A stretch of DNA of 50,322 nucleotides from a virus. Shown here one piece after another: positions 1 to 50,322 of this stretch. Position numbers and translations under genes: made by a program. How positions within the stretch are numbered: the stretch's first letter is position 1; each line of letters starts with the position of its first letter. The stretch is from positions 1 through 50,322 of IMG/VR virus record IMGVR_UViG_3300010885_013193; one strand, given 5' to 3'. The notes under the pieces were generated by a model, which saw only the letters and a list, made by a program, of their open reading frames with translations, did no database searches and had not been told where the DNA came from.

Positions 1-2
1 AA

Positions 3-161
3 CTTCACGAAAGGCTTCCGCAAGGCATCGAGATCTCAGCCATTCGCTTTGCCATCCACGAACTGCGGCTAGGCGGGCACAAGTACGTCGCTGACAGGCT
101 GGCAGATTACGTGGAGCGGTGGAAGGGAAGAAGGGCCGCGACTGACCGCTGCGGAGTCTAG
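3..161 (+). CDS. C-terminal end of an unidentified protein (5' end outside window)
   Basis: An open frame enters from the left edge and ends at the TAG at 159-161, leaving 52 codons. The visible part is basic and helical (it contains GIEISAIRFAIHEL and ends in WKGRRAATDRCGV), but the family cannot be told. The first copy of the GCTGCGGAGTCT motif overlaps the last codons and the stop, the same gene-end position seen for later copies. Confidence 0.5.
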   Translation, partial: LHERLPQGIEISAIRFAIHELRLGGHKYVADRLADYVERWKGRRAATDRCGV

Positions 162-239
162 ATCGTAGCGGGGCTGGCATTGTCCACCCCGCCTCGACCT
201 GCACTCGCAGGCTACGCCCATCACAACTTCGTGGTGGGC
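148..239 (+). promoter_or_regulatory. Motif/hairpin leader 1
   Basis: Motif GCTGCGGAGTCT lies at 148-159. A hairpin lies at 216-239, with stem GCCCATCAC / GTGGTGGGC (one G-T pair) and loop AACTTC. A pyrimidine-rich stretch, the AAGGAGG ribosome site and the ATG at 270 follow. It is the first member of a family of similar leaders in the first 6 kb. The function (promoter, attenuator or mRNA processing) is inferred only from position. Confidence 0.55.
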
Positions 240-269
240 ATTGTCGTTTCTATCCCGAAGGAGGTTCTC

Positions 270-500
270 ATGTCCGCTGCTATCACCAACGTCCGCAACA
301 GTCGCAATGTCACTGAGGCTGTCGTGTTCCCTGCTCGTGACGGGTTCTGGTTTCTCGACGCCCGGAGCGATGCACCGCCGGTCGGCCCCTTCCCCACACG
401 CGAACGTGCGGAAGCGTCCGCCGATGTGAATGTCGAGATCGACCGTGAGATCGACCGTATCCTCACGCCGAAGCCGCTGGCCTCCCGCAACCTGCGGTAG
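270..500 (+). CDS. Small hypothetical protein, 76 aa
   Basis: The ATG at 270 follows an AAGGAGG site, so it is preferred over the in-frame start at 180, which lies upstream of the leader hairpin. The protein has no signal or membrane segment. Its middle reads DGFWFLDARSDAPPVGPFPT and its C-terminal half is charged and probably helical. I do not recognise the family. It is the first complete gene of the early plus-strand series and has its own motif/hairpin leader. Confidence 0.6.
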   Translation: MSAAITNVRNSRNVTEAVVFPARDGFWFLDARSDAPPVGPFPTRERAEASADVNVEIDREIDRILTPKPLASRNLR

Positions 501-514
501 ACAGGAGCCACACC

Positions 515-703
515 ATGATCGTCAAGGTCGAGAACTGCTACTGCGGACACGATAGGTTTCGGTTCCGACTCACCCTCCCTGATGGGAAACGCGAGTTCGT
601 TCCGGGACGCACGTGGACGCGAGCCACAGCCGCAGACGCACTCAACGTGCTTGAGCGTGTCTACGGATTCCGTCGTTGTTCAATCCGCTTTCGGCACGTT
701 TAG
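515..703 (+). CDS. Small hypothetical protein, 62 aa
   Basis: The ATG at 515 follows an ACAGGAG site 14 bases after the previous stop, so the two genes are probably co-transcribed. The protein is basic, with an N-terminal NCYCGHDRFRFRLTLPDGK and several Arg-Phe pairs. It may be a small beta-rich binding protein, but no family is recognised. The next motif/hairpin leader starts three bases after its stop. Confidence 0.55.
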   Translation: MIVKVENCYCGHDRFRFRLTLPDGKREFVPGRTWTRATAADALNVLERVYGFRRCSIRFRHV

Positions 704-705
704 CC

Positions 706-765
706 GCTGCGGAGTCTGACTTTTGTGAACGGGGCTAGTCGTCATCGTGGCGGCTGGCCCCGTTC
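706..765 (+). promoter_or_regulatory. Motif/hairpin leader 2
   Basis: Motif at 706-717. A 9-bp perfect stem, GAACGGGGC (727-735) with GCCCCGTTC (757-765), encloses a loop that can form a smaller stem. An ACAGGAG site and the ATG at 787 follow. Regulatory role inferred from recurrence. Confidence 0.55.
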
Positions 766-786
766 GCGTTTCCCACAGGAGTGGCA

Positions 787-990
787 ATGCCCACTGCAAC
801 AAAGCCCCCCGTCTATTCGGTCTGCCTCACACGGCAGCAGTTGTCCGCAGTACGTGACGGCCTGCGATGGTGGCACAAAGACTGCTCCACGCCAGAGGTG
901 GCAGATCAGTACCGCCAGAGCGTGTACGACGCACTGCAAAGAGTTCACGCAATCCTGCTCGATGCGGGTGGAGTGGACGACACGAAGTAG
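787..990 (+). CDS. Small hypothetical protein, 67 aa
   Basis: The ATG at 787 is chosen over a GTG at 781 because the ACAGGAG ribosome site sits at the usual distance from it. The sequence looks like a short helical domain (LTRQQLSAVRDGLRWW and a C-terminal DALQRVHAILLDAG). No catalytic or metal motif is visible. The family is not recognised. Confidence 0.6.
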   Translation: MPTATKPPVYSVCLTRQQLSAVRDGLRWWHKDCSTPEVADQYRQSVYDALQRVHAILLDAGGVDDTK

Positions 991-1003
991 CGGCGGAATC
1001 CCC

Positions 1004-1045
1004 GCTGCGGAGTCTTGATTCTGACCGGCGGCACGTTGCCGTCGG
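1004..1045 (+). promoter_or_regulatory. Motif/hairpin leader 3
   Basis: Motif at 1004-1015. Hairpin at 1025-1045 with stem CCGGCGGCA / TGCCGTCGG (one G-T pair) and a 3-base loop. It is followed by a pyrimidine-rich run, a GAGGAG site and the ATG at 1078. Confidence 0.55.
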
Positions 1046-1077
1046 CTGTCCCTTGTCCCTGTTTCTGAGGAGTTCCC

Positions 1078-1242
1078 ATGTCCACGCAGAACCAACTGCC
1101 CCACACCCTGCACTTCATCCGCCTCGACAACGCGGCGAAGCAACTAGGGGCACAGTCGAAGCGTCAGTTCCTGTCCGATCTTCGCACGCTCACCCATCGT
1201 GAGCGCCGTGAAGTGGCCGACCTCGTGAAGAAGGAGGGCTGA
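1078..1242 (+). CDS. Small hypothetical protein, 54 aa
   Basis: ATG after GAGGAG, TGA at 1240-1242. The product is basic and helical, ending HRERREVADLVKKEG. No family is recognised. The AAGGAGG near its 3' end serves as ribosome site for the next gene, which starts three bases after the stop, so translation of the two is probably coupled. Confidence 0.6.
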   Translation: MSTQNQLPHTLHFIRLDNAAKQLGAQSKRQFLSDLRTLTHRERREVADLVKKEG

Positions 1243-1245
1243 TTC

Positions 1246-1467
1246 ATGCCGCACTTCTTGGTCACACGCGATCGCGCCTACTGGGTGCGAGAGGTGATGC
1301 ACATAGACGCCGCGACAAAGGAAGACGCGGAGGATCAGTTCTACGACCACTTCGATCCTGAAGTGGTAATCGTGGAGCCATTCCGTTTCGGCAACTCGAC
1401 ACACGAAACCCCGCTTGAAGTGACTGCGTGCGATCCGCCCGCCCCGCCCGCTGCGGAGCCTGACTGA
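1246..1467 (+). CDS. Small hypothetical protein, 73 aa
   Basis: The ATG at 1246 follows an AAGGAGG site. The N-terminal half resembles a small alpha/beta fold (HFLVTRDRAYWVREV, then DAATKEDAEDQFYDHFD), as in short phage proteins of unknown role. The tail is Pro/Ala rich. That tail is encoded by a variant copy of the repeated motif at 1450-1461 (GCTGCGGAGCCT), so the motif has become part of the coding sequence here. The stop overlaps the next start as TGATG. Confidence 0.6.
   Translation: MPHFLVTRDRAYWVREVMHIDAATKEDAEDQFYDHFDPEVVIVEPFRFGNSTHETPLEVTACDPPAPPAAEPD
1450..1461 (+). repeat. Variant motif copy inside coding sequence
   Basis: GCTGCGGAGCCT differs from the consensus at one base and encodes the Ala-Ala-Glu-Pro end of the 73-residue protein. 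It has no following hairpin, and the next start codon overlaps directly. Confidence 0.4.
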
Positions 1468-1592
1468 TGGGCACCAAGTGGAACGATCAGTGGTGGTCAC
1501 TGGTCAAGGCTAGTCGCGTCAAGGAGGAGCAACGTCTGCGGGTGGCACGCCAGAAGTTGAAGCGTGCATCCCGACGCAAGGTGCAGCGGTGA
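1467..1592 (+). CDS. Very small basic protein, 41 aa
   Basis: The ATG at 1467 overlaps the preceding TGA. The product is short and strongly basic, with many Arg and Lys in its last 25 residues (it ends KRASRRKVQR), which suggests nucleic-acid binding. No family is recognised. The start overlap and an uninterrupted frame to a stop just before the next leader support it as a real gene. Confidence 0.45.
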   Translation: MGTKWNDQWWSLVKASRVKEEQRLRVARQKLKRASRRKVQR

Positions 1593-1599
1593 AGTAGCC

Positions 1600-1660
1600 G
1601 CTGCGGAGTCTGGTTTTTACAGGGCCATCCCATTTCGGGGTGGCCTTTTTCTTTTCCTGA
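1600..1660 (+). promoter_or_regulatory. Motif/terminator-like leader 4 (upstream of the amidoligase)
   Basis: Motif at 1600-1611. Strong hairpin with stem GGCCATCCC (1623-1631) / GGGGTGGCC (1637-1645), followed by a T-rich tract from 1646, the layout of a rho-independent terminator. A GAGGAGG site and the ATG at 1671 follow at once, so a terminator here would act as a leader attenuator. It is nearly the same as the leader at 3890-3950. Confidence 0.6.
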
Positions 1661-1670
1661 GGAGGACGGC

Positions 1671-2960
1671 ATGTCCACAGAGAACGAAGTCCAGATCGAG
1701 TACGACGTTTACGGCTTCTCCCGCAACGGCATCCATCGTGACACGGGCACGGAGTATGGCCCGGATGGGTTCAACCGCTACGGCTTCAACGAGGAAGGCT
1801 ACGACCGCTCCGGGTACGACGAGAACGGGTACGACCGCAGTCGATTCGATGAAGACGGATGGCACGAGGAAGGATGGCACCGTGACACGCACACGGAGTT
1901 CTCCCCCAACAGACGCACTCGTGATGGCTCACGCTACAACGACAGTGGCTACGACGCGGACGGATACGACTCCGATGGCATAGACGAGGATGGGTTCTAC
2001 CGTGATGGGTATAACGACGACGGCGAGGATCGCAACGGCTTCAGTCGCTGCGATAACGGCGACTGCGACGATGAGTATTGCTCATGCCGCAACGCTGGCT
2101 GCGATGAACTGCTCGACTCCTGTGCGTGCGTTCTTGAGGAGACTGGCTGGCAGAGGCACGCCTACCGTCGCACCTCACCGACGATAGCGTTCGAGTTCGA
2201 GTGCATCTCCTATTCGACAGCGAACGAAGCACGCGGTCGTCTTCTCAATGCCTACAACCCGGCATACGAGGAACTTGTATGCAAAACAAGCACCGGCGAT
2301 GGTGCCATCTGCAAGCAGGACGGATCTCTTCCCGACACTGGCGTCGAGTTCGTCACGGTGCCGATGTTTCTCGACGAGCATAGGTCTGTGCTGAGAAAGG
2401 CTTTCCGCAACAAGTTCGGTGACGGCTCCGTATCCTCGTGGAACCACACCAAGTGCGGGATGCACGTGCATCTTGCTCGCACCAGCCTGTCGAACCTGAC
2501 GCTGGGCAAGATGCTGTGCTTCATGCACCAGCCAGCCAATGTGCCGTTCCACGTTGCGATTGCTGGTCGCCAGAGTACGTACGCTCAGTTCGTGCATCAC
2601 CGCAGTGCCGTCAGCACTGGCCTGCCAGACAAGGCAGGGAGGGGAGACAAGTATTCGGCACTCAATGTCAAGCCCTACACCGTTGAGTTCCGCATCTTCC
2701 GCCCGTCGTGCAAGTTCGAGACGCTGCTCAAGAACCTGTGCTACTGCCTTGCGGTGCGTGACTTTTGCAGGCAGTCGTCCCTTGACTACCGCGCTTTGAG
2801 TGCGAGTGCGTTCCTGCTGTGGCTTGGCACGACCGACGCTCGCCGCACGTACCGCGAACTCGACGCTTGGTTGCGTGAATCGGACAGCGATTACGGACGG
2901 TCCTATCTGGCGACTGCCCTGCCCGTGCCGAAGCCGAAGCCCGCTCCCGTTGTTGCCTGA
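1671..2960 (+). CDS. Amidoligase-like enzyme with N-terminal acidic pentapeptide repeats, 429 aa
   Basis: Residues about 14-124 are tandem five-residue units of the form D-x-x-G-Y/F, such as DRSGY, DENGY, DADGY and DEDGF. Residues 127-153 hold seven cysteines that could bind metal. Residues about 172-395 look like the glutamine-synthetase-fold amidoligase family (Amidoligase_2 type): FEFECISY, KQDGSLPDTGVEFV, CGMHVHLA and VKPYTVEFRIFRPS. Family members are predicted to use ATP to join an amine to a carboxylate. The next gene is a class II glutamine amidotransferase, which could supply ammonia or swap an amide. Substrate unknown; the acidic repeats may be a substrate of the enzyme itself, which is inference. 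The start at 1671 has a GAGGAGG site. Family call fairly sure, biological role open. Confidence 0.75.
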   Translation: MSTENEVQIEYDVYGFSRNGIHRDTGTEYGPDGFNRYGFNEEGYDRSGYDENGYDRSRFDEDGWHEEGWHRDTHTEFSPNRRTRDGSRYNDSGYDADGYDSDGIDEDGFYRDGYNDDGEDRNGFSRCDNGDCDDEYCSCRNAGCDELLDSCACVLEETGWQRHAYRRTSPTIAFEFECISYSTANEARGRLLNAYNPAYEELVCKTSTGDGAICKQDGSLPDTGVEFVTVPMFLDEHRSVLRKAFRNKFGDGSVSSWNHTKCGMHVHLARTSLSNLTLGKMLCFMHQPANVPFHVAIAGRQSTYAQFVHHRSAVSTGLPDKAGRGDKYSALNVKPYTVEFRIFRPSCKFETLLKNLCYCLAVRDFCRQSSLDYRALSASAFLLWLGTTDARRTYRELDAWLRESDSDYGRSYLATALPVPKPKPAPVVA

Positions 2961-2998
2961 GTCTCACTTCTATCCCTAACTACACAGGAGAATCCTTC

Positions 2999-3883
2999 AT
3001 GTGCCTCGCAATCTACAAGCCCGCCGATACAGCCGCCGACTGGACTGCCTACGAGAACGGATACGCAGACAACCCGCACTCGTGGGGGTTCGCTGCCATT
3101 GTCGATGGTCAACTCGTGACCCGCTGCGGCATCGGCACGTTCGCTGAGTTCCGCTCTGCGTTCGAGCCGCACGCCAACTGCAAGGCGATCATCCACTTCC
3201 GATTCGCCACGCACGGCAGCAAGACGGAGGCCAACTGCCATCCGTTCCTCGTCGCAAGCGATCTTGCCGTCATTCACAACGGCATCATCGACATCAAGTG
3301 CAACGTCCACTCAGACCGCTCTGATACGTGGCATTTCAATGAGTTGATTCTCAAGCCACTTCACCAGCGTGACCCGGACTTCTTCGTGCGTCCAGAGATT
3401 CGGTACACACAGCAGTTAGCCCATCGTGGCAGCAAGTTCGTGTTCCTGCGGGCCGATGGCACGCACGACATCTGGGCTGAGAGCGACGGATGCTGGGAGA
3501 AAGACGGCCACTGGTACAGCAACACGGGCTACAAGTACAGCCGCGTTGCGTACTACACCGCCAGCAATTCGTCCGGTTCAGCGAGCCGGTCGATGTCGTG
3601 CCATCGTGACCTGTCGCCTACCGACTTAGACGACACGCCGATCATGACGAAGCATGAGGTGACGTTCGACCTTGAGGCTGACACTCGTGACCTCGTGAGA
3701 GAGTACGACTACGAGCAGGGGTCGATGTTGCGTGACCCGTACGAGTACGACGAACTCTCCTCGCCAAGCCTTGAGGAGATCGCCCAGTTGCTTCTCGACT
3801 ACGGGTATTCCGAAGCCGTACTCAAGGAGGTGTACGACATCGGTGGCAAGTTCGGGCTGGAGTCTCTGGCAGAAACCCTTTGA
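2999..3883 (+). CDS. Class II (Ntn-type) glutamine amidotransferase, 294 aa
   Basis: The protein begins Met-Cys, giving the N-terminal cysteine nucleophile after Met removal (MCLAIYKP). The family signatures follow in order: HSWGFAAI (27-34), HFRFATHG (66-73), NCHPF (79-83) and HNGII (93-97). These enzymes release ammonia from glutamine and pass it to a partner or fused synthase. No synthase domain is fused here, and the C-terminal 190 residues are not recognised. The gene follows the amidoligase after 38 bases with its own ACAGGAG site, so the two probably work together. After it comes the second copy of the motif/terminator-like leader. Confidence 0.8.
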   Translation: MCLAIYKPADTAADWTAYENGYADNPHSWGFAAIVDGQLVTRCGIGTFAEFRSAFEPHANCKAIIHFRFATHGSKTEANCHPFLVASDLAVIHNGIIDIKCNVHSDRSDTWHFNELILKPLHQRDPDFFVRPEIRYTQQLAHRGSKFVFLRADGTHDIWAESDGCWEKDGHWYSNTGYKYSRVAYYTASNSSGSASRSMSCHRDLSPTDLDDTPIMTKHEVTFDLEADTRDLVREYDYEQGSMLRDPYEYDELSSPSLEEIAQLLLDYGYSEAVLKEVYDIGGKFGLESLAETL

Positions 3884-3889
3884 TCCTTC

Positions 3890-3950
3890 GATGCGGAGTC
3901 TGGCTTTTGTTGGGCCATCCCAGTGCGGGGTGGCCTTGTTCTTTTTCACA
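3890..3950 (+). promoter_or_regulatory. Motif/terminator-like leader 5 (near-copy of leader 4)
   Basis: Motif variant GATGCGGAGTCT at 3890-3901. The hairpin stem GGCCATCCC (3913-3921) / GGGGTGGCC (3927-3935) is identical to that of leader 4, and is followed by a T-rich tract and an AAGGAG site. Together the two leaders bracket the amidoligase and amidotransferase genes. Confidence 0.6.
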
Positions 3951-3961
3951 AGGAGTTTGAC

Positions 3962-4525
3962 ATGCGTTTCTTTACCAACTGGATTGAGTCCATCGTTCGT
4001 GGTTGTGTGCGTGAGTGCCTGTTCGATTCTGCTGACGCTCGACAGTTGTTCGCCAACACGGTGTCGGCGGAAGTGGCACAGGCGATGCGTGATGTTGCCT
4101 GCACGCCAGAGCAGATGTCCTCTCACTTGGACTACCGGAAGTTAGCGGAGAAGGTGGCTGTCGATGAGGTGGCCCGATACGTGGATATTGTTCGACTCTC
4201 CGACATCGTGGCGGATAACGTGGAGATCGACAGCAGCGACATCGCCACCCGCGTGGCACGCAACCTCGACATGGATGATGTCGCGTCACATGTCGCAGAC
4301 GAGATCGACATGGGGCAGGTGTGCGAGCAGTGCGCTGAGAAGATAGAGGTAGATGAGGATGCTGTAGTCGAGCGTGCCGCAGAGATTGCGGCAGAGAACG
4401 TGGACAACGACGAGGTGGCGGCGAAGGTGGCAGAGAACATCGACTGGGAGGCTGACGTTCTCGACTACGAGACTCTTGCGAAGGCGTTGCTCGCGTGCTT
4501 CGCAAAGTCCGTCACCAAGTCCTGA
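3962..4525 (+). CDS. Acidic protein built of 13-residue repeats, 187 aa
   Basis: The ATG at 3962 follows AAGGAG; the in-frame start at 3923 lies inside the leader hairpin and is rejected. Residues about 57-165 repeat a roughly 13-residue unit of the form D-x-D-[DE]-V-A-x-x-V-A-x-x-I. Examples are DMDDVASHVADEI, DMGQVCEQCAEKI and DNDEVAAKVAENI. The regular spacing of Val/Ala/Ile with acidic caps suggests short helices forming a rod or scaffold. I do not recognise the family. Strongly acidic; could act as a binding scaffold or DNA mimic, which is speculation. Confidence 0.65.
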   Translation: MRFFTNWIESIVRGCVRECLFDSADARQLFANTVSAEVAQAMRDVACTPEQMSSHLDYRKLAEKVAVDEVARYVDIVRLSDIVADNVEIDSSDIATRVARNLDMDDVASHVADEIDMGQVCEQCAEKIEVDEDAVVERAAEIAAENVDNDEVAAKVAENIDWEADVLDYETLAKALLACFAKSVTKS

Positions 4526-4532
4526 GTTTACC

Positions 4533-4562
4533 GATGCGGAGTCTTAGTTGCAGGGAGGCAAC
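4533..4562 (+). promoter_or_regulatory. Motif with ribosome site inside a hairpin loop (leader 6)
   Basis: Motif variant GATGCGGAGTCT at 4533-4544. A short hairpin, GTTGC (4547-4551) / GCAAC (4558-4562), holds AGGGAG in its loop four bases before the ATG at 4566. The ribosome site is therefore presented in a loop, unlike the other leaders. Confidence 0.45.
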
Positions 4563-4565
4563 GAC

Positions 4566-4661
4566 ATGCACAATCAGTGGACGCACGCGGAGATCGAACT
4601 GTACCTGCTCATGTTGCTGGTGTTCATGCGGGCACTTGCAAGATGGGCCAATCTCAACTGA
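4566..4661 (+). CDS. Tiny hydrophobic protein, 31 aa
   Basis: The ATG at 4566 is preceded by GGGAGG in a hairpin loop; TGA at 4659-4661. About 14 central residues are hydrophobic (LYLLMLLVFMRALA), which is short for a membrane span but possible. No family is recognised. It is probably real because of its leader and the ribosome site that follows for the next gene. Confidence 0.45.
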   Translation: MHNQWTHAEIELYLLMLLVFMRALARWANLN

Positions 4662-4673
4662 AGGAGGAACGAC

Positions 4674-4829
4674 GTGACAATCGCTGAACTCATTGCTGCC
4701 GTTCAAGTAGTCGCACCCCACGCCCTGTTCGACGAAGCACCGGACGGGGAAGTCATCGTCTATACGGGGCTGGCTGCACCCGATGACGCTGACTGGGATC
4801 GAGGCGACAGTCCACTCAAACCATTGTAG
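4674..4829 (+). CDS. Small acidic hypothetical protein, 51 aa
   Basis: GTG start at 4674 after AAGGAGG, TAG at 4827-4829. The product is acidic, especially its C-terminal half (APDDADWDRGD). No family is recognised. Placed by its strong ribosome site and by filling the gap between the genes on either side. Confidence 0.5.
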   Translation: MTIAELIAAVQVVAPHALFDEAPDGEVIVYTGLAAPDDADWDRGDSPLKPL

Positions 4830-4843
4830 AGAAAGGTGTACTC

Positions 4844-5035
4844 ATGTATATTACTAGCCCTCGTCCAATTCCAACTGCGTCCCTCACCCTGACCCCACGC
4901 GAACTCGATCTCGTCGTGCAATCGCTGGGCGATTCCGCTGCGGAGTCTCACGAGTGGGGCGACGAACAGGCCGTCGAGTGGCGGCTGCTTCAACGCAAGT
5001 TCATCAAGGCCCACAACAAACTCATCACTCACTAG
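4844..5035 (+). CDS. Small hypothetical protein, 63 aa
   Basis: ATG at 4844 after a weak GAAAGG site. The sequence TPRELDLVVQSLGDSAAE, then WRLLQRKFIKAHNKL, looks like two amphipathic helices. An exact copy of the repeated motif (4937-4948) is read as Ala-Ala-Glu-Ser in the middle of the protein. No family is recognised. The next gene starts eight bases after its stop. Confidence 0.55.
   Translation: MYITSPRPIPTASLTLTPRELDLVVQSLGDSAAESHEWGDEQAVEWRLLQRKFIKAHNKLITH
4937..4948 (+). repeat. Exact motif copy inside coding sequence
   Basis: GCTGCGGAGTCT is identical to the leader motif but lies in frame within the 63-residue gene, with no hairpin after it. Its presence inside a gene suggests either an insertion that became coding or a protein-independent role in the nucleic acid. 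Confidence 0.4.
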
Positions 5036-5043
5036 GAGAACCC

Positions 5044-5916
5044 ATGACCCCTTCCACTCTCACTGTCGGTGCCCGCTCCGGTGGCGTGTGCATCCTGAAC
5101 ACACGCTCCTGCCTGCGGGATACCGTTCACGCAGCAGCCGACGCTGTAGGTGCAGGCAAGTACGTACCGCAGCGACCGGCTGTCACTACCACCCTGCGAC
5201 TTGCTATGCAGGAGATCGGCAACGGACTGTACGGCAAGAAGCGCAAGCAGCCCATCGTCCCTCGACACATTGACGACAATGCGTTCGAGTGCGTGCGGGT
5301 TGTGCCGACCAGCGACCGCAACGAGTACCACCACCTGTTCAGTGCCAGCATTGACAGGCAGTGGAACGTGACGGTGCTTGCCCACAACCATGACCACAAC
5401 GGGTACATGGTGCAGACTGCACTCGACAATGCCATCGTCCAGTTGCGTGACTATCTCCCCGCCCCTGTCGTATCACAGGTGACGGTGCGTATCCTGCAAT
5501 CTTGGAAAGCCATGTCGATGTCAGAGCAGGGAGGCGTGTGGTTCCTTGCCGACGATCACCTCGACAACTACCGGGAGTACGCTCGCATCCTGCGGGGTGC
5601 GAACAACAACGGCCCACGCCTCACGCTCACCACGTTCAGCATCGACAGCAATCCCGACACTGTGGAGCAGGTGCTTTCTCAGGTGCGGGATACCGTCAAG
5701 GCTGGCGTCGAGGAGATCATGCGTGACGTGCTGGAGGCAACCGGCGGAATGAACGACCGCTCGATCAACGTGCGTATCGCTCGTGCCAACAAGTTGCTTG
5801 CTCTGGTCGAGCAGTACCAGTCCCTGACGGGCATCTCCATGCCTGAGTTGACGGACGCCATTGAGCAGTGCAAGCAGGCCGTCGCAGTGAACCGGCTGCT
5901 TGCCACGTCCATCTAG
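5044..5916 (+). CDS. Hypothetical protein, 290 aa, likely partner of the MoxR module
   Basis: The ATG at 5044 follows AGGAG and is preferred to the upstream in-frame start at 4954, which overlaps the previous gene. No known motif was seen. Residues about 180-290 are mostly helical with a coiled-coil-like character (DTVKAGVEEIMRDVLEA, then ANKLLALVEQYQSLTG). Phage genes of this size with no recognised domain commonly precede a MoxR ATPase gene; that is a context argument only. A motif/hairpin leader separates it from the ATPase. Confidence 0.65.
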   Translation: MTPSTLTVGARSGGVCILNTRSCLRDTVHAAADAVGAGKYVPQRPAVTTTLRLAMQEIGNGLYGKKRKQPIVPRHIDDNAFECVRVVPTSDRNEYHHLFSASIDRQWNVTVLAHNHDHNGYMVQTALDNAIVQLRDYLPAPVVSQVTVRILQSWKAMSMSEQGGVWFLADDHLDNYREYARILRGANNNGPRLTLTTFSIDSNPDTVEQVLSQVRDTVKAGVEEIMRDVLEATGGMNDRSINVRIARANKLLALVEQYQSLTGISMPELTDAIEQCKQAVAVNRLLATSI

Positions 5917-5934
5917 TTTCCCCCGTAGTTTCCC

Positions 5935-5974
5935 GCTGCGGAGTCGGTATTCTGAGGGGGCAGCGTTGCCCCCT
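5935..5974 (+). promoter_or_regulatory. Motif/hairpin leader 7 (upstream of the AAA+ ATPase)
   Basis: Motif variant GCTGCGGAGTCG at 5935-5946. Perfect 8-bp stem AGGGGGCA (5955-5962) / TGCCCCCT (5967-5974) with loop GCGT, then a pyrimidine run, a GAGGAG site and the ATG at 6003. It is the last copy seen; genes after 7.1 kb lack the motif. Confidence 0.55.
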
Positions 5975-6002
5975 CGTCCCTTTCTATATGAGGAGTTTTC
6001 CT

Positions 6003-7106
6003 ATGGCTCGTACCACTCTTGGCAACAGCCCTGCGTTCCTTGCCTGTCAGGTCACGCCCACCCTCGTGCGTGGCGGAACAGGCGTCGGCAAGTCCTCCAC
6101 GTGGGAGGCACTCGCTGCTGCACTGGGCAGGACATTCGTGCCCCTGCTTGGTGCCACCCACCTGCCCGAAGATTTCTCTGGCTATCCCACGCCAGACCAC
6201 AAGGCACAGGTCACTCGCATGATGGCCTCGTCGTGGGTCGTCAAGACCCGCGACGGCAAGGCACTCGTCCACGTTGACGAGGTGACGAACGTAGCACCCG
6301 CCACTCAAGCGGGCCTGCTCTCAGTCATCTCTGAGCGGCGTGTCGGTGACGAGGTGATGCCTGAGTCCACCATCGTAGTGGGTTCGTGCAACCCGCCTGA
6401 ACTGTGCCCCAATGCAGTGCCGCTGTCGCCTGCCATGCGGGCACGGTTCTTCCACCACGACTGGGTTGTGGACTACGACCACTGGTTTGCTGGCCTGCGG
6501 GCTGGCTGCGTGTGGACGGCACCGGAGTTCCCGATTGTCCCGTCGCACTGGACTGAGTTCCTCCCCAAGTTCGGCTCGCTTGTCGAGGCGTTCTTGCGTG
6601 CAGCACCTGACTGCCGTGAGAAGTTGCCGACCGATGACGAGACGATGAGTTTCCCCAACCCCCGCACGTGGACGTATCTTGCCAAGTGCTTCGCCGCTGC
6701 CGATGCGTGTGGCTACGAGCGGAAAGATCCCATGTTCAAGGCTCTCGCTCTTGGCTGCGTGGGAGAGGCAGTCGGCGGTGAGTTCCTGCGGTACGTCCAT
6801 CAGTTGGACTTGCTCGACCCGGAGTCGATCCTGTCCGGTGCGGCAACCTACACCTACGAGAAGCGGCCCGATGCCAACATTTGCCTGCTCACTGGTCTGG
6901 TGAAGGGGCTGCGGTCCAACTCCACGAAGGAGCGGTGGCTTGCCGCTTCCGATGCGTTCATTGAGATCGGCACGCATGAGATCGAGTCGTTCCTCATGCA
7001 GTTCAAGTCCTTCTGGCGTCCGGTCAAGGACGGTGGCGTTCGGCCCGATGGCTGGTCGCCCCCGAAGGATGTGCTTGCCAAGTTGATGGCACTGGTTCAG
7101 TCTTGA
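6003..7106 (+). CDS. MoxR-type AAA+ ATPase, 367 aa
   Basis: Walker A is GGTGVGKS at residues 24-31, Walker B LVHVDE at 88-93, a sensor-1-like Asn in VGSCNPPE at about 130, and a likely arginine finger in MRARF at about 145-149. MoxR ATPases work with VWA-domain partners to remodel or activate protein complexes, as in the RavA-ViaA and NorQ-NorD pairs. Here a VWA/metallopeptidase gene lies 0.7 kb downstream in the same run. The start at 6003 has a GAGGAG site; longer in-frame starts would run through the leader hairpin. The target of the module is unknown. Confidence 0.85.
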   Translation: MARTTLGNSPAFLACQVTPTLVRGGTGVGKSSTWEALAAALGRTFVPLLGATHLPEDFSGYPTPDHKAQVTRMMASSWVVKTRDGKALVHVDEVTNVAPATQAGLLSVISERRVGDEVMPESTIVVGSCNPPELCPNAVPLSPAMRARFFHHDWVVDYDHWFAGLRAGCVWTAPEFPIVPSHWTEFLPKFGSLVEAFLRAAPDCREKLPTDDETMSFPNPRTWTYLAKCFAAADACGYERKDPMFKALALGCVGEAVGGEFLRYVHQLDLLDPESILSGAATYTYEKRPDANICLLTGLVKGLRSNSTKERWLAASDAFIEIGTHEIESFLMQFKSFWRPVKDGGVRPDGWSPPKDVLAKLMALVQS

Positions 7107-7134
7107 TCCACACCCCCCTACTAAGGAGACACGC

Positions 7135-7428
7135 ATGTTCACAAACAGCGACGACTTCATGTCCGCAGGCAAGAAGGAAGTCCGGTTCTATCTGGACGAG
7201 ACTGAGTACCCACTCTCTGATTACGTCGCAGAGTGGGTCGAATGGAAGGCCGACCACAAGATCATCCACCGCACGTTGCGGTCGTTCGTCCCAAGCGACA
7301 CAGACCCGATGGCGGTGCGAGCGCAGATCATCGGAATGAACGGCGACGACACGCCGGTCTGGTTCATGGGTGCGCTGCGTCACCTGTGCGACCACCGCCC
7401 ACGTACGCAGAAGGAGGACGAAGCATGA
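7135..7428 (+). CDS. Hypothetical protein, 97 aa
   Basis: ATG at 7135 after an AAGGAG site. No known domain is seen. The sequence is a mixed alpha/beta pattern with several Trp residues (YVAEWVEWKADHKIIH, then VWFMGALRHLCDH). The stop overlaps the next start as ATGA, so the two are translationally coupled within the MoxR-VWA run. Confidence 0.6.
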   Translation: MFTNSDDFMSAGKKEVRFYLDETEYPLSDYVAEWVEWKADHKIIHRTLRSFVPSDTDPMAVRAQIIGMNGDDTPVWFMGALRHLCDHRPRTQKEDEA

Positions 7429-7853
7429 AGTGTTCTATCTGCAACAAAGAGATAGCCGTCAAGGAGGGCGGCTGGGATAGCGGCAACAACGCACAGCCAG
7501 TGAACGATGGTCGGTGTTGCGACGAGTGCAACGCTACGGTGGTGATACCCGCGCGTCTGGCTGAAGTGGGAGACAGGCAGGATTCGGACGAAGAGGAGCC
7601 GGAACACTGGCTCTACCTGCGGAACTGGCACGGATTCACCAGCGTTGTTAGCGAGGGAGAGAAGTGGTCGGTTGCGTATGAGATGACCGGGAAAACGGGC
7701 AGGCTGTTTGCCGCCGCTCCTTCCATGCTCACAACCCTGCGTGACTTGCGTAGGGAGATGAAGTCTGGCTCGATCCTTGATGCGGGAAACATCGAGGCGT
7801 GGATCAAGGAACTCGACACCGTTATTGCCAATGCGGAAGGGAGGGATGAATGA
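7425..7853 (+). CDS. Zinc-ribbon hypothetical protein, 142 aa
   Basis: The ATG at 7425 overlaps the previous stop and has AAGGAGG upstream. The N-terminus has two cysteine knuckles, CSICNKE and CCDECN, 28 residues apart, a likely zinc ribbon. A short acidic linker follows, then a domain with LYLRNWHGFTSV and a helical end. No function can be assigned. The stop overlaps the VWA gene start as ATGA. Confidence 0.65.
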   Translation: MKCSICNKEIAVKEGGWDSGNNAQPVNDGRCCDECNATVVIPARLAEVGDRQDSDEEEPEHWLYLRNWHGFTSVVSEGEKWSVAYEMTGKTGRLFAAAPSMLTTLRDLRREMKSGSILDAGNIEAWIKELDTVIANAEGRDE

Positions 7854-9301
7854 CACCACGACAACTACTGGGCCAAGCAAGGGTACATACCTTCGAGTAC
7901 GTACCCTACCTTGCGTCCTACATCTACAGCCTGCGTGAGCAGGAGACTCCGGGCATCGGCACTGCTGCCGTTGACCAAGCGGGCAACCTCTACTGGTGCC
8001 CGGAGTTCATCACCAAGATCGGCAAGGAACAGGGTGCATACGTCGTGGCCCACGAGGTATTGCACATCATCTACCAGCACCATGTACGAGCGAAGGAGAT
8101 CATCGGGGATCACCCGACTGAACTCCAGCGATACGTGTGCAATGTGGCTGGCGATCTTGTTGTCGAGCAGACGCTATCCATGATGCGGCACCTTCGACCA
8201 GAGGGTGCCATCCATCTGGGCAGCGACATCCCCAACTGGGGAATCAAGTTGAACTTTCCTGAGAACAAGTCGATGCAGGAATACTATCGACTCATCATGG
8301 AGAAGTTGCAGTCCAAGCACAAGCAGTCACAGAAAGGAGATAGCGATGGCAAAGGCGACAGTGAACGGAGTGCCGACAGAAGCGACGAACAGGGCGATTC
8401 AGGAGACGGCGCTGCTGATTCAAGTGATGGAAACGACGACGCCGACTTCATCCCCGAAGATGACGGCACTGAGGCGGATGGCAAGGGCACTCAGGCTGAC
8501 AGCGGAAAGGGGTCGCCTTCGAGTGGGAAGGGCAAGGCGCCGCCGCTGCCCTGTTCTCCGGGCAGTGGCGGCTCGTGTGCGGACGGTCAGCCACGCGAGT
8601 ATGAGGTAGATAACGACGGGTCATGGGAGACGTACGCAGAAGACATGGCCGCTGCCCAAGCGGAGGTAGCCATCGCGGAGTATGAGGAGTCACATCCCGG
8701 CAGTGTTCCGGGCCAGATCAAGCAAGCCCTCGACTGCAAACTGCGACCGCAACCTGACCCGTTCGATCAGTTGCGGTCTGCTGTTTGCACGAGCGTTGCC
8801 TCGCCGGTCGGTGGTCGTGACTTCTCGCACCGCCGCCGGTCCCGCAAGCAGCCGCCCGGAGAGGATGATCCGCTGCTGCATGGCCGCATCACAGTGCAGC
8901 CCCATGCAGTCGTGATCGTGGACACGTCGATGTCCATGATGACGAAGGACACGCAGGCTCGTGCCCTGTCAGTGATCGGTCAGGGTCTGCGGAAGTTGTC
9001 TCGTGTTCGCGTCTACTGCGCTGACACCCATGTCCGCTCGAACAAGTTGGTGGCACACACCCGCACGTTTGAGTGGGCCGGTGGCGGTGGCACAGACATG
9101 GCTCTGGCACTGGAAGAAGTTGATCGCCGCGACCATCCAGACTCCATCATCATCGTCACCGACGCTGAGACGGACTGGCCGACGAAGAGGCTGCACGCTC
9201 GTGTGGTCGTGGCCTACACAGGCAAGCGTGATTCGTACTACCACAAGTTGATACCCAAGTCCTATCGCACCGTTCCACTGGAAGGAGGGGCTAATGCCTA
9301 A
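7850..9301 (+). CDS. Metallopeptidase-like/VWA-domain protein, 483 aa (MoxR partner)
   Basis: The N-terminal part carries HEVLHIIYQHH from residue 68, an HExxH zinc motif typical of the predicted metallopeptidase half of DUF2201-type proteins. Residues about 160-240 are a low-complexity Ser/Asp/Gly linker. The C-terminal part is a VWA fold with a complete MIDAS: DTSMS (358-362), Thr415 in GGGTDM and Asp438 in VTDAE. Proteins of this plan are usually encoded with a MoxR ATPase, as here, and are thought to be chaperone-like adaptors. Whether the peptidase site is active is not known. Confidence 0.82.
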   Translation: MTPRQLLGQARVHTFEYVPYLASYIYSLREQETPGIGTAAVDQAGNLYWCPEFITKIGKEQGAYVVAHEVLHIIYQHHVRAKEIIGDHPTELQRYVCNVAGDLVVEQTLSMMRHLRPEGAIHLGSDIPNWGIKLNFPENKSMQEYYRLIMEKLQSKHKQSQKGDSDGKGDSERSADRSDEQGDSGDGAADSSDGNDDADFIPEDDGTEADGKGTQADSGKGSPSSGKGKAPPLPCSPGSGGSCADGQPREYEVDNDGSWETYAEDMAAAQAEVAIAEYEESHPGSVPGQIKQALDCKLRPQPDPFDQLRSAVCTSVASPVGGRDFSHRRRSRKQPPGEDDPLLHGRITVQPHAVVIVDTSMSMMTKDTQARALSVIGQGLRKLSRVRVYCADTHVRSNKLVAHTRTFEWAGGGGTDMALALEEVDRRDHPDSIIIVTDAETDWPTKRLHARVVVAYTGKRDSYYHKLIPKSYRTVPLEGGANA

Positions 9302-10148
9302 GACCATGAAGCAGCGTATCTACACCTATGGACAACTCGACACCATCCTGCACCGGCGTGGACAACACTTTCCGGGAGTCATCGACGCCACGTTGTATGG
9401 CAACGTGATCGTGCGTGCCATTGAGGGCCGACCTCACTTCATCATTCGCTATGACGGATCAAGGAACAACTACGTGATTGCCAATGTGGAATCTGTGGCT
9501 GGCGGCGACACGCTGTACTGCGTTGCCGGTGCCCCAAAGATGGTAATGGATGGCAGCGCTGCGGCACGCAAGCGGTGGCGTGCATGCGTGTCCGCGTTCA
9601 CGCCACGAGTGATCGCGGGCAGGACGCCGCCACTAAAGAAGGCAGAGTATTGGCGTGTCCGCGATGGCATTGCACGCCTGCTGCCAGCACCGGCACACAA
9701 CTATTCGCTGCTGCTTCCTCAGTGCAATCGACCGGCGATGAAAGAGTGGGCCAACCAAACAAGGTCACTGCACCTGCCACGATTCACGTCTAGGTCGAAG
9801 GCGTTCGCCGTCAATCTTCGCAAAGAACTTGACGGTCTGATGGGTGCGAAGATGCAACTGCTTCGCTATGGCGAGGGGATCGGGGCGTTCAAGGGTCGCA
9901 ACGGACTGCTTGTGCATGTGTGCCTGCCGCCAACGGAGACAACGAATTCACCCTCGCTCTGCGTTCTCACTACGCCGCACGACTCAGAGTCCCGGACGCA
10001 CTTCCACGTGGATGGTGACTACGGCATTCGCCACTCGCAGTTTGAGGGCAGGAGCGGAATGACCTACCTCCGCTGGCGCAGTGCGAAGGATGCCATCATC
10101 GGCATCAGAGAGTGGGTCATGTCCAACATCTACATTCCCGGAAACTAA
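9294..10148 (+). CDS. Hypothetical protein, 284 aa
   Basis: Starts eight bases inside the end of the VWA gene, with GGAGGGG upstream, so it belongs to the same transcript. No recognised motif. It is basic and looks like a mixed alpha/beta protein with a possible binding half (NGLLVHVCLPPTETT) and a C-terminal YGIRHSQFEGRSG. It could be a third component of the ATPase/VWA module, by position only. Confidence 0.65.
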   Translation: MPKTMKQRIYTYGQLDTILHRRGQHFPGVIDATLYGNVIVRAIEGRPHFIIRYDGSRNNYVIANVESVAGGDTLYCVAGAPKMVMDGSAAARKRWRACVSAFTPRVIAGRTPPLKKAEYWRVRDGIARLLPAPAHNYSLLLPQCNRPAMKEWANQTRSLHLPRFTSRSKAFAVNLRKELDGLMGAKMQLLRYGEGIGAFKGRNGLLVHVCLPPTETTNSPSLCVLTTPHDSESRTHFHVDGDYGIRHSQFEGRSGMTYLRWRSAKDAIIGIREWVMSNIYIPGN

Positions 10149-10159
10149 GGAGCATCATC

Positions 10160-10339
10160 ATGTTTACGTGGGCTATCCGCATCGCAGTGTTTGCGTTCAT
10201 GTTTTGGACGATGAGCATTCCCGGAACGGAGTGCTACATCTCACCGCAGTGCTGGTCCGTAATCGTCCTCATCTACTGGTTCGTTACCCGAAAGCAGGAG
10301 AACAATCATGCCAGTCGTATACGCATATGGCCGTGCTAG
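10160..10339 (+). CDS. Small membrane protein, 59 aa
   Basis: ATG at 10160 after AAGGAG. Two hydrophobic stretches, WAIRIAVFAFMFWTM and WSVIVLIYWFV, separated by a short loop with two Cys, suggest a two-span membrane protein. The 3' end overlaps the recombinase start by 32 bases in another frame. No family is recognised. Confidence 0.55.
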   Translation: MFTWAIRIAVFAFMFWTMSIPGTECYISPQCWSVIVLIYWFVTRKQENNHASRIRIWPC

Positions 10340-11048
10340 TACCAGCAAACAGACGCTCACCGAATCCCACCAGCGTGGCGTGTGCGAGGAGTACATCAAA
10401 CGCACGCTACTGCCAGAGGGCTGGGTGTTTGGGGGCTGGCTCTACGATGCAGCCACCAGCGGCAGCAAGCCGATGTTCGAGCGCGAGGAGGGCCGCAAGT
10501 TGTGGGCACTGGTGCAGCCCGGAGACAAGATCGTGTGGGCCAAGTTGGATCGGGCCTTCCGTTCGGTCATCGACGCCGCCCAGACTATGCACCTGTTGCA
10601 GCACAAGGACGTGTCGTTCAACTCGCTCGACTTGGGACTCGACACTAGCACACCCATCGGCAGGTGTGTGTTCACCATCCTTACTGCGTTTGCCGAACTC
10701 GAACTGGAGTTCATCAAGCAACGCACGCGGGACGGGTTGCTATCCAAGATCAAGGGCGGCAAGCCCCACAATCGCCACGCCCCGATTGGCTGGATGAAGA
10801 TAGGGAAGAAGAAGGATTCCTACTACATGCCAGACATAAACGAGCGGGCGCAGGTTGCGGTGATGACGGTGATGCGACAGTCAGGTGCGTCACTCGAACG
10901 CTTGACCTGCCACATGCGTCGAGTACGCAGGTCGAACGGCAAGGCGTGGAACATCAACTCCATCACCCGTGCCCTCAGGGCAGCAAGCCATCGCTTTCCA
11001 AAAGCGTTTGAAGAACGAACAAAGCGGCGGAAAGCCTGCGCCGTATAG
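10308..11048 (+). CDS. Serine site-specific recombinase (resolvase/invertase family), 246 aa
   Basis: The N-terminal catalytic domain has YGRAST with nucleophile Ser11 and Arg9, the DKIVWAKLDRAFRS segment that carries catalytic arginines, and the long E-helix (RCVFTILTAFAELELEFIKQ). The C-terminal region (about 150-246) is short and suggests a small helix-turn-helix DNA-binding part, so this is a resolvase/invertase-size enzyme, not a large serine integrase. Start ATG after AGGAG. Its last 74 bases overlap, tail to tail, the sigma factor gene on the other strand. A separate tyrosine integrase exists, so this one may resolve multimers or invert a segment. Confidence 0.85.
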   Translation: MPVVYAYGRASTSKQTLTESHQRGVCEEYIKRTLLPEGWVFGGWLYDAATSGSKPMFEREEGRKLWALVQPGDKIVWAKLDRAFRSVIDAAQTMHLLQHKDVSFNSLDLGLDTSTPIGRCVFTILTAFAELELEFIKQRTRDGLLSKIKGGKPHNRHAPIGWMKIGKKKDSYYMPDINERAQVAVMTVMRQSGASLERLTCHMRRVRRSNGKAWNINSITRALRAASHRFPKAFEERTKRRKACAV

Positions 11049-11496
11049 TTCGTGGGTCACAACCCGCCTGCTCCCCAATCTCCCGCAGGCTCATGCCCCG
11101 ATAGAAGCGGGCGTGAATCAACTTGCGGGACTTGGGTGGCAGGCGGGCGATGGCTACGTGCAGCCTGCCTGACAGCCCCTTCACTGTGACGGCCAATGCT
11201 TCGGCCAGTTCCATAGGCACACGATCCGGCGAGTCGTAGCGTGCCCTGCGATTCCGGTCTATCTCCTTGAGCAACGCATTCCTAACGGCCATAGAGAAGT
11301 ACGTTGTGATCTTGGACTGCTCCGGGTTGTACGTTCGAGACGCACGGCACACAGCCAGATAGGCTATGGACGTTACGTCTATGACGGCCAACTGCTTGCG
11401 GAGCGTGGGATAACGGCAGCGAAAGGCAGCAATCGCCTTCGGCACCACTTCTAGGGCACGCTCTGCCAGCCGCTGCTGTTCGTCCGTGAGTCGCAT
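10975..11496 (-). CDS. Sigma-70 family RNA polymerase sigma factor, 173 aa
   Basis: The protein is sized like a minimal sigma factor. Region 2-like sequence lies at about 39-85 (YNPEQSKITTYFSMAVRNALLKEI). Region 4 lies at about 117-165 with a helix-turn-helix (SLREIGEQAGCDPRTIRRR). Regions 1 and 3 are missing or very short. It would redirect host RNA polymerase to phage promoters. Candidate targets in the window are the CATAAAT-type sequences at 16019-16033 and 34967-34981, or the early-region motif. Last gene of its minus-strand run; ribosome site weak. Confidence 0.78.
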   Translation of the reverse strand: MRLTDEQQRLAERALEVVPKAIAAFRCRYPTLRKQLAVIDVTSIAYLAVCRASRTYNPEQSKITTYFSMAVRNALLKEIDRNRRARYDSPDRVPMELAEALAVTVKGLSGRLHVAIARLPPKSRKLIHARFYRGMSLREIGEQAGCDPRTIRRRLSAALFVLQTLLESDGLLP

Positions 11497-11540
11497 GGAC
11501 TCATCGGATCACGCCGCATGGCATCTCGATACGCCGCCGG

Positions 11541-11816
11541 TCACGGCAGCGGGCTTGGTGCAGGCTCGCTCAACACGCTGGCAGGATCACTCCCAAGAAC
11601 TTCCATCAGCCGTGCCTCTGCCTGCGCCTGCGTGTAGTCACCAGCCGCGTCATACGCTTCACCACGCCAGAGCGGAATGCGTTTCGTGACGGGAAAGAGC
11701 ATGGCGTACACGGCCTTGTCGCTCTGAACGTCCAGCAACGCCAGTGAGAATGCCTGCTTTGTCAGTGTCTTTCCCGTGCGCAGTCGCACGGTGATTGGAT
11801 TTGGAAACGTAATCAT
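11541..11816 (-). CDS. Small hypothetical protein after the adhesin, 91 aa
   Basis: The ATG at 11816 overlaps the adhesin stop as TAATG, so translation is coupled. The N-terminal half is beta-like (PNPITVRLRTGKTLTK), the end is Pro/Ser rich. It may be a small virion accessory or adhesin-linked protein, by position only. No family is recognised. Confidence 0.55.
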   Translation of the reverse strand: MITFPNPITVRLRTGKTLTKQAFSLALLDVQSDKAVYAMLFPVTKRIPLWRGEAYDAAGDYTQAQAEARLMEVLGSDPASVLSEPAPSPLP

Positions 11817-13297
11817 TAACAACAATCTCCGGGTGAGTAAGCATCAAAATACTCGCCGCAATCTCCATCTGCATACACAGTTCCGTAGTCGCAGCCCTGA
11901 CATTCCTCACGCAGATAGGTGCCGTATGGATCGCACGGCGGCGGCGGGCAGGTCGGCGGAATGACTGTCGGAGTCGGCGGCGATGTGGGTGCCGTGAACG
12001 AGTCGCAGTAGAGCGCGGCCTTCGTGATGCGGAGTTCGTCGATGTAGCCGTTAAAAAAGTTAGAGCCGTTCAGTCGCGCGCCAACCGCGACAGTTGGACC
12101 GGATGCGGCCGGAACAGGCACATCCCCAGAAGCCTGCAACACGCCATCGACAAACAATCGCGTCGTATTTCCGTTACGAGATACTGCAACATGATGCCAC
12201 TGATTGATACCCGCCCGAACAGCGTCTCCGCCTCCGTAGATCGTTCCGGCCGAGTCACCGCCAGTGAAAAAAAACTTATTGCCGTCGTTGGAATTTTGAT
12301 CGCTTATTTTTATCAGCGCAAAACCCACGCCATCGACGTAGTTTTCAACAACGGCCTGCTCCCCCGCTAGGTTCGTGAAATAGACCCACGCCTCTATCGT
12401 GAAGTCTGTGTTGACAAGTTCTAGTTCTGCAATCGTCAAATAGCCACCATCACCATCAAAGTACGCACTGTGAGTGCCGAACTTTACGATTGTTTGATCT
12501 ATGTCTGCCGAGCCTTCCGCCGTAACAGCCAGATTGTTTGGCGACGAGTCGTTGAAGTTGCCGTCGAAATGCAGCAACAGGCTCGCTTCCCGGCTCACGG
12601 GTACGGGCGTAGCGTAGGGCGAGAGCGGCGCGGACGGTGGGATGAAGGGGCCGGTGTATACGGCCAAGCCCTTTACCATCCTAAAGTCATCAATGTATCC
12701 CTGAATTCCAGACCCATATCCGCAACCGTCTGTTCCACCAATCCGAAACGGATACGAGTAATCGTTGATAGACCCGCTGATACCGCCAGACGCTTCTACG
12801 AGGCCGTTCATGTACATGGTTATGGCGGCACCTGAGCGCACGACGGCGAGATGAACCCATTCCTCAGTCGGAATTGGGTTCACGCCAAAAATCGCTCCGG
12901 GTTCAAAGTACATGACGCCAGTAGAATTCCAAGCAGCCAGCAGCGGGCTAGCACCAACGCACGCCTCATGCCGCCCGAAGATTTGCGATGCGCCGCCCGG
13001 ACCAAGTGACTCTAAATACAGCCAGCACTCCATTGTGAAATCTTGGCTGTCAAGAAGCGGAGGATCATCGTCAATTTCAACCCACGCTGTCGCCGCTGAA
13101 GGAAAGTACACGCTGCCGGAACCAAACTTTTTTTCTGTACTGCTGAAATCAACGGCACCGACCGTAGACAGCGCGCGGTTGTCTGGCGACGAATCGCTGT
13201 AATTGCCATCGAAGTGCAGCAACAGCGAAGCGTTGACCGGCGTACCTCCAGCCTGCTGGCTGGCGATAGGACGCAAGAGGCGGGGGGACATGGGCAT
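11816..13297 (-). CDS. Adhesin-like protein with two LamG/ConA-type domains, 493 aa
   Basis: Two homologous halves each begin with SLLLHFDGN (residues about 24 and 245) and have the order of a laminin-G/concanavalin-A-like jelly-roll, including FTMECWLYL or FTIEAWVYF, then WVHLAVVR or WHHVAVSR, and a closing GYIDDFRMVKG or GYIDELRITKA. These domains bind sugars or proteins, and phages use them on tail tips or fibres. The C-terminal 40 residues are a Pro/Cys-rich tail. The start at 13297 is the first ATG after the previous gene. Possible receptor-binding protein, although it lies outside the main structural block. Confidence 0.72.
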   Translation of the reverse strand: MPMSPRLLRPIASQQAGGTPVNASLLLHFDGNYSDSSPDNRALSTVGAVDFSSTEKKFGSGSVYFPSAATAWVEIDDDPPLLDSQDFTMECWLYLESLGPGGASQIFGRHEACVGASPLLAAWNSTGVMYFEPGAIFGVNPIPTEEWVHLAVVRSGAAITMYMNGLVEASGGISGSINDYSYPFRIGGTDGCGYGSGIQGYIDDFRMVKGLAVYTGPFIPPSAPLSPYATPVPVSREASLLLHFDGNFNDSSPNNLAVTAEGSADIDQTIVKFGTHSAYFDGDGGYLTIAELELVNTDFTIEAWVYFTNLAGEQAVVENYVDGVGFALIKISDQNSNDGNKFFFTGGDSAGTIYGGGDAVRAGINQWHHVAVSRNGNTTRLFVDGVLQASGDVPVPAASGPTVAVGARLNGSNFFNGYIDELRITKAALYCDSFTAPTSPPTPTVIPPTCPPPPCDPYGTYLREECQGCDYGTVYADGDCGEYFDAYSPGDCC

Positions 13298-13319
13298 GGT
13301 GGTGGCTCTGCTGGCGTGC

Positions 13320-13592
13320 TTAGTTGCTGGGGTCGCTGGCCTGCTTGGGCTGGAGCGCATAGAGCAGGCGGGTCTGATCGCGGATGGCTGACGATATGTC
13401 TCTCTGGGTCTGCGACATTTCGCGCAGAAATGCTTGGTGTGCGGCCACCATCGGCAGCACGAGGTCAGTGCGGACGAACCACAGGATCGCCGTCGCCAGC
13501 ACGATCCCGAACCCGTATCGCTCCAGCATCCGCAGTGCTGTCTCGTACACGTCTACGCTGCTCACGAACCACCTCGCAAAGCGTACTGCCAT
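13320..13592 (-). CDS. Small membrane protein, 90 aa (possible holin-type)
   Basis: One clear hydrophobic segment, YGFGIVLATAILWFV (about 25-40), is followed by a long amphipathic helix. The gene starts at 13592, inside the last 31 bases of the preceding membrane-protein gene. Size and position next to a protease and other membrane proteins fit a lysis or envelope role, but no holin family is recognised. Confidence 0.5.
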   Translation of the reverse strand: MAVRFARWFVSSVDVYETALRMLERYGFGIVLATAILWFVRTDLVLPMVAAHQAFLREMSQTQRDISSAIRDQTRLLYALQPKQASDPSN

Positions 13593-13879
13593 CCCGCCAT
13601 CTTCAGGCGGTTGGCGCGTCTCGATAGCCACCACTGAAACGCCAGACTGATGATGGTGGATAGGAAGAACAGCATGATCATAGGACAGCCGTACCGCATC
13701 TCTTTGCCCAGCCGGTCGATGGCTTCCCGCTGCTCCTCGACCCCATCTCCATACCGGCACAACTCGTTTGTGGGCCATTTCCTCACCACGTCCTCTACGA
13801 CAGACTTGATGCGGTCCTTCCCAACGATTCGAGAACGAACCGGCAGGCGGGCACACACATAGTCCACAAGTTCTTCCAT
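13562..13879 (-). CDS. Small membrane protein, 105 aa
   Basis: The ATG at 13879 overlaps the previous stop as TAATG. The N-terminal 70 residues are soluble and charged. A hydrophobic segment follows (MIMLFFLSTIISLAFQWW, about 67-84), then a short basic tail. Possible lysis or envelope component; not recognised. Confidence 0.5.
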   Translation of the reverse strand: MEELVDYVCARLPVRSRIVGKDRIKSVVEDVVRKWPTNELCRYGDGVEEQREAIDRLGKEMRYGCPMIMLFFLSTIISLAFQWWLSRRANRLKMAGWQYALRGGS

Positions 13880-14100
13880 TACTGCGGGCACTTGCCGTCC
13901 TTGCACTGCACCTTCGGCCTGTTCTTTGCACACGGGCATGTCGCTGGGCACTCACACGGAACGCGAGTGATCGAGTCTCCCGTCAGCACCATGCCAGTAC
14001 CGTTGCATTTGGCACAGCACTTGGCCGGTGCCGGTTGCGGCAAGGATGCGGGCTGTGCAAAGACGAGCCAGACGGCGACAGTAGCGGCGGAAAGGTTCAT
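13879..14100 (-). CDS. Secreted Cys-rich small protein, 73 aa
   Basis: Starts MNLSAATVAVWLVFAQPASL, a likely signal peptide. The mature part has about ten Cys in a small span, including CCAKCNGTG, which resembles one half of a DnaJ-type zinc finger, then CECPATCPC. It overlaps the protease gene stop by four bases (ATGA). Could be a disulfide-bonded or metal-binding envelope protein. No family is assigned. Confidence 0.55.
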   Translation of the reverse strand: MNLSAATVAVWLVFAQPASLPQPAPAKCCAKCNGTGMVLTGDSITRVPCECPATCPCAKNRPKVQCKDGKCPQ

Positions 14101-15035
14101 CCCAACACCTCTTTGGCTCCCCAGTCTTTGAGTTGCCGACGCGGGAACCCAACCACATTCGATACTGCATACGTCCCTCCGTAGTCGATCATCCGCTGGG
14201 CAACGGACTGACTGATCCAGAACGAACCTTCCGGCTGGTCGTGAACGCGAGTCCCGGACACCCACGTCCAGCCCCACGAGTTCTGCACGCAGAAGCGGCA
14301 GTCTCCCGGACGGGTGTCGTCAGCCGCAGTCCAGCCCATCGCGTGCGACCAAGACCCCTTCGGGAAACACATGCCCTCAGAGTTACGCTGCGAGTTGAAT
14401 CCCACAGACGAACAGCACACCACGCCGAAACCGTTGGCGAGACAGTCGCGTGCCTGTTCCCATGACGTGATGAGGCTGATGGTTCCGATGCGGTGCTTCG
14501 CCGCCTCTGCCGTCACGTTGGCCGGAACGCCACGCCCACCCCACTTGATCCCGATGCTGGCGTCGTAAGTCGAAAGGTCGATGCTCAGTTCCGGGTACGG
14601 CTTACGCAGCATGCAGCCGCCGGTCTGGTGTGCCCAGCCCACAATCTCTGAGCAACTTGCACCCTGCCCGCTGTGTCCACGAGCGCCATACAGTGGCTCT
14701 GTTGCGGTGCGGTCGATCCAGTCTTCAGTGCTATTGATGTCCGGGTCGTTCGCCCTTGCGATGTCGATGGCACAGCGGGTTCCGTGACTGACACAATCGC
14801 CAGTCGATTGGGTTTCGTCATAGGGCTTGCGACCAACCGACTGCTCAAACGCAAGGACTGCCTTGTACGCAAGCGAGATCTTGCCAGCACCGCTGCCAGC
14901 CAGCGTGTCACCGAACAGCGGCATCGGCAGGGATTGCAGCAGGCGGGCAGTCGCCGCCGGATCACAGTACGAACCCACAAGCCCATGCTCGTAGGCTTCC
15001 TGTATCTCCTGTGGGGAGCCAAACAGTTCTTCCAC
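14097..15035 (-). CDS. Papain-like (C1-type) cysteine protease, 312 aa
   Basis: A full papain catalytic set can be read in order: oxyanion Gln76 and nucleophile Cys81 in QSTGDC, His231 in WSHAMGW, and Asn252 in QNSWGW. The protein has no signal peptide and no long propeptide; about 70 residues precede the Cys. GTG start at 15035 with GGGGAG upstream. Neighbours are signal- or membrane-anchored small proteins and a LamG adhesin. It might process virion or host surface proteins, or act in lysis of a protein-rich envelope; all of these are inference. Confidence 0.78.
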   Translation of the reverse strand: MEELFGSPQEIQEAYEHGLVGSYCDPAATARLLQSLPMPLFGDTLAGSGAGKISLAYKAVLAFEQSVGRKPYDETQSTGDCVSHGTRCAIDIARANDPDINSTEDWIDRTATEPLYGARGHSGQGASCSEIVGWAHQTGGCMLRKPYPELSIDLSTYDASIGIKWGGRGVPANVTAEAAKHRIGTISLITSWEQARDCLANGFGVVCCSSVGFNSQRNSEGMCFPKGSWSHAMGWTAADDTRPGDCRFCVQNSWGWTWVSGTRVHDQPEGSFWISQSVAQRMIDYGGTYAVSNVVGFPRRQLKDWGAKEVLG

Positions 15036-15043
15036 GACTCCCC

Positions 15044-15463
15044 CTACTTGATCGAGGCAAACGCTTTGGACGCTGACTGTCGGTTGTCCGCAGTCAACGG
15101 CACGTCGAGGTTGCCGATAGCCCGGAGGAGATACTGGTCGATCTTGTCGCCCAGCCCAGCGTACTTGCCAGCCATGCCGGTGTTGGCGAACGCCATCTCA
15201 AGAGCCTGCTTGTGTCGGTTCCGCAGGTCGAACGTCGTCTTGCACACGGGCGTCACGGCAAGGCCGTCACGCACCACGATGTCAGCCATCGCAGCGTAGA
15301 AGTCACGGAGCAGGCGGGCGTCAGCGGAACTGACACCAGACAGGATGTCTCCGGGCACAACGTCCACAGGCTTGGGCTTCGCCTCTGGCAGCAGGTGGCT
15401 GAACGACGCACCGATCCCGATGGCAAGACCTGCGGCGATGACGGCGACTCGTGCCCAACGCAT
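15044..15463 (-). CDS. Membrane-anchored or secreted protein, 139 aa
   Basis: An N-terminal hydrophobic segment (WARVAVIAAGLAIGIGASF) gives a signal peptide or anchor. The rest is helical and exported in orientation. The start ATG at 15463 overlaps the previous stop as TGATG; a GTG at 15466 is an alternative. No family is recognised. Lies directly before the protease gene. Confidence 0.6.
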   Translation of the reverse strand: MRWARVAVIAAGLAIGIGASFSHLLPEAKPKPVDVVPGDILSGVSSADARLLRDFYAAMADIVVRDGLAVTPVCKTTFDLRNRHKQALEMAFANTGMAGKYAGLGDKIDQYLLRAIGNLDVPLTADNRQSASKAFASIK

Positions 15464-15708
15464 CACGCACCTCGCCTCGTAGACGGCTGCTGTGCAACCA
15501 GAGCGGCAATCAACGCCCGCGCAGCACCGGCAACCTGTGCTTCACCGGACTCGTCGGCCTTTGCCGCAAGTTCAAACAGGCGGTTAACCCAGCCCGCCCT
15601 GTCGTTGGCGGCTAGGCCGGTCGGCTTCGATGGCGTCGGCAGGTACGGCCACACTGCCGCCGCTGCCGCTGCCACGAACGACACGATAGTGATGGCCGTC
15701 GTGGTCAC
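15463..15708 (-). CDS. Small membrane-anchored protein, 81 aa
   Basis: An N-terminal hydrophobic segment (ITIVSFVAAAAAAVWPYL) is followed by an Ala-rich helical domain. The start overlaps the previous stop as ATGA. Together with the genes on either side it forms a run of small anchored proteins; a lysis or envelope role is possible but unproven. Confidence 0.55.
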   Translation of the reverse strand: MTTTAITIVSFVAAAAAAVWPYLPTPSKPTGLAANDRAGWVNRLFELAAKADESGEAQVAGAARALIAALVAQQPSTRRGA

Positions 15709-15980
15709 GAAGGCATCTCCGTCTTCGACACCGCCGTCACGAGGGCGGCGATGTAGTCGAACAGTTCCTGACCCTGAGGCGACAGAAGCACTGCCTCAAA
15801 TCGCTCCAGCAGGTCGTCGTCGATCTTTGTGTCCGTCTTTGCCGCGACAAACTGCATGAGATTGAGCGCCCCTTCGGCCTTCTCTTTTGCTGTTTTTGCG
15901 GCGGAGATTGCGGACACGAGCGACAACGCCGGTGCCCACTCCACTAACTGCTTGATCTTGTCGCCTACGGTCGCAGCCAT
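15705..15980 (-). CDS. Small helical protein, 91 aa, first gene of a late-type run
   Basis: ATG at 15980 with AGGAG upstream, 39 bases downstream of the promoter-like sequence at 16019-16033. The protein is amphipathic and helical (LVEWAPALSLVSAISAAKTA) and acidic at its C-terminus. No family is recognised. Its first 185 bases overlap the end of the upstream gene in another frame. Confidence 0.6.
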   Translation of the reverse strand: MAATVGDKIKQLVEWAPALSLVSAISAAKTAKEKAEGALNLMQFVAAKTDTKIDDDLLERFEAVLLSPQGQELFDYIAALVTAVSKTEMPS

Positions 15981-16356
15981 GACCCATCTCCTGTTGCCTC
16001 ACCACCCAATCCACTAGGAGATTTATGTCCGGGCGGGGCTTCGCCTGTGACAGCAGCCGCCGCCTGACTATGGCGGAATCTAGGCCCAGATCCGCACAGG
16101 TCTGGTCGAATGAGAACTCCCCGCCCGTGCTGCCAAACACCCACCTGTAGGCAGAAACCTGCCTACGGAGGACTTCCGCAGCCTTTCGGTTCTTTGGATT
16201 GGTCAACGCGAACCCATGCCGCTGGTGCTTGCGGCAGAGTTCGCAGATGAAGTAGTGAGTCCTGACTAGAACCTCGATGCAAAACCTTCTCCAGCCGGTT
16301 TCGCATTCCTCCACGATGTTCTGGTCGTCGTAGTCCGTTACGGCGACGGCAATCAT
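15796..16356 (-). CDS. Putative regulator-like protein, 186 aa (3' part uncertain)
   Basis: The ATG at 16356 overlaps the previous stop as TAATG. Residues about 28-105 look like a real domain, with two Cys pairs (FICELC) and a closing FSFDQTCADLGLDSAIVRRR that resembles a helix-turn-helix used in phage regulators. The last 60 residues read as low-quality basic sequence and overlap the next gene in another frame, and the promoter-like repeat lies inside this gene. The true end may be earlier, or a frameshift may exist. Confidence 0.5.
   Translation of the reverse strand: MIAVAVTDYDDQNIVEECETGWRRFCIEVLVRTHYFICELCRKHQRHGFALTNPKNRKAAEVLRRQVSAYRWVFGSTGGEFSFDQTCADLGLDSAIVRRRLLSQAKPRPDINLLVDWVVRQQEMGHGCDRRRQDQAVSGVGTGVVARVRNLRRKNSKREGRRGAQSHAVCRGKDGHKDRRRPAGAI
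16019..16033 (-). promoter_or_regulatory. Candidate late promoter, copy A
   Basis: On the minus strand this reads CCCGGACATAAATCT. The same 15 bases occur only once more, at 34967-34981. Both copies lie just upstream of a gene start and contain CATAAAT, which resembles a phage late -10 element such as the T4 TATAAATA. The phage sigma factor is a plausible reader. Inference from sequence and place only. Confidence 0.45.
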
Positions 16357-16718
16357 TATTTAATCGGTGCCTCACAGTTACCCGTGCGAAGAGTTCCCTC
16401 GTTGAGTTCGGGCCAAACTTCGAGGGAGTGGATGGCACCAAGCACATTCCACCCTGCGTGTCCCAAGTGATCCTCCGACCTGTCGCCTGAGAGGAACAGG
16501 TAGATGTGACGCAACGCATGGTTGAGCATGTCGTTGGCTGGCATCCCCTTCTCCCAGTTCCAATCGCCGTAACGCTGCGCACCCTCCGCACATGCGGCAG
16601 CGACAGCAGCCAATCCGATAGGGGTAATCAAGTCGTACCTCGTGAGTTCCGCATCCGACGAACGAACGGCACCACTTGAGTAACGCACAGACCTGTCCTC
16701 AGTTTCCTTCAACATCAC
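16356..16718 (-). CDS. dATP/dGTP diphosphohydrolase-like protein (DUF5664 type), 120 aa
   Basis: The small all-helical fold shows the family motifs: RYDLI (27-31), YGDWNWEKG (50-58) and HALRHIYLFLSGDRSEDHLG (67-86) with the metal-binding acidic residues. The family is annotated as dATP/dGTP diphosphohydrolase and is common in phages, where it cleaves dNTPs to monophosphates. The stop and start overlap the neighbours, and the HD phosphohydrolase lies directly upstream, so both may act on the nucleotide pool. Start choice between two adjacent ATGs is arbitrary. Confidence 0.72.
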   Translation of the reverse strand: MMLKETEDRSVRYSSGAVRSSDAELTRYDLITPIGLAAVAAACAEGAQRYGDWNWEKGMPANDMLNHALRHIYLFLSGDRSEDHLGHAGWNVLGAIHSLEVWPELNEGTLRTGNCEAPIK

Positions 16719-17230
16719 TTTGCTAACTCCTTGAAACGGTTTTCAAACAACTGCTTTGCCTGCTGCCAACAGTACGGATTGATCGGCGTGTGGACCGGAT
16801 CTGCCTCGATGCACCAGTCATGCTCGACAGACATGAGGGCACGCTTCTCAGCAATCAATGCACGGTTGTCAGCGATCTTGATTGCTGGCGGCATGGGCCA
16901 CGACAACCCGAACGCCTTCGCAATCGTCTGCTGAATCTGCTTCTCTAGCGACACGTACTCAGGCAGCATCACCTTGAGCGGCCTTGCCACGTCGCCCAGA
17001 TACGCCTCGCTGGCGTCGTGCAGCAGCCCCCACATTGCATCGTCTGGCTCGCACAACCGACTCACCATGACGCTGTGCTGCGCCACCGAATACGGAGCGA
17101 CGGTGTGCCCAGTGAATCGGTTGATGCAGGACAGGGCGTGAGCGATGTCCGGGAGTCGCACGTCCTCCACAGTGAATCGCGTCAGGTCAACTAATTTTCC
17201 TGTGAATGTCTGCATGGTCGTGTCGTTCAT
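16715..17230 (-). CDS. HD-domain phosphohydrolase (YfbR-like), 171 aa
   Basis: HD metal-binding motifs are present: His52 in YSVAQHS, His71-Asp72 in LLHDASEAYLGD, and a later Asp in KIADNRAL. These proteins hydrolyse nucleotide phosphates. ATG at 17230 overlaps the upstream stop as ATGA. Pairing with the next gene, a dNTP diphosphohydrolase-like protein, resembles DatZ plus MazZ in 2-aminoadenine phages. No PurZ was seen in this window, so a plain dNTP pool role is the safer reading. Confidence 0.78.
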   Translation of the reverse strand: MNDTTMQTFTGKLVDLTRFTVEDVRLPDIAHALSCINRFTGHTVAPYSVAQHSVMVSRLCEPDDAMWGLLHDASEAYLGDVARPLKVMLPEYVSLEKQIQQTIAKAFGLSWPMPPAIKIADNRALIAEKRALMSVEHDWCIEADPVHTPINPYCWQQAKQLFENRFKELAK

Positions 17231-17700
17231 TGCGGTGCCTCGCACATCAGGTCGGTGACGGACTTCAACTCTCTGGCAGGAACAAAGAACGCATTTCCGT
17301 ACCCTCCGTAGTTCTGCTTAAACTTCTCTTTCTTTGCGTCCGCTGCTCCGATCCACCCCTGAACCTGAAACTCTGTCGGCCCTCCGGTGACGAGAACGAA
17401 GATGTCGCCGTCCTTGTCTCCGTCACGGACGATCAAGTCATAGGTGTGCTTGGAGCGGGTGCGGATCTGGATGTTCTCGCCAACGTCGCCTCCGCTCTTG
17501 AACGTGTTGACTGACCCCGACCAGTAGCGGCCAGTCGCCTTTGCAAAAGCACACTCACCAAGCGCCCCAAGAATGTGGATGTTCCATTCATCGTGGATGA
17601 CGCGAGTGTGCTGATAGCCCCTGCGTAACGCCTCGACGTTGCGAGTAACGCCGACGAGAGCAGCCCTGCTCACCTCGTACCACTCAAGTGCGATGTTCAT
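17227..17700 (-). CDS. PD-(D/E)XK-like nuclease fold protein, 157 aa
   Basis: The likely core reads ILGALGECAFAKATG with Glu49, then GGDVG with Asp72, then NIQIRT, where the usual E-x-K is replaced by Q-I-R. The later strand is IFVLVTGG. This layout matches small phage proteins of the PD-(D/E)XK superfamily, but the altered last motif means activity is uncertain. The start overlaps the previous stop as ATGA. Confidence 0.6.
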   Translation of the reverse strand: MNIALEWYEVSRAALVGVTRNVEALRRGYQHTRVIHDEWNIHILGALGECAFAKATGRYWSGSVNTFKSGGDVGENIQIRTRSKHTYDLIVRDGDKDGDIFVLVTGGPTEFQVQGWIGAADAKKEKFKQNYGGYGNAFFVPARELKSVTDLMCEAPQ

Positions 17701-17990
17701 TGCTCCTCCTTGAGCCTGTATCCAAGTGCCCACAAGATTCGGGCAAGGTCGTTGCCCTGCTGCGTAACGTGTTCTTCTGACTGCGTTGGGTTGGCTGCAT
17801 GGAGGAACTCATGTATCTCCGTGTTCAGCCGTGCCCTACCTCTAAGCCTTTCGTCAATCAGAATCTTTTCTTCCATGAATGGATTCTTTGGATCACGGAC
17901 GAACGCCCATCCCTGCGCCTGACCTTTCAGGCGTGTGTACCGCCACAGCCAGCGGATGCCACCGATGAGGAATGAGTGGTTCTCTGGCAT
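17697..17990 (-). CDS. Zincin-like small metallopeptidase domain protein, 97 aa
   Basis: The motif TEIHEFLHA gives HExxH with His60, Glu61 and His64. No third ligand is certain, but a later His in QSEEHVTQQG is a candidate. Small zincin-like proteins without a signal are common in phages and of unknown role. The ATG at 17990 overlaps the previous stop as TGATG. Confidence 0.6.
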   Translation of the reverse strand: MPENHSFLIGGIRWLWRYTRLKGQAQGWAFVRDPKNPFMEEKILIDERLRGRARLNTEIHEFLHAANPTQSEEHVTQQGNDLARILWALGYRLKEEQ

Positions 17991-18691
17991 CACATCGCTC
18001 CCTGAACTTGCTGCACAAATCTTTTGATCTGCTCCAGCGGGAACGTCACGAGCCATTCGGTATCGTTCTTCCGATGCAGAACTACGGGGCACAGTTCCCC
18101 GCACTGCTCACGTGATTTCTCCATCACCTTCTGGAGATTGATGACCTGAGTTCGCTTTACCTCCAGCCAGAGGTGCGGAGTGCCGGGACTGATAAGGTCG
18201 CTGGCACTCTCCGTTCCACTGTGCTGCTGCGAGCGACGCGAGTGGGCATTGGGCAAGTGCTTGTTCCACTCGTCCTTCGCCTCCAGTTCGCCCGCCTTGC
18301 CTTTGCGTCTGCTGTTGATTGCCATGCGTACTAACTCCAATGGGATTCCGTTCCTTCGCCGCCAGTGAAACACCCGAAACGGATAACGCTCCGGGCCATA
18401 GCCAAGATGCTTCTTGTGCCGCAACGCAGCCAAGAACTCAGGGTCGTAGTTGGCGTCGTCCGTCTCCCGCTTGGCTGTGAGGCACATTCCTTTCGTGATG
18501 TCGTGCTTGCCGCCGAAGTGCAAGCCGTCGTGGCAGTAGTGACAGAGCCGCAGCAACGCCTTGCGGTGATGCACCCTCCCTGCCCCTTGTTGCAGGTGGT
18601 GGATGTGCAACGCTTCCGTCCGCGTCCAGCACATCGCACAGAACGGGTATTCGTCCGCGAAGGTCGATAGTTCTTTACTGCCATCGCTCAC
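17990..18691 (-). CDS. HNH-like plus PD-(D/E)XK-like fusion nuclease, 233 aa
   Basis: GTG start at 18691 (GTGA overlap with the previous stop, with GGAGGGGG upstream). Residues 18-57 look like an HNH/zinc-finger nuclease: CAMC, HIHHL and CHYCH. Residues 123-225 resemble a PD-(D/E)XK nuclease, with RKGKAGELEAKDEW, SASDL (Asp165), LEVKR (Glu177, Lys179) and WLVTFPLE. An internal ATG at 18325 has TTGGAG upstream and would give the second domain alone. No stop separates the two halves. A DNA repair, resolvase or packaging role is possible. Confidence 0.7.
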   Translation of the reverse strand: MSDGSKELSTFADEYPFCAMCWTRTEALHIHHLQQGAGRVHHRKALLRLCHYCHDGLHFGGKHDITKGMCLTAKRETDDANYDPEFLAALRHKKHLGYGPERYPFRVFHWRRRNGIPLELVRMAINSRRKGKAGELEAKDEWNKHLPNAHSRRSQQHSGTESASDLISPGTPHLWLEVKRTQVINLQKVMEKSREQCGELCPVVLHRKNDTEWLVTFPLEQIKRFVQQVQGAM

Positions 18692-18963
18692 TCCCCCTCC
18701 TCCGTTACGGCCCCGACGATTGCCCGCACGGAGTTCGAGAACGCCAGTGCGTCCTCCTTCGTCTTGAACTCGATCTGCCAGCGGTAGGCTCGCTCGCCCG
18801 TCATCAAGTCGGTGGCATCCTCGACGCGATGAATGCGGCACGCAGCCACGCCACCCAACGTCTTGGCGTTCGCCACCAGAACCTCGTTCTCTTTCCACAG
18901 TGCGCTCAGTGCGCTTCCAATAAACCCAGCCATAAGCACAACTCCTTTCGTGAAATCAGACAC
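18688..18963 (-). CDS. Small hypothetical protein, 91 aa
   Basis: An N-terminal hydrophobic stretch (GVVLMAGFIGSALSALW) suggests a weak membrane or signal segment, followed by a soluble domain with AYRWQIEFKTKEDALAF. An alternative start at the internal Met11 is possible. It sits between DNA metabolism genes. No family is recognised. Confidence 0.55.
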   Translation of the reverse strand: MSDFTKGVVLMAGFIGSALSALWKENEVLVANAKTLGGVAACRIHRVEDATDLMTGERAYRWQIEFKTKEDALAFSNSVRAIVGAVTEEGE

Positions 18964-18964
18964 A

Positions 18965-19231
18965 TCAACCTCCGTGATTCTTTAGCCACTGTGCGGCGGT
19001 GGCGAACCAGAACGACAGCAACGTCAGGTCTTCAGAACTTGTCACAACCACCGTCCCTTCCGTAGCGATTGCAACAGCCGATTTGGTGGGCTGCTCCAAG
19101 TAGTCCACGCTCTCCGGGCTTTCGCCAATGATCTTTCGCAGCGAGTCCATGCCTTCTCGTGGACGGCATAGTGCCGCCAGTTTCTTGCCGCTCGCGTCTG
19201 TGTACTTCAGGAGAACTAGGTCTTTTGCCAT
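18965..19231 (-). CDS. Small hypothetical protein, 88 aa
   Basis: The ATG at 19231 begins MAKDLVLLKYTDASGKKLAAL. Longer in-frame starts exist but would extend into the spacer. The sequence looks alpha/beta, with a C-terminal helix. No family is recognised. It follows a 270-base spacer, so it may begin a new transcript. Confidence 0.5.
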   Translation of the reverse strand: MAKDLVLLKYTDASGKKLAALCRPREGMDSLRKIIGESPESVDYLEQPTKSAVAIATEGTVVVTSSEDLTLLSFWFATAAQWLKNHGG

Positions 19232-19501
19232 GTTTGCGCACCACTTCCGTGCTGAGATGGCCCTCGCCAGCCCAGCCACCCCACGCGGGGTTGCAACGTC
19301 AGCCTTATCTGGCCTCAGTCTCAGCGTGTCACCGGGACGTAGTGGTTCATGCGGACCCTGCGGTCGGCATGGCGGGATCTACTACACGCCCGTTGCCCGG
19401 ATTTCGTGCTGACGTTACCGATCTGCCGCTGGCTCACGTGTCCAGCGGTTTGTTTAGGCTCGACCGTTTTGATTTCTTGAACGCTGACCGATACGAGAAA
19501 C
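19232..19501 (-). other. 270-base spacer without a confident gene
   Basis: No convincing coding frame; short minus-strand frames lack ribosome sites. A small GC hairpin (ACCCC-GCGT-GGGGT in minus-strand sense) lies near 19280-19295. It is one of the longer gaps in a packed genome, so it may hold a promoter or small RNA, but nothing definite is seen. Confidence 0.35.
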
Positions 19502-19909
19502 TCAACAGCGTTTTGTTTTGATGCGGCGCAGAACATCGAAGTCTGCGAACTTGCGTGCTTCGGACCAGCACAGCCAGCCACGCCCATTGACGCTCGTGGT
19601 TGGAACGCACATGACCACGCCAGTGCGTGCATTGACGCAGATGAAGGCGTCGATGTGCTTTGAGCAGTAGCGCTTGGTTTTGCACTTGCCGCGTCCGATG
19701 CGGATGCGGTTGCGGTTCTGGCCGTTCGTGCCTGTGGCCTTGACCTGTATCCGCCAGTAGGAACGGCGGTCGTCAAAGGCGATGAGGTCGTATCCGTCGT
19801 CAACGATTGGCAATGCGACGTAGTAGCCAGCGCGGAGAAGTCTCTCCACTGCCACTGCGATGCCGATTTCTCCAACGAAACGTCCATCCAGCACTCCATT
19901 GCAGAACAT
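19502..19909 (-). CDS. PD-(D/E)XK-like endonuclease, 135 aa
   Basis: The motif order FVGEIGIAVAVERLLRAG (Glu14), VDDGYDLIAFD (Asp41) and WRIQVKATG (Gln55, Lys57) matches small resolvase-like PD-(D/E)XK proteins in which Gln replaces Glu (QVK type). Length fits the family. It follows the helicase gene in the recombination run and could be a junction or flap nuclease. Last gene before the 270-base spacer. Confidence 0.7.
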   Translation of the reverse strand: MFCNGVLDGRFVGEIGIAVAVERLLRAGYYVALPIVDDGYDLIAFDDRRSYWRIQVKATGTNGQNRNRIRIGRGKCKTKRYCSKHIDAFICVNARTGVVMCVPTTSVNGRGWLCWSEARKFADFDVLRRIKTKRC

Positions 19910-19917
19910 GCAGCCTC

Positions 19918-21525
19918 CTAGCGGGGTTGCTGCGACTCCTGAGTTCGACGGTCAAGTTCCTTCCTGACCGCTGATTTGAATGGGCTGTCTTTCTTCTGGG
20001 CACCAAGCACCCACGAGAGGTAGCCCTGAGGAATGTCCTTGAGCGGCACACCCCGATACTTGCCGTACATCATTCGCCAGCCACGAACCTTCGGCTTGTT
20101 CTCCGGCTCTGCGAACACGTCCCGGTCGCCATGCTCAAACGTCACGCCGACGATCAACGCCTTGCGCTTCTCAATCAGTTCCCGCGTCTGTGCCTCAAGG
20201 GCTGCAAGATCGGCGGCATCGGCCTCGCGGATCGCCTCCATCACGTCCGTGCCGTCAGCCGACAGCGTGGACTCCAGCCGCTCCTTGCGGGACGGAGACT
20301 TCCGTAACTTGTGGTCGAGAACATCGAACACAGACAGGATCTGCTGATTGCGAATCGACCCCGTGATGTCCCAGTAATTGAAATGTGGCTTCGCAGATGC
20401 CTTGATTGCCGCAGCACGCTCGTCCCGCGTCATCTCGTGATGGAGGGTGCCCGTCAGCGTGCGTGTGCCTCTGCCAAGACGCTGCTCCAGAACATGAAGT
20501 TGGCGTGTCGGTGCCGCCGAATAGATGTTGCGTAGTTCCGGGTGATCCCACCCGTACCCCAAGATGCCGACGTTCACGATGATCTTCGATTCGCCCGTCA
20601 GGAACGCCTGCATGTTGTCCCTGCGAATCAGAGGATTCTGTTTGCTGTAGACGATGCTGGCCTTCGCCCCGTACCGCTCGAAAACTTCTGCCAGCAACTT
20701 CGCCTGCTTGACGTTGTGTGCGTACACCACAGACGGCTGGCAGTTGTAGGTGGAGAGGACAAGCGACGTGACTTCCTGTGCGTAGTGTTCCGCAGCCAGA
20801 ACCGCAGCGAGTTGTCTCTCGTCCCACTCGCCAGCAACCTCGTCCACCATCGTCATGTCGAGCGATGTGGCCTCGCTGACGTGGCACATGGGCGGCACCA
20901 GATAGGAGTCATCCAGTGCCTGCCGCAGCGTGTAGACGGATTGCGGACGGGGAAAGAATCGAAGCCCCTTGCCCCTGCCCTTGTAGGGAGTCGCACTGAA
21001 TCCAACGATGGTGGCACCGCGATTCTCGAAGTAACACAGCAGCCGCTCCATAGCGGGCGTGATCTTGACGTGGCACTCGTCCACCGCCACAAGACTCACG
21101 CGGTCGAACGCACTGGAGCGATACCGCCCGGAGGACAGCATCGAGTCCCGGCTGGCAACGATCACTCGATTGCGCAACCCCTCGACCGACTCTGCGTAGT
21201 TGCCGCCCTGCTCAACGTCGCACTGCTCACCCAGCCGCATCTCAAGGCGATCCCTGCCCTGACGCATGAGGTCGAGCAACGGCACCAGCAGCAGCGGGTT
21301 CTTTGCGATCCGAAACAGTTCGCAGATAACCTCTGTCTTGCCGGTGCCAACTGGCTGGCAGACGGTGATCCGACGCTCGCCCCGCTTGGCGGCAAGGCAC
21401 ACGTCCTCGACCGCCTGCCTCTGGTAATCGCGGAGATACGCACGCTCTGCCTGCCTGCGCTGCTGCCGCGTCTCTGCCTCTTGGCACATGCCCTCTTCGT
21501 CGGCATCCATCCATGCGTCACTCAT
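19918..21525 (-). CDS. SF2 DNA/RNA helicase (DECH box), 535 aa
   Basis: Helicase motifs are in order: Q-like LRDYQRQAVE (31-40), Walker A QPVGTGKTE (57-65), DECH (149-152), SATPYKGRG (177-185) and, in the C-terminal lobe, QRLGRGTRT. This is the plan of superfamily 2 helicases such as UvsW/RecG-like remodelers. ATG at 21525 overlaps the previous stop as ATGA. It lies two genes downstream of the ERF gene, consistent with recombination or replication restart. Confidence 0.88.
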   Translation of the reverse strand: MSDAWMDADEEGMCQEAETRQQRRQAERAYLRDYQRQAVEDVCLAAKRGERRITVCQPVGTGKTEVICELFRIAKNPLLLVPLLDLMRQGRDRLEMRLGEQCDVEQGGNYAESVEGLRNRVIVASRDSMLSSGRYRSSAFDRVSLVAVDECHVKITPAMERLLCYFENRGATIVGFSATPYKGRGKGLRFFPRPQSVYTLRQALDDSYLVPPMCHVSEATSLDMTMVDEVAGEWDERQLAAVLAAEHYAQEVTSLVLSTYNCQPSVVYAHNVKQAKLLAEVFERYGAKASIVYSKQNPLIRRDNMQAFLTGESKIIVNVGILGYGWDHPELRNIYSAAPTRQLHVLEQRLGRGTRTLTGTLHHEMTRDERAAAIKASAKPHFNYWDITGSIRNQQILSVFDVLDHKLRKSPSRKERLESTLSADGTDVMEAIREADAADLAALEAQTRELIEKRKALIVGVTFEHGDRDVFAEPENKPKVRGWRMMYGKYRGVPLKDIPQGYLSWVLGAQKKDSPFKSAVRKELDRRTQESQQPR

Positions 21526-21827
21526 TTGGCCCTCGCCTTCTTCTTGCGGGTCTTCTTCGCCGCCTTCTTGGCAACAGGCTTGTGCCACCTGTCGCTGCAA
21601 ATGGTGGCCTCGCAGACCTTCACTTCTGGCTGCTCTGGGGCTGCGTCCTGCATCGGCAAACCAAGAGCGATCTCAAATCGCTGGTTCACGCGAGACAGGA
21701 CTTCGAGTTCAGCAAGGATTTGCGGAACTGCGTCACGGCAAAACACGAGAGCCACTTCCTCGTCAAGTTGATTCTGCGAGGCGGCAATCGCAACGAGTCG
21801 GGCGTATGAAATTAGTTTTTCGCTCAT
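21522..21827 (-). CDS. Small protein with basic Lys-rich tail, 101 aa
   Basis: The body (1-80) is helical and the last 20 residues are almost all Lys, Ala and Arg (KKAAKKTRKKKARAK), like a histone-type tail for nucleic-acid binding. ATG at 21827 directly follows a terminator-like hairpin and has no good ribosome site, which is odd; a longer start is also weak. Between the ERF and helicase genes, so a recombination accessory role is likely. Confidence 0.55.
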   Translation of the reverse strand: MSEKLISYARLVAIAASQNQLDEEVALVFCRDAVPQILAELEVLSRVNQRFEIALGLPMQDAAPEQPEVKVCEATICSDRWHKPVAKKAAKKTRKKKARAK

Positions 21828-21829
21828 AG

Positions 21830-21863
21830 AAAAAAATGCCCGATGGAAGGAAGTGTGTCGGGC
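21830..21863 (-). terminator. Rho-independent terminator-like hairpin
   Basis: In minus-strand sense a stem GCCCGA / TCGGGC (21838-21863) is followed by a run of seven T (21830-21836). It sits between the ERF gene and the next start, only three bases before that ATG. It could limit read-through from the exonuclease-ERF pair into the helicase genes. Confidence 0.5.
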
Positions 21864-21905
21864 GCACACCTGAGGAGGCCGCTCCTACCTGCGGTGGCGT
21901 GTGTG

Positions 21906-22580
21906 TCAGGCCGTTACGGGTTCGGGACGCTTTGTGGCAGGCTTGGCATCGAGGTCTTCTGCCAAGCGGGACAGACGGTCGAGGGCGGGCTGCGTGAGCA
22001 TCCCCTCGCTAACGCCCTTCCGGGCACGATCCAACTCTGCCTTTCGACCAGCCGCGTCCTTTGCGGACTTGATCTTTCCGGCCAGAGCCTGCTCGATGCG
22101 TGCCTCGTCGTTCGCCACCGCAATCGCCGTGCTGCGGTTGGCCGTCTCGCCGTCGTCGTCGTCGTCCGCTGCAATGCCAACGGCAGCACAGATGGCGACT
22201 CGCTTCAGGTAGGTTGCCGTCTTGGCAAGTTCCTGCGGCGGGATGTTGCCCTTCATCGGAAGGTACGAACGCTCAAACTGACCGGACGAATGCCCGATAG
22301 TGGTGACAAGCATGATGGTGCCGTCATCGCTGTAAGGACAGAACGTCTGACGAATCGACAGTCCGTTTGCCGCATAGGCCGTTCGGATCGTGTCGAAGAC
22401 TGTGGCAAGGTCGGCGTAGTCGGGCAGCAACTCGCCCGTCTTCTTGTCCTTCCGTGCCCAGTTGCTGTAGCAGGTGCGAGGTGCGTTCTTGAGTTGGCCG
22501 AAGGCTTTCGCCATAGCGGCATACAACTCATCGACGTGTTCGCTCTGCTCTTTCCATACTGATGCGTTGATAACGCTCAT
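21906..22580 (-). CDS. ERF-family single-strand annealing protein, 224 aa
   Basis: The region YADLATVFDTIRTAYAANG (55-73) and the following strand pair, GTIMLVTTIGHSSGQFE, with the later TATYLKRVAICAAVGIAADD match the ERF family of phage annealing proteins. The ATG at 22580 overlaps the exonuclease stop as ATGA, the usual coupling of an annealing protein with its exonuclease. The start lies well inside the longest frame because the upstream part overlaps the exonuclease. Role: annealing of single strands in recombination. Confidence 0.85.
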   Translation of the reverse strand: MSVINASVWKEQSEHVDELYAAMAKAFGQLKNAPRTCYSNWARKDKKTGELLPDYADLATVFDTIRTAYAANGLSIRQTFCPYSDDGTIMLVTTIGHSSGQFERSYLPMKGNIPPQELAKTATYLKRVAICAAVGIAADDDDDGETANRSTAIAVANDEARIEQALAGKIKSAKDAAGRKAELDRARKGVSEGMLTQPALDRLSRLAEDLDAKPATKRPEPVTA

Positions 22581-23644
22581 CCCATTCTCCCCAGCACATG
22601 AGCCGGAAATTGGAGTTCCACTACCTCGCCGTGTGTATCCGGCACCCACCAGTCGAGGCTTTCACGAAGACGGAGTTCCGCCAGCACCTTGTCCATGAGG
22701 CGCTGGCCTTCTGCGATAAGGGACGCAGGCAACGTCACGACCTGACAGTCGTGCGGCAGCGATGTGCTGATGACGATGTAGTGCAGCGGCTTCGGTTCCA
22801 TGCCGCAGGCTTCCATGCCCCGCATGTACCAAGCGCAGGAAAAGTGGTACTTGAAGTCGAGGACCGACTTCCACCAATCACGCAGGATGTCCGCTTCTCT
22901 CGTACTCTTGAGATCGCAGACGATGCCATCGCTGGTGAGGGCATCGAACTTGCAGCGCAGGTTGTCGCCGTTGGGTGTCGTCCACCGCACCGACAACTCA
23001 TGCTCAACGAACCGCTCACGCAGGGCCATCGCCTGCGGCGTGTTCTCTATCGCCCGAATCTCAGACTTGATCTGGCGGAAAAGTTTTGGAGCGACGAGGA
23101 CGGCATCTGTCCCATGCTCTTTTTCAGCCCACTGGCGAGCGTCCTTGCCAACCTGTCCGGTGGCGGTTAGTTTCTCTTCTGGAGGGACCGCCCACGTATC
23201 AAGGACGGGATCGCCGTGCTGAAACCAATCGTGCAGCAGTGAGCCATGATCGGTGGCCTCGCTACTGAACGGCGGGATCGAGCCGGTAACGTGGCGGGCG
23301 TGATAGAGAGGAATGCTGTCCAGTGCAGTGCTGCAACTGGTGGCGTTCCTGTAGGCCCGATCCTTGTGATATGCGTCGTTCGACTCTCCACGACGAATAT
23401 CCGCAACGCAGGCGGAAAACGAACCAATAGGACTAGAAGAAGGGTGGCTAACGGGACTCGAACCCGCGACCCCTAGAATCACAATCTCGTGGTCAGTCGG
23501 GGCGGTGATCGTAGCGTTTGCGTCAACTTGTTCCCCACCGCCAGCGGGTGTGACAGGTGCCAGAAGGGGGTTTCCCACTACCCCCACGCGAGGAGAATGG
23601 CCCGCCTCAGTCTTGTGCTTCGCAACCGCTTGCTTAACAACCAT
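22577..23644 (-). CDS. PD-(D/E)XK recombination exonuclease (RecE/YqaJ-like), 355 aa, with attP inside its 5' end
   Basis: The conserved part has HGSLLHDWF (133-141) and KFDALTSDGIVCDLKST (232-248) with Asp234, Asp244 and Lys246, the pattern of RecE/Cas4-like exonucleases. The downstream ERF gene overlaps by ATGA, as in Red/RecET pairs. The ATG at 23644 has GGAGG at a 9-base spacing. The frame then runs through the tRNA-His-like attP (codons about 53-68), where it reads as the usual nonsense of a tRNA gene. A later start is not ruled out, but no other ATG lies before residue 200; a GTG at 23482 lies within attP. Confidence 0.75.
   Translation of the reverse strand: MVVKQAVAKHKTEAGHSPRVGVVGNPLLAPVTPAGGGEQVDANATITAPTDHEIVILGVAGSSPVSHPSSSPIGSFSACVADIRRGESNDAYHKDRAYRNATSCSTALDSIPLYHARHVTGSIPPFSSEATDHGSLLHDWFQHGDPVLDTWAVPPEEKLTATGQVGKDARQWAEKEHGTDAVLVAPKLFRQIKSEIRAIENTPQAMALRERFVEHELSVRWTTPNGDNLRCKFDALTSDGIVCDLKSTREADILRDWWKSVLDFKYHFSCAWYMRGMEACGMEPKPLHYIVISTSLPHDCQVVTLPASLIAEGQRLMDKVLAELRLRESLDWWVPDTHGEVVELQFPAHVLGRMG
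23442..23488 (-). other. attP core: 3' half of a tRNA-His gene
   Basis: In minus-strand sense it reads from the anticodon loop ATTGTGAT (His, GTG) through the T arm GGTTCGAGTCC to the acceptor end GTTAGCCACCC. This is a close match to the 3' half of bacterial tRNA-His. The 5' half (GGTGGCT and D arm) is absent, so it is not a tRNA gene. Phage genes flank it on both sides and the integrase starts 155 bases away, which fits the crossover region of attP and predicts attB in a host tRNA-His gene. Confidence 0.82.
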
Positions 23645-24455
23645 GACCAATGACCTCCATGCCGTCGCCTCGCAGTATTGCGAGTGCCGCGTTCTTGCGG
23701 ACGACTACGAATCCAACCTACTGCGGGTCGCAAAAAACTGTCAACGACCCGACTGCATCAACACCTACCTGAAATCTCGACTCACTCAGGTTTCTGCTCG
23801 CACCGTACGGAACGAGCGGGACATGCTACTCATCCTGTTGCGATGGGGACGCCAGCACAACCTGATCGACTCCTTGCCACCAGAGATCGTAAAGATCAGG
23901 GTGCAGAAGGAGCCGACTAAGGCGTGGACTTTAGGGCAGGCGTGTACGGTTGTCAAGCGCACTTCCGTCCACGTTGGCAAGAAAATGAAAAGCGGTGCGG
24001 ACAGGGGTGAATTTCTGCGGTGCTGGACCCTGCTGGCGTGGGAAACTGGGGCACGATGGGGGGATTTGTGGAAACTGCGGGACAAACATTTCGACGGCCC
24101 ACTTCTGAGGTACTCGCAGAACAAGACCTGCAATCCAATAAATACGGTGCTTACCCCCACCTGCACTGCCGCTGTCAATGCCATGCTGGCAAAGTCGCCG
24201 GATGGAACCGTCCTGCGCTGGGCGTGCGGCAAGCGGTGGGCGATGCGGCTGATGAAGCAGTTGGTTGGAGACTGCGGGGTGGATGGCACGAGCAAGTGGT
24301 TCCGCCGGTCGGCGGCGACACAGATAGAGATAGAGCGGCCCGGACAGGCTCGACTGTTTCTTGGGCACAAGTCCGTAGGCATGTGCGAGAAGCACTACCT
24401 CGATTGGTCGCAGATCCGCAAGGACATTCCCAGACCGCCACCACTACTCGAATAG
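23643..24455 (+). CDS. Tyrosine integrase, 270 aa
   Basis: The C-terminal catalytic domain shows Arg138 in ETGARWGDL, Lys161 in QNKT, Arg221/222 in KWFRRSAAT (the usual His before it is Lys), His242 in LFLGHKS and nucleophile Tyr252 in CEKHYLDW. An N-terminal core-binding domain precedes it; there is no clear arm-binding domain. It would integrate the phage at tRNA-His using the adjacent attP. The ATG at 23643 lacks a ribosome site and shares CATG with the divergent exonuclease start. Its last 12 bases overlap the converging virion gene. Confidence 0.85.
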   Translation: MTNDLHAVASQYCECRVLADDYESNLLRVAKNCQRPDCINTYLKSRLTQVSARTVRNERDMLLILLRWGRQHNLIDSLPPEIVKIRVQKEPTKAWTLGQACTVVKRTSVHVGKKMKSGADRGEFLRCWTLLAWETGARWGDLWKLRDKHFDGPLLRYSQNKTCNPINTVLTPTCTAAVNAMLAKSPDGTVLRWACGKRWAMRLMKQLVGDCGVDGTSKWFRRSAATQIEIERPGQARLFLGHKSVGMCEKHYLDWSQIRKDIPRPPPLLE

Positions 24456-27400
24456 GTCGAGGTCGCCAGTGTTCGTCTTGGATTTCTTCTTGGGCTTCTT
24501 CTTGCCCTTGCGTTCCTCTCGCCGCTCTCGACCCAATGCACGAGCAACGGCCTGACGGCGAAGTGCCCACTGCGGAACATTGGGCGCATCTTTCTCCGGT
24601 ATGTACGTCTGCTTGAACTCTCTGGTGTACGGGTCAATCGACTGGTCGATGTTCCGCACAGCGTCCGACAGCGCATCCTCTTGCGATACGTCTCGGAACT
24701 TGATGCCAGTGGTGGCGTTGACCGCAGCCTTCGCGGCACGGCTTCCCAAGTCTGCCCCGCCCTTTGCGTCCAGCAGGGAGCGAGTGAGGTAAAGCGGCCT
24801 GCCTGCGAATGGCAGCATCTCGACCAACTTGTCGATGGCCGTAGGCACGTCTGCATTGGGGTTGCCGGTGACCGTGCGAGCAATCGCATCAAGAGAACTC
24901 GTGCTTTCGCCAATAGGACGATTGGTGAACAGGTCGGTGCCGAACATGCCTTCGACTGGGACACGCAGGTAGGGGGCTAGTTGCATTCCGATCTGCCTGC
25001 CTGTGCCCTGCACAGCGCCAGCAATCGTTCCCGGCGTCTCGATCATGTTGATCTGGTCGAATCCGGGAGCGTCGATGTCGGTGACGTAGCGTTGCGTTCC
25101 CGGAGCAGGGCGACCGCCAAGCATTTCGGGCAGCGGGGCAGCGAACTGTGACCGCAATCCAGACGGGATGTACTGATCGTCGTTGGATTCCTGTGCCCGC
25201 TCCATGCCCTGAATCATTTGGCCGTATCTTCCACCCGGACGCTCTGCAAGTTGAGTCAGAACCTCCTTAAAAATGCGGCTCTGATACGAGTACCATGGGA
25301 ATAGACGCTTCAGGACGTTTTTCTCGAAGCCGGTAAGCGAGGAATAGTCCACGTGCGCTCGCTTCATCGCCTTCGCAGCAGCCTGCGGGTCGTAACCTTG
25401 CGAGATCAACGACATCATTCCGCTGATGCGATTGATGCCGTCCGTCAGCGAGTTCATCTTCTCGCCAGCACGCAGGACGGGATTCATCGTTTCGGCTGTG
25501 GGCGTGAGTTGCGACCGCCACGTGCCAAAGTCTTTGGCGAATTGACCCCATGTCCGGTTCTGTGGCATGAGTTCGTCCACAATCGACTTGATGTTGATTG
25601 GCTCCGCACCGATGATGGGATCGAGGGCACGCTTGCCAATCGTGCTGGCACCCAACTCGAACGCGGAAGGGCCGCTTACCAGCCCAGTGGACGAAAGGTC
25701 GGCGTAGAATTGAGCGGCACCGTCATCTCCTGCGTAACGAGGCACGCTCTTGAGCCAGCCCTGAAACGCTTTGTCGTTGGCACCGTCTGACAGCAGCCCC
25801 CTTGCGGCACTAATGGCACTGGGATCATAAGCCCCCTCCAGCCAGTTGCTGACCGCACCTGAGTACAGGTCACGCACCGCACGAGAGGGCCATGTCAAGA
25901 TCGAGCCACGCCATGCCTGCGTGTAATGATCGAGCCACTTCATCAGTTCGCCACTGGCTTCGCCGGTCTGGTAGGCATCGCGTGCCCGAAGCAATCTGTT
26001 GACCTGATCTTCCGGGATGCTGAACTCAGCGAGGTTAATGTCGTCTGGCCGTTTGCCAAGCACTTGGGCCAGCCGACTCTTGAGTTGCTCCGTGCCGCCG
26101 ACAATCTCGCCAGTGTCCGTGTTCTTGTAGGTGCGAGATCCGATCCGTCGCAGTGCATCCTTGAGCGTGATGGAGCGACCTCCCACCACTTCGTTGCGTG
26201 TCTGGTTGACGGCAAACGACGCGATGGAGTCGTACATCGTGTTCATCGTCGCCATCGCTTCGGCACGACCGGCGGCGTACTGTCCGATGGATTCGACTGG
26301 GTGTTGCCCGAACAGCGGAGACTTCCGCACGATGTCGTCTGGCAGTTTGTGCAGGACGCGGGCAAGCCGTTCCATCTGCTTGAGGTCAAGGGCAGGGCCA
26401 CCAGCCTTCTGGGCCATTGGCTGCAACATGTCTAGCAGGTATTGGGCGGCGGTTTCGTCGTTCTTGGCGAGACGCAAGCGACCAGCCACCATCTTGTCTC
26501 TCGACAAATTAATGATCGTGTCCCGTCCTCCGGGAATTTGCATGGCATCCGTACGACGCAGCATGTCGCCCGTCATCGCGGACAGTGCCTTGCCAAGACT
26601 GCTGTCGGACTGACCGGCCATCTCCAATGCCGACTCAGCCTGACGCGGCAGATACTCCGTGCCATACTTGTCCGTGAGTTCTGAGGCACCGATGCCAGCC
26701 CTGCGTGACTCCTCCAGCATGGAGACGCGATCCGCCTTCCACTTGTCGATGTACGCCTTCAGTTGAGGTCGGGAGGCGACATAGGCGGCGTCGGCAGGAG
26801 TGCCGTGACCTTCAATCACGCGACCGATGATGCGGTTGCCGTCCTCCGAAAACACCTCCGGGTTGGCAGCGTGTAGTTTTGCAAGTTCGATCGTGTGGGC
26901 TTTCTTGGCACCGGCTCTTGCGAGTTCCCTAGCCTGAAAGTTGGCGACGTTTGTCAACTGCTCTTCTGCGTCGATGGCACCGCCGACCTTGTTGTTGAAC
27001 AGGGAACTCGTCAGCCGTCCCGGATATGACCAGCGAGCCGTCTGCCCAACGGTGTCGAGAACATCGGCGTACTTGTCACCGAAGCCCTTGCCAAACAAGT
27101 CACCAACGATAGTCGGATCTTGGAACGGTAGGCCCACGCCAAAGGTCTTGGAGAGCGTATCGCCGCGAATGCTTTTTAGCCCCTCGTCGCCAAGCAGTTC
27201 GCGTGCAGCCTTCTCCGCTGCGGCTGGGTCGTCTGAGTATTTAATGAGGTCATCTAGCGTGACATTCCGTTGGGCTGTGCGTGTGCCGTAGAGCGGCCTG
27301 CCCGTCATCGCCGGATCAAATTCAGTCAGAGTCCTGCCGGTATCCTCTAGAGCCTTCTTGTTCTGTCGTGCCACCATCGGCAAAGCGTCGTCCGCAATGT

Positions 27401-27857
27401 TGGTGCGGAGCGCTTTCTTCGAGGCGACGGTCGCAGCGTTGTCGAGCAGGTTGAGTTTGGAGGCGGCTTTGCCAGCAGCGGTATAGGATTTGGCTGGGCC
27501 GGATACGAAGGACAGGGGGTCGGTCACAACGTCCGCAGCCGCCCCCATCAAGAAGTTGCCCCAGTTGTCATCCTGCGAGGCGAGGCCGTACTCACGAAGT
27601 AAGTCCCTGCCGGTCAGCCGCTCGCCTGCCTTACCGCCAAGCACACCACGCAGGTAATCGCCCGGAGTAGAGAGCGCGTCACCCACGCGAGACACTGTTC
27701 CGCCGACCACAGAGCCGATGTCCCTAAGAACAGAGTCGCGCTCCTGTGGCGTCACCTCGTCCTGACGCACCGCTTCATCTGCCAGCAAGGCATCGTCAAA
27801 CAGCGGAAGATAACCGGGAGGACGCTTCCGGTTCGGCAGTGGCTGGAACAAATCCAT
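24444..27857 (-). CDS. Very large internal virion/ejection-type protein, 1137 aa
   Basis: No enzyme motif is visible. Long stretches are helical and Ala/Arg rich. The C-terminal third contains FEKNVLKRLFPWYSYQSRIF, a motif seen in large internal virion proteins of podovirus-like phages. The end is basic (KGKKKPKKKSK). It is the last gene of the structural run, where podovirus-like phages put ejection proteins. A transglycosylase or lysozyme motif was not found. Function as an ejected DNA-channel protein is inference. Confidence 0.65.
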   Translation of the reverse strand: MDLFQPLPNRKRPPGYLPLFDDALLADEAVRQDEVTPQERDSVLRDIGSVVGGTVSRVGDALSTPGDYLRGVLGGKAGERLTGRDLLREYGLASQDDNWGNFLMGAAADVVTDPLSFVSGPAKSYTAAGKAASKLNLLDNAATVASKKALRTNIADDALPMVARQNKKALEDTGRTLTEFDPAMTGRPLYGTRTAQRNVTLDDLIKYSDDPAAAEKAARELLGDEGLKSIRGDTLSKTFGVGLPFQDPTIVGDLFGKGFGDKYADVLDTVGQTARWSYPGRLTSSLFNNKVGGAIDAEEQLTNVANFQARELARAGAKKAHTIELAKLHAANPEVFSEDGNRIIGRVIEGHGTPADAAYVASRPQLKAYIDKWKADRVSMLEESRRAGIGASELTDKYGTEYLPRQAESALEMAGQSDSSLGKALSAMTGDMLRRTDAMQIPGGRDTIINLSRDKMVAGRLRLAKNDETAAQYLLDMLQPMAQKAGGPALDLKQMERLARVLHKLPDDIVRKSPLFGQHPVESIGQYAAGRAEAMATMNTMYDSIASFAVNQTRNEVVGGRSITLKDALRRIGSRTYKNTDTGEIVGGTEQLKSRLAQVLGKRPDDINLAEFSIPEDQVNRLLRARDAYQTGEASGELMKWLDHYTQAWRGSILTWPSRAVRDLYSGAVSNWLEGAYDPSAISAARGLLSDGANDKAFQGWLKSVPRYAGDDGAAQFYADLSSTGLVSGPSAFELGASTIGKRALDPIIGAEPINIKSIVDELMPQNRTWGQFAKDFGTWRSQLTPTAETMNPVLRAGEKMNSLTDGINRISGMMSLISQGYDPQAAAKAMKRAHVDYSSLTGFEKNVLKRLFPWYSYQSRIFKEVLTQLAERPGGRYGQMIQGMERAQESNDDQYIPSGLRSQFAAPLPEMLGGRPAPGTQRYVTDIDAPGFDQINMIETPGTIAGAVQGTGRQIGMQLAPYLRVPVEGMFGTDLFTNRPIGESTSSLDAIARTVTGNPNADVPTAIDKLVEMLPFAGRPLYLTRSLLDAKGGADLGSRAAKAAVNATTGIKFRDVSQEDALSDAVRNIDQSIDPYTREFKQTYIPEKDAPNVPQWALRRQAVARALGRERREERKGKKKPKKKSKTNTGDLDLFE

Positions 27858-27863
27858 TGCGGA

Positions 27864-29747
27864 TCACTTTCGTCGCGGCAGTGGAGTTGTCTGGGGCGCA
27901 CCGGGAACGGCGAACGCTGGCACCTGCTGTGCCAGTTGGTTGTAGGTTGCGGGTTGACCAGTAGGCGGCAACGAATTGGGCGCAGCACCGTACGCATTGG
28001 GCGGGGCTTGCGAAAGGTTATTGGCAATGTTGCTCAAGAAGTTTCCTATTCCTTGAAAAATCCCGCCGCCAGCAGCCGGTGCAGAGCCAGTGGCAGCAGA
28101 CTGAATCATGGCGTCTGCGGCCTTTTCTGCATCGCCGTCATATCCAAACTTCTTGAGTGCGAGTATCAGTGCCGTCCTCCGCTGTTGCGGATCACCGATG
28201 GCTAGGGCGTCGTTTACGTGCTTAGTAAACTCCGCTGCACTCCACTGAGCGGGCTGATCCTTCTGCTCGTCTTTCGCCTTGAGGCCAGCGGCGGCAACAC
28301 TAGCAGCGTCAGACCCCTGCTGGGCGGCAAGGCTGCGGTAGTCACGTGCGGCACGCTCGTTGCCAAACGACTCGTGAACAGCAGCCATGCGCAAAGGATC
28401 GCCAGAGCGGGCCGCTTCCTGAAGGCTCCGCATGTACAGCCCCTGTGCCACTCGTGGATTGTTGGCTGCAATCGTCATGTTGCGATTGGCCCAGTTGTTG
28501 CGAACGGCTTGCGCCGTACCTCGATTACGCCGGAGCCGCATGATGTCGTTGTCGGAAGCACCAAGAGCGGACAGTTTGGCCTCCATCTCCGTCTCTTGCT
28601 GCGGGGTCAGCATCCCGGCGAACCGCTGGCCGTACTCGTCCATTTGCACGATTGCCTTGCGGCGATCCACCATTGCTTTGGTGGCAGAGTTGGGTGTGTA
28701 GCGGAATCCGCCCATGCCGGTGTCAACGATGTCGTATCGCTGCGACATGCGGTCGTGGCGTTCCTTCTCCCGAAGAACATCGGCCTTCAGCAAATCCATG
28801 TCGTCGCCGTACTGTATGACGTCGATGCCGTACGCCTGCGCCAATGCAATCACGTGCGACGGAGATCCCATTCCTTGATCTTCACCGATGGCTTTCGCCT
28901 TATCGAGCATTTCCGGGTTCGGGGCACGCGACGCCATTGAGCCACTGACGTTCTGGGTAAACGTCCCGCCAAAGGTTGTCATCGGCACTTCCGGCGAATG
29001 GACGTTCCTGCCCATCGTTCGACGTTGTTCCGGCGTGTACTGGCTGGCATCACGTCCTTCGGGAAGCGGCTTTCCCGCCGACTGTCGAGACTTTGCCAGT
29101 GCGCTGTTTTCTCCCGGAGGAAGGTTGTCGTCTTGCGCAATAGCAATGCGCGGCGTTGCGCTGGCCGTTCGCCGCATTTGCGCAGCACGATTAACGGGAG
29201 CAAGGTCGGCAAATGTTTCCGATAGCCACTCATCGTAATCCATGTAATGTTCGTGACCGCTGGCGTCGTAGCGTGCGCGCAACTTGGCTTGCTCTTCTGG
29301 CGTCAGCGTCCGCAACGTGTCTTGAGTGGTGACTCGTTCTTCGCCCGGAAGGATGCCATGCGAGTAGTAGTTCTCCTCCATGTCCTTCTGGAACTTGTCG
29401 TTGGCAACGCGACTGGCTTCTGCATTTGCAGCCTGCCTGTCGGCAATGCCGCGATCCACGCCGACATCAGCGGAGGACTGATAGCCCTGCCGCCTGCGGT
29501 TGTAGTCGCTCTTGTTTAGGCCGGCTTGACGTTGCTTGTTGGCGGCAGCATTCGCACGACCCTCCTGAATGGAGCGTGCAGTATCCATCGTGGACGGTCG
29601 GGGCGGCTCCTGTGGAACGAAGCCCGGAAGGTGCGGCTCGTCAATCGGCTCCCCGTTGTCGTGGCCGACAAGCACGGGGCCGCTGTCCATCATCTGCGAG
29701 TGCTGTTGGAGTTGACGAATGCGGTTGGCGATTTCACGGGGGTCCAT
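27864..29747 (-). CDS. Large internal virion-type protein, 627 aa
   Basis: ATG at 29747 with GGAG upstream; a GTG twelve bases earlier is possible. The sequence is charged, Gln/Ala rich and largely helical or disordered, with a C-terminal half such as ALILALKKFGYDGDAEKAADA and a Pro-rich tail. No domain is recognised. It lies between two other large proteins of the same style, so it is probably an ejection or internal head protein. Confidence 0.6.
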   Translation of the reverse strand: MDPREIANRIRQLQQHSQMMDSGPVLVGHDNGEPIDEPHLPGFVPQEPPRPSTMDTARSIQEGRANAAANKQRQAGLNKSDYNRRRQGYQSSADVGVDRGIADRQAANAEASRVANDKFQKDMEENYYSHGILPGEERVTTQDTLRTLTPEEQAKLRARYDASGHEHYMDYDEWLSETFADLAPVNRAAQMRRTASATPRIAIAQDDNLPPGENSALAKSRQSAGKPLPEGRDASQYTPEQRRTMGRNVHSPEVPMTTFGGTFTQNVSGSMASRAPNPEMLDKAKAIGEDQGMGSPSHVIALAQAYGIDVIQYGDDMDLLKADVLREKERHDRMSQRYDIVDTGMGGFRYTPNSATKAMVDRRKAIVQMDEYGQRFAGMLTPQQETEMEAKLSALGASDNDIMRLRRNRGTAQAVRNNWANRNMTIAANNPRVAQGLYMRSLQEAARSGDPLRMAAVHESFGNERAARDYRSLAAQQGSDAASVAAAGLKAKDEQKDQPAQWSAAEFTKHVNDALAIGDPQQRRTALILALKKFGYDGDAEKAADAMIQSAATGSAPAAGGGIFQGIGNFLSNIANNLSQAPPNAYGAAPNSLPPTGQPATYNQLAQQVPAFAVPGAPQTTPLPRRK

Positions 29748-29749
29748 TG

Positions 29750-32700
29750 TTATCTCCACACAGTCCAGTTCTGAAGGGTCTGGTAACTTGGCGAATCCGG
29801 CCCACGACGCGAGCCGCGAATCATCTCCAACGCACGAGTGATGGCGTCTTCCTCAGACGGCGAACCGGCTTCCCCGCCAGCACCGGCACCCGGAGGAACG
29901 GGAGTCTGGCCGTTCAGGTCGCCCGCTACGCCGCTGCCCCCAGACTGCGACATACCGTACAGGCCACCAAGCACTCCAAGTCCGATGGCAACCTTGCCCT
30001 TGTTGTCCCAGAGTCGCTGCGAAAGCGTCCGGTCTTTCTTGGGAATACTTGGGTCGGACTTGGGGTCTTTCTTTTCTGCTGCGATCTGTGGCTTCTTCTC
30101 GTCCTTTGCGGTGACGTTCTTCTTCGGCTTACCGCCAGCAGGGGTGTCCGCACCTTCGAGTGGAGGAGAGCCGGTGCTGTCGGTATTCTTGGGATTCTTC
30201 GGCGGCTTCTTTCCGCCACCACCGCCAGATGCCGCAGCAGCAGTCGCTGGGGTTTCTCCAGCCACAGGCGGCGAGGCAGCGGCTGTACCACGACTAGCGA
30301 GGACTTCTTCCCGGCTGCGCTTGCCGGTCTGAATGTCCCAGTATTCGTCAAACGTGATTTCTGCCTTGCGGCCATTCTGAGTCCAGCCGTTCCACGCACT
30401 CCTCCACGCGCTCTTCGGCTTACCAAAAAACATCTCGTCATCGCCCTCGCTTACAGGCGGCGACTTTGTGGACGCACCGCCCTTGCTGCCCTTTGCGGGT
30501 GCGGCTCCGGTGGCTGGCGTTTCGCCCTCAACAGCGGGTGACTTCAAAGACTCACCCTTCTTTGACGCAGGCGAAGAGTCTCCCAGTTCCACCGCAGATG
30601 ACTTGAGCGATTCTTCCTCTGGCGTCAGCACAGTCTCAGGCTGTGAGAAGTCCTTGCGTGCAGCCGGTGCTGGAGGCGTGCCAGCGACGTTCTCTCGTGG
30701 AGAAGGACCGCGCTCTGAGGTCTGACGAAGGGTGCCTTCCGGCCACGTGCCTTGTTCGTTGGGAACCTGCGTCACGTTTTGCGTGGTGCCCTCGACGGAT
30801 GCAGCCTCGCCAGACGCAGGCGATGGCAATTTCGCAGCCTCTTCACCAAGTGATCGACCGGCAGCAGGTCCAAAGTGATCGCCAATAGCAGCCGCAAGAT
30901 CGTCTCGCGTCATCTGCCAGTCAGCGGTTCCTTCGACGCGAGTGTTCTCTGGGCGGCGCATGAGGAAGTCGGCAACCTTTTGCGGGTCGCCGTCAAACTC
31001 AGGGAACTGCTGTTTGTCCAGCGGATTAACGCTGCCGTCCTTGCCCCTTCGTGCCCCGAATAGTTGCTCCATCGCAGCCGCCACACGGCTGGGCCTCTGA
31101 CGGCCACCAAGTCGGCCACGCTTTCCGCCCTCGCCAAGCATCTCAAGGTCTTCAAGGTCGCCGCCCGTAGGCATCATGTCCGTTGGGGATGTGTCTGCCT
31201 TGTCGTACCCCAGTTGGGCTTGAGCGTCGTTCGCCATTCGGTCGCGTTCAAGTGCGGAGAACTCAACGTCGGGGCGGGCAAGCCCCTTCTCGCCGCGTTG
31301 CCGATAGCCAGCGATGGTGTCGATGAGGTCGCGGTACGTCTGTGCCTGCGAAGGACGGTTGAGCGAACTGTCGCTGCGGGCCTTGCCCTCCACAAACTGA
31401 GTATCGCCTTCAGCGTCCTTAGTTTTCGAGGGCTTGCTGCCCCCAAACGTACGGTTTACTTTCGTGTTTGCCTTCAGCAATCTCTGACCAGCGGCAATCT
31501 TCTCTTCGGGCGTCTTGGCTGCGTCGAATGCAGCCTGTGCGGCGTTCAGTTCCTCGATGGCCGACTGCTCGCTGGTGGTCACGCCTCCGCGACTGGAGAT
31601 GCTGCGGTCTTCGAGTCGCGGAGTGAGTGCCAGCGGGCGAGCGCCTTCTTTTAGGCCAGCCTGATCGTTAATGCGATCTACTTCTGCACGGGTGACCGGA
31701 GCGCTGGGTCGGGCCTGAGACTCGAACAACTGCTCCCGCATGCGGGCGAGAGCGTCATCGAAACTTGTCGGCATTTCCGCGTCGGTCAGCGGTGGACCGG
31801 ACACCTCGACGGAGCGCGATCCCGGAGCGCGAACAGGCGGCTGGCCCGGAGACACGGATGCCGCTCTGGCGGCAGATACGTCAGACTGCACGTCAGGGCG
31901 AGCCGCGATGATTTCACGACGCAGCGAGTCCTGTGCATCCCGTCGCTCTTGATAGAGTTTGATGGCTTCCTGCGGGGCGTTGGGGTCTTCCGCCGCCATC
32001 GCGTCCATCTCACGCCGTATGTCAGCCTTGAGGGCGTCCTCCATCTCCGGGTCGCCAAGACTACGGGCAGTCTCAAGGTCGTGGATCAGTTGCTCGAACT
32101 TGCTGCGAGGCTGCGAGAATACAGACACTGCGTTCGGGGAAATGCTGACCGTGCCACCCTCTCCCGCAAACATGCGAGTGGTGTACGGGTTGGACTTGGC
32201 AACGCGAGCGGCTACCTCCGCACGCACGTCTTCCGGCAGATTATTGAACGCTTCGGCAAGTCCCTGAATGTTGTCGGGGATCTCATTTGCAGCCATCGCT
32301 CGTGTGGTGTCAGCAATCTGCTGGGCCACCACAGGATTGGCGGCTTGCGGACGGGGCTTTCCGGCAGCAGCACGATTCTGTTCGGCAGCGTCAATGCGGC
32401 CAGCGTCTCGTGCGGCAGGGTCTTGCCCGATCATGCTGCGCAGCGAATCAATCCGTGAGTTGGCGTCCTTGACGGCACCCTCTGGATCGGCGGTGTTCTT
32501 GCCGACGAGATCGTAGAAGGCGGTCTTGCCCTCTTCGGTGGAGAGAATCTTGTCGAGCCTCTTCAGCGTCTTCTTTACTTGATCGGAACTGATGGCTTCG
32601 CCGTCACTGGGACCAGTCAGTCCAAACAGTTCGTCTTTCGCCTGCTGAAGTTTCTTCTCTGCGGGCGTTGGCCCCTTCGTCTTGTTGGGCGTGAGGTTGT

Positions 32701-33052
32701 CTTTGCCGGTGACTTCAATGTCGAGCGGAACGGCAGACGTTTCGACGTTATCCAACTGCTTAAGCGCACTGTCGGGCAACGCCCCTGCTTCGGTCAGCCA
32801 GTAGGCTTCCTCGACGGTCAGTCCCTCTTTCTTCGCCTTGCGGATCAGAGCGTTGACTTGCGCAGGCGTGAGTTGCTGGCGGGCGGGCAGGAACATCGCA
32901 TCTTTGGGCGGCGGTGCCAGTGCCTGCGGGGCGGGACGTGGAATGTCCGCACCGACTGCCTGAGAGGCACTCTTTCCCAGAAGGGAACGGGCCGAACGAA
33001 TGCGCGCAGCGGTATCCGCTGCCTTTGCTGCCGCCGATGTAATGCCCATCAT
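29750..33052 (-). CDS. Very large, mostly disordered virion-type protein, 1100 aa
   Basis: Long Pro/Ala/Glu-rich stretches dominate. Near the C-terminus KGKVAIGLGVLGGLYGMSQ looks like a membrane-insertable helix, followed by a Gly/Ser-rich segment. This is expected of an ejected protein that must unfold and cross a membrane. The start ATG at 33052 overlaps the previous stop as ATGA. No enzyme motif is recognised. Confidence 0.6.
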   Translation of the reverse strand: MMGITSAAAKAADTAARIRSARSLLGKSASQAVGADIPRPAPQALAPPPKDAMFLPARQQLTPAQVNALIRKAKKEGLTVEEAYWLTEAGALPDSALKQLDNVETSAVPLDIEVTGKDNLTPNKTKGPTPAEKKLQQAKDELFGLTGPSDGEAISSDQVKKTLKRLDKILSTEEGKTAFYDLVGKNTADPEGAVKDANSRIDSLRSMIGQDPAARDAGRIDAAEQNRAAAGKPRPQAANPVVAQQIADTTRAMAANEIPDNIQGLAEAFNNLPEDVRAEVAARVAKSNPYTTRMFAGEGGTVSISPNAVSVFSQPRSKFEQLIHDLETARSLGDPEMEDALKADIRREMDAMAAEDPNAPQEAIKLYQERRDAQDSLRREIIAARPDVQSDVSAARAASVSPGQPPVRAPGSRSVEVSGPPLTDAEMPTSFDDALARMREQLFESQARPSAPVTRAEVDRINDQAGLKEGARPLALTPRLEDRSISSRGGVTTSEQSAIEELNAAQAAFDAAKTPEEKIAAGQRLLKANTKVNRTFGGSKPSKTKDAEGDTQFVEGKARSDSSLNRPSQAQTYRDLIDTIAGYRQRGEKGLARPDVEFSALERDRMANDAQAQLGYDKADTSPTDMMPTGGDLEDLEMLGEGGKRGRLGGRQRPSRVAAAMEQLFGARRGKDGSVNPLDKQQFPEFDGDPQKVADFLMRRPENTRVEGTADWQMTRDDLAAAIGDHFGPAAGRSLGEEAAKLPSPASGEAASVEGTTQNVTQVPNEQGTWPEGTLRQTSERGPSPRENVAGTPPAPAARKDFSQPETVLTPEEESLKSSAVELGDSSPASKKGESLKSPAVEGETPATGAAPAKGSKGGASTKSPPVSEGDDEMFFGKPKSAWRSAWNGWTQNGRKAEITFDEYWDIQTGKRSREEVLASRGTAAASPPVAGETPATAAAASGGGGGKKPPKNPKNTDSTGSPPLEGADTPAGGKPKKNVTAKDEKKPQIAAEKKDPKSDPSIPKKDRTLSQRLWDNKGKVAIGLGVLGGLYGMSQSGGSGVAGDLNGQTPVPPGAGAGGEAGSPSEEDAITRALEMIRGSRRGPDSPSYQTLQNWTVWR

Positions 33053-33387
33053 TTAGACCGCTGGGGTGGCTTCTTCTTGGTGGCCGGAACGCCTTCCGTG
33101 TCGTTCTCGGAGTTGTCACCAGAAGCCTCCTCAGGGTCTTCTGACGCTTTCCCGTTCAGGTCAAACGGGTCTTCCTCTTCCGTATCGTCGGGTTTTTCTT
33201 TGGCGTCTTTCTTGGAGTCGCCCATCTTGTGTTCGGCGTGCAGGTCAGCCAGTTCCTCACGCTCTTTGTCGGACTCCTCCGACTGCTTGTCGTCGTTGGG
33301 TTTCCCACGCTTGGCGAGGATGCTCTTGATGAGTTTCCGCAGTGCCTTCGGCGGAAGGTCTTCGAGGTCAAGTTCACCGGCATCCAT
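33049..33387 (-). CDS. Highly charged small protein, 112 aa
   Basis: ATG after GGAG. Acidic and basic blocks alternate (EESDKEREELADLHAEHK), the C-terminal half is disordered and acidic and the end is basic. Could be a scaffold or assembly protein. No family is recognised. Coupled by ATGA overlap to the 1100-residue gene. Confidence 0.55.
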   Translation of the reverse strand: MDAGELDLEDLPPKALRKLIKSILAKRGKPNDDKQSEESDKEREELADLHAEHKMGDSKKDAKEKPDDTEEEDPFDLNGKASEDPEEASGDNSENDTEGVPATKKKPPQRSK

Positions 33388-33398
33388 GCCTGTATCTC

Positions 33399-33935
33399 CT
33401 ACGACTTAAGTAATGAGTCCAAAAGCGGCGACGTGTCGAGGTAGATGGAGTCAAGGCCGAACTGACCACGACGCATCGCCTCATACAAGTCCTGCTGCCA
33501 TCCCTGTTTCGTGATCCCCTCCATCGACTTGGCGTTGCGGAGGTTCTCAAGCAAGCCAGAGTTGCCAAGTTGCTCTCCACGCATCGTCTTGTCGTAGGCG
33601 TTGCGGGCCTGTGCGTTGGCGGCTGCGGCACCCGCCTCTGTCGTTGCTGCACCGGCGCGGGCCTGCGAGTCAGCGGAGGCTTCTGCCATGTCCGCTACTC
33701 GCTGCTGTCCTCTTCCGAAAGACATTCCCCTGCCGCCCTGACTGAGCAACGCTGCCCGCCCCGCCCCCGCCGCAGCCGCCATTTGGTTGTTCACGGAGTC
33801 TTGCACGGCAGAGTCCGCAATCATCGGAGGCATGTAGCCATGCGACGGGGCAGACGACTGCTTCTTGGCGGTCGGCTGCGGGGCCAGCGGTGACGGCTGC
33901 TGCTTGGGTAGCAACACGTCGGAGGCGAAAGCCAT
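33399..33935 (-). CDS. Small virion-type protein, 178 aa
   Basis: Gln/Ala/Arg-rich with a helical middle (AQARAGAATTEAGAAAANA type composition) and a more regular C-terminal domain. The start overlaps the previous stop as TGATG. Similar low-complexity proteins flank it and probably form one virion module. Not recognised. Confidence 0.55.
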   Translation of the reverse strand: MAFASDVLLPKQQPSPLAPQPTAKKQSSAPSHGYMPPMIADSAVQDSVNNQMAAAAGAGRAALLSQGGRGMSFGRGQQRVADMAEASADSQARAGAATTEAGAAAANAQARNAYDKTMRGEQLGNSGLLENLRNAKSMEGITKQGWQQDLYEAMRRGQFGLDSIYLDTSPLLDSLLKS

Positions 33936-34312
33936 CAGAAATCCCTCGCCAGATTGTTGAGCAGGGTCTGCTGCAACTGCACGTTTCGCCGCTTCTGCAA
34001 GGCGCCGTAGTCAAACTGCATTCCCGTGTCGAACACGTTCTTGCGGGTGTTCAGCCCGCCTTGAGCGACACGTTCCTGAATCTCATTGCCAGCCCGCTGT
34101 GCTTGGTTCTGGTTGCCCTGCTGACGCAACTGACTTTCCTGCTGCATCTGCTGCGTGCCAAAGTCTTGATTCTGCTTTTGGCGATCCATGTTCAGGTTGG
34201 CGGCGTTTGCCATTGCCTGACCTTTGGCAAATGCGCCGACATCCCCACCCTTCTTGGAAAGGCCAGAGAGAAGGCTACTGCCCGGATTGAACCCAACAGC
34301 GTTGGCGTACAT
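33935..34312 (-). CDS. Gln-rich small virion-type protein, 125 aa
   Basis: A strongly Gln/Asn-rich middle, such as NQDFGTQQMQQESQLRQQGN, suggests a disordered or coiled-coil region. The start overlaps the previous stop as TGATG. Composition matches the next two proteins, so the four may share a role in an internal or portal-linked structure. Confidence 0.55.
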   Translation of the reverse strand: MYANAVGFNPGSSLLSGLSKKGGDVGAFAKGQAMANAANLNMDRQKQNQDFGTQQMQQESQLRQQGNQNQAQRAGNEIQERVAQGGLNTRKNVFDTGMQFDYGALQKRRNVQLQQTLLNNLARDF

Positions 34313-34575
34313 CAGCCGTACCTAGTTGTGCGAACACCACCCAAGAGATTTCCAAGCACGTTGAACTTTTGAGTCTGCCCCATGCGGGTAGTCTCGGAGT
34401 CATACTGTCGCCGCTGCTGCTCTTGCTGCTGAAGAGCCTTCTCATGCTCCTCTTGGTCGTATTGGCGACCGTAGGCATACGCAGCGTTCTGGCCCTGTTG
34501 GTTGGTGTTGGCGTTCTGGAGCATGGCGGCGACGTCGCCGGTCGGCTGGTATCCGTACTGTGACCACTGGTTCAT
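34312..34575 (-). CDS. Gln-rich small protein, 87 aa
   Basis: ATG at 34575 after AAGGATT. The composition is Gln/Tyr-rich with a charged helix (QEEHEKALQQQEQQRRQYD). Function is not recognised. Belongs to the same low-complexity series. Confidence 0.5.
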   Translation of the reverse strand: MNQWSQYGYQPTGDVAAMLQNANTNQQGQNAAYAYGRQYDQEEHEKALQQQEQQRRQYDSETTRMGQTQKFNVLGNLLGGVRTTRYG

Positions 34576-34593
34576 GGAGTTAATCCTTCTTTG

Positions 34594-34950
34594 TCACTCT
34601 TCTTCGGCAGGCTTTCGCTTGCCATAGCGGGGAGGCTCGTCTTCGCCGTGATGCCCGCCGATCTCGCCGCCGTTTCCGTCCATGTCGGTGCTGTTCGAGT
34701 AACTGGAGATACGGACGGGCGTGATGTCCTTTAGAGAGTCCAGCAGGCTGCGGATGCGGTGGCTGGATGCAACCGACCCCGCCACATCCCCGCCGTACAA
34801 CTGCTGATACCTGTCGTCCGATGCCTTCGCCGCCTCGTCCTTCCTCTTGTTGATTTCGTCCATCCCGGAGTAGTCGTACGAGATGCTCTCGCTCTGACTC
34901 TGGGAGTTGGACGGACCTCGAACGGAGGTGAGGTATGGGGGAAGTTGCAT
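34594..34950 (-). CDS. Small protein, 118 aa, first gene behind late promoter copy B
   Basis: ATG at 34950 with a weak AAAGG site. Ser/Tyr/Asp-rich, with a helical middle (DEINKRKDEAAKASDDRYQQ) and a Glu-rich end. No family is recognised. The promoter-like repeat lies 17 bases upstream, which makes this the probable first gene of the ejection-protein transcript. Confidence 0.55.
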   Translation of the reverse strand: MQLPPYLTSVRGPSNSQSQSESISYDYSGMDEINKRKDEAAKASDDRYQQLYGGDVAGSVASSHRIRSLLDSLKDITPVRISSYSNSTDMDGNGGEIGGHHGEDEPPRYGKRKPAEEE

Positions 34951-34966
34951 TTGCGGACCTTTCCCT

Positions 34967-34981
34967 AGATTTATGTCCGGG
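34967..34981 (-). promoter_or_regulatory. Candidate late promoter, copy B
   Basis: CCCGGACATAAATCT in minus-strand sense, identical to copy A at 16019-16033. It lies in the 37-base gap between the 147-residue and 118-residue genes. The T4-late-like CATAAAT core and the position support a promoter for the ejection-protein run. Only two copies exist, so chance identity cannot be fully excluded. Confidence 0.45.
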
Positions 34982-34987
34982 AATGAC

Positions 34988-35431
34988 CTATTGAGCGGCT
35001 TTTTTCCTTGCCCGCCGGATAGCCAATTTCACCACCTGTTCTGCGGCAATCCGCACGAACGGCAGTTTCCGGCCCTTCGCCTGCTCCTCCAGCCACGTCA
35101 GGATCACCGGCATCTGGCGTTCGCACTCATCCGGCCCCCATTCGTCCATCTGGCGGGCACGGGCATTACACGAACAGTTGGCGGTCGCGGTGATCCCAAG
35201 CCAGTCCTTCAGGAGAGCCTTGAGTTCGGTGCCGGGACCGCCGGTCTGGGGAGGAACAACTTCCGACCGCGTTCGATCCACCTCCCTTGCGGTTCTAGGG
35301 TAGGCAGGATGGTCAACGTCAATCGTCCACTCATCACCACTCTGTGAGACGACGCAGGGCATGACTTCGGCCAGCGTGTAGCCTCGTTGCTGGCAGCGGG
35401 CGACTAGATGGGTTTTGTGGCAGGTAATCAT
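34988..35431 (-). CDS. Conserved hypothetical protein (GPGTELK-type), 147 aa
   Basis: A domain with GGPGTELKALLKDWLGITAT, then NCSCNARARQMDEWGPDECE, is shared, as I recall it, by many proteins of environmental phages and planctomycete-like genomes; the function is unknown. The two Cys pairs could bind a metal. The start overlaps the Cys-rich gene stop as ATGA. The family impression is from memory and unchecked. Confidence 0.6.
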   Translation of the reverse strand: MITCHKTHLVARCQQRGYTLAEVMPCVVSQSGDEWTIDVDHPAYPRTAREVDRTRSEVVPPQTGGPGTELKALLKDWLGITATANCSCNARARQMDEWGPDECERQMPVILTWLEEQAKGRKLPFVRIAAEQVVKLAIRRARKKAAQ

Positions 35432-37170
35432 GGGAGTGGGTTGTTGCAGACTGGTGGCAAAAACGAATCGAAGTATTCAGGAAATTCTGGCATGCAACGG
35501 GGCGCAACGCCTTGATACTCTTCGGTGGCGTCCACCTGCTCCAATTCGCCTTCTATTGCATTGCCCGTCAGGTCGTCGTAGGACTGCGTGTCGCAGTTGA
35601 TCGAAAACAACTTGTAACGGTATTTGATTGCGTATTCGCAGCCCGGATCGCCGTTAGGAAAATTGAACTGGCATCTTGACCGCACCACATCGACCACCAA
35701 TGCCCAGTTGCAGCCGTCGAGGGCCGCAGGGTAGCCATCCTTCCACGACAGTCCGTGCGGGAGCGAACCGTTTAAGCCGGGACCAGAAAATGACCCTTGA
35801 TACCGCGAACCCATAAATGCCGCTCCGCACGGCTGGCCGTTCACCTGCACTGCCTCATTGCGCGACTGCGGAAACGAACACGTCGTGCAGGGCTTGCACT
35901 TGCATCGCGTTGCAGTGCATCGCAGGACGTTGTTTTCATCCGGGCAGCAGTAACACTCTGCGTCTACGTTGCAGTCTTCGTCTACGGCACACTCACACAT
36001 CTCCGGCTCGCCAAGATCGGGGCACTCATCGGAGCATCGCACGCTGATCTCAAAGTCGGCATCGCACGGGTTAAGTACCGCTACCTCAAACGACTGCACC
36101 CCCTGTGGCTTTGTCCATGTGATCTTTCCTTTTGGGCCTCCCTCTAATTGCCCAGCACCCCTGACTTCAGGGCAGTCGCAACACTCCTCGCCCCTCCAGT
36201 CGGAGTCAGTCTTAATGACGCGAGTTGCCACGATGTTGCAGTTGGCGTCCAGAGATGGACCCCAAATCTGCACGCGAATTGGCTTGCTGTTTTTGCTGAT
36301 GTAGGAGACGCAGATGTCTCGCTCGCAGGCGTCGATGGAGTAGGTTCCGGGACTCGTGGCACCCGTGAAAGTGCAACTGCCAGCACAAGGGTCTTCGGTG
36401 CAGGCATTGAGGCATTCTTGTCGTGTCGTGTACGGGCCGTTGGGGTCTGGCGTGCAATGGCGATTGCCGCAGGCATCTGGTGCGCACTTGTACTTCTGAC
36501 AATTAGGAGTGCATTGCTGGAGAGAGGTGTACGGCCCGCTCTTGGTTAGATCACAGTCTTCGCCATACCCCCGTGAGCCTGTGCCACACGGGCTAGACTG
36601 CCCGTATGGGGTGACCGTCGCCGGAACGCAGTTGGTTTGAGGTGGGGTTGGATTTGGGTTTTCGGAGGTTGGGTCTTCCGGGCATTCTTCGTAGCAGCAG
36701 TAATACTGCTTCGGCACGCACACGCCGCCGATGCACACCTCGTACGCGCCGCACTCGAAGCACGTTCCGTCAACGCACTTCTGGCATGGGCCACACGGCA
36801 GGCAGATTCCGTCAACGCACTGCTGGCACTCTCCGCACGCAACGCATACGCCGTCTATGCAAGTCTGACACTCGCCGCATGGATTAGCCTCGTCACAGCA
36901 GTCCTGAATCTTCACGCACTCGCCGTTGACGCACTCCTCGCACTGCGATGGGCAGGGCTTGTTGGGGCCGCATTCGCACGGAGTCTTTGTGGTACAGTCT
37001 TCCGTGCATGGCCCAAGAGTGCCTGCCGGATTGGTGACGCAGGCTTTGGTTTCATTCCCGCACTCGTCCACGCCGACGACCTTGCAGTACCGCTGACAGC
37101 AGCACTGTAGCGACATGGTGAGCGCGTTCCCCGCCCGCAGCAGGGCGTTCCCAATCCGTGAGAGAGGCAT
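35428..37170 (-). CDS. Extremely Cys-rich virion-region protein, 580 aa
   Basis: About 70 of 580 residues are Cys, densest in the first 400. Residues 98-151 hold four tandem 14-residue units, with cores such as CQTCIDGVC, CQQCVDGIC and CQKCVDGTC spaced at 101, 115 and 129. The spacing is EGF- or keratin-like. A C-terminal domain of about 150 residues has few Cys and looks like a beta-sandwich. No signal peptide or membrane segment is seen. The starting ATG at 37170 is the first after the previous gene. Position between the nozzle-like gene and the ejection genes suggests a virion component held by disulfides, such as a tail fibre, spike or cover; none of this is tested. Confidence 0.65.
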   Translation of the reverse strand: MPLSRIGNALLRAGNALTMSLQCCCQRYCKVVGVDECGNETKACVTNPAGTLGPCTEDCTTKTPCECGPNKPCPSQCEECVNGECVKIQDCCDEANPCGECQTCIDGVCVACGECQQCVDGICLPCGPCQKCVDGTCFECGAYEVCIGGVCVPKQYYCCYEECPEDPTSENPNPTPPQTNCVPATVTPYGQSSPCGTGSRGYGEDCDLTKSGPYTSLQQCTPNCQKYKCAPDACGNRHCTPDPNGPYTTRQECLNACTEDPCAGSCTFTGATSPGTYSIDACERDICVSYISKNSKPIRVQIWGPSLDANCNIVATRVIKTDSDWRGEECCDCPEVRGAGQLEGGPKGKITWTKPQGVQSFEVAVLNPCDADFEISVRCSDECPDLGEPEMCECAVDEDCNVDAECYCCPDENNVLRCTATRCKCKPCTTCSFPQSRNEAVQVNGQPCGAAFMGSRYQGSFSGPGLNGSLPHGLSWKDGYPAALDGCNWALVVDVVRSRCQFNFPNGDPGCEYAIKYRYKLFSINCDTQSYDDLTGNAIEGELEQVDATEEYQGVAPRCMPEFPEYFDSFLPPVCNNPLP

Positions 37171-37172
37171 GG

Positions 37173-37865
37173 CTACTGGCAGGAGATGGTGGAGATAATC
37201 TCTGGCTGCATGTCCGCAACATCCAGAACACGAATCGCCTTCTTCGTCACCTCTAATCCGTTGACCCCCAGCGTGATGCCGGTGACAACCTCGACCGTCG
37301 TGCCGTAGTAGGCGAGGAAATCTCCCAGTTGGAGTTTCCACACTAATTCTGTACCAGTCTCCTCGATGTAGAAACGCAAGCCGGTGTCATCTGCCTCGCA
37401 GCGGAAGTTCTTGCCGACAAGCGAATTTCCCTGCTGGTCAAGAAGCACCCCTCGACCGTTGCCGGTAACCTTGACGTTGACCTGCACGGCATCCCCAGTG
37501 CCTTTGGCCTCCGTGAGTTTGCCGCCCAGAACCCGGTACGTGGCGGCAGTTCTCTGCGGAGCAGGCTCGCCTCGAACAGTGGATGCCTGCTTGGCGTTCG
37601 GACGATTTTCGGACGCTTGCAGTTGGTATGGGCGGTAGTCTGGGTCGCCCTGTCGAAAGTCCAGTTCCTGCAACTGGTACTTGCGGGCCTCTGGCGTGAC
37701 GTACCGCATCTCAGGCGGCGTCAGGTCAACCGTTTCGGGGTTTGTGCGGGTGATGTGCTGATAGCCATTGGCAAGGATGGCTGCAATCTTCTGGGCCGCA
37801 TCGGGACTAAACCCTGCGGATCTGAAGGCGTTGACGAGTTGACCGGCCTGCTCTTGGTAACTCAT
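37173..37865 (-). CDS. Structural-region hypothetical protein, 230 aa
   Basis: The start overlaps the large tail gene stop as ATGA. The N-terminal helix LVNAFRSAGFSPDAAQKIAAI is followed by a long beta-rich part. No family is recognised. Position suggests a tail or portal accessory. Confidence 0.55.
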   Translation of the reverse strand: MSYQEQAGQLVNAFRSAGFSPDAAQKIAAILANGYQHITRTNPETVDLTPPEMRYVTPEARKYQLQELDFRQGDPDYRPYQLQASENRPNAKQASTVRGEPAPQRTAATYRVLGGKLTEAKGTGDAVQVNVKVTGNGRGVLLDQQGNSLVGKNFRCEADDTGLRFYIEETGTELVWKLQLGDFLAYYGTTVEVVTGITLGVNGLEVTKKAIRVLDVADMQPEIISTISCQ

Positions 37866-40828
37866 TTGCCATCTGCGGTCCCGGCAATGGAGATGCCGTA
37901 GACGGTTACTGGATCGCTGGTCTTCTGGGCACCCACAATCTCAACGGCCACCTGCCTGTCGCCGGATTGCATGTCGTCCATAGTGCGGCCCATGAACACC
38001 GCATTCACAACCCCAGAGTCTGCTCCCGTGCCACGAAGGTCGGCAGACATATCCATGCGTGCCCCGTTTTCAACGGTGCTGTGAACGAACCCAGTGCCTC
38101 TATTTCGCTGCACGACGTTGGGTCGAGGGTACGGCGAGTTGTTGTAGTAGAGCCGCAGCGAGAGTTCGCACGGAGTCTTCTGAGGCTTATAGGTCAGCCC
38201 GATGTTGCGGGACATGCCGCTGCCAGCCTTCGGGTCTTGGGCGTCCGTGATGTATTCCGCACAGCCGCTCTTGAAGCGGTACACGGGGAACATTGGCGTA
38301 TCCACAGCCAGCGACGATGCGGTGTATGTGGCGACCGGGCGCTCCCGCTCCGTACTGTCCGGGTCGTCTGGCATTGAGAACTTGAGATCGCCGCTCTTGT
38401 ATCCGTAGCCAGCATTCATAATCCACACGGCAGTCACCTCTCCGCTGCCGTTGATCGAGGCTTGGAACTCCGCTCCGCTGCCGCCGCTGGCCGTCACGGT
38501 CGGTGGAGTCCTGTAGCCCTTGCCTTTGCCGGTGAGCGTCACGGTCAGGATGGCACCGCGTCCAGCGTCGGATCGACCCTCGTTCAGAAGGTATGCACCT
38601 CCGGGCGCACCGTACACGCACCGGAAGTCTCCATTGGACATCTTGATCTGCGTGCCGCCCGTGATCTGCTGCGGGTATCGCTCCATCCACCACGTCTTTG
38701 ACTCGATGGAATAGCACAGGACGCGAGTGGGATAGCCTGCGGAGTTGTCGCCCTTGAACGCAACGAACGCACGGACTGTCTTGGTCTTGGGATCTGCCAG
38801 AAGGAACGACCATGTGCTTTTGCCGAAGTCGATGCGTGTTCGGAACATGTCCTCAATCGCGGCAGAGCAATCCTCGATGGCTCCGTCCGGTGTAATTGAG
38901 TACACGCCGTACTGATCCAGCACGTAGCACACTCCAGAGAAGATGTCCCACGACCTCTGGTTGAGGCATCCCCGAAACGCAATCGGCGTCACTTGTGCGT
39001 CGAGGATCGGCGTCTTGGCAAACGTCAGCGAGAAGGCGTGCCTGCTCTGCATGAGCAGCAGCGTGGAGTTAAACGGGATCATAGCCTTGAGGCTATCGGC
39101 GTCCCGTGCGTTCTGTTGCAGGATGATCTCGTTGGAGTCAGGGACGCTCTCTGGTTCGTCCACTTCTGAGTAGTAGATGGTGTTCGGCCCCTTGCCGCCT
39201 GCGTCAACGCCATACCAGAAGCGGTCTTGGAATCGCACGACCGCAGCCTTGTCGCTGGGCGGGATGCCAAAGCGATTGGCGTTCACCTCTCCGTTTGGAA
39301 GCACAATCGGCATGGCTGCGTAGCCGTCCCGATCCGGGTCACGAAGTTCCTCGTCGGTCAGGTCATCGAGGAACGAGCCGTTGCAGGAGGCGACCCTGTA
39401 TATGGTCAATGCCTCATTGCTGGTGGATCGCCATAACTCCACCTTCTTGGCTCTTCCAGTGGGTGCGGGCACGCTCCACGTCATCGACGTGCAGGCTTCC
39501 CCAGCATCCACCTCCGCAACTGGCGACAAGTTGCTTGGGATCGGACCTCCACGATCTTCTGGCGTATCGTCCACGTAGCGGTAGTAGCACTGGTACGTTC
39601 CACGCAGGTGCGGGCGCGAGACGGCAAACGCCTCCGCTCCACCGGCCACCACCTCTACTGTCGGTGCGGTCTTGTACCCGCCGCCGCAGTTCTCCAGAGT
39701 CACCGTGTCGATCTTGCCGTCCTTGACGGTGCAGGTGGCGTACGCACCAAAGCCAGTGTCGGACGTGATCTTGATTTGCGGGGTGACGAGGTAGCCATCT
39801 CCCTTGTCTACAATAGTTATTGACTCAACGGGACTGCGCGGCGCTTCGGTGTTCTGTGGACTAAGGCCGCTGTACCCCTCAAGGACTATTTTTGCTGACT
39901 CGCCATAGACAGAATTAAGTTCAACCCTGATGGTGTCTTTTGGATAATCGTGGCCGTAGGTCTTGGGTCGCGCGTCCCTCACATTCGTCGCGCCGTCGAA
40001 GAATATCGCCCCACTTCCAACCTGCGGAACGCACGTCTGGAGAAACACGTCACCTGTCCACTGAATCCGCAGCACGGCTCCCGCACCACCCTTGTACCCG
40101 CTTACTTTGTATTGAAGAGATTTCGTCCATCCGCGACCGCCAGGATCGTCTAGTGTTATTCCGCAACCCACCGGTTTCCACGAAGCAGTGCGAACCCACC
40201 GCTGCCCGCCAATCGAGTTGGCAATGGTAAACGTGCCGTTGCCGGTAATTGGGATTTCAAGGGGCTGGAGGTTAGTGCCAACGAATCGGGGGAGCGTTTC
40301 GGACGAGCCTGTGGCGTCGGGGGCCTCTACTACCTTCCACTGAGAGATCCCGGTGGTCGGGTTGTTGTCGGGCGTGTAACTGTCACCGCCCACGAGCGTG
40401 GCTTGAAGAACCGCACCCTTTCCGTGCGAGTCTCCAAGCGTCACGGACGGCTGCGTTCCGTAATACTTCCCGCCATCGGTCGTGCGAATCTCGCTGACAA
40501 CAGACTGATTGAGGTACGACGCAGCCTTCGCTTGACGGGCCTTTGGCCCAGACGCTGCGGGGGAGAACGCGATTGTCGGCGGTGCGTAGTAGCAGGCACC
40601 TGCGTCATGCACGTCAACTCGTGCGACGTAGTAGTTTGGCGTCTTGTCCAGAGTCAATGACTCTTTTGCAAACGCCTGCGGCGCGTCCATCCCGGCATCG
40701 ACGGCCACGCCGGAACCCGCCCATCGTGCAGGGCGAACGCCACCCCCCTGCACGACAATGAGTTCGCCGTGACGACCTTGCGCCATGCTAACCGGAGATT
40801 TAGATGAGAAGCGAGTTGTGAGCGTCAT
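37862..40828 (-). CDS. Large tail protein, nozzle-like, 988 aa
   Basis: N-terminal segment RFSSKSPVSMAQGRHGELIV and a later DRFWYGVDAGGKGPNTIYYSEVD region resemble tail nozzle (T7 gp12-like) proteins of podoviruses. Several beta modules carry the GxGYxxxP-type turn, for example GKGYRTPPTVTASGGSGAEF and GGGYKTAPTVEVV, common in phage tail and fibre proteins. It probably forms the tail tube or its end. No catalytic motif seen. Family call moderate. Confidence 0.7.
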   Translation of the reverse strand: MTLTTRFSSKSPVSMAQGRHGELIVVQGGGVRPARWAGSGVAVDAGMDAPQAFAKESLTLDKTPNYYVARVDVHDAGACYYAPPTIAFSPAASGPKARQAKAASYLNQSVVSEIRTTDGGKYYGTQPSVTLGDSHGKGAVLQATLVGGDSYTPDNNPTTGISQWKVVEAPDATGSSETLPRFVGTNLQPLEIPITGNGTFTIANSIGGQRWVRTASWKPVGCGITLDDPGGRGWTKSLQYKVSGYKGGAGAVLRIQWTGDVFLQTCVPQVGSGAIFFDGATNVRDARPKTYGHDYPKDTIRVELNSVYGESAKIVLEGYSGLSPQNTEAPRSPVESITIVDKGDGYLVTPQIKITSDTGFGAYATCTVKDGKIDTVTLENCGGGYKTAPTVEVVAGGAEAFAVSRPHLRGTYQCYYRYVDDTPEDRGGPIPSNLSPVAEVDAGEACTSMTWSVPAPTGRAKKVELWRSTSNEALTIYRVASCNGSFLDDLTDEELRDPDRDGYAAMPIVLPNGEVNANRFGIPPSDKAAVVRFQDRFWYGVDAGGKGPNTIYYSEVDEPESVPDSNEIILQQNARDADSLKAMIPFNSTLLLMQSRHAFSLTFAKTPILDAQVTPIAFRGCLNQRSWDIFSGVCYVLDQYGVYSITPDGAIEDCSAAIEDMFRTRIDFGKSTWSFLLADPKTKTVRAFVAFKGDNSAGYPTRVLCYSIESKTWWMERYPQQITGGTQIKMSNGDFRCVYGAPGGAYLLNEGRSDAGRGAILTVTLTGKGKGYRTPPTVTASGGSGAEFQASINGSGEVTAVWIMNAGYGYKSGDLKFSMPDDPDSTERERPVATYTASSLAVDTPMFPVYRFKSGCAEYITDAQDPKAGSGMSRNIGLTYKPQKTPCELSLRLYYNNSPYPRPNVVQRNRGTGFVHSTVENGARMDMSADLRGTGADSGVVNAVFMGRTMDDMQSGDRQVAVEIVGAQKTSDPVTVYGISIAGTADGK

Positions 40829-41538
40829 GGGATTGGCGTGCAGTCATTTACTTGCGTGTCGTAATCCACGTTGTTCCACATTTCCTTAAACGCTATGGCC
40901 CTGCTGTAGCCAATCGCAGTCTGCGGTGCGCCGCCGCCGGATGGTATGTACGAAACAGTTGCGCGGACTCGAATCTGCCAATAATGCGACGGGAACGTCC
41001 ACTGACGATTCGCCATGTCCACACCGCGAACGCCAACGCTCATGCTGTTCAATATGTTGGATCGGTAAAACTTCTGCGATTGACCGACATCCGAACTGAC
41101 CAATGAATCCGGGATGTCTTCCCAGTCGGATGGCGAGCAGACCTGAAAGGTGTCTACGAATCCTGTGTTCTGGCTGCGAGCGTTCGCGTACCGCCGGTAG
41201 CGACCCTGCCACCTCCACGAAACGCGACCGATTTGCGCACCAGAGTCGCTTAAGGAGTACCCGGTGTTGGCAAACCCGAACAAGACAGTTGCCGCAGTGG
41301 TTTGTCCCGGCTGTCCTGTCACTATGTACCCAGTGTTCGCCACCGAAACCGTTACGGTTGCAGCCGTAGGATCGCCGCCACCGCCACCACCGCCGCCTCC
41401 GGTTGGAGTGCCAGCGGCAGACCAGTCGCTGTACGGCCCTGTGCCAATAGCGTTGCGTGCTGCAACGCGAAATCGGTACTGCGTTCCGGGCGTTAGTCCG
41501 GTGATGTTTGTCGATGTGCCAGTAACAGTGATAGCCAT
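40825..41538 (-). CDS. FN3-containing tail protein, 237 aa (second half of a split FN3)
   Basis: ATG at 41538 with GGAG upstream. It begins with TGLTPGTQYRFRVAARNAIG, the second half of a fibronectin III domain. The first half ends the upstream gene. A Gly-rich linker follows, then a beta-rich domain. The stop overlaps the nozzle-like gene as ATGA. A surface fibre role is likely. Confidence 0.6.
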   Translation of the reverse strand: MAITVTGTSTNITGLTPGTQYRFRVAARNAIGTGPYSDWSAAGTPTGGGGGGGGGDPTAATVTVSVANTGYIVTGQPGQTTAATVLFGFANTGYSLSDSGAQIGRVSWRWQGRYRRYANARSQNTGFVDTFQVCSPSDWEDIPDSLVSSDVGQSQKFYRSNILNSMSVGVRGVDMANRQWTFPSHYWQIRVRATVSYIPSGGGAPQTAIGYSRAIAFKEMWNNVDYDTQVNDCTPIP

Positions 41539-41540
41539 AA

Positions 41541-42428
41541 TTACTCCAAGTCCACCCAAGTGATGCCGCCGTCCGTAGAGGACTGCTTTTGCAGGAGGAA
41601 GTCAGTGACTGCTGGATTCGTTGTTATCACCACGCCCCCCCAGTTCACGACGGCAGACGTGGCGGAGAAAGTTGCCGATGGGCGTGTCCACTGCGGAGGC
41701 GCAGAGGCTGGCGATGTTGCGCCATTGACCGAAATCTGCACGTCGTAGTCGATGACCGGAGAGCCTCCATCGGATGCTGGTGGCTCCCAGTCGAGTCTGG
41801 CGGCATGATCTGCGAACGTCACGCTGAGTTCTGTCGGGGCCGATGGAGCGGTTGCGTTCATGGGGGGTGCGTACACAACCGGACACAGGGCATCCTCTAG
41901 CAAGAGGTCGTATGGCCCATCCGTCGCATCGCCGCCGTCCCATGCGTCTATCTCGCCAGCAATCCCGCAGGATATCGAGGCGTCTACGTGGTGCATGTAA
42001 TCTGTGGTTGCCGCCTCGCCGCCATCCAGAGACACAGACTGGACGCCTTCTTCATCCAGCACGTCAACGACAGTCGTGCCGTCTTGGTCGGCAAAGTCGA
42101 ACGTATAAGCCGTTGCCACTGTTTCAGCGGATGACACGAGCGGCGGCGTTCGAGGAACGGATGAAGTTCCGTACGCTGGGCTTTCAAGGGCAACGAGTTG
42201 CCCTGCCCCAGTAAGGGCCAGCAGGTACGTCTTGCCGTTCTGTTCGTACGGATAGCAGTCCAGCACTGATGGGGCGGAGCCTACGAAAGACGCCTTTGCC
42301 ATCCCTCCACGAGCGGAAATCTGTCCCGGAACATACGTGACGAGATTGACCTGCTCGACGGCGGCACCGGGAGGCAAGGCGAACGGACTGGCGTTCGTGA
42401 TAAGACCAGACCAAGACTGCATTCGCAT
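41541..42428 (-). CDS. Tail protein with nozzle-like N-terminus and C-terminal FN3, 295 aa
   Basis: The N-terminal part (WSGLITNASPFALPPGAAVE, then NLVTYVPGQISARGG) resembles the start of nozzle-type tail proteins. The C-terminal third is a partial FN3 domain ending ITWVDLE, with its second half encoded by the next gene. The two are separated by TAA and restart two bases later, so the domain is split. ATG at 42428 follows the adaptor gene closely. Confidence 0.6.
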   Translation of the reverse strand: MRMQSWSGLITNASPFALPPGAAVEQVNLVTYVPGQISARGGMAKASFVGSAPSVLDCYPYEQNGKTYLLALTGAGQLVALESPAYGTSSVPRTPPLVSSAETVATAYTFDFADQDGTTVVDVLDEEGVQSVSLDGGEAATTDYMHHVDASISCGIAGEIDAWDGGDATDGPYDLLLEDALCPVVYAPPMNATAPSAPTELSVTFADHAARLDWEPPASDGGSPVIDYDVQISVNGATSPASAPPQWTRPSATFSATSAVVNWGGVVITTNPAVTDFLLQKQSSTDGGITWVDLE

Positions 42429-42431
42429 GCG

Positions 42432-43316
42432 TCACGCCCCCGTGTCTGGCCCACTGGGCGAGTAGTAACCCATAGCCCGTGCAATCCCAACTCGACCGGA
42501 ACCGTTTCGGCGTCCGCTGTACGGAGCCACAACGTCGGCCTCAAACGCCATGCGGAGGTCGCGGGCCTGAACGGACATGGCTCCCTCAATGTTCTTCCCC
42601 AGCAACTTGGCAACCCACATTTCGCAGGACGAAAGGATGGCCGTGAACATGGGGTCGCTGGCGTCGATGTAGTCGGACACCACAGTCTTGGCCCCGCCGG
42701 GAGGTGAGCCAACAAGACTGCCTGCCAAGCCGATGATCTCTTCTGCCGTATACGGATAGATGCCAGCCATGCCCTCTGGGAAGTTTGCCGCAGTGCCGTA
42801 ACGACGCACGGCACCATCCACCGTGAACCCTGTCTGTCGGCACGCAGGCTCGACGCCCATGTACCGCAGCGGATTGGGCCTGCGGCGGTATGTGTACTTA
42901 AACGTGACGTTGGGCGGATTGCCAACCATGCGGATCTGGTAGCGATCCGGCAGCGCCGGGTCTTTCATCACCGTCCAGTAGACGGGAGCGTTGAGCGTCG
43001 GCAGCAGCGTATCCATTCGCAGCCAGTCCACCGGCTCCACGAACGACGTGACGACAGGATAGGTGTAGGGTGGAACGAGAGCGTCCACGTTCTTGACGTT
43101 GGCCGGAAGCGTGAACGATTTCACGCCGTCGCCGCTGCCCACCGCGTCATCCGTCAGCGTTGCTTCTGAGATGTGCCAGTTCCAGTCGCGGGCGTTCATC
43201 ACATCACGGTACGAATGGTGCGCAGCCTGACGCAGCAGGCGATGCTCGCTGTCCTGCGCCCCACCGCCCGTAGAGGCGAGCAGGTACTCCATGATGTCTT
43301 GTGCTGCGTAATACAT
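42432..43316 (-). CDS. Head-tail adaptor (gp4/gp11-like), 294 aa
   Basis: The mostly helical N-terminal half (HHSYRDVMNARDWNWHI) and the following beta-rich part (YWTVMKDPALPDRYQIRMVG) look like adaptor proteins that join portal to tail in podoviruses. Length fits. Flanked by tail-fibre genes. Not certain, since the capsid gene that usually neighbours it is not visible. Confidence 0.55.
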   Translation of the reverse strand: MYYAAQDIMEYLLASTGGGAQDSEHRLLRQAAHHSYRDVMNARDWNWHISEATLTDDAVGSGDGVKSFTLPANVKNVDALVPPYTYPVVTSFVEPVDWLRMDTLLPTLNAPVYWTVMKDPALPDRYQIRMVGNPPNVTFKYTYRRRPNPLRYMGVEPACRQTGFTVDGAVRRYGTAANFPEGMAGIYPYTAEEIIGLAGSLVGSPPGGAKTVVSDYIDASDPMFTAILSSCEMWVAKLLGKNIEGAMSVQARDLRMAFEADVVAPYSGRRNGSGRVGIARAMGYYSPSGPDTGA

Positions 43317-43327
43317 GCGTTACTCCG

Positions 43328-44965
43328 TTATGTCGGCGTGTACGTCCCAGCCGTTGCGCTGTACGGGCCGGTGCCCAGCGAATTAACTCCCGCAACGCGA
43401 AACACGTATCCGGTTCCTGCGGTCAGCCCAGTGACGGCGATGCCGGGAGTCGTAATGGAAGAATGAGAAAAAGTCGCCCAAGAGGTTCCGCCAACTGCGG
43501 CGTACTGAATCACGTAATCGGTGATTGCCCCAGTGTTGCCGAACGATGGAACTGGGGCAGTCCACGTCAGTGTTACGCGACCAGACCCAGCGACTCCAGC
43601 CAGATTGGTGGGCCTTGATGGCACGGCGATTGGGGTCGCTGTGCCGTACGCATACGGCCCCACGCCGTGTGCATTCATTGCGGCAAGGCGAACCCTGTAT
43701 GCCTGCCCGTTAGCGAGCGGAACCAAATCCCATAAGTTCCGGTCGCCAATGGCAGACGGCGTTTCTTGAAGGGTCTGAAACGGTTTCCATTGATTCGTGC
43801 CGTCGATGGCATACTCAATGTAGTAAAAACTTTCAGAGGCACCGACAACGCTATTCCACTCGACTCTAATGGTTCGATGAAATCCCGACAGAGAAAGACC
43901 TGTTGGTCGCGCCGGGACGGCGGCAGGAACGCCACACGCCTCTGCTGGCAAACTTCTTCCGGCGCTGGTGACCGCAATAACCTGCACGCAGTATCGCGTG
44001 CCGTTCGTCAGCCCCGTAATGTCCGCTGAGAGTTGCGACGGCGAGTTGGTGCAAAACAGCGTTTTTGCGCCGGTGTATATGGCGTTCTCATAGTAGTAGA
44101 CGGCGTATCCTGTGATGGCACTTCCACCGTCGCTGGCCGGTGCCTGCCAGCGAACGGCAAGACCGCCGTTCATCGGCTCTGCGGCGACTTGATACTGGTA
44201 TCCGCTAGAACCGTTAACGACCTCAACGGACGTAATCGTCGGTGCAGATGGCTCAGTGGTCGGAGCGGTTATTGAGTTGCTGGCGCTGCTGAACGCTGAC
44301 AGGACGGTGCCAGACTGTGCGGCAACGCGAAACACATACGCGGTGCCCGGAGTGAGGGACTCCATAGTGGCAAACGCACTTGCTGTTGGCGACATCCAGT
44401 ATTGCCACGTCGTTCCCCCATCAGACGACCGCTGCATGGCATACGTCAACTGGTCGATGGATACGCCTCCGGTGACTGACGGAGGGTTCCAAGACAACTC
44501 GACGCGAGTGCCTGTAATGTTGGCAACGGCTCCGGTTGGTGCGCCGGGAGTGCCTCGTGGCGTGACTGCTGTTGTTTTTGCGGAGAAATTGCTGATGCCG
44601 CTGGAACTCTGGGCCGCAACCCGGAAGATGTATGCCGTTCCGTTGCTAAGACCCGTGACTGCGGCAGACGCGGACGACGTGACCCCGCTTGCAACTCCTG
44701 TCCACGACACGCCGTTGTTGCTGGAATACTGGACGACATGCCCAGTGATCGTGACTCCTGTCGCTGCGGTGTTCACCCACGCAAGCGACACCGTTGCATC
44801 GCCAGCAACGGCCCTCAAGAAAATGGGCGTTGGTACGGACGATGGCGTCGGCGTCGAACCACCGCCTGAGGAGTAATACGCCAACGACGTGCCAAGATAC
44901 ATCCGCGACACTGATGCAGTGCCTAGACGCATAGCAGCATCGCTGGTCCCGATCTTGATGGGCAT
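43328..44965 (-). CDS. FN3-repeat tail fibre protein, 545 aa
   Basis: A short N-terminal anchor, as in MRLGTASVSRMYLGT, is followed by about five fibronectin type III domains. Each closes with a motif such as VTGLSNGTAYIFRVAA or VTGLTAGTGYVFRVAG. FN3 domains on phage tails help attach to surfaces or other proteins. The start overlaps the next fibre gene stop as TAATG. Strong call for FN3, moderate for fibre. Confidence 0.75.
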   Translation of the reverse strand: MPIKIGTSDAAMRLGTASVSRMYLGTSLAYYSSGGGSTPTPSSVPTPIFLRAVAGDATVSLAWVNTAATGVTITGHVVQYSSNNGVSWTGVASGVTSSASAAVTGLSNGTAYIFRVAAQSSSGISNFSAKTTAVTPRGTPGAPTGAVANITGTRVELSWNPPSVTGGVSIDQLTYAMQRSSDGGTTWQYWMSPTASAFATMESLTPGTAYVFRVAAQSGTVLSAFSSASNSITAPTTEPSAPTITSVEVVNGSSGYQYQVAAEPMNGGLAVRWQAPASDGGSAITGYAVYYYENAIYTGAKTLFCTNSPSQLSADITGLTNGTRYCVQVIAVTSAGRSLPAEACGVPAAVPARPTGLSLSGFHRTIRVEWNSVVGASESFYYIEYAIDGTNQWKPFQTLQETPSAIGDRNLWDLVPLANGQAYRVRLAAMNAHGVGPYAYGTATPIAVPSRPTNLAGVAGSGRVTLTWTAPVPSFGNTGAITDYVIQYAAVGGTSWATFSHSSITTPGIAVTGLTAGTGYVFRVAGVNSLGTGPYSATAGTYTPT

Positions 44966-45693
44966 TACGAAATCACATACAGAGTCGTGGAACTCTTCGT
45001 AGACAGTGCGTCATAGTTAGTCTGAGATAACGCGACGATGTTGGTTATGGCGGTTCCGCCCGTTATCCCCGTGATGCTGCTGACGGGGCGGGCCGTCAGT
45101 GCCGCCGCCAATTCAGCAACGTCTGCAATCAGATGGGTGTGGCCCGTGTCAGACTTCAAGTCCAACGCCGCCTGAAGGCCAGTCACGTTTAGGATGGTGT
45201 GAACATGCGTTCCGACTGCCACAGCCAGCGTGTTGGCCGCGTCGTTGTATGTCAGGGTGATGCCCGTGCCCGCCACCAGCAGGGCGGCAACGCGATCATC
45301 GACCGCTTCTGACAGGCCGGTTACGGACCCTGCGGGCACGGATAGCGAGCCGGTCGTCAGCGTGCCGGTTACGGACAGATTTCCGCCGACAGTTGCGTTT
45401 CCAGATACAGCGATGGTCGTGGCCGACAAGGACGACGGCAAGGCGTGCGCATGATCCGCCCGCGATGCCAACGCAGAAGTTCCTGCACTGGCCGAACCGA
45501 CCGCAACCGGAGTGGACGACGCAAGGATGGACTCATGGGCGTACGGGAGCGTAGCCCAGTTGCGAACCCCATCTCCGATCTTTTGCTTTCCAGTGTCTAG
45601 TTCCAAAGCAGGCTCGCCCGCAGCAAGCACTGGGTTTGCGGCAGTCCAGTTTGCAGCGGTATCCCTGCGCTCTTGAATGCGAACCAGTGCCAT
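44965..45693 (-). CDS. Tail fibre protein with Mtd-type N-terminal domain, 242 aa
   Basis: The first 55 residues (QERRDTAANWTAANPVLAAG, then EPALELDTGKQKIGDG) resemble the N-terminal virion-attachment domain of the major tropism determinant family and many fibres. The rest is repetitive, Ala/Thr/Val-rich and beta-helix-like, with HTH-type metal-binding triads HVHT and HTHL. No C-type lectin or reverse transcriptase was found, so retroelement diversification is not supported. Confidence 0.7.
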   Translation of the reverse strand: MALVRIQERRDTAANWTAANPVLAAGEPALELDTGKQKIGDGVRNWATLPYAHESILASSTPVAVGSASAGTSALASRADHAHALPSSLSATTIAVSGNATVGGNLSVTGTLTTGSLSVPAGSVTGLSEAVDDRVAALLVAGTGITLTYNDAANTLAVAVGTHVHTILNVTGLQAALDLKSDTGHTHLIADVAELAAALTARPVSSITGITGGTAITNIVALSQTNYDALSTKSSTTLYVIS

Positions 45694-45696
45694 TAA

Positions 45697-46023
45697 TTAG
45701 CCCTTCACGCAGAGGCGGATGGTGGCCGTGCCAGCATTGGTGGCGATGACGATAAACGGAGCGGCGAACAGTTCGTCTGGCAGGGCGTATGCGTTGCCAA
45801 CGGCAATGGTGGTCGTCGAGGGCGTGGTTCCAGACATCATCTGCATCGGCGTGCCTTCGGCGGTGGCGACCACGCCCCACGCCAGAGACGCGCAGCCACC
45901 CGCGACGGCCTCCACGACAAGCAAACCGCCGCCGTTTGCACCATAGGGGATAGGAGAGCCGACGCTGCTGGTCACAAGGATCGGCTCCGAAACTGACGAA
46001 TGGCGTTCAAGTTTGCTGGGCAT
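45697..46023 (-). CDS. Small beta-rich virion protein, 108 aa
   Basis: Small residues and Thr/Val strands suggest a beta sandwich (GGGLLVVEAVAGGCASLAWG). The start overlaps the preceding stop as TAATG. Could be a head decoration or fibre-base protein. Not recognised, too small for a capsid protein. Confidence 0.55.
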   Translation of the reverse strand: MPSKLERHSSVSEPILVTSSVGSPIPYGANGGGLLVVEAVAGGCASLAWGVVATAEGTPMQMMSGTTPSTTTIAVGNAYALPDELFAAPFIVIATNAGTATIRLCVKG

Positions 46024-46577
46024 TACTTCTTCTTCCTTTTCCAGTGGGGTACGATTCGATCTTTGACCTTTTCGATGGCATCGCCCCGCTTGAGTTTCGG
46101 GTCGGCCTTCATTTCCTTTGCGACGTGTTCGTTGAGGATGCTGGGATTGATGTCGATTTCCTTCGGCGGGCCTTTCTGCGGAGGGACGTAATCCACGATC
46201 CCATGCACTTCCAAGTCCCGCTTCTTTGCCACCCTCACAATGTCGGCTGTGCTATCAACCCACGCCTCTGGGTCGAGATGCCCACGCTTGTCGGCAATCC
46301 CGCCCATGTAGAACTTTCCTGTAGGATTTATGCCCGCAGCACGGGCCTGACGGATCATCTGATTCGCTGTGGCTTTTGGCATGGAATCCATCCAATTCCC
46401 CGCCAAACGCCCCTCCATAAAGGCTCTGTCCGTGCCCTTCGTTCCCGGAGGCCGCTGCAAAGCACACATCAAGGCCCACCGCTCCCCCTGACCGTCCTCG
46501 ATCATGGAGCGGTAGTGATCCTGCACATCTCGACCTGCGGCTCGAATCTCAGGCGGGTATTCGATTACTTCGCTCAT
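46023..46577 (-). CDS. Conserved structural-region protein, 184 aa
   Basis: Sequence such as MCALQRPPGTKGTDRAFMEG and GKFYMGGIADKRGHLDPEAW is of a type I recall seeing between portal and other head genes of environmental podoviruses; its role is not known. A basic end (WKRKKK). The start overlaps the portal stop as ATGA. Possibly an assembly or packaging accessory. Confidence 0.6.
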   Translation of the reverse strand: MSEVIEYPPEIRAAGRDVQDHYRSMIEDGQGERWALMCALQRPPGTKGTDRAFMEGRLAGNWMDSMPKATANQMIRQARAAGINPTGKFYMGGIADKRGHLDPEAWVDSTADIVRVAKKRDLEVHGIVDYVPPQKGPPKEIDINPSILNEHVAKEMKADPKLKRGDAIEKVKDRIVPHWKRKKK

Positions 46578-48601
46578 AGCGGTGGCTGCATCTCTGGCGG
46601 AATCTGGGGGATGTCTTGATTTGGCGGCATCGCAGGGGGCGGTGCCTGTTCGGGAGGCGGCTGATCCTGCGGACCCTGCTGCGGAGGAGGGCCACCTTGC
46701 GGCTGCGGGGGCGGTGGTGGCGGAATGAGGTACGGCTTGGCGTCGATGTCGAGGCTTTCCGCCCAGTCGGTGAGCAGCGAGTTCAGTGGGTCCACGATTC
46801 CCATTGGCACAAGCCCTTGCAGGATCGGCCCAAGCGTCTGGAGTGCAGCCTGCATCTGCTCGACTCGCGTGGCCTTGTTGGGCTTGCGGGCACTGCCAGC
46901 CTCAATGCGGTACTCGAACTCCCGTGCCACAACGGCGGGGTCCATCGTCTTGATGTGCTGTTGCCACGCAGCCGCACCTAGAGGGCCGATGATCGGCTCC
47001 ACGTCTTTCGCCTCAAGCAGCCACCGTGCGGCAAACGCCTCACGGCGAGCAAGCAGGCTCATGGAGTCTTCGAGCCGGTTCGCCATGTCGTCCGGGCGCA
47101 CGCTCAGTTGCTCAGCCTTCACGCTCGCCTCTGTGGCACTGCGTATCTGGCTGGAGGTCATTGCGTATGCGAGTTCAGTGAGTCCGACTCGCTTGTCGAA
47201 CATGGATGTCACGGCCTCGACAATTTTCCACAGTTCCGGCGACACTTCCGGCAACTGGAACACACTGATGAGGTCGTTCACGCTGCGGCCTAACGTCTCG
47301 CTGATCTCGCAGACCTTGAACCCCTTCTCGCTCTGGGCAAGGATTTGATCCTTGATGTCTGCGTCCGCCGCCTTCGACACACCAATCAGCGTTTCGCAAC
47401 TGGTGGCAACACGCTGAGCGATGAACGACAACGCGAAGTTGATGAATCGCAGTTCGCCAATTCCGGGCTTGATGTGGCTGATAGGCCAGATGTATCCCGG
47501 CTTCCGGTGGAAGTCGAGACGCACAAACGGCCATCCATTTGGCTCTGCCCAGAACGGAATCGGCCATTGCACAGAGCGGAACAGGCTGGCGGGAATCCCG
47601 GTCGCCTCGTCCACCTGCTCCTCAAGCGTTGAGGGCGGCATGTTCAGTGGGTGCGGAATCCCCTCGCACACCACGATGTAGCAGTTCTGCCCCACGCTAT
47701 CGAAGGCACCAACGATGTCCTTCGGCATGTCACGCAGCCGGTCACCAAGCCCCGTCTTACTCCAGATCTTCCAGTAGGTGACAAGTTCGTTGCTCTTGCC
47801 AACGCGGCGACCCTTGTACGGGTACTCCTCGTCGCTGAAAATCTGGTCGTCCGACTCCCGGTCGATTGGCTTTGCACCGTCGAGGTGCCCCTTCAGTTGG
47901 TCGCGATCCAGACCGTACTGAGCGGCAACCGTGTCGATGGGATGCACGCAGCGTCGGGCACACCACGTAATGTCCTCGATCTCTGTGGCATCGGGGTCCA
48001 TCGTGAAGTTGTCCACGCTGTCCGCAAACGACCCCACGACACTGAGGTCACTGCCCGGAAGCGTCAACATTTCCGTCCACCACAGGCCCATGCCCTTGAT
48101 GATGGCTTCGTCAACGACACGACGGCTGTGGGTCTTGAGGTCGAGTTCGTTCGGCGTGTAGTTCAAGTACCGCTCCATGAGAAGCGATGCCGTCTTGCGG
48201 GTTGCCGTACGCTGGACGGTTTCTTGAGCCGCCTGCTGGTAGACCATCATGGATTGATCGTCCACGACGCCGACCACCTCAGGCTCCACAAACGGATACT
48301 TGGCAGGCGTCACCGTCCGCACCGGATTGCGGTGATAGATGACGCTGCCAAACAACTTCACGGCCTCGAAAACACGATTACACTGCATCCGAAATGCGGG
48401 GGGTGCAATCGAGCGGTTGTAACCGTACTCGTGACGCGAGTAGGTGTCCTTCCAAAACCAGTTGTGCGGCCCATCAAAGAAGCACATCGCCTCCTTCGCG
48501 TCTTCCGTGAAGGGGCGCTTGTGCTTAAGCGACAGTTCGATCTTCTTCAGCCACCCTGTCGCAATCGCTTTGAGGGCGTCCTCACCCGTTCTTGTTTCCA
48601 C
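46574..48601 (-). CDS. Portal protein, 675 aa
   Basis: Large helical protein placed one gene after the terminase. Sequence such as HNWFWKDTYSRHEYGYNRS, EAVKLFGSVIYHRNPVR and ALSFIAQRVATSCETL fits portal proteins of podovirus-like phages. The last 60 residues are Pro/Gln-rich. GTG at 48601 with AAGGAAG is preferred to the TTG at 48619. The portal ring sits at the capsid vertex and takes DNA from the terminase. Confidence 0.7.
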   Translation of the reverse strand: METRTGEDALKAIATGWLKKIELSLKHKRPFTEDAKEAMCFFDGPHNWFWKDTYSRHEYGYNRSIAPPAFRMQCNRVFEAVKLFGSVIYHRNPVRTVTPAKYPFVEPEVVGVVDDQSMMVYQQAAQETVQRTATRKTASLLMERYLNYTPNELDLKTHSRRVVDEAIIKGMGLWWTEMLTLPGSDLSVVGSFADSVDNFTMDPDATEIEDITWCARRCVHPIDTVAAQYGLDRDQLKGHLDGAKPIDRESDDQIFSDEEYPYKGRRVGKSNELVTYWKIWSKTGLGDRLRDMPKDIVGAFDSVGQNCYIVVCEGIPHPLNMPPSTLEEQVDEATGIPASLFRSVQWPIPFWAEPNGWPFVRLDFHRKPGYIWPISHIKPGIGELRFINFALSFIAQRVATSCETLIGVSKAADADIKDQILAQSEKGFKVCEISETLGRSVNDLISVFQLPEVSPELWKIVEAVTSMFDKRVGLTELAYAMTSSQIRSATEASVKAEQLSVRPDDMANRLEDSMSLLARREAFAARWLLEAKDVEPIIGPLGAAAWQQHIKTMDPAVVAREFEYRIEAGSARKPNKATRVEQMQAALQTLGPILQGLVPMGIVDPLNSLLTDWAESLDIDAKPYLIPPPPPPQPQGGPPPQQGPQDQPPPEQAPPPAMPPNQDIPQIPPEMQPPL

Positions 48602-48941
48602 CGTTTTGCTTCCTTGCAATAGCCAACTGCTCAGTCAATCCAGCGACTTGAGCCATCATGCCGTCCAGTTTCCGCAACTGTGCCGTCTGCGGGGCGTACT
48701 CCCACGCACCCCACTGCCGCCATTCGGCGTTCTCCTGCAAGCCCGGATCGTCCCGGTGGCGCACAGAAGGCTTTTCCTGAAATCCGGTGTAGGGGCTGAA
48801 CACCAGCACGTTGACCGTGTTCACGCCCGGACGCTGGGAAATCCAGCCAATCGTCGGCTCAGCGCACGAAAGGGGATCGTGATACCAGTACACGCAGTCA
48901 CCGATCTTGAGCGGTGGCGGGCTAAAAAGTTCGGCTTCCAT
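48582..48941 (-). CDS. Small terminase-portal linker protein, 119 aa
   Basis: A beta-rich N-terminal part (IGDCVYWYHDP) is followed by a coiled coil (KLDGMMAQVAGLTEQLAIAR). It overlaps the terminase end by 20 bases and the portal start by 20 bases. Possibly an assembly accessory. No family is recognised. Confidence 0.55.
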   Translation of the reverse strand: MEAELFSPPPLKIGDCVYWYHDPLSCAEPTIGWISQRPGVNTVNVLVFSPYTGFQEKPSVRHRDDPGLQENAEWRQWGAWEYAPQTAQLRKLDGMMAQVAGLTEQLAIARKQNGGNKNG

Positions 48942-50322
48942 ACTTTGCTCCTGACTGTGGGCCTAAGAAAATGAAGTCGTCGGCTTCTGCTGCAAGACGC
49001 TTCTTGCGCTTCCGCATCCACTCGACGTACCAGGGTTCATCACCAGCCTCAATTTTGGGCTTGTGGTAGCGAGGTCGATAGGCACACAGATATTCAAGAC
49101 ACTGGCAGGCATGGACTTCGCCCCTCGTATTGGGCTGATCTGTGACGATATAGGCCCCCGCCACCAACTGAGTTTTGTGCTTGTACCGACGAAGTTCTCG
49201 CTCCAAGTCCGGGCAGGAGCCTCGCAGTATCCGCAGCGACGGGCGTCCTTCCGGGCGGATGTGCAGGTAGTTCCTCACCGCTGACATGCGGGCCTGTACG
49301 TCGTCGCAACCCGCCAGAAAACTGTGACCCGTCGTCTCGCTGCGGACGTTCTGCTTCTTCAGTTCTTCCGTATAGAGTTCGACAGGCAACCGGCCCGACC
49401 CAATCTCACGCAGCCGCCCACCGTGCATGTCGATGATGAACGAGTAGAAGTTCTGGCCCATGCACTTTTCCCGCATCTTCTCGCCAAATATGATGGCGTT
49501 GCAGTTGCGGATATAGAGTTGGTCGTAGATGAGCAGCATCGACTCGTCTGGCGGGACGGCACCAAACAAAACGCTGGTGACGGCATGGCCCGGATCAATC
49601 GCCGCATAGCGGCACCAATCCGGCGGAACCGTGTTCATCTCAAGGTCGCTACGCTCATACCCATGAACGTGCATGGCGAACGTGGGGTAGCACAGGATTG
49701 AGTCACTGATGAACTCGCCCTCGCTACGCATCCGCAGCACGTCTTCGCCCAGCGCAGACCACGCTTCGATACGCTTCCGCTTCTCGTCATCTGGGATATG
49801 CGGGTTATCCAAAAACCGGAGAACGAACTTCACGATGTCGGGATGCTCGACGCCTTGCTCCACGAGTTTGTCGGCACGCTCTGCAAGCGACTGCAACGAG
49901 TCGTTCTTGCTATGTGGCATGGCACTCCAAGACAGCACTCCGCGTCGGTCAGAAAGGCGTGCCTGCATTTCAGGAATCCACGCATCGCCGTTGTTAACGT
50001 CCTCGTCTACGTGGACCCTGTTGGCCTGCCAGCCCTGCGGAGGCTCTCCCTCAGACGAGAAGAAGTAGATCTGCCAGCCGTTCGTCAGAGTGCAGGACTG
50101 GATGTAGCGGGCTGACTTCAGAATCCACGACTTCTTCGCAACCATGCGTGGAGGAATCAGCGGCGGTGCTGGCTTGGCCTCCCTCTCGCGTGACGCATCA
50201 GTGGCTGGGTTGTACGCACGCCACTCGCCGGTCTGCTCGTCCTTGATGATCTTGAACGCACCCGCCATGAACAGCATCGGGTACACGACGAGGCCGATGT
50301 GCTTCCAGTCCTTGCCAACAAT
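48922..50322 (-). CDS. Terminase large subunit, 5' end outside window (466 aa visible)
   Basis: The visible part includes Walker B VHVDED and the C-terminal nuclease with AAIDPGHA and IIDMHGGR, the acidic residues of the RNase H-like fold. The N-terminal Walker A lies beyond the right edge. The protein packages DNA into the prohead together with the portal encoded downstream. The first in-frame Met in the window is at 50286 but the frame is open to the edge. Confidence 0.85.
   Translation of the reverse strand: MVGKDWKHIGLVVYPMLFMAGAFKIIKDEQTGEWRAYNPATDASREREAKPAPPLIPPRMVAKKSWILKSARYIQSCTLTNGWQIYFFSSEGEPPQGWQANRVHVDEDVNNGDAWIPEMQARLSDRRGVLSWSAMPHSKNDSLQSLAERADKLVEQGVEHPDIVKFVLRFLDNPHIPDDEKRKRIEAWSALGEDVLRMRSEGEFISDSILCYPTFAMHVHGYERSDLEMNTVPPDWCRYAAIDPGHAVTSVLFGAVPPDESMLLIYDQLYIRNCNAIIFGEKMREKCMGQNFYSFIIDMHGGRLREIGSGRLPVELYTEELKKQNVRSETTGHSFLAGCDDVQARMSAVRNYLHIRPEGRPSLRILRGSCPDLERELRRYKHKTQLVAGAYIVTDQPNTRGEVHACQCLEYLCAYRPRYHKPKIEAGDEPWYVEWMRKRKKRLAAEADDFIFLGPQSGAKYGSRTF

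Follow-up and report, generated by a model that had tools for sequence, protein, structure and literature searches.

A strict element repeated ahead of hairpin leaders on one arm of an uncultured phage genome is probably a phage-specific promoter

What kind of signal is repeated in front of the genes on the left arm of this phage genome, and which protein might read it? The window, i.e. the whole stretch of DNA that was analysed, is the 50,322-base record of an uncultured phage (IMGVR_UViG_3300010885_013193, positions 1-50,322), in which the genes of the left 11 kb are encoded on the + strand and the structural and replication genes on the - strand. The 12-base motif GMTGCGGAGTCT has exactly nine matches in the window at up to one mismatch, all on the + strand between 148 and 5946, compared to a mean of 0.70 and a maximum of 3 in dinucleotide shuffles. 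This is in agreement with the sequence-only reading, which had given all nine positions correctly and had noticed the motif nowhere else. With up to two mismatches, the remainder of the window is close to chance (20 matches, 11.5 expected). A single altered copy had been described, at 1450; this copy is indeed changed (GAGCCT), but so is the one at 5935 (GAGTCG), which had gone unmentioned.

Seven of the copies (148, 706, 1004, 1600, 3890, 4533 and 5935) are leader copies. As had been proposed, each of them follows shortly after an upstream stop codon and is succeeded by a leader and an ATG, whereas the stem that had been claimed for all seven is clear in six and is replaced at 4533 by a mini-hairpin around the ribosome site only. 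The first element (139-167, with GCTGCGGAGTCT at 148-159) opens a leader at 168-239 with hairpins at 168-192, 198-211 and 216-239, the last of which is terminator-like in relatives, and the ATG is found at 270. Element 2 (697-725, motif at 706-717) is followed by a hairpin at 725-767 (GTGAACGGGGC...GCCCCGTTCGC) and an ATG at 787, element 3 (995-1023, motif at 1004-1015) by a hairpin at 1022-1048 and an ATG at 1078. A hairpin together with a T-rich tract makes up the leaders of element 5 (1591-1619, motif at 1600-1611; leader 1621-1655, terminator score d=44; ATG of an amidoligase-like gene at 1671) and element 6 (3881-3909, GATGCGGAGTCT at 3890-3901; leader 3912-3947, d=18; ATG at 3962). Element 7 (4524-4552, GATGCGGAGTCT at 4533-4544) runs into the mini-hairpin GTTGC-AGGGAG-GCAAC (4547-4562), which holds the ribosome site in its loop, and element 9 (5926-5954, GCTGCGGAGTCG at 5935-5946) precedes a hairpin at 5953-5976 and the AAA ATPase gene, whose ATG is at 6003. 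All of these features are on the + strand.

The mini-hairpin stands in front of a gene for a 31-residue hydrophobic microprotein (4566-4661), and its stem varies yet pairs in the relatives (GTTGC/GCAAC, CATGC/GCATG, CACGC/GCGTG).

The remaining two copies, also on the + strand, are no leaders. The match at 4937-4948 is intragenic and is probably not an element at all, because it lies inside the open reading frame 4844-5035 and the copies of the relatives track the coding sequence (AAES). The copy at 1450-1461 (GCTGCGGAGCCT) is decayed; it is located at the end of one gene and overlaps the start of the next (TGATG; gene 1467-1592), and it is intact in the relatives L009, L010 and L025.

The AAA ATPase (6003-7106) served as the query for relatives and retrieved 27 loci in related contigs, in which genes were called mechanically. 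The element recurs in conserved form in about 25 contigs of related uncultured phages, and most relatives carry 6-15 copies on the same arm in the same orientation. A weight matrix applied to 28 records placed about 168 sites on the strand that encodes the genes and 0-1 on the opposite strand; the sites of related genomes are not independent, and percentages therefore describe the set and not separate events. The sequence-only reading had accepted that an absence of the motif from all close relatives would count against it; on inspection, the motif does occur in relatives, and this check did not refute the reading. Four near-complete relatives have no motif array on their opposite arm. Among IMG/VR loci with at least two exact matches to the 13-base core on one strand, we found this group, the divergent relative L125 (proteins 27-47% identical to those of the group) and L061, whose repeated matches were rejected as leaders and belong to a coding repeat. 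None of the INPHARED phage records matches the leader region, phage and plasmid collections gave no matches or remote ones only, and two scans of genome collections for a host revealed no relative.

Beside the array, the divergent region between the two arms (in L011 upstream of 1710, and at the same place in relatives) contains long conserved blocks, GAAAAAATCCAGGAGGGGAACGTAACT and TTCCGYTTCACGCTGTCGA, and is possibly an origin or an early promoter. As it holds these other conserved blocks, an extra upstream promoter is conceivable. In G003, the first motif copy lies directly 5' of the first gene of its arm and adjoins the divergent region.

Across the window and the relatives, the full element has the consensus RWTTYSCCGCTGCGGAGTCTGNNTTNTR. 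Counting the first G of GCTGCGG as position 0, positions -2 to 12 are almost invariant, -8 to -5 are A/T-rich, 15-18 are T-rich and a pyrimidine is followed by a purine at 18|19. The T-rich NNNTTNTG that had been noted behind the motif is real, with positions 12-19 reading G N N T T N T R (168 sites, window and relatives). The pyrimidine-purine step is present at 153 of 167 sites (92%), at adjacent offsets in 3-24%, and base 19 is an A at 26% of the sites. It was found at all nine copies of the window, with the T-rich stretch missing at 4937, and at 10 of 10 readable sites of the divergent relative L125. In contigs with only a chance 15-mer, it occurs in 55 of 122 cases, which is an upper bound since this chance set still includes some family fragments.

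Strong stems were obtained as the best stem in 73 of 114 unique leaders (64%), compared to 6% of shuffled leaders. Their 5' base lies mostly at 18-24 and hardly ever before 18; a first measure of the stem start from minimum-energy windows had been dominated by spurious outer pairs and was discarded. After the stem, the leaders continue with a pyrimidine tract, a ribosome site and the ATG. A covariation analysis, as the sequence-only reading had suggested, bore out the stem of the ATPase leader: 6 of its 12 pairs show compensated changes on both sides with pairing kept, although these may stem from few evolutionary events. At the ATPase locus of L009, motif and hairpin are lost jointly. Leaders also reassort, since from genome to genome a given hairpin leader can be found ahead of unrelated genes. 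One small gene has a terminator-less leader, and 12 of 13 genomes retain the motif here, just 5' of the ribosome site.

Based on these findings, a promoter with its start at position 19 is the simplest reading, because a fixed pyrimidine-purine step is preceded by a T-rich stretch, coincides with the start of the stems and is followed by a ribosome site downstream. Each leader copy is probably a promoter specific to the phage, and its transcript would carry a hairpin at the 5' end. The predicted starts in the window are 167 (A), 725 (G), 1023 (G), 1619 (A), 3909 (G), 4552 (A) and 5954 (G). Each copy would act as a single contiguous block, RWTTYSCCGCTGCGGAGTCTGNNTTNTR, with transcription starting at its final purine, 19 bases past the first G of GCTGCGG. 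The nascent RNA would open almost at once with a stable hairpin, probably protecting or shaping its 5' end, and would then present the pyrimidine tract, a strong ribosome site and the ATG. In this manner, the copies would lead consecutive small transcription units on one arm (148 to about 11 kb in the window). The strand bias, the position bias, the fixed step, the stems starting at this step and the presence of an ECF-type sigma factor all make a promoter the probable function as far as the sequence can tell. Moreover, the terminator-less leaders of one small gene keep the motif, which would be superfluous if the site served antitermination only.

Several observations speak against a promoter. 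A -35 element, which a normal ECF promoter requires, is not conserved; the conserved CCGCTGCGG is located where no known ECF sigma factor reads; terminator-like hairpins follow the motif, so that a plain promoter would tend to halt its own transcript; the divergent relative G022 has the sigma factor without a motif array; and the mini-hairpin of the 4533 leader begins 5' of the predicted start.

The gene for the sigma factor is located at 10975-11496 on the - strand, convergent with the motif arm. It encodes 173 residues with regions 2 and 4, and by profile the protein is nearest to ECF sigma factors of known structure. Of 24 family records, 22 gave a clear sigma match; G009 and G010, which make up the remainder, end before the sigma position and gave only a weak match to another HTH protein, so that every motif-bearing genome reaching the relevant end has one ECF-type sigma factor. 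The AlphaFold model of the protein (pLDDT 83.5, pTM 0.50) does match sigma factors, though its overall fit to them is loose (TM-score at most 0.36), which is to be expected if the two sigma domains are differently placed in the model. In G022, the sigma factor is kept (46% identity) and the motif array is absent.

ECF promoters are bipartite with a spacer of 16 +/- 1 bp, as in the ECF41 promoter TGTCACA-n16-CGTC (PMC3426412). The GTC core of the phage element, 99-100% conserved, lies at -11 to -9 relative to the predicted start and would thereby be placed like an ECF -10 element. This GTC/CGTC core is at the distance expected for an ECF promoter as measured from a predicted start only. Like ECF promoters, the element has this core some 8-11 bases 5' of the predicted start, and the phage encodes an ECF-type sigma factor; unlike them, it has no conserved -35 and carries the extra contiguous CCGCTGCGG just 5' of GTC. 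Across the family sites, there was no conservation where a -35 element would lie, 16 +/- 1 bp upstream. Hexamers of the sigma-70 type (like TTGACA-n17-TATAAT) are likewise missing at the sites; the one match in 13.5 kb lies on the other strand away from the leaders, and shuffles gave 3.8. Given a promoter, the position of the GTC core makes the phage ECF-type sigma factor, acting with the host RNA polymerase, the foremost candidate for the reader, an assignment that we make tentatively and with somewhat less than even confidence. The sequence-only reading had named this protein as one possible reader: the sigma factor exists and is a plausible reader, against which count the lack of a conserved -35 and the sigma factor of G022, which comes without an array.

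Single genomes can carry their own version of the motif, namely GATCCGG at 7 of 7 sites in L031, GATGCGG at 4 of 4 leader sites in G025, and GAGTCC in L023 and at most sites in L024. Such uniform variants within a genome fit a co-evolving reader, with homogenisation as a possible alternative cause. Substitutions in sigma region 4 that might track the variants were considered and set aside: L031 with its GATCCGG has a K in place of R/Q elsewhere, and there is no clear link, because R and Q vary without a change of the motif.

In promoters of the T7 gene 10 type, a contiguous strict block is followed by a 5' hairpin leader, a U-rich tract and a ribosome site. The phage element resembles them in its strict block, the AT-rich stretch before a purine start, the RNA 5' hairpin, the U-rich tract, the ribosome site and its several copies on one strand. 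It differs in being about 10 bp longer and in that a gene for a single-subunit RNA polymerase was not found: PF00940 had no match in 24 records, a search in which the control genomes were also silent, and the large proteins scanned gave no polymerase match, including a 1137-residue protein without sequence matches in Pfam, PHROG or PDB. On these grounds, a T7-like polymerase was set aside as a candidate reader. As a further candidate, a 284-residue protein (9294-10148) yielded a confident AlphaFold model (pLDDT 89) without a fold match in the PDB; it occurs in those motif-bearing genomes that were checked, and G022 lacks it.

The findings fit a signal that is unlike known types and private to these viruses. 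It might even represent a promoter class of its own, in which an ECF-like -10 and a dyad CCG-N3-CGG form one block without a -35, read by the phage sigma factor and a second factor, each promoter having its own 5'-terminal hairpin, which would act as an attenuator at some of the genes; such a reassorting promoter-attenuator cassette before many genes is an unlikely though reasonable conjecture.

The sequence-only reading had offered a promoter with a structured 5' UTR or an antitermination site. The former explains the data better, and the latter keeps standing because in about a fifth of the leaders a terminator-like hairpin separates the motif from the gene: 30 of 139 (22%) exceed the threshold of a standard terminator score, compared to 0.4% of shuffles. 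In five genomes, each of the 11 strong hairpins of this type that the motif strand carries is found downstream of a motif, at a distance of 16-65 nt, and none upstream of one; three high-scoring terminators are on the opposite strand. Since all strong hairpins of this kind on the motif strand directly follow the motif, attenuation or antitermination may operate in some leaders. The motif, as DNA or RNA, would then let RNA polymerase pass a hairpin terminator before the next gene, as nut, put or Q-like sites do, or, in a mixed form, a promoter would carry a built-in attenuator. Elemental pause signals also contain a pyrimidine-G step, which suits this explanation, whereas an A at base 19 in 26% of the sites suits a start better than a pause. 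The T-rich tail is absent from most leaders, the microprotein leaders keep the motif without a terminator, and few sites suffice for a processive system. In the lambda Q and HK022 put systems, an antitermination site lies ahead of a terminator-like hairpin and then genes, an order that is shared by the 22% of leaders; they differ from the phage array by its many copies, by the lack of a T-tract in most leaders and in that no nut or put sequence or known antiterminator was recognised. Altogether we consider antitermination or attenuation rather improbable, and the terminator-like hairpins are either U-rich leader features that resemble terminators or a sign that some units are attenuated.

Even less probable is an operator, at which a phage DNA-binding protein would block or gate transcription without any promoter activity of the site itself. 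The stoperators of cluster A mycobacteriophages are asymmetric, intergenic and in one orientation, with a lineage-specific consensus (PMC3029335). The phage motif shares these properties, being asymmetric, strict, in one orientation within short intergenic intervals and variable by lineage (L031, G025, L023 and L024). Stoperators go with an HTH repressor of their own that is related to L5 gp71, whereas the scans made here gave no repressor candidate; furthermore, a constant spacing to a start-like step and a hairpin is unexpected for an operator, as is the confinement of the copies to one arm. A similar arrangement is known from the SAS/ESAS of cluster K mycobacteriophages. These 13-bp repeats are asymmetric, share one orientation and precede the non-structural genes of one genome half; a spacing of 3-7 bp separates SAS from the start codon, and they include the ribosome site AGGAG (PMC3203893). 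Both are asymmetric one-orientation repeats before the genes of one arm, but the phage motif mostly lies 50-150 bases upstream, without the SAS spacing of 3-7 bp and AGGAG.

A post-transcriptional RNA element, i.e. a processing site or translation leader, is the most doubtful explanation: the stems covary and the leaders end in a ribosome site, but the motif itself shows no convincing covariation, no Rfam family gave a match, and no RNA role suggests itself for the pyrimidine-purine step or the T-rich stretch. For CCGCTGCGG as a possible RNA triloop hairpin, the variants point both ways: GCTGTGG keeps a wobble and TCTGCGG breaks the pairing.

If the element is a promoter, it would provide a predicted transcription map of one arm for an uncultured phage group, with starts to the base. 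If the phage ECF-type sigma factor reads it, this would be a -35-less promoter in a family for which bipartite promoters are the defining trait. The hairpin leaders would supply naturally paired promoters and 5' UTRs as parts, with terminator-like hairpins right behind start signals, and would bear on how phages balance initiation and early termination.

Some further features of these genomes were noted. The AAA ATPase adjoins a DUF2201/VWA protein (6003-9301); distant matches of the ATPase include several N4-like phages, which this phage does not otherwise resemble. Small proteins resembling LexA-type DNA-binding domains are encoded in the motif arm of L017 (8026-8367), L010 (6665-7120) and L025 (8346-8687). 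The 81.6-kb contig G008 carries a second, divergent set of structural genes at 60-81.6 kb, which comes either from the assembly of two phages into one contig or from a genuine duplication. Finally, the N-terminal part of the amidoligase-like protein (1671-2090) contains a run of short repeats, YDRSGYDENGYDRS...

Follow-up and report, generated by a model that had tools for sequence, protein, structure and literature searches.

A phage amidoligase-glutamine amidotransferase pair with a D-x-x-G-Y repeat array where most relatives have a zinc-ribbon-like module

The pairing of an amidoligase gene with a class II glutamine amidotransferase (GAT) gene is an already known phage cassette, with examples in Marvin, MEP402 and the tf/LUZ24 phages. 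In LUZ24-like phages the two are accompanied by genes for a COOH-NH2 ligase and an ATP-grasp protein (PMC3890496), both are present in the published genome of phage tf (PMC3517423), and both occur in OM43 phages (PMC10580990). In the literature found, the function of the pair is only predicted. PMC10580990 cites a proposal that the phiEco32 pair modifies the cell wall against superinfection, and reports that the Marvin pair has been proposed to serve secondary-metabolite synthesis or host interaction.

The locus described here is part of a 50,322-base IMG/VR record (the window). The window is tailed-phage DNA, with portal, tail, baseplate, recombinase, helicase and exonuclease families found among its ORFs, and is possibly incomplete, as one ORF runs past its right end. 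PADLOC defence annotation gave no match, and Rfam and tRNA scans were empty. The two ORFs at the center of this work have the boundaries given in the original prediction, and the features of the locus are as follows.

1598-1612, plus strand: copy CCGCTGCGGAGTCTG of a repeated intergenic element that recurs throughout the phage, before the amidoligase gene (repeat count against expectation)
1621-1657, plus strand: leader hairpin GGGCCATCCC/GGGGTGGCC with a U-tract, just 5' of the amidoligase ribosome-binding site (terminator-like scan; fold z = -3.2)
1671-2960, plus strand: amidoligase gene, 429 amino acids, comprising array, Cys linker and predicted glutamine-synthetase (GS)-fold core (profiles, alignments, AlphaFold, Foldseek)
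1698-2045, plus strand: D-x-x-G-[YFWI] array, residues 10-125, about 115 residues (period-5 test; predicted folded)
2046-2168, plus strand: seven-Cys linker, residues 126-166 (mostly low confidence in the AlphaFold model)
2172-2930, plus strand: predicted GS-fold amidoligase core, residues 168-420 (alignments, AlphaFold, Foldseek)
2999-3883, plus strand: class II GAT gene, 294 amino acids (profiles, alignment)
3888-3945, plus strand: second copy of element and hairpin, 3' of the GAT gene (86% identical over 57 nt to 1599-1655)

The 14-base element CCGCTGCGGAGTCT(GG) has nine plus-strand copies in the left 6 kb of the window (at 146, 704, 1002, 1448, 1598, 3888, 4531, 4935 and 5933), and 12 matches with up to three mismatches were counted against 3.4 expected. 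Most relatives carry approximately 8 to 12 copies per locus; the element was found in L004, L006, L033, L039, L041, L045, L054 and L059 and was not found in L086. It is likely a phage regulatory element. The pairing of the leader hairpin is maintained in relatives through an A-T to G-C exchange, and the amidoligase ATG that follows has GAGGAGG upstream as its ribosome-binding site. The second hairpin and U-tract (3912-3945) lie directly before the ribosome-binding site of the ORF at 3953-4525, and the two copies may act as a terminator or attenuator. This ORF encodes a 190-residue acidic protein of repeated IDxxxVAxxVAxxID-like stretches, for which no family match and, in the related loci tested, no homologue was found.

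The C-terminal domain of the amidoligase matched the PHROG profiles phrog_16683 (1.5e-11) and phrog_7469, annotated as amidoligase enzyme (2e-4). Our own amidoligase HMM scored the window protein at 2.6e-80, the protein being part of the HMM seed. By itself, the window amidoligase was below the detection of Pfam PF12224, and a scan of the window record also gave no match, which reflects a sensitivity limit. PF12224 was reached by 29 of the 35 aligned relatives, and the full-length array-bearing proteins of L107 (1.5e-7) and L104 (8e-6) also matched. Thirteen residues were invariant in the amidoligase alignments of 37 to 39 sequences (E175, E177, D217, S219, G224, E226, G263, H265, N290, R300, E339, R341 and F343), and the conserved active-site-type residues of the core (acidic, His, Arg) are E175, E177, D217, E226, H265, N290, R300, E339 and R341. 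The core was modelled confidently by AlphaFold, from aligned sequences that did not include three rows taken from named phage records. In Foldseek, the model matched glutamine synthetase (5dm3, 8.1e-6) as well as GCS2/YbdK, Dop and PafA, with a probability of about 1 but a low whole-chain TM score, and in BFVD it matched many phage amidoligases. Together, the profiles, invariant residues and predicted structure place the C-terminal domain with the phage Amidoligase_2 proteins of the glutamine-synthetase fold. This agrees with the original prediction of a GS-fold amidoligase, and no profile search put the domain in another fold.

A four-member profile of the GAT found the GlmS glutaminase domain at 1.4e-9. 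The residues C2, R68, H72-G73, N94-G95 and D109 were invariant in alignment A2; from what is known of GlmS, we take them to be the N-terminal Cys nucleophile and the oxyanion-hole/substrate residues. The assignment to class II GATs, with intact catalytic residues, was thus upheld. When back-translated and used as the sole query, the window protein recovered no relatives; relatives were found with a scan of IMG/VR based on the four-family alignment A3, which gave 442 confirmed relatives; 80 of their loci were retrieved. The 69 distinct amidoligase ORFs counted are from all loci retrieved. In 68 of these 69, a GAT gene lies on the same strand within 1.5 kb, and the exception ends at the contig end. 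The pairing in the original prediction was thus upheld. The named phages MEP402, ctgrD200 and Marvin all carry the two genes.

The array upstream of the core had been described as about 100 residues of D-x-x-G-Y repeats. The period of five is real: identity at lag 5 was 32, whereas 20,000 shuffles averaged 11.2 and never exceeded 28. The units are, however, looser than strict DxxGY, with D or N at position 1, G at position 4 and Y, F, I or W at position 5. The array holds 15 G-aromatic/Ile units and has a net charge of about -21. In the full-length AlphaFold model, residues 11-120 had block pLDDT values of 78 to 94, and isolated bridges recurred at intervals of about five residues. Predicted alone, the array had a mean pLDDT of 81.7, and the other four models were lower and more variable. 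A comparison with PDB structures gave no match at E <= 10. The models are suggestive of a folded array, although AlphaFold may be overconfident on repeats. Homology to pentapeptide-repeat (Rfr) proteins was considered and rejected. The tblastn matches in P22-like and Edwardsiella phages were antisense to annotated genes, namely, antisense frames of true pentapeptide-repeat genes (L084 2250-2894 and L085 1772-2440). The Rfr proteins of P22-like phages have a period of five residues in common with the array, but the matches are an artefact and not homology; the window array had no Rfr-family match in Pfam and no A(D/N)LxX pattern on the sense strand.

The linker contains the seven Cys residues originally noticed, at positions 127, 132, 137, 139, 144, 151 and 153, but only the first four, in a C-x4-C-x4-C-x-C arrangement, are largely retained in the nearest array-bearing relatives; the other three are not.

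The presence of an array on an amidoligase is not a one-off arrangement. One phage group contains about a dozen contigs in which array, amidoligase and GAT follow one another in this order, and most of these contigs also have downstream genes in common with the window (a 320-amino-acid ORF, a MoxR-type ATPase, a DUF2201 metallopeptidase/VWA protein and a recombinase). In this phage group, the MoxR-type AAA ATPase at 5988-7106 (77-92% identity) and the DUF2201 metallopeptidase/VWA protein at 7850-9301 (about 68-72% identity) are conserved downstream of the cassette. Independent pattern scans found two further array-bearing amidoligase lineages. One comprises L107 and L214, the latter a contig of a Mucilaginibacter MAG, and is sister to the ribbon-bearing L070. 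The other is L104, a 163-kb phage contig that is sister to the ribbon-bearing Marvin gp105. When the tree was labelled for the array, three changes were forced by well-supported branches, L104 and Marvin being long branches. In a test of N-termini for CxxC...CxxC (n = 69), 41 were ribbon-like, 11 had an array, none had both and 17 had neither, the last class including L054 and L059, which carry arrays just under the run-length threshold, and several others with degenerate Cys pairs. Among the 69 amidoligases, the CxxC...CxxC pair was absent from the window protein and from every array-bearing relative. Because the same core is preceded by either an array or a ribbon and never by both, the two appear to be alternatives to each other at the N-terminus of one and the same catalytic pair. 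What is new at this locus is that a D-x-x-G-Y array occupies the place of the ribbon of most relatives; the amidoligase-GAT pair itself is known. A separate phage amidoligase (L031 4380-5624) has 42 Cys in its N-terminal 200 residues, which seem to form consecutive CxxC zinc-binding motifs.

The idea that the array is specific to amidoligases was rejected, as pattern scans placed arrays in many unrelated proteins, with up to 51 consecutive units among the matches listed. A scan of a genome collection for the strict array motif gave at least 118 prokaryote stretches. The matches listed included real arrays in Nitrosopumilus, Syntrophomonas, Clostridia, Planctomycetota and others, some making up whole proteins, and an amidoligase was present in one locus among these matches. 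Array proteins elsewhere were also considered as trans substrates of an amidoligase: of 34 other array-bearing viral records, one had PF12224 elsewhere in the record (L250, which also has a GAT), a result that speaks neither for nor against this reading. D-x-x-G-Y arrays are widespread among bacteria, archaea and viruses and, among the matches listed, nearly always occur without an amidoligase. The stand-alone array proteins of Nitrosopumilus, Syntrophomonas, Clostridia and others share with the window array both the unit and the variant GIHxDTGTxY, which is repeated in distant organisms, but have no amidoligase in the chain. Many units elsewhere have N instead of D at position 1. Two D-x-x-G-[YF] arrays searched against Pfam gave no specific match.

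The contexts of these arrays are varied. In L154, L187, L201, L163, L177 and L208 (Sporotomaculum, Syntrophomonas, Nitrosopumilus and Sporosarcina), arrays form a large part or the whole of proteins. Viral arrays are joined to a PI3K/HipA-like kinase domain (L114 5540-7219), fused to multi-CxxC domains (L111, L113 and L115), placed inside giant proteins that reach 2,000 amino acids (L094, L101 and L103) or form C-terminal tails in a family of adjacent paralogues (L092 and L130).

The rate of change of the array was compared in the near-identical phages L045, L054 and L059, the core of which is only about 32% identical to that of the window; these phages are not its closest kin. The 120 bases upstream of the gene were 99-100% identical and codons 171-410 were 97.5-98% identical, whereas the first 130 codons, which encode the array, had 78-98% identity depending on the block. 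There were 38 to 65 differences per 390 array bases against 15 to 18 per 720 core bases (Fisher 4e-7 to 2e-17). The array differences were spread evenly over codon positions, and array length did not change among the three phages. L033 and L034 were identical except for the stretch from array to linker. Both synonymous and nonsynonymous rates were raised in the array, a pattern compatible with diversifying selection, with relaxed constraint and with recombination or conversion acting locally. If relaxed constraint or local recombination is the cause, the variability need not reflect any role in recognition. The substitutions were of mixed type, 51-62% of them involving A, and included third positions. 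This substitution pattern argues against a diversity-generating retroelement as the cause.

The explanation that accounts best for these observations, and which we consider fairly probable, is an ordinary amidation enzyme of two components whose array is exchangeable, evolves fast and binds a target or partner, the target being a host molecule and not the enzyme itself. The class II GAT would hydrolyze glutamine and hand the ammonia to the amidoligase, which would activate a carboxylate of the target with ATP; the activated carboxylate would then become an amide or be joined to another amine. The array, which would replace the zinc-ribbon-like module at the N-terminus of most related phage amidoligases, may fold into a small repeat module and bind the target or partner, as the ribbon may do in other relatives. 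The binding role is inferred from module exchange and evolution rate.

Alternatively, the array may be a passive spacer or solubility tail without a specific partner, and the enzymes may act on the cell wall or another envelope target, as proposed for phiEco32. Change at all codon positions of the array is in line with such a tail, and proposals in the literature on phage amidoligases point at the cell wall. However, the D, G and aromatic positions are retained while others vary and GIHxDTGTxY recurs in distant organisms, indicating that the array is a module under constraint, and its exchange with the ribbon suggests a role. This alternative is possible but unlikely.

The original prediction was that the Asp and Glu side chains of the array are acceptors, so that the amidoligase would amidate them, or attach amines to them, in its own chain. 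The array is indeed part of the enzyme's own chain, it is both acidic and regular, its tether to the enzyme resembles that of a cis substrate, and the two have been joined in three lineages, far above chance for two rare features. Yet the array is absent from most amidoligase-GAT pairs and the enzyme is absent alongside most arrays (present with 1 among at least 118 prokaryote stretches). Because arrays are common without an amidoligase, the array is not a dedicated substrate. Its predicted folding and quick change, and the N in place of D in many units elsewhere, also speak against self-modification, which has no specific support and which we regard as doubtful. Class II GAT domains participate in some phage DNA-base pathways. 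A role in modifying the bases of phage DNA or in producing a small metabolite, with no macromolecular target, is highly improbable for the pair despite this precedent and the secondary-metabolite role suggested for Marvin (as reported in PMC10580990), as no base-modification genes were recognized among the window ORFs scanned and arrays and ribbons suggest a macromolecular partner.

For the two-component enzyme with a binding array, an N-terminal module that is exchangeable and outpaces the core in close relatives is a pointer to where specificity may lie, and the array would be a direct bait for the target of a widespread phage enzyme pair. It is conceivable, though we hold it only tentatively, that the array is a folded module for target recognition, of a class not described before, which diversifies rapidly and aims the ligase at a fast-changing host molecule, with the zinc ribbon serving for other targets. 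Searches turned up neither a specific Pfam model nor a solved fold for the array, so that a single structure would help to annotate many proteins.

Among known systems, Marvin gp105/gp106, the Methylophilales phages MEP401/402 and ctgrD200 resemble the window in both families (PF12224 amidoligase and class II GAT), in adjacency and order of the genes and in core residues. Their amidoligases have CxxC ribbon-like N-termini, whereas the window has the array and the four-Cys motif. The LUZ24-like and phiEco32-type clusters have the amidoligase and class II GAT in the early gene region, as does the window, but they also hold a COOH-NH2 ligase and an ATP-grasp protein. Neither of these families was recognized among the larger window ORFs, the small ORFs having been partly scanned and the record being seemingly incomplete. 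PafA and Dop (Pup ligase and depupylase), glutamine synthetase and GCS2/YbdK share the predicted fold and the GS-fold carboxylate chemistry with the window amidoligase, at about 10-15% sequence identity. No Pup gene was recognized in the window, which has a GAT partner instead; PafA provides a precedent for a protein target of a GS-fold ligase.

Follow-up and report, generated by a model that had tools for sequence, protein, structure and literature searches.

Attachment sites that change the genes in which, or beside which, they lie are known from several mobile elements. In the integration-dependent immunity of mycobacteriophages (BPs; clusters G, I, N, and P), attP is located within a phage reading frame, integration alters the product and excision restores it (PMC4557955). 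In BPs the gene concerned is the repressor, and truncation of its 3' end yields the active form (PMC4557955; also PMC9934374). The transfer genes of Tn916 are expressed only from the circle, since its promoters and genes lie on opposite sides of the att site and are joined only in that form (PMC9632896). SSV-type elements of archaea carry suicidal integrases, with attP in a coding gene, attB in a tRNA, and the integrase gene split upon integration (PMC8371274). Additionally, ICEclc has an outward promoter (PMC6561031), and in tRNA-dependent lysogeny a core of approximately 10 bp breaks the host tRNA and the phage supplies one (PMC10865867).

The locus described here was found in a viral record of 50,322 bases, hereafter called the window (table 1), and recurs across a family of phages that infect planctomycetes. 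An earlier note on this DNA had likened it to the mycobacteriophages, a likeness that holds for the idea of an attP within a phage gene but not for the gene or the end affected: an exonuclease gene takes the place of the repressor, and the putative promoters, the ribosome-binding site and the 5' end are lost instead of the 3' end. Promoter-like sequences (P1 and P2) and genes lie on opposite sides of att as in Tn916, but there transcription units are joined, whereas here a frame and its start codon would be rebuilt as well, in a phage with a tRNA attB. Unlike in the SSV-type elements, the integrase gene (int) stays whole and its neighbor, the exonuclease gene (exo), is split; unlike in tRNA-dependent lysogeny as described in that source, the host tRNA is rebuilt. 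A RecE-like nuclease followed by an Erf annealing protein recalls the RecE/RecT- and Erf-type phage recombination modules, yet in this case the nuclease gene has a long 5' extension that carries attP.

In the open-licence literature we found no early operon headed by a recombination nuclease gene that its own attachment site splits, and little on temperate phages of planctomycetes. Phages that change a repressor by integration and archaeal elements that split an integrase gene are known already; the arrangement put forward here, if true, would couple recombination in the phage to excision with no need of a repressor, in a form retained across several tRNA specificities.

Table 1. Position, strand and supporting matches of the features of the window.
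Feature	Position	Strand	Basis
Viral record	50,322 bases		IMG/VR virus record
exo, RecE/exonuclease VIII-like nuclease with ~73-codon 5' extension holding the putative attP	22577..23644	-	PF12684, phrog_412, PDB 3h4r profile
exo start codon ATG	23642..23644	-	overlaps int start codon as CATG
exo ribosome-binding site GGAGGT	23653..23658	-	upstream of ATG 23644
Putative attP core (tRNA-His 3' half), in frame at exo codons 53-68	23441..23487	-	identity to planctomycete MAG tRNA-His
exo codon GAG, becoming TAG (host tRNA base) in predicted attL	23486..23488	-	computed attL, 11/11
P1, promoter-like TTGACA-18-TAGGTT, exo-ward, within int	23715..23744	-	10/10 tRNA-His phages, -97/-100
P2, promoter-like TTGACA-17-TAAAGT, exo-ward, within int	23928..23956	-	25/26 phages, about -310
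int, tyrosine integrase, divergent from exo	23643..24455	+	phrog_1 E=1.2e-9
G-run/C-run hairpin between exo start and attP core	23566..23585	-	same place in 9/11 tRNA-His phages
Erf-type single-strand annealing protein, gene directly after exo in operon	21906..22580	-	PF04404 E=1.6e-11
DEAD/ResIII helicase, early operon	19918..21600	-	profile matches
RusA-like Holliday junction resolvase, early operon	17990..18898	-	phrog_244 E=4.7e-12

The tRNA-Derived Core within the Exonuclease Gene

A block of 47 bp in the exo frame is identical to the 3' half of a planctomycete tRNA-His, from the anticodon stem to the acceptor end, at the codons where the earlier note had located the core. It is the sole T-arm-like sequence on either strand of the window, it is matched by tRNA-His genes in host MAGs, and it lies in frame in all 11 phages that carry it (the window and ten relatives, with 0-1 mismatches over 41 bp); it is thus not a chance resemblance. 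Its 41-bp heart recurs in 16 planctomycete MAGs, in 18 stretches altogether; the titles of these MAGs are Planctomycetaceae, Planctomycetia, Planctomicrobium or Kuenenia. A full tRNA-His gene is found in 17 of these stretches, and the remaining one (L025) is a second copy of the core on a contig, CALQRA010000019, that has the tRNA too. Identity between phages and tRNA genes extends over 46-49 bp in phages with tRNA-His, tRNA-Met and tRNA-Val (L084) cores and breaks off in the anticodon stem. In the tRNA-His phages it stops at the very base that would make a stop codon, the phages having CAG (nine) or GAG (two) and the host TAG. On these grounds the block appears to be the attP core and a host tRNA-His gene its attB, the alternatives being disfavored.

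The ribosome-binding site and ATG of exo were said to lie on the far side of attP, and this is borne out by their positions. Between the block and the nuclease domain the exo frame of the window contains no in-frame ATG, GTG or TTG; the block itself holds a GTG, which is the anticodon and corresponds to exo codon 57, or to codon 59 if counted from TTG 23650. The frame of int is open further upstream to GTG 23505, and even with this extension it would not overlap the core. The window has no terminal repeats and no Rfam match, and 24 kb of it compared by Megablast with isolated phages gave no match.

The nuclease domain of Exo matches PF12684 (E=1e-13) and phrog_412 (E=1.8e-34), and a profile of its relatives matches exodeoxyribonuclease 8 (PDB 3h4r, E=3.1e-23) in a region behind attP, the query profile having itself begun there. 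D161, D171 and K173, which we take to be the acidic residues and lysine of a PDDEXK catalytic site, are invariant in an alignment of 12 sequences (A6). By these matches Exo is a member of the RecE/exonuclease VIII-like (DUF3799) family and a predicted nuclease. Over 16 pairs, hand-picked as close relatives, pN/pS ranges from 0.41 to 1.08 in the extension between the ATG and the core, and from 0.14 to 0.47 in the domain; the N-extension behaves like a translated, tolerant leader. The AlphaFold model of Exo is weak (mean pLDDT 53.5), with very low confidence in the N-extension. The integrase matches phrog_1 and phrog_216, and PF00589 is recognized in five of six aligned integrases, the protein of the window being the exception.

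Relatives and the Signals Encoded within int

Scans retrieved 49 loci with the nuclease, of which 40 were examined after two fragments (L052, L087) and seven weak or partial loci (L092-L098) had been left out. Omission of near-duplicate and edge loci (L056, L065, L066, L071-L073, L076, L078, L080, L082, L083, L086, L091) gave a set of 28 phages, namely 27 loci and the window. Besides the ten loci with a tRNA-His core, five (four distinct) have another tRNA core in frame at the same place of exo: tRNA-Val in L084 and L085/L086, and tRNA-Met in L089 and L090. The tRNA-Val core is read in different frames by L084 and L085, and both frames are open. The int-exo layout is kept in 25 of the 40 loci with no tRNA-like core in exo, and so does not depend on this attP. 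Group B (L055, L056, L058, L059, L064-L068, L070-L083, L088, L091) combines the same layout with an exo N-extension and has no tRNA-like core. A search for its att site with 1061 bases of DNA in 396 genomes gave weak matches alone, the best at 50.9 bits.

An integrase relative adjoins exo in 37 of the 40 loci, and the other three are cut by contig ends. The start codons of int and exo overlap as CATG in 27/28 phages, an arrangement in which the 5' ends of the two divergent mRNAs must be complementary. The exo frame is likewise open from the int-overlapping ATG to the nuclease domain in 27/28; because that ATG was chosen within the open stretch, the telling point is that the frame stays open as far as the int start. 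Of the other two forward frames, one is free of stops in 1/27 phages and the other in 4/27. Among isolated phages, tblastn with Exo returned 94 records, all below 60% identity and at approximately 27-30% among the matches listed, and the integrase had no match. Viral contigs scanned with the integrase alone, or with the exo of L032, gave no match either. One candidate, L011 (a 29% match), was rejected as unrelated on reading by eye.

Two further observations concern the stretch around the core. At 3768-3841 of L069, with identical sequence in L009, ARAGORN calls a tRNA-His over attP itself, as the bases ahead of the core in the phage happen to supply the rest of a tRNA-like fold. The G-run/C-run hairpin, which nine of the 11 tRNA-His phages have 59-72 nt past the exo ATG and most others lack, is perhaps a control site of int or an arm site.

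The signals for exo lie within int, where they can be followed through codon usage. Among the ten tRNA-His phages for which int sequence is available, at least nine rows agree on the residue in 68 int columns. A single codon is used throughout in nine of these columns, five of which coincide with exo signals on the opposite strand. Leu5 is CTC in 10/10 and is the complement of the exo ribosome site; Cys33 (TGT) and Gln34 (CAA) form the TTGACA of P1 read from the other strand; and Thr98 (ACT) and Val106 (GTC) coincide with P2. Leu26, in the second hexamer of P1, is encoded by CTA in nine phages and by TTA in the tenth. Among the integrases counted, both TGT (45/198) and CAA (49/207) are minority codons. 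P1 is present in 10/10 tRNA-His phages, against a mean of 2.6 and a maximum of 6 of 10 in 200 synonymous shuffles that ignore kinship, and P2 in 25/26 phages drawn from all groups, where 300 such shuffles, kinship again ignored, average 7.4 with a maximum of 14 of 26. Both point toward exo, both lie on the int side of attP, and both are conserved beyond synonymous expectation. At the level of codons, P1, P2 and the ribosome site constrain int, and we infer that P1 and P2 are promoters.

Integration Separates exo from Its Start Signals

With attP in the first part of exo, integration should strip the gene of its start signals and excision should restore them. To compute attL, the 5' half of the host tRNA-His was joined to each phage and the product checked with ARAGORN. 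In 11/11 junctions the tRNA-His is rebuilt, a TAG from the host anticodon stem immediately precedes the core within the exo frame, and the sole usual start left before the nuclease domain is the anticodon GTG. Computed with real tRNA-Met genes, the tRNA-Met junctions give a comparable picture: the tRNA is rebuilt, an in-frame TAG appears and a GTG remains. L138 was rejected as a host tRNA-Met, being the lone 3' half of another element. In the tRNA-Val phages, the computed attL of L085 has no start before the domain and that of L084 keeps one TTG, in the tRNA. The outcome is the same wherever the strands exchange within the identical block.

A natural junction of a relative was found in MAG G005. 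Its contig C271 has the host genes MutS, DnaX, RecR and NrdR on one side of an intact tRNA-Met; on the other side a RecE-like frame follows directly behind the tRNA, and then Erf-like and replication-initiator genes. A stop within the tRNA marks the beginning of this exo frame, in which ATG, GTG and TTG are all absent ahead of residue 170 of 309, a position midway through the nuclease domain; the product of the frame is 45-49% identical to the Exo proteins of the tRNA-Met phages L089 and L090. The other end of the prophage was not found in G005. That integration would cut the Exo frame from its start signals, as the earlier note had claimed, follows from the sequence in 11/11 tRNA-His phages and in the Met and Val relatives, and the cut is seen at one natural junction of a relative.

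Overlapping samples of 72, 396, 397 and 392 genomes at family, order, class and phylum level contained the tRNA-exo adjacency only in G005, and no lysogen of the window phage or of any tRNA-His relative. Other RecE-like genes in the sampled planctomycete genomes were set aside, as no tRNA adjoins exo; among them, L049 has a doubtful tRNA call more than 1 kb away and L112 fell outside the ARAGORN scan. At 264-337 of L141 (G043) a tRNA-Met is followed by a second 3' half at about 9238, some 8.9 kb away; these tRNA genes seem to serve other elements as well (tRNA-Met in L141, tRNA-His in L025). For prophage searches, we predict that exo genes lacking a start directly behind tRNA genes are a usable signature; in lysogens, gene callers can be expected to overlook such genes or to give them a wrong start.

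A Proposed Switch and Its Alternatives

We consider it likely that exo, and probably the early operon with it, loses its connection to promoter, ribosome site and start upon integration and regains it upon excision. In the free phage, transcripts from P1 and P2 within int would cross the ribosome site, the ATG and attP into exo and continue into the early genes for Erf, the helicase and the RusA-like resolvase. The integrase would then recombine attP with the 3' half of the host tRNA-His. In the resulting prophage the promoters, the ribosome site and the first 52-53 codons of exo would remain beside int at one end, and the body of exo would come to lie at the opposite end, directly behind the rebuilt tRNA-His and with the in-frame TAG of the tRNA ahead of it. 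The only usual start would be the anticodon GTG, within a transcript that matures to tRNA, and P1 and P2 would be lost to the early operon. Untranslated exo RNA and tRNA processing would reduce expression of the genes behind exo, and excision would restore promoter, start and frame in a single step. In this manner the recombination nuclease, and probably the early operon too, would be switched off by integration and on by excision.

Exo would accordingly be silent in the lysogen, the downstream genes would follow its state, and the switch would benefit the phage or serve lysogeny. Some weak start of Exo could occur at the anticodon GTG of tRNA-His, or at the GTG in the tRNA-Met core, and erf and the later genes may have promoters of their own or be read from the tRNA promoter. 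More tentatively, the attP junction might be the lytic switch itself, the early operon being silenced less by a repressor than by the physical loss of promoters, ribosome site and start, together with a tRNA gene (with its processing sites and stop) placed in front; excision, in restoring the frame of exo, would then be the committing step of induction, and the overlapping divergent 5' ends of int and exo would make the two programs mutually exclusive.

A cut without selective value is a possibility to be taken seriously, although we do not favor it. As attP must adjoin int, the head-to-head packing of int and exo could have dropped a tRNA fragment into a tolerant 5' linker of exo, with nothing to select for the cut because a repressor silences the early genes anyway. 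The weak constraint on the N-extension, its poor definition in the structural model and the phages that share the layout without a tRNA-like core are all in line with such an origin. Against it stand the in-frame position of the cores for three tRNA specificities, read in different frames, and the retention of CAG or GAG instead of TAG in 11/11 phages; what these two features would indicate is that the frame was kept open, not that the cut is useful. It is improbable that Exo stays on in the lysogen in altered form, 56 residues shorter and with the whole nuclease domain, using the tRNA promoter for transcription and the anticodon GTG as its start. This GTG is indeed in frame in the 11 computed tRNA-His attL and a GTG is also in frame in the tRNA-Met attL, and all of the sequence matched by the solved RecE domain is downstream of attP. 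However, the start would sit inside a tRNA that is processed out, with a TAG just ahead of it; moreover, GTG, ATG and TTG are absent there in the natural lysogen, and absent from the computed attL of L085 as far as the domain.

The earlier note had itself named two outcomes that would speak against it, and both are disfavored. An Exo that starts downstream of attP would find no usual start codon, and the upstream ribosome site and ATG are conserved. A non-standard codon in this region (e.g., ATT 23428), with the upstream ATG unused and Exo untouched by integration, would agree with a nuclease domain that begins behind attP, and an ATT or ATC is present there in the window and several relatives. 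Nevertheless, the codon is missing in L006/L054 and L009/L069, the conserved upstream signals constrain int codons, and the exo frame is open to the upstream ATG, so that we regard this as very unlikely. As to integration at another site, with the tRNA-His block a decoy or leftover, we give it hardly any credence. No attL or attR of any tRNA-His phage was found in the four genome samples, and the window also encodes a small serine recombinase. Against this, a tyrosine integrase adjoins the block, and exo wherever contig ends permit; host tRNA-His genes match the block; the long tRNA identity breaks off in the anticodon stem alike in the His, Met and Val (L084) phages; and the lysogen junction of a relative is at a tRNA-Met. 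Disconnection by integration remains the reading we prefer.

The serine recombinase of the window (10308-11048, + strand) is of the invertase/resolvase type and is a second recombinase beside the tyrosine integrase. Its end is overlapped on the opposite strand (10975-11496) by a weak sigma-factor or Q-antiterminator-like regulator. Elsewhere on the + strand, an ATPase (phrog_1297) lies near a DUF2201 metallopeptidase/VWA protein (5868-9301), forming an ATPase-VWA pair, and amidoligase-like and glutamine-amidotransferase-like genes, recognized by weak PHROG matches, adjoin each other at 1671-3883.
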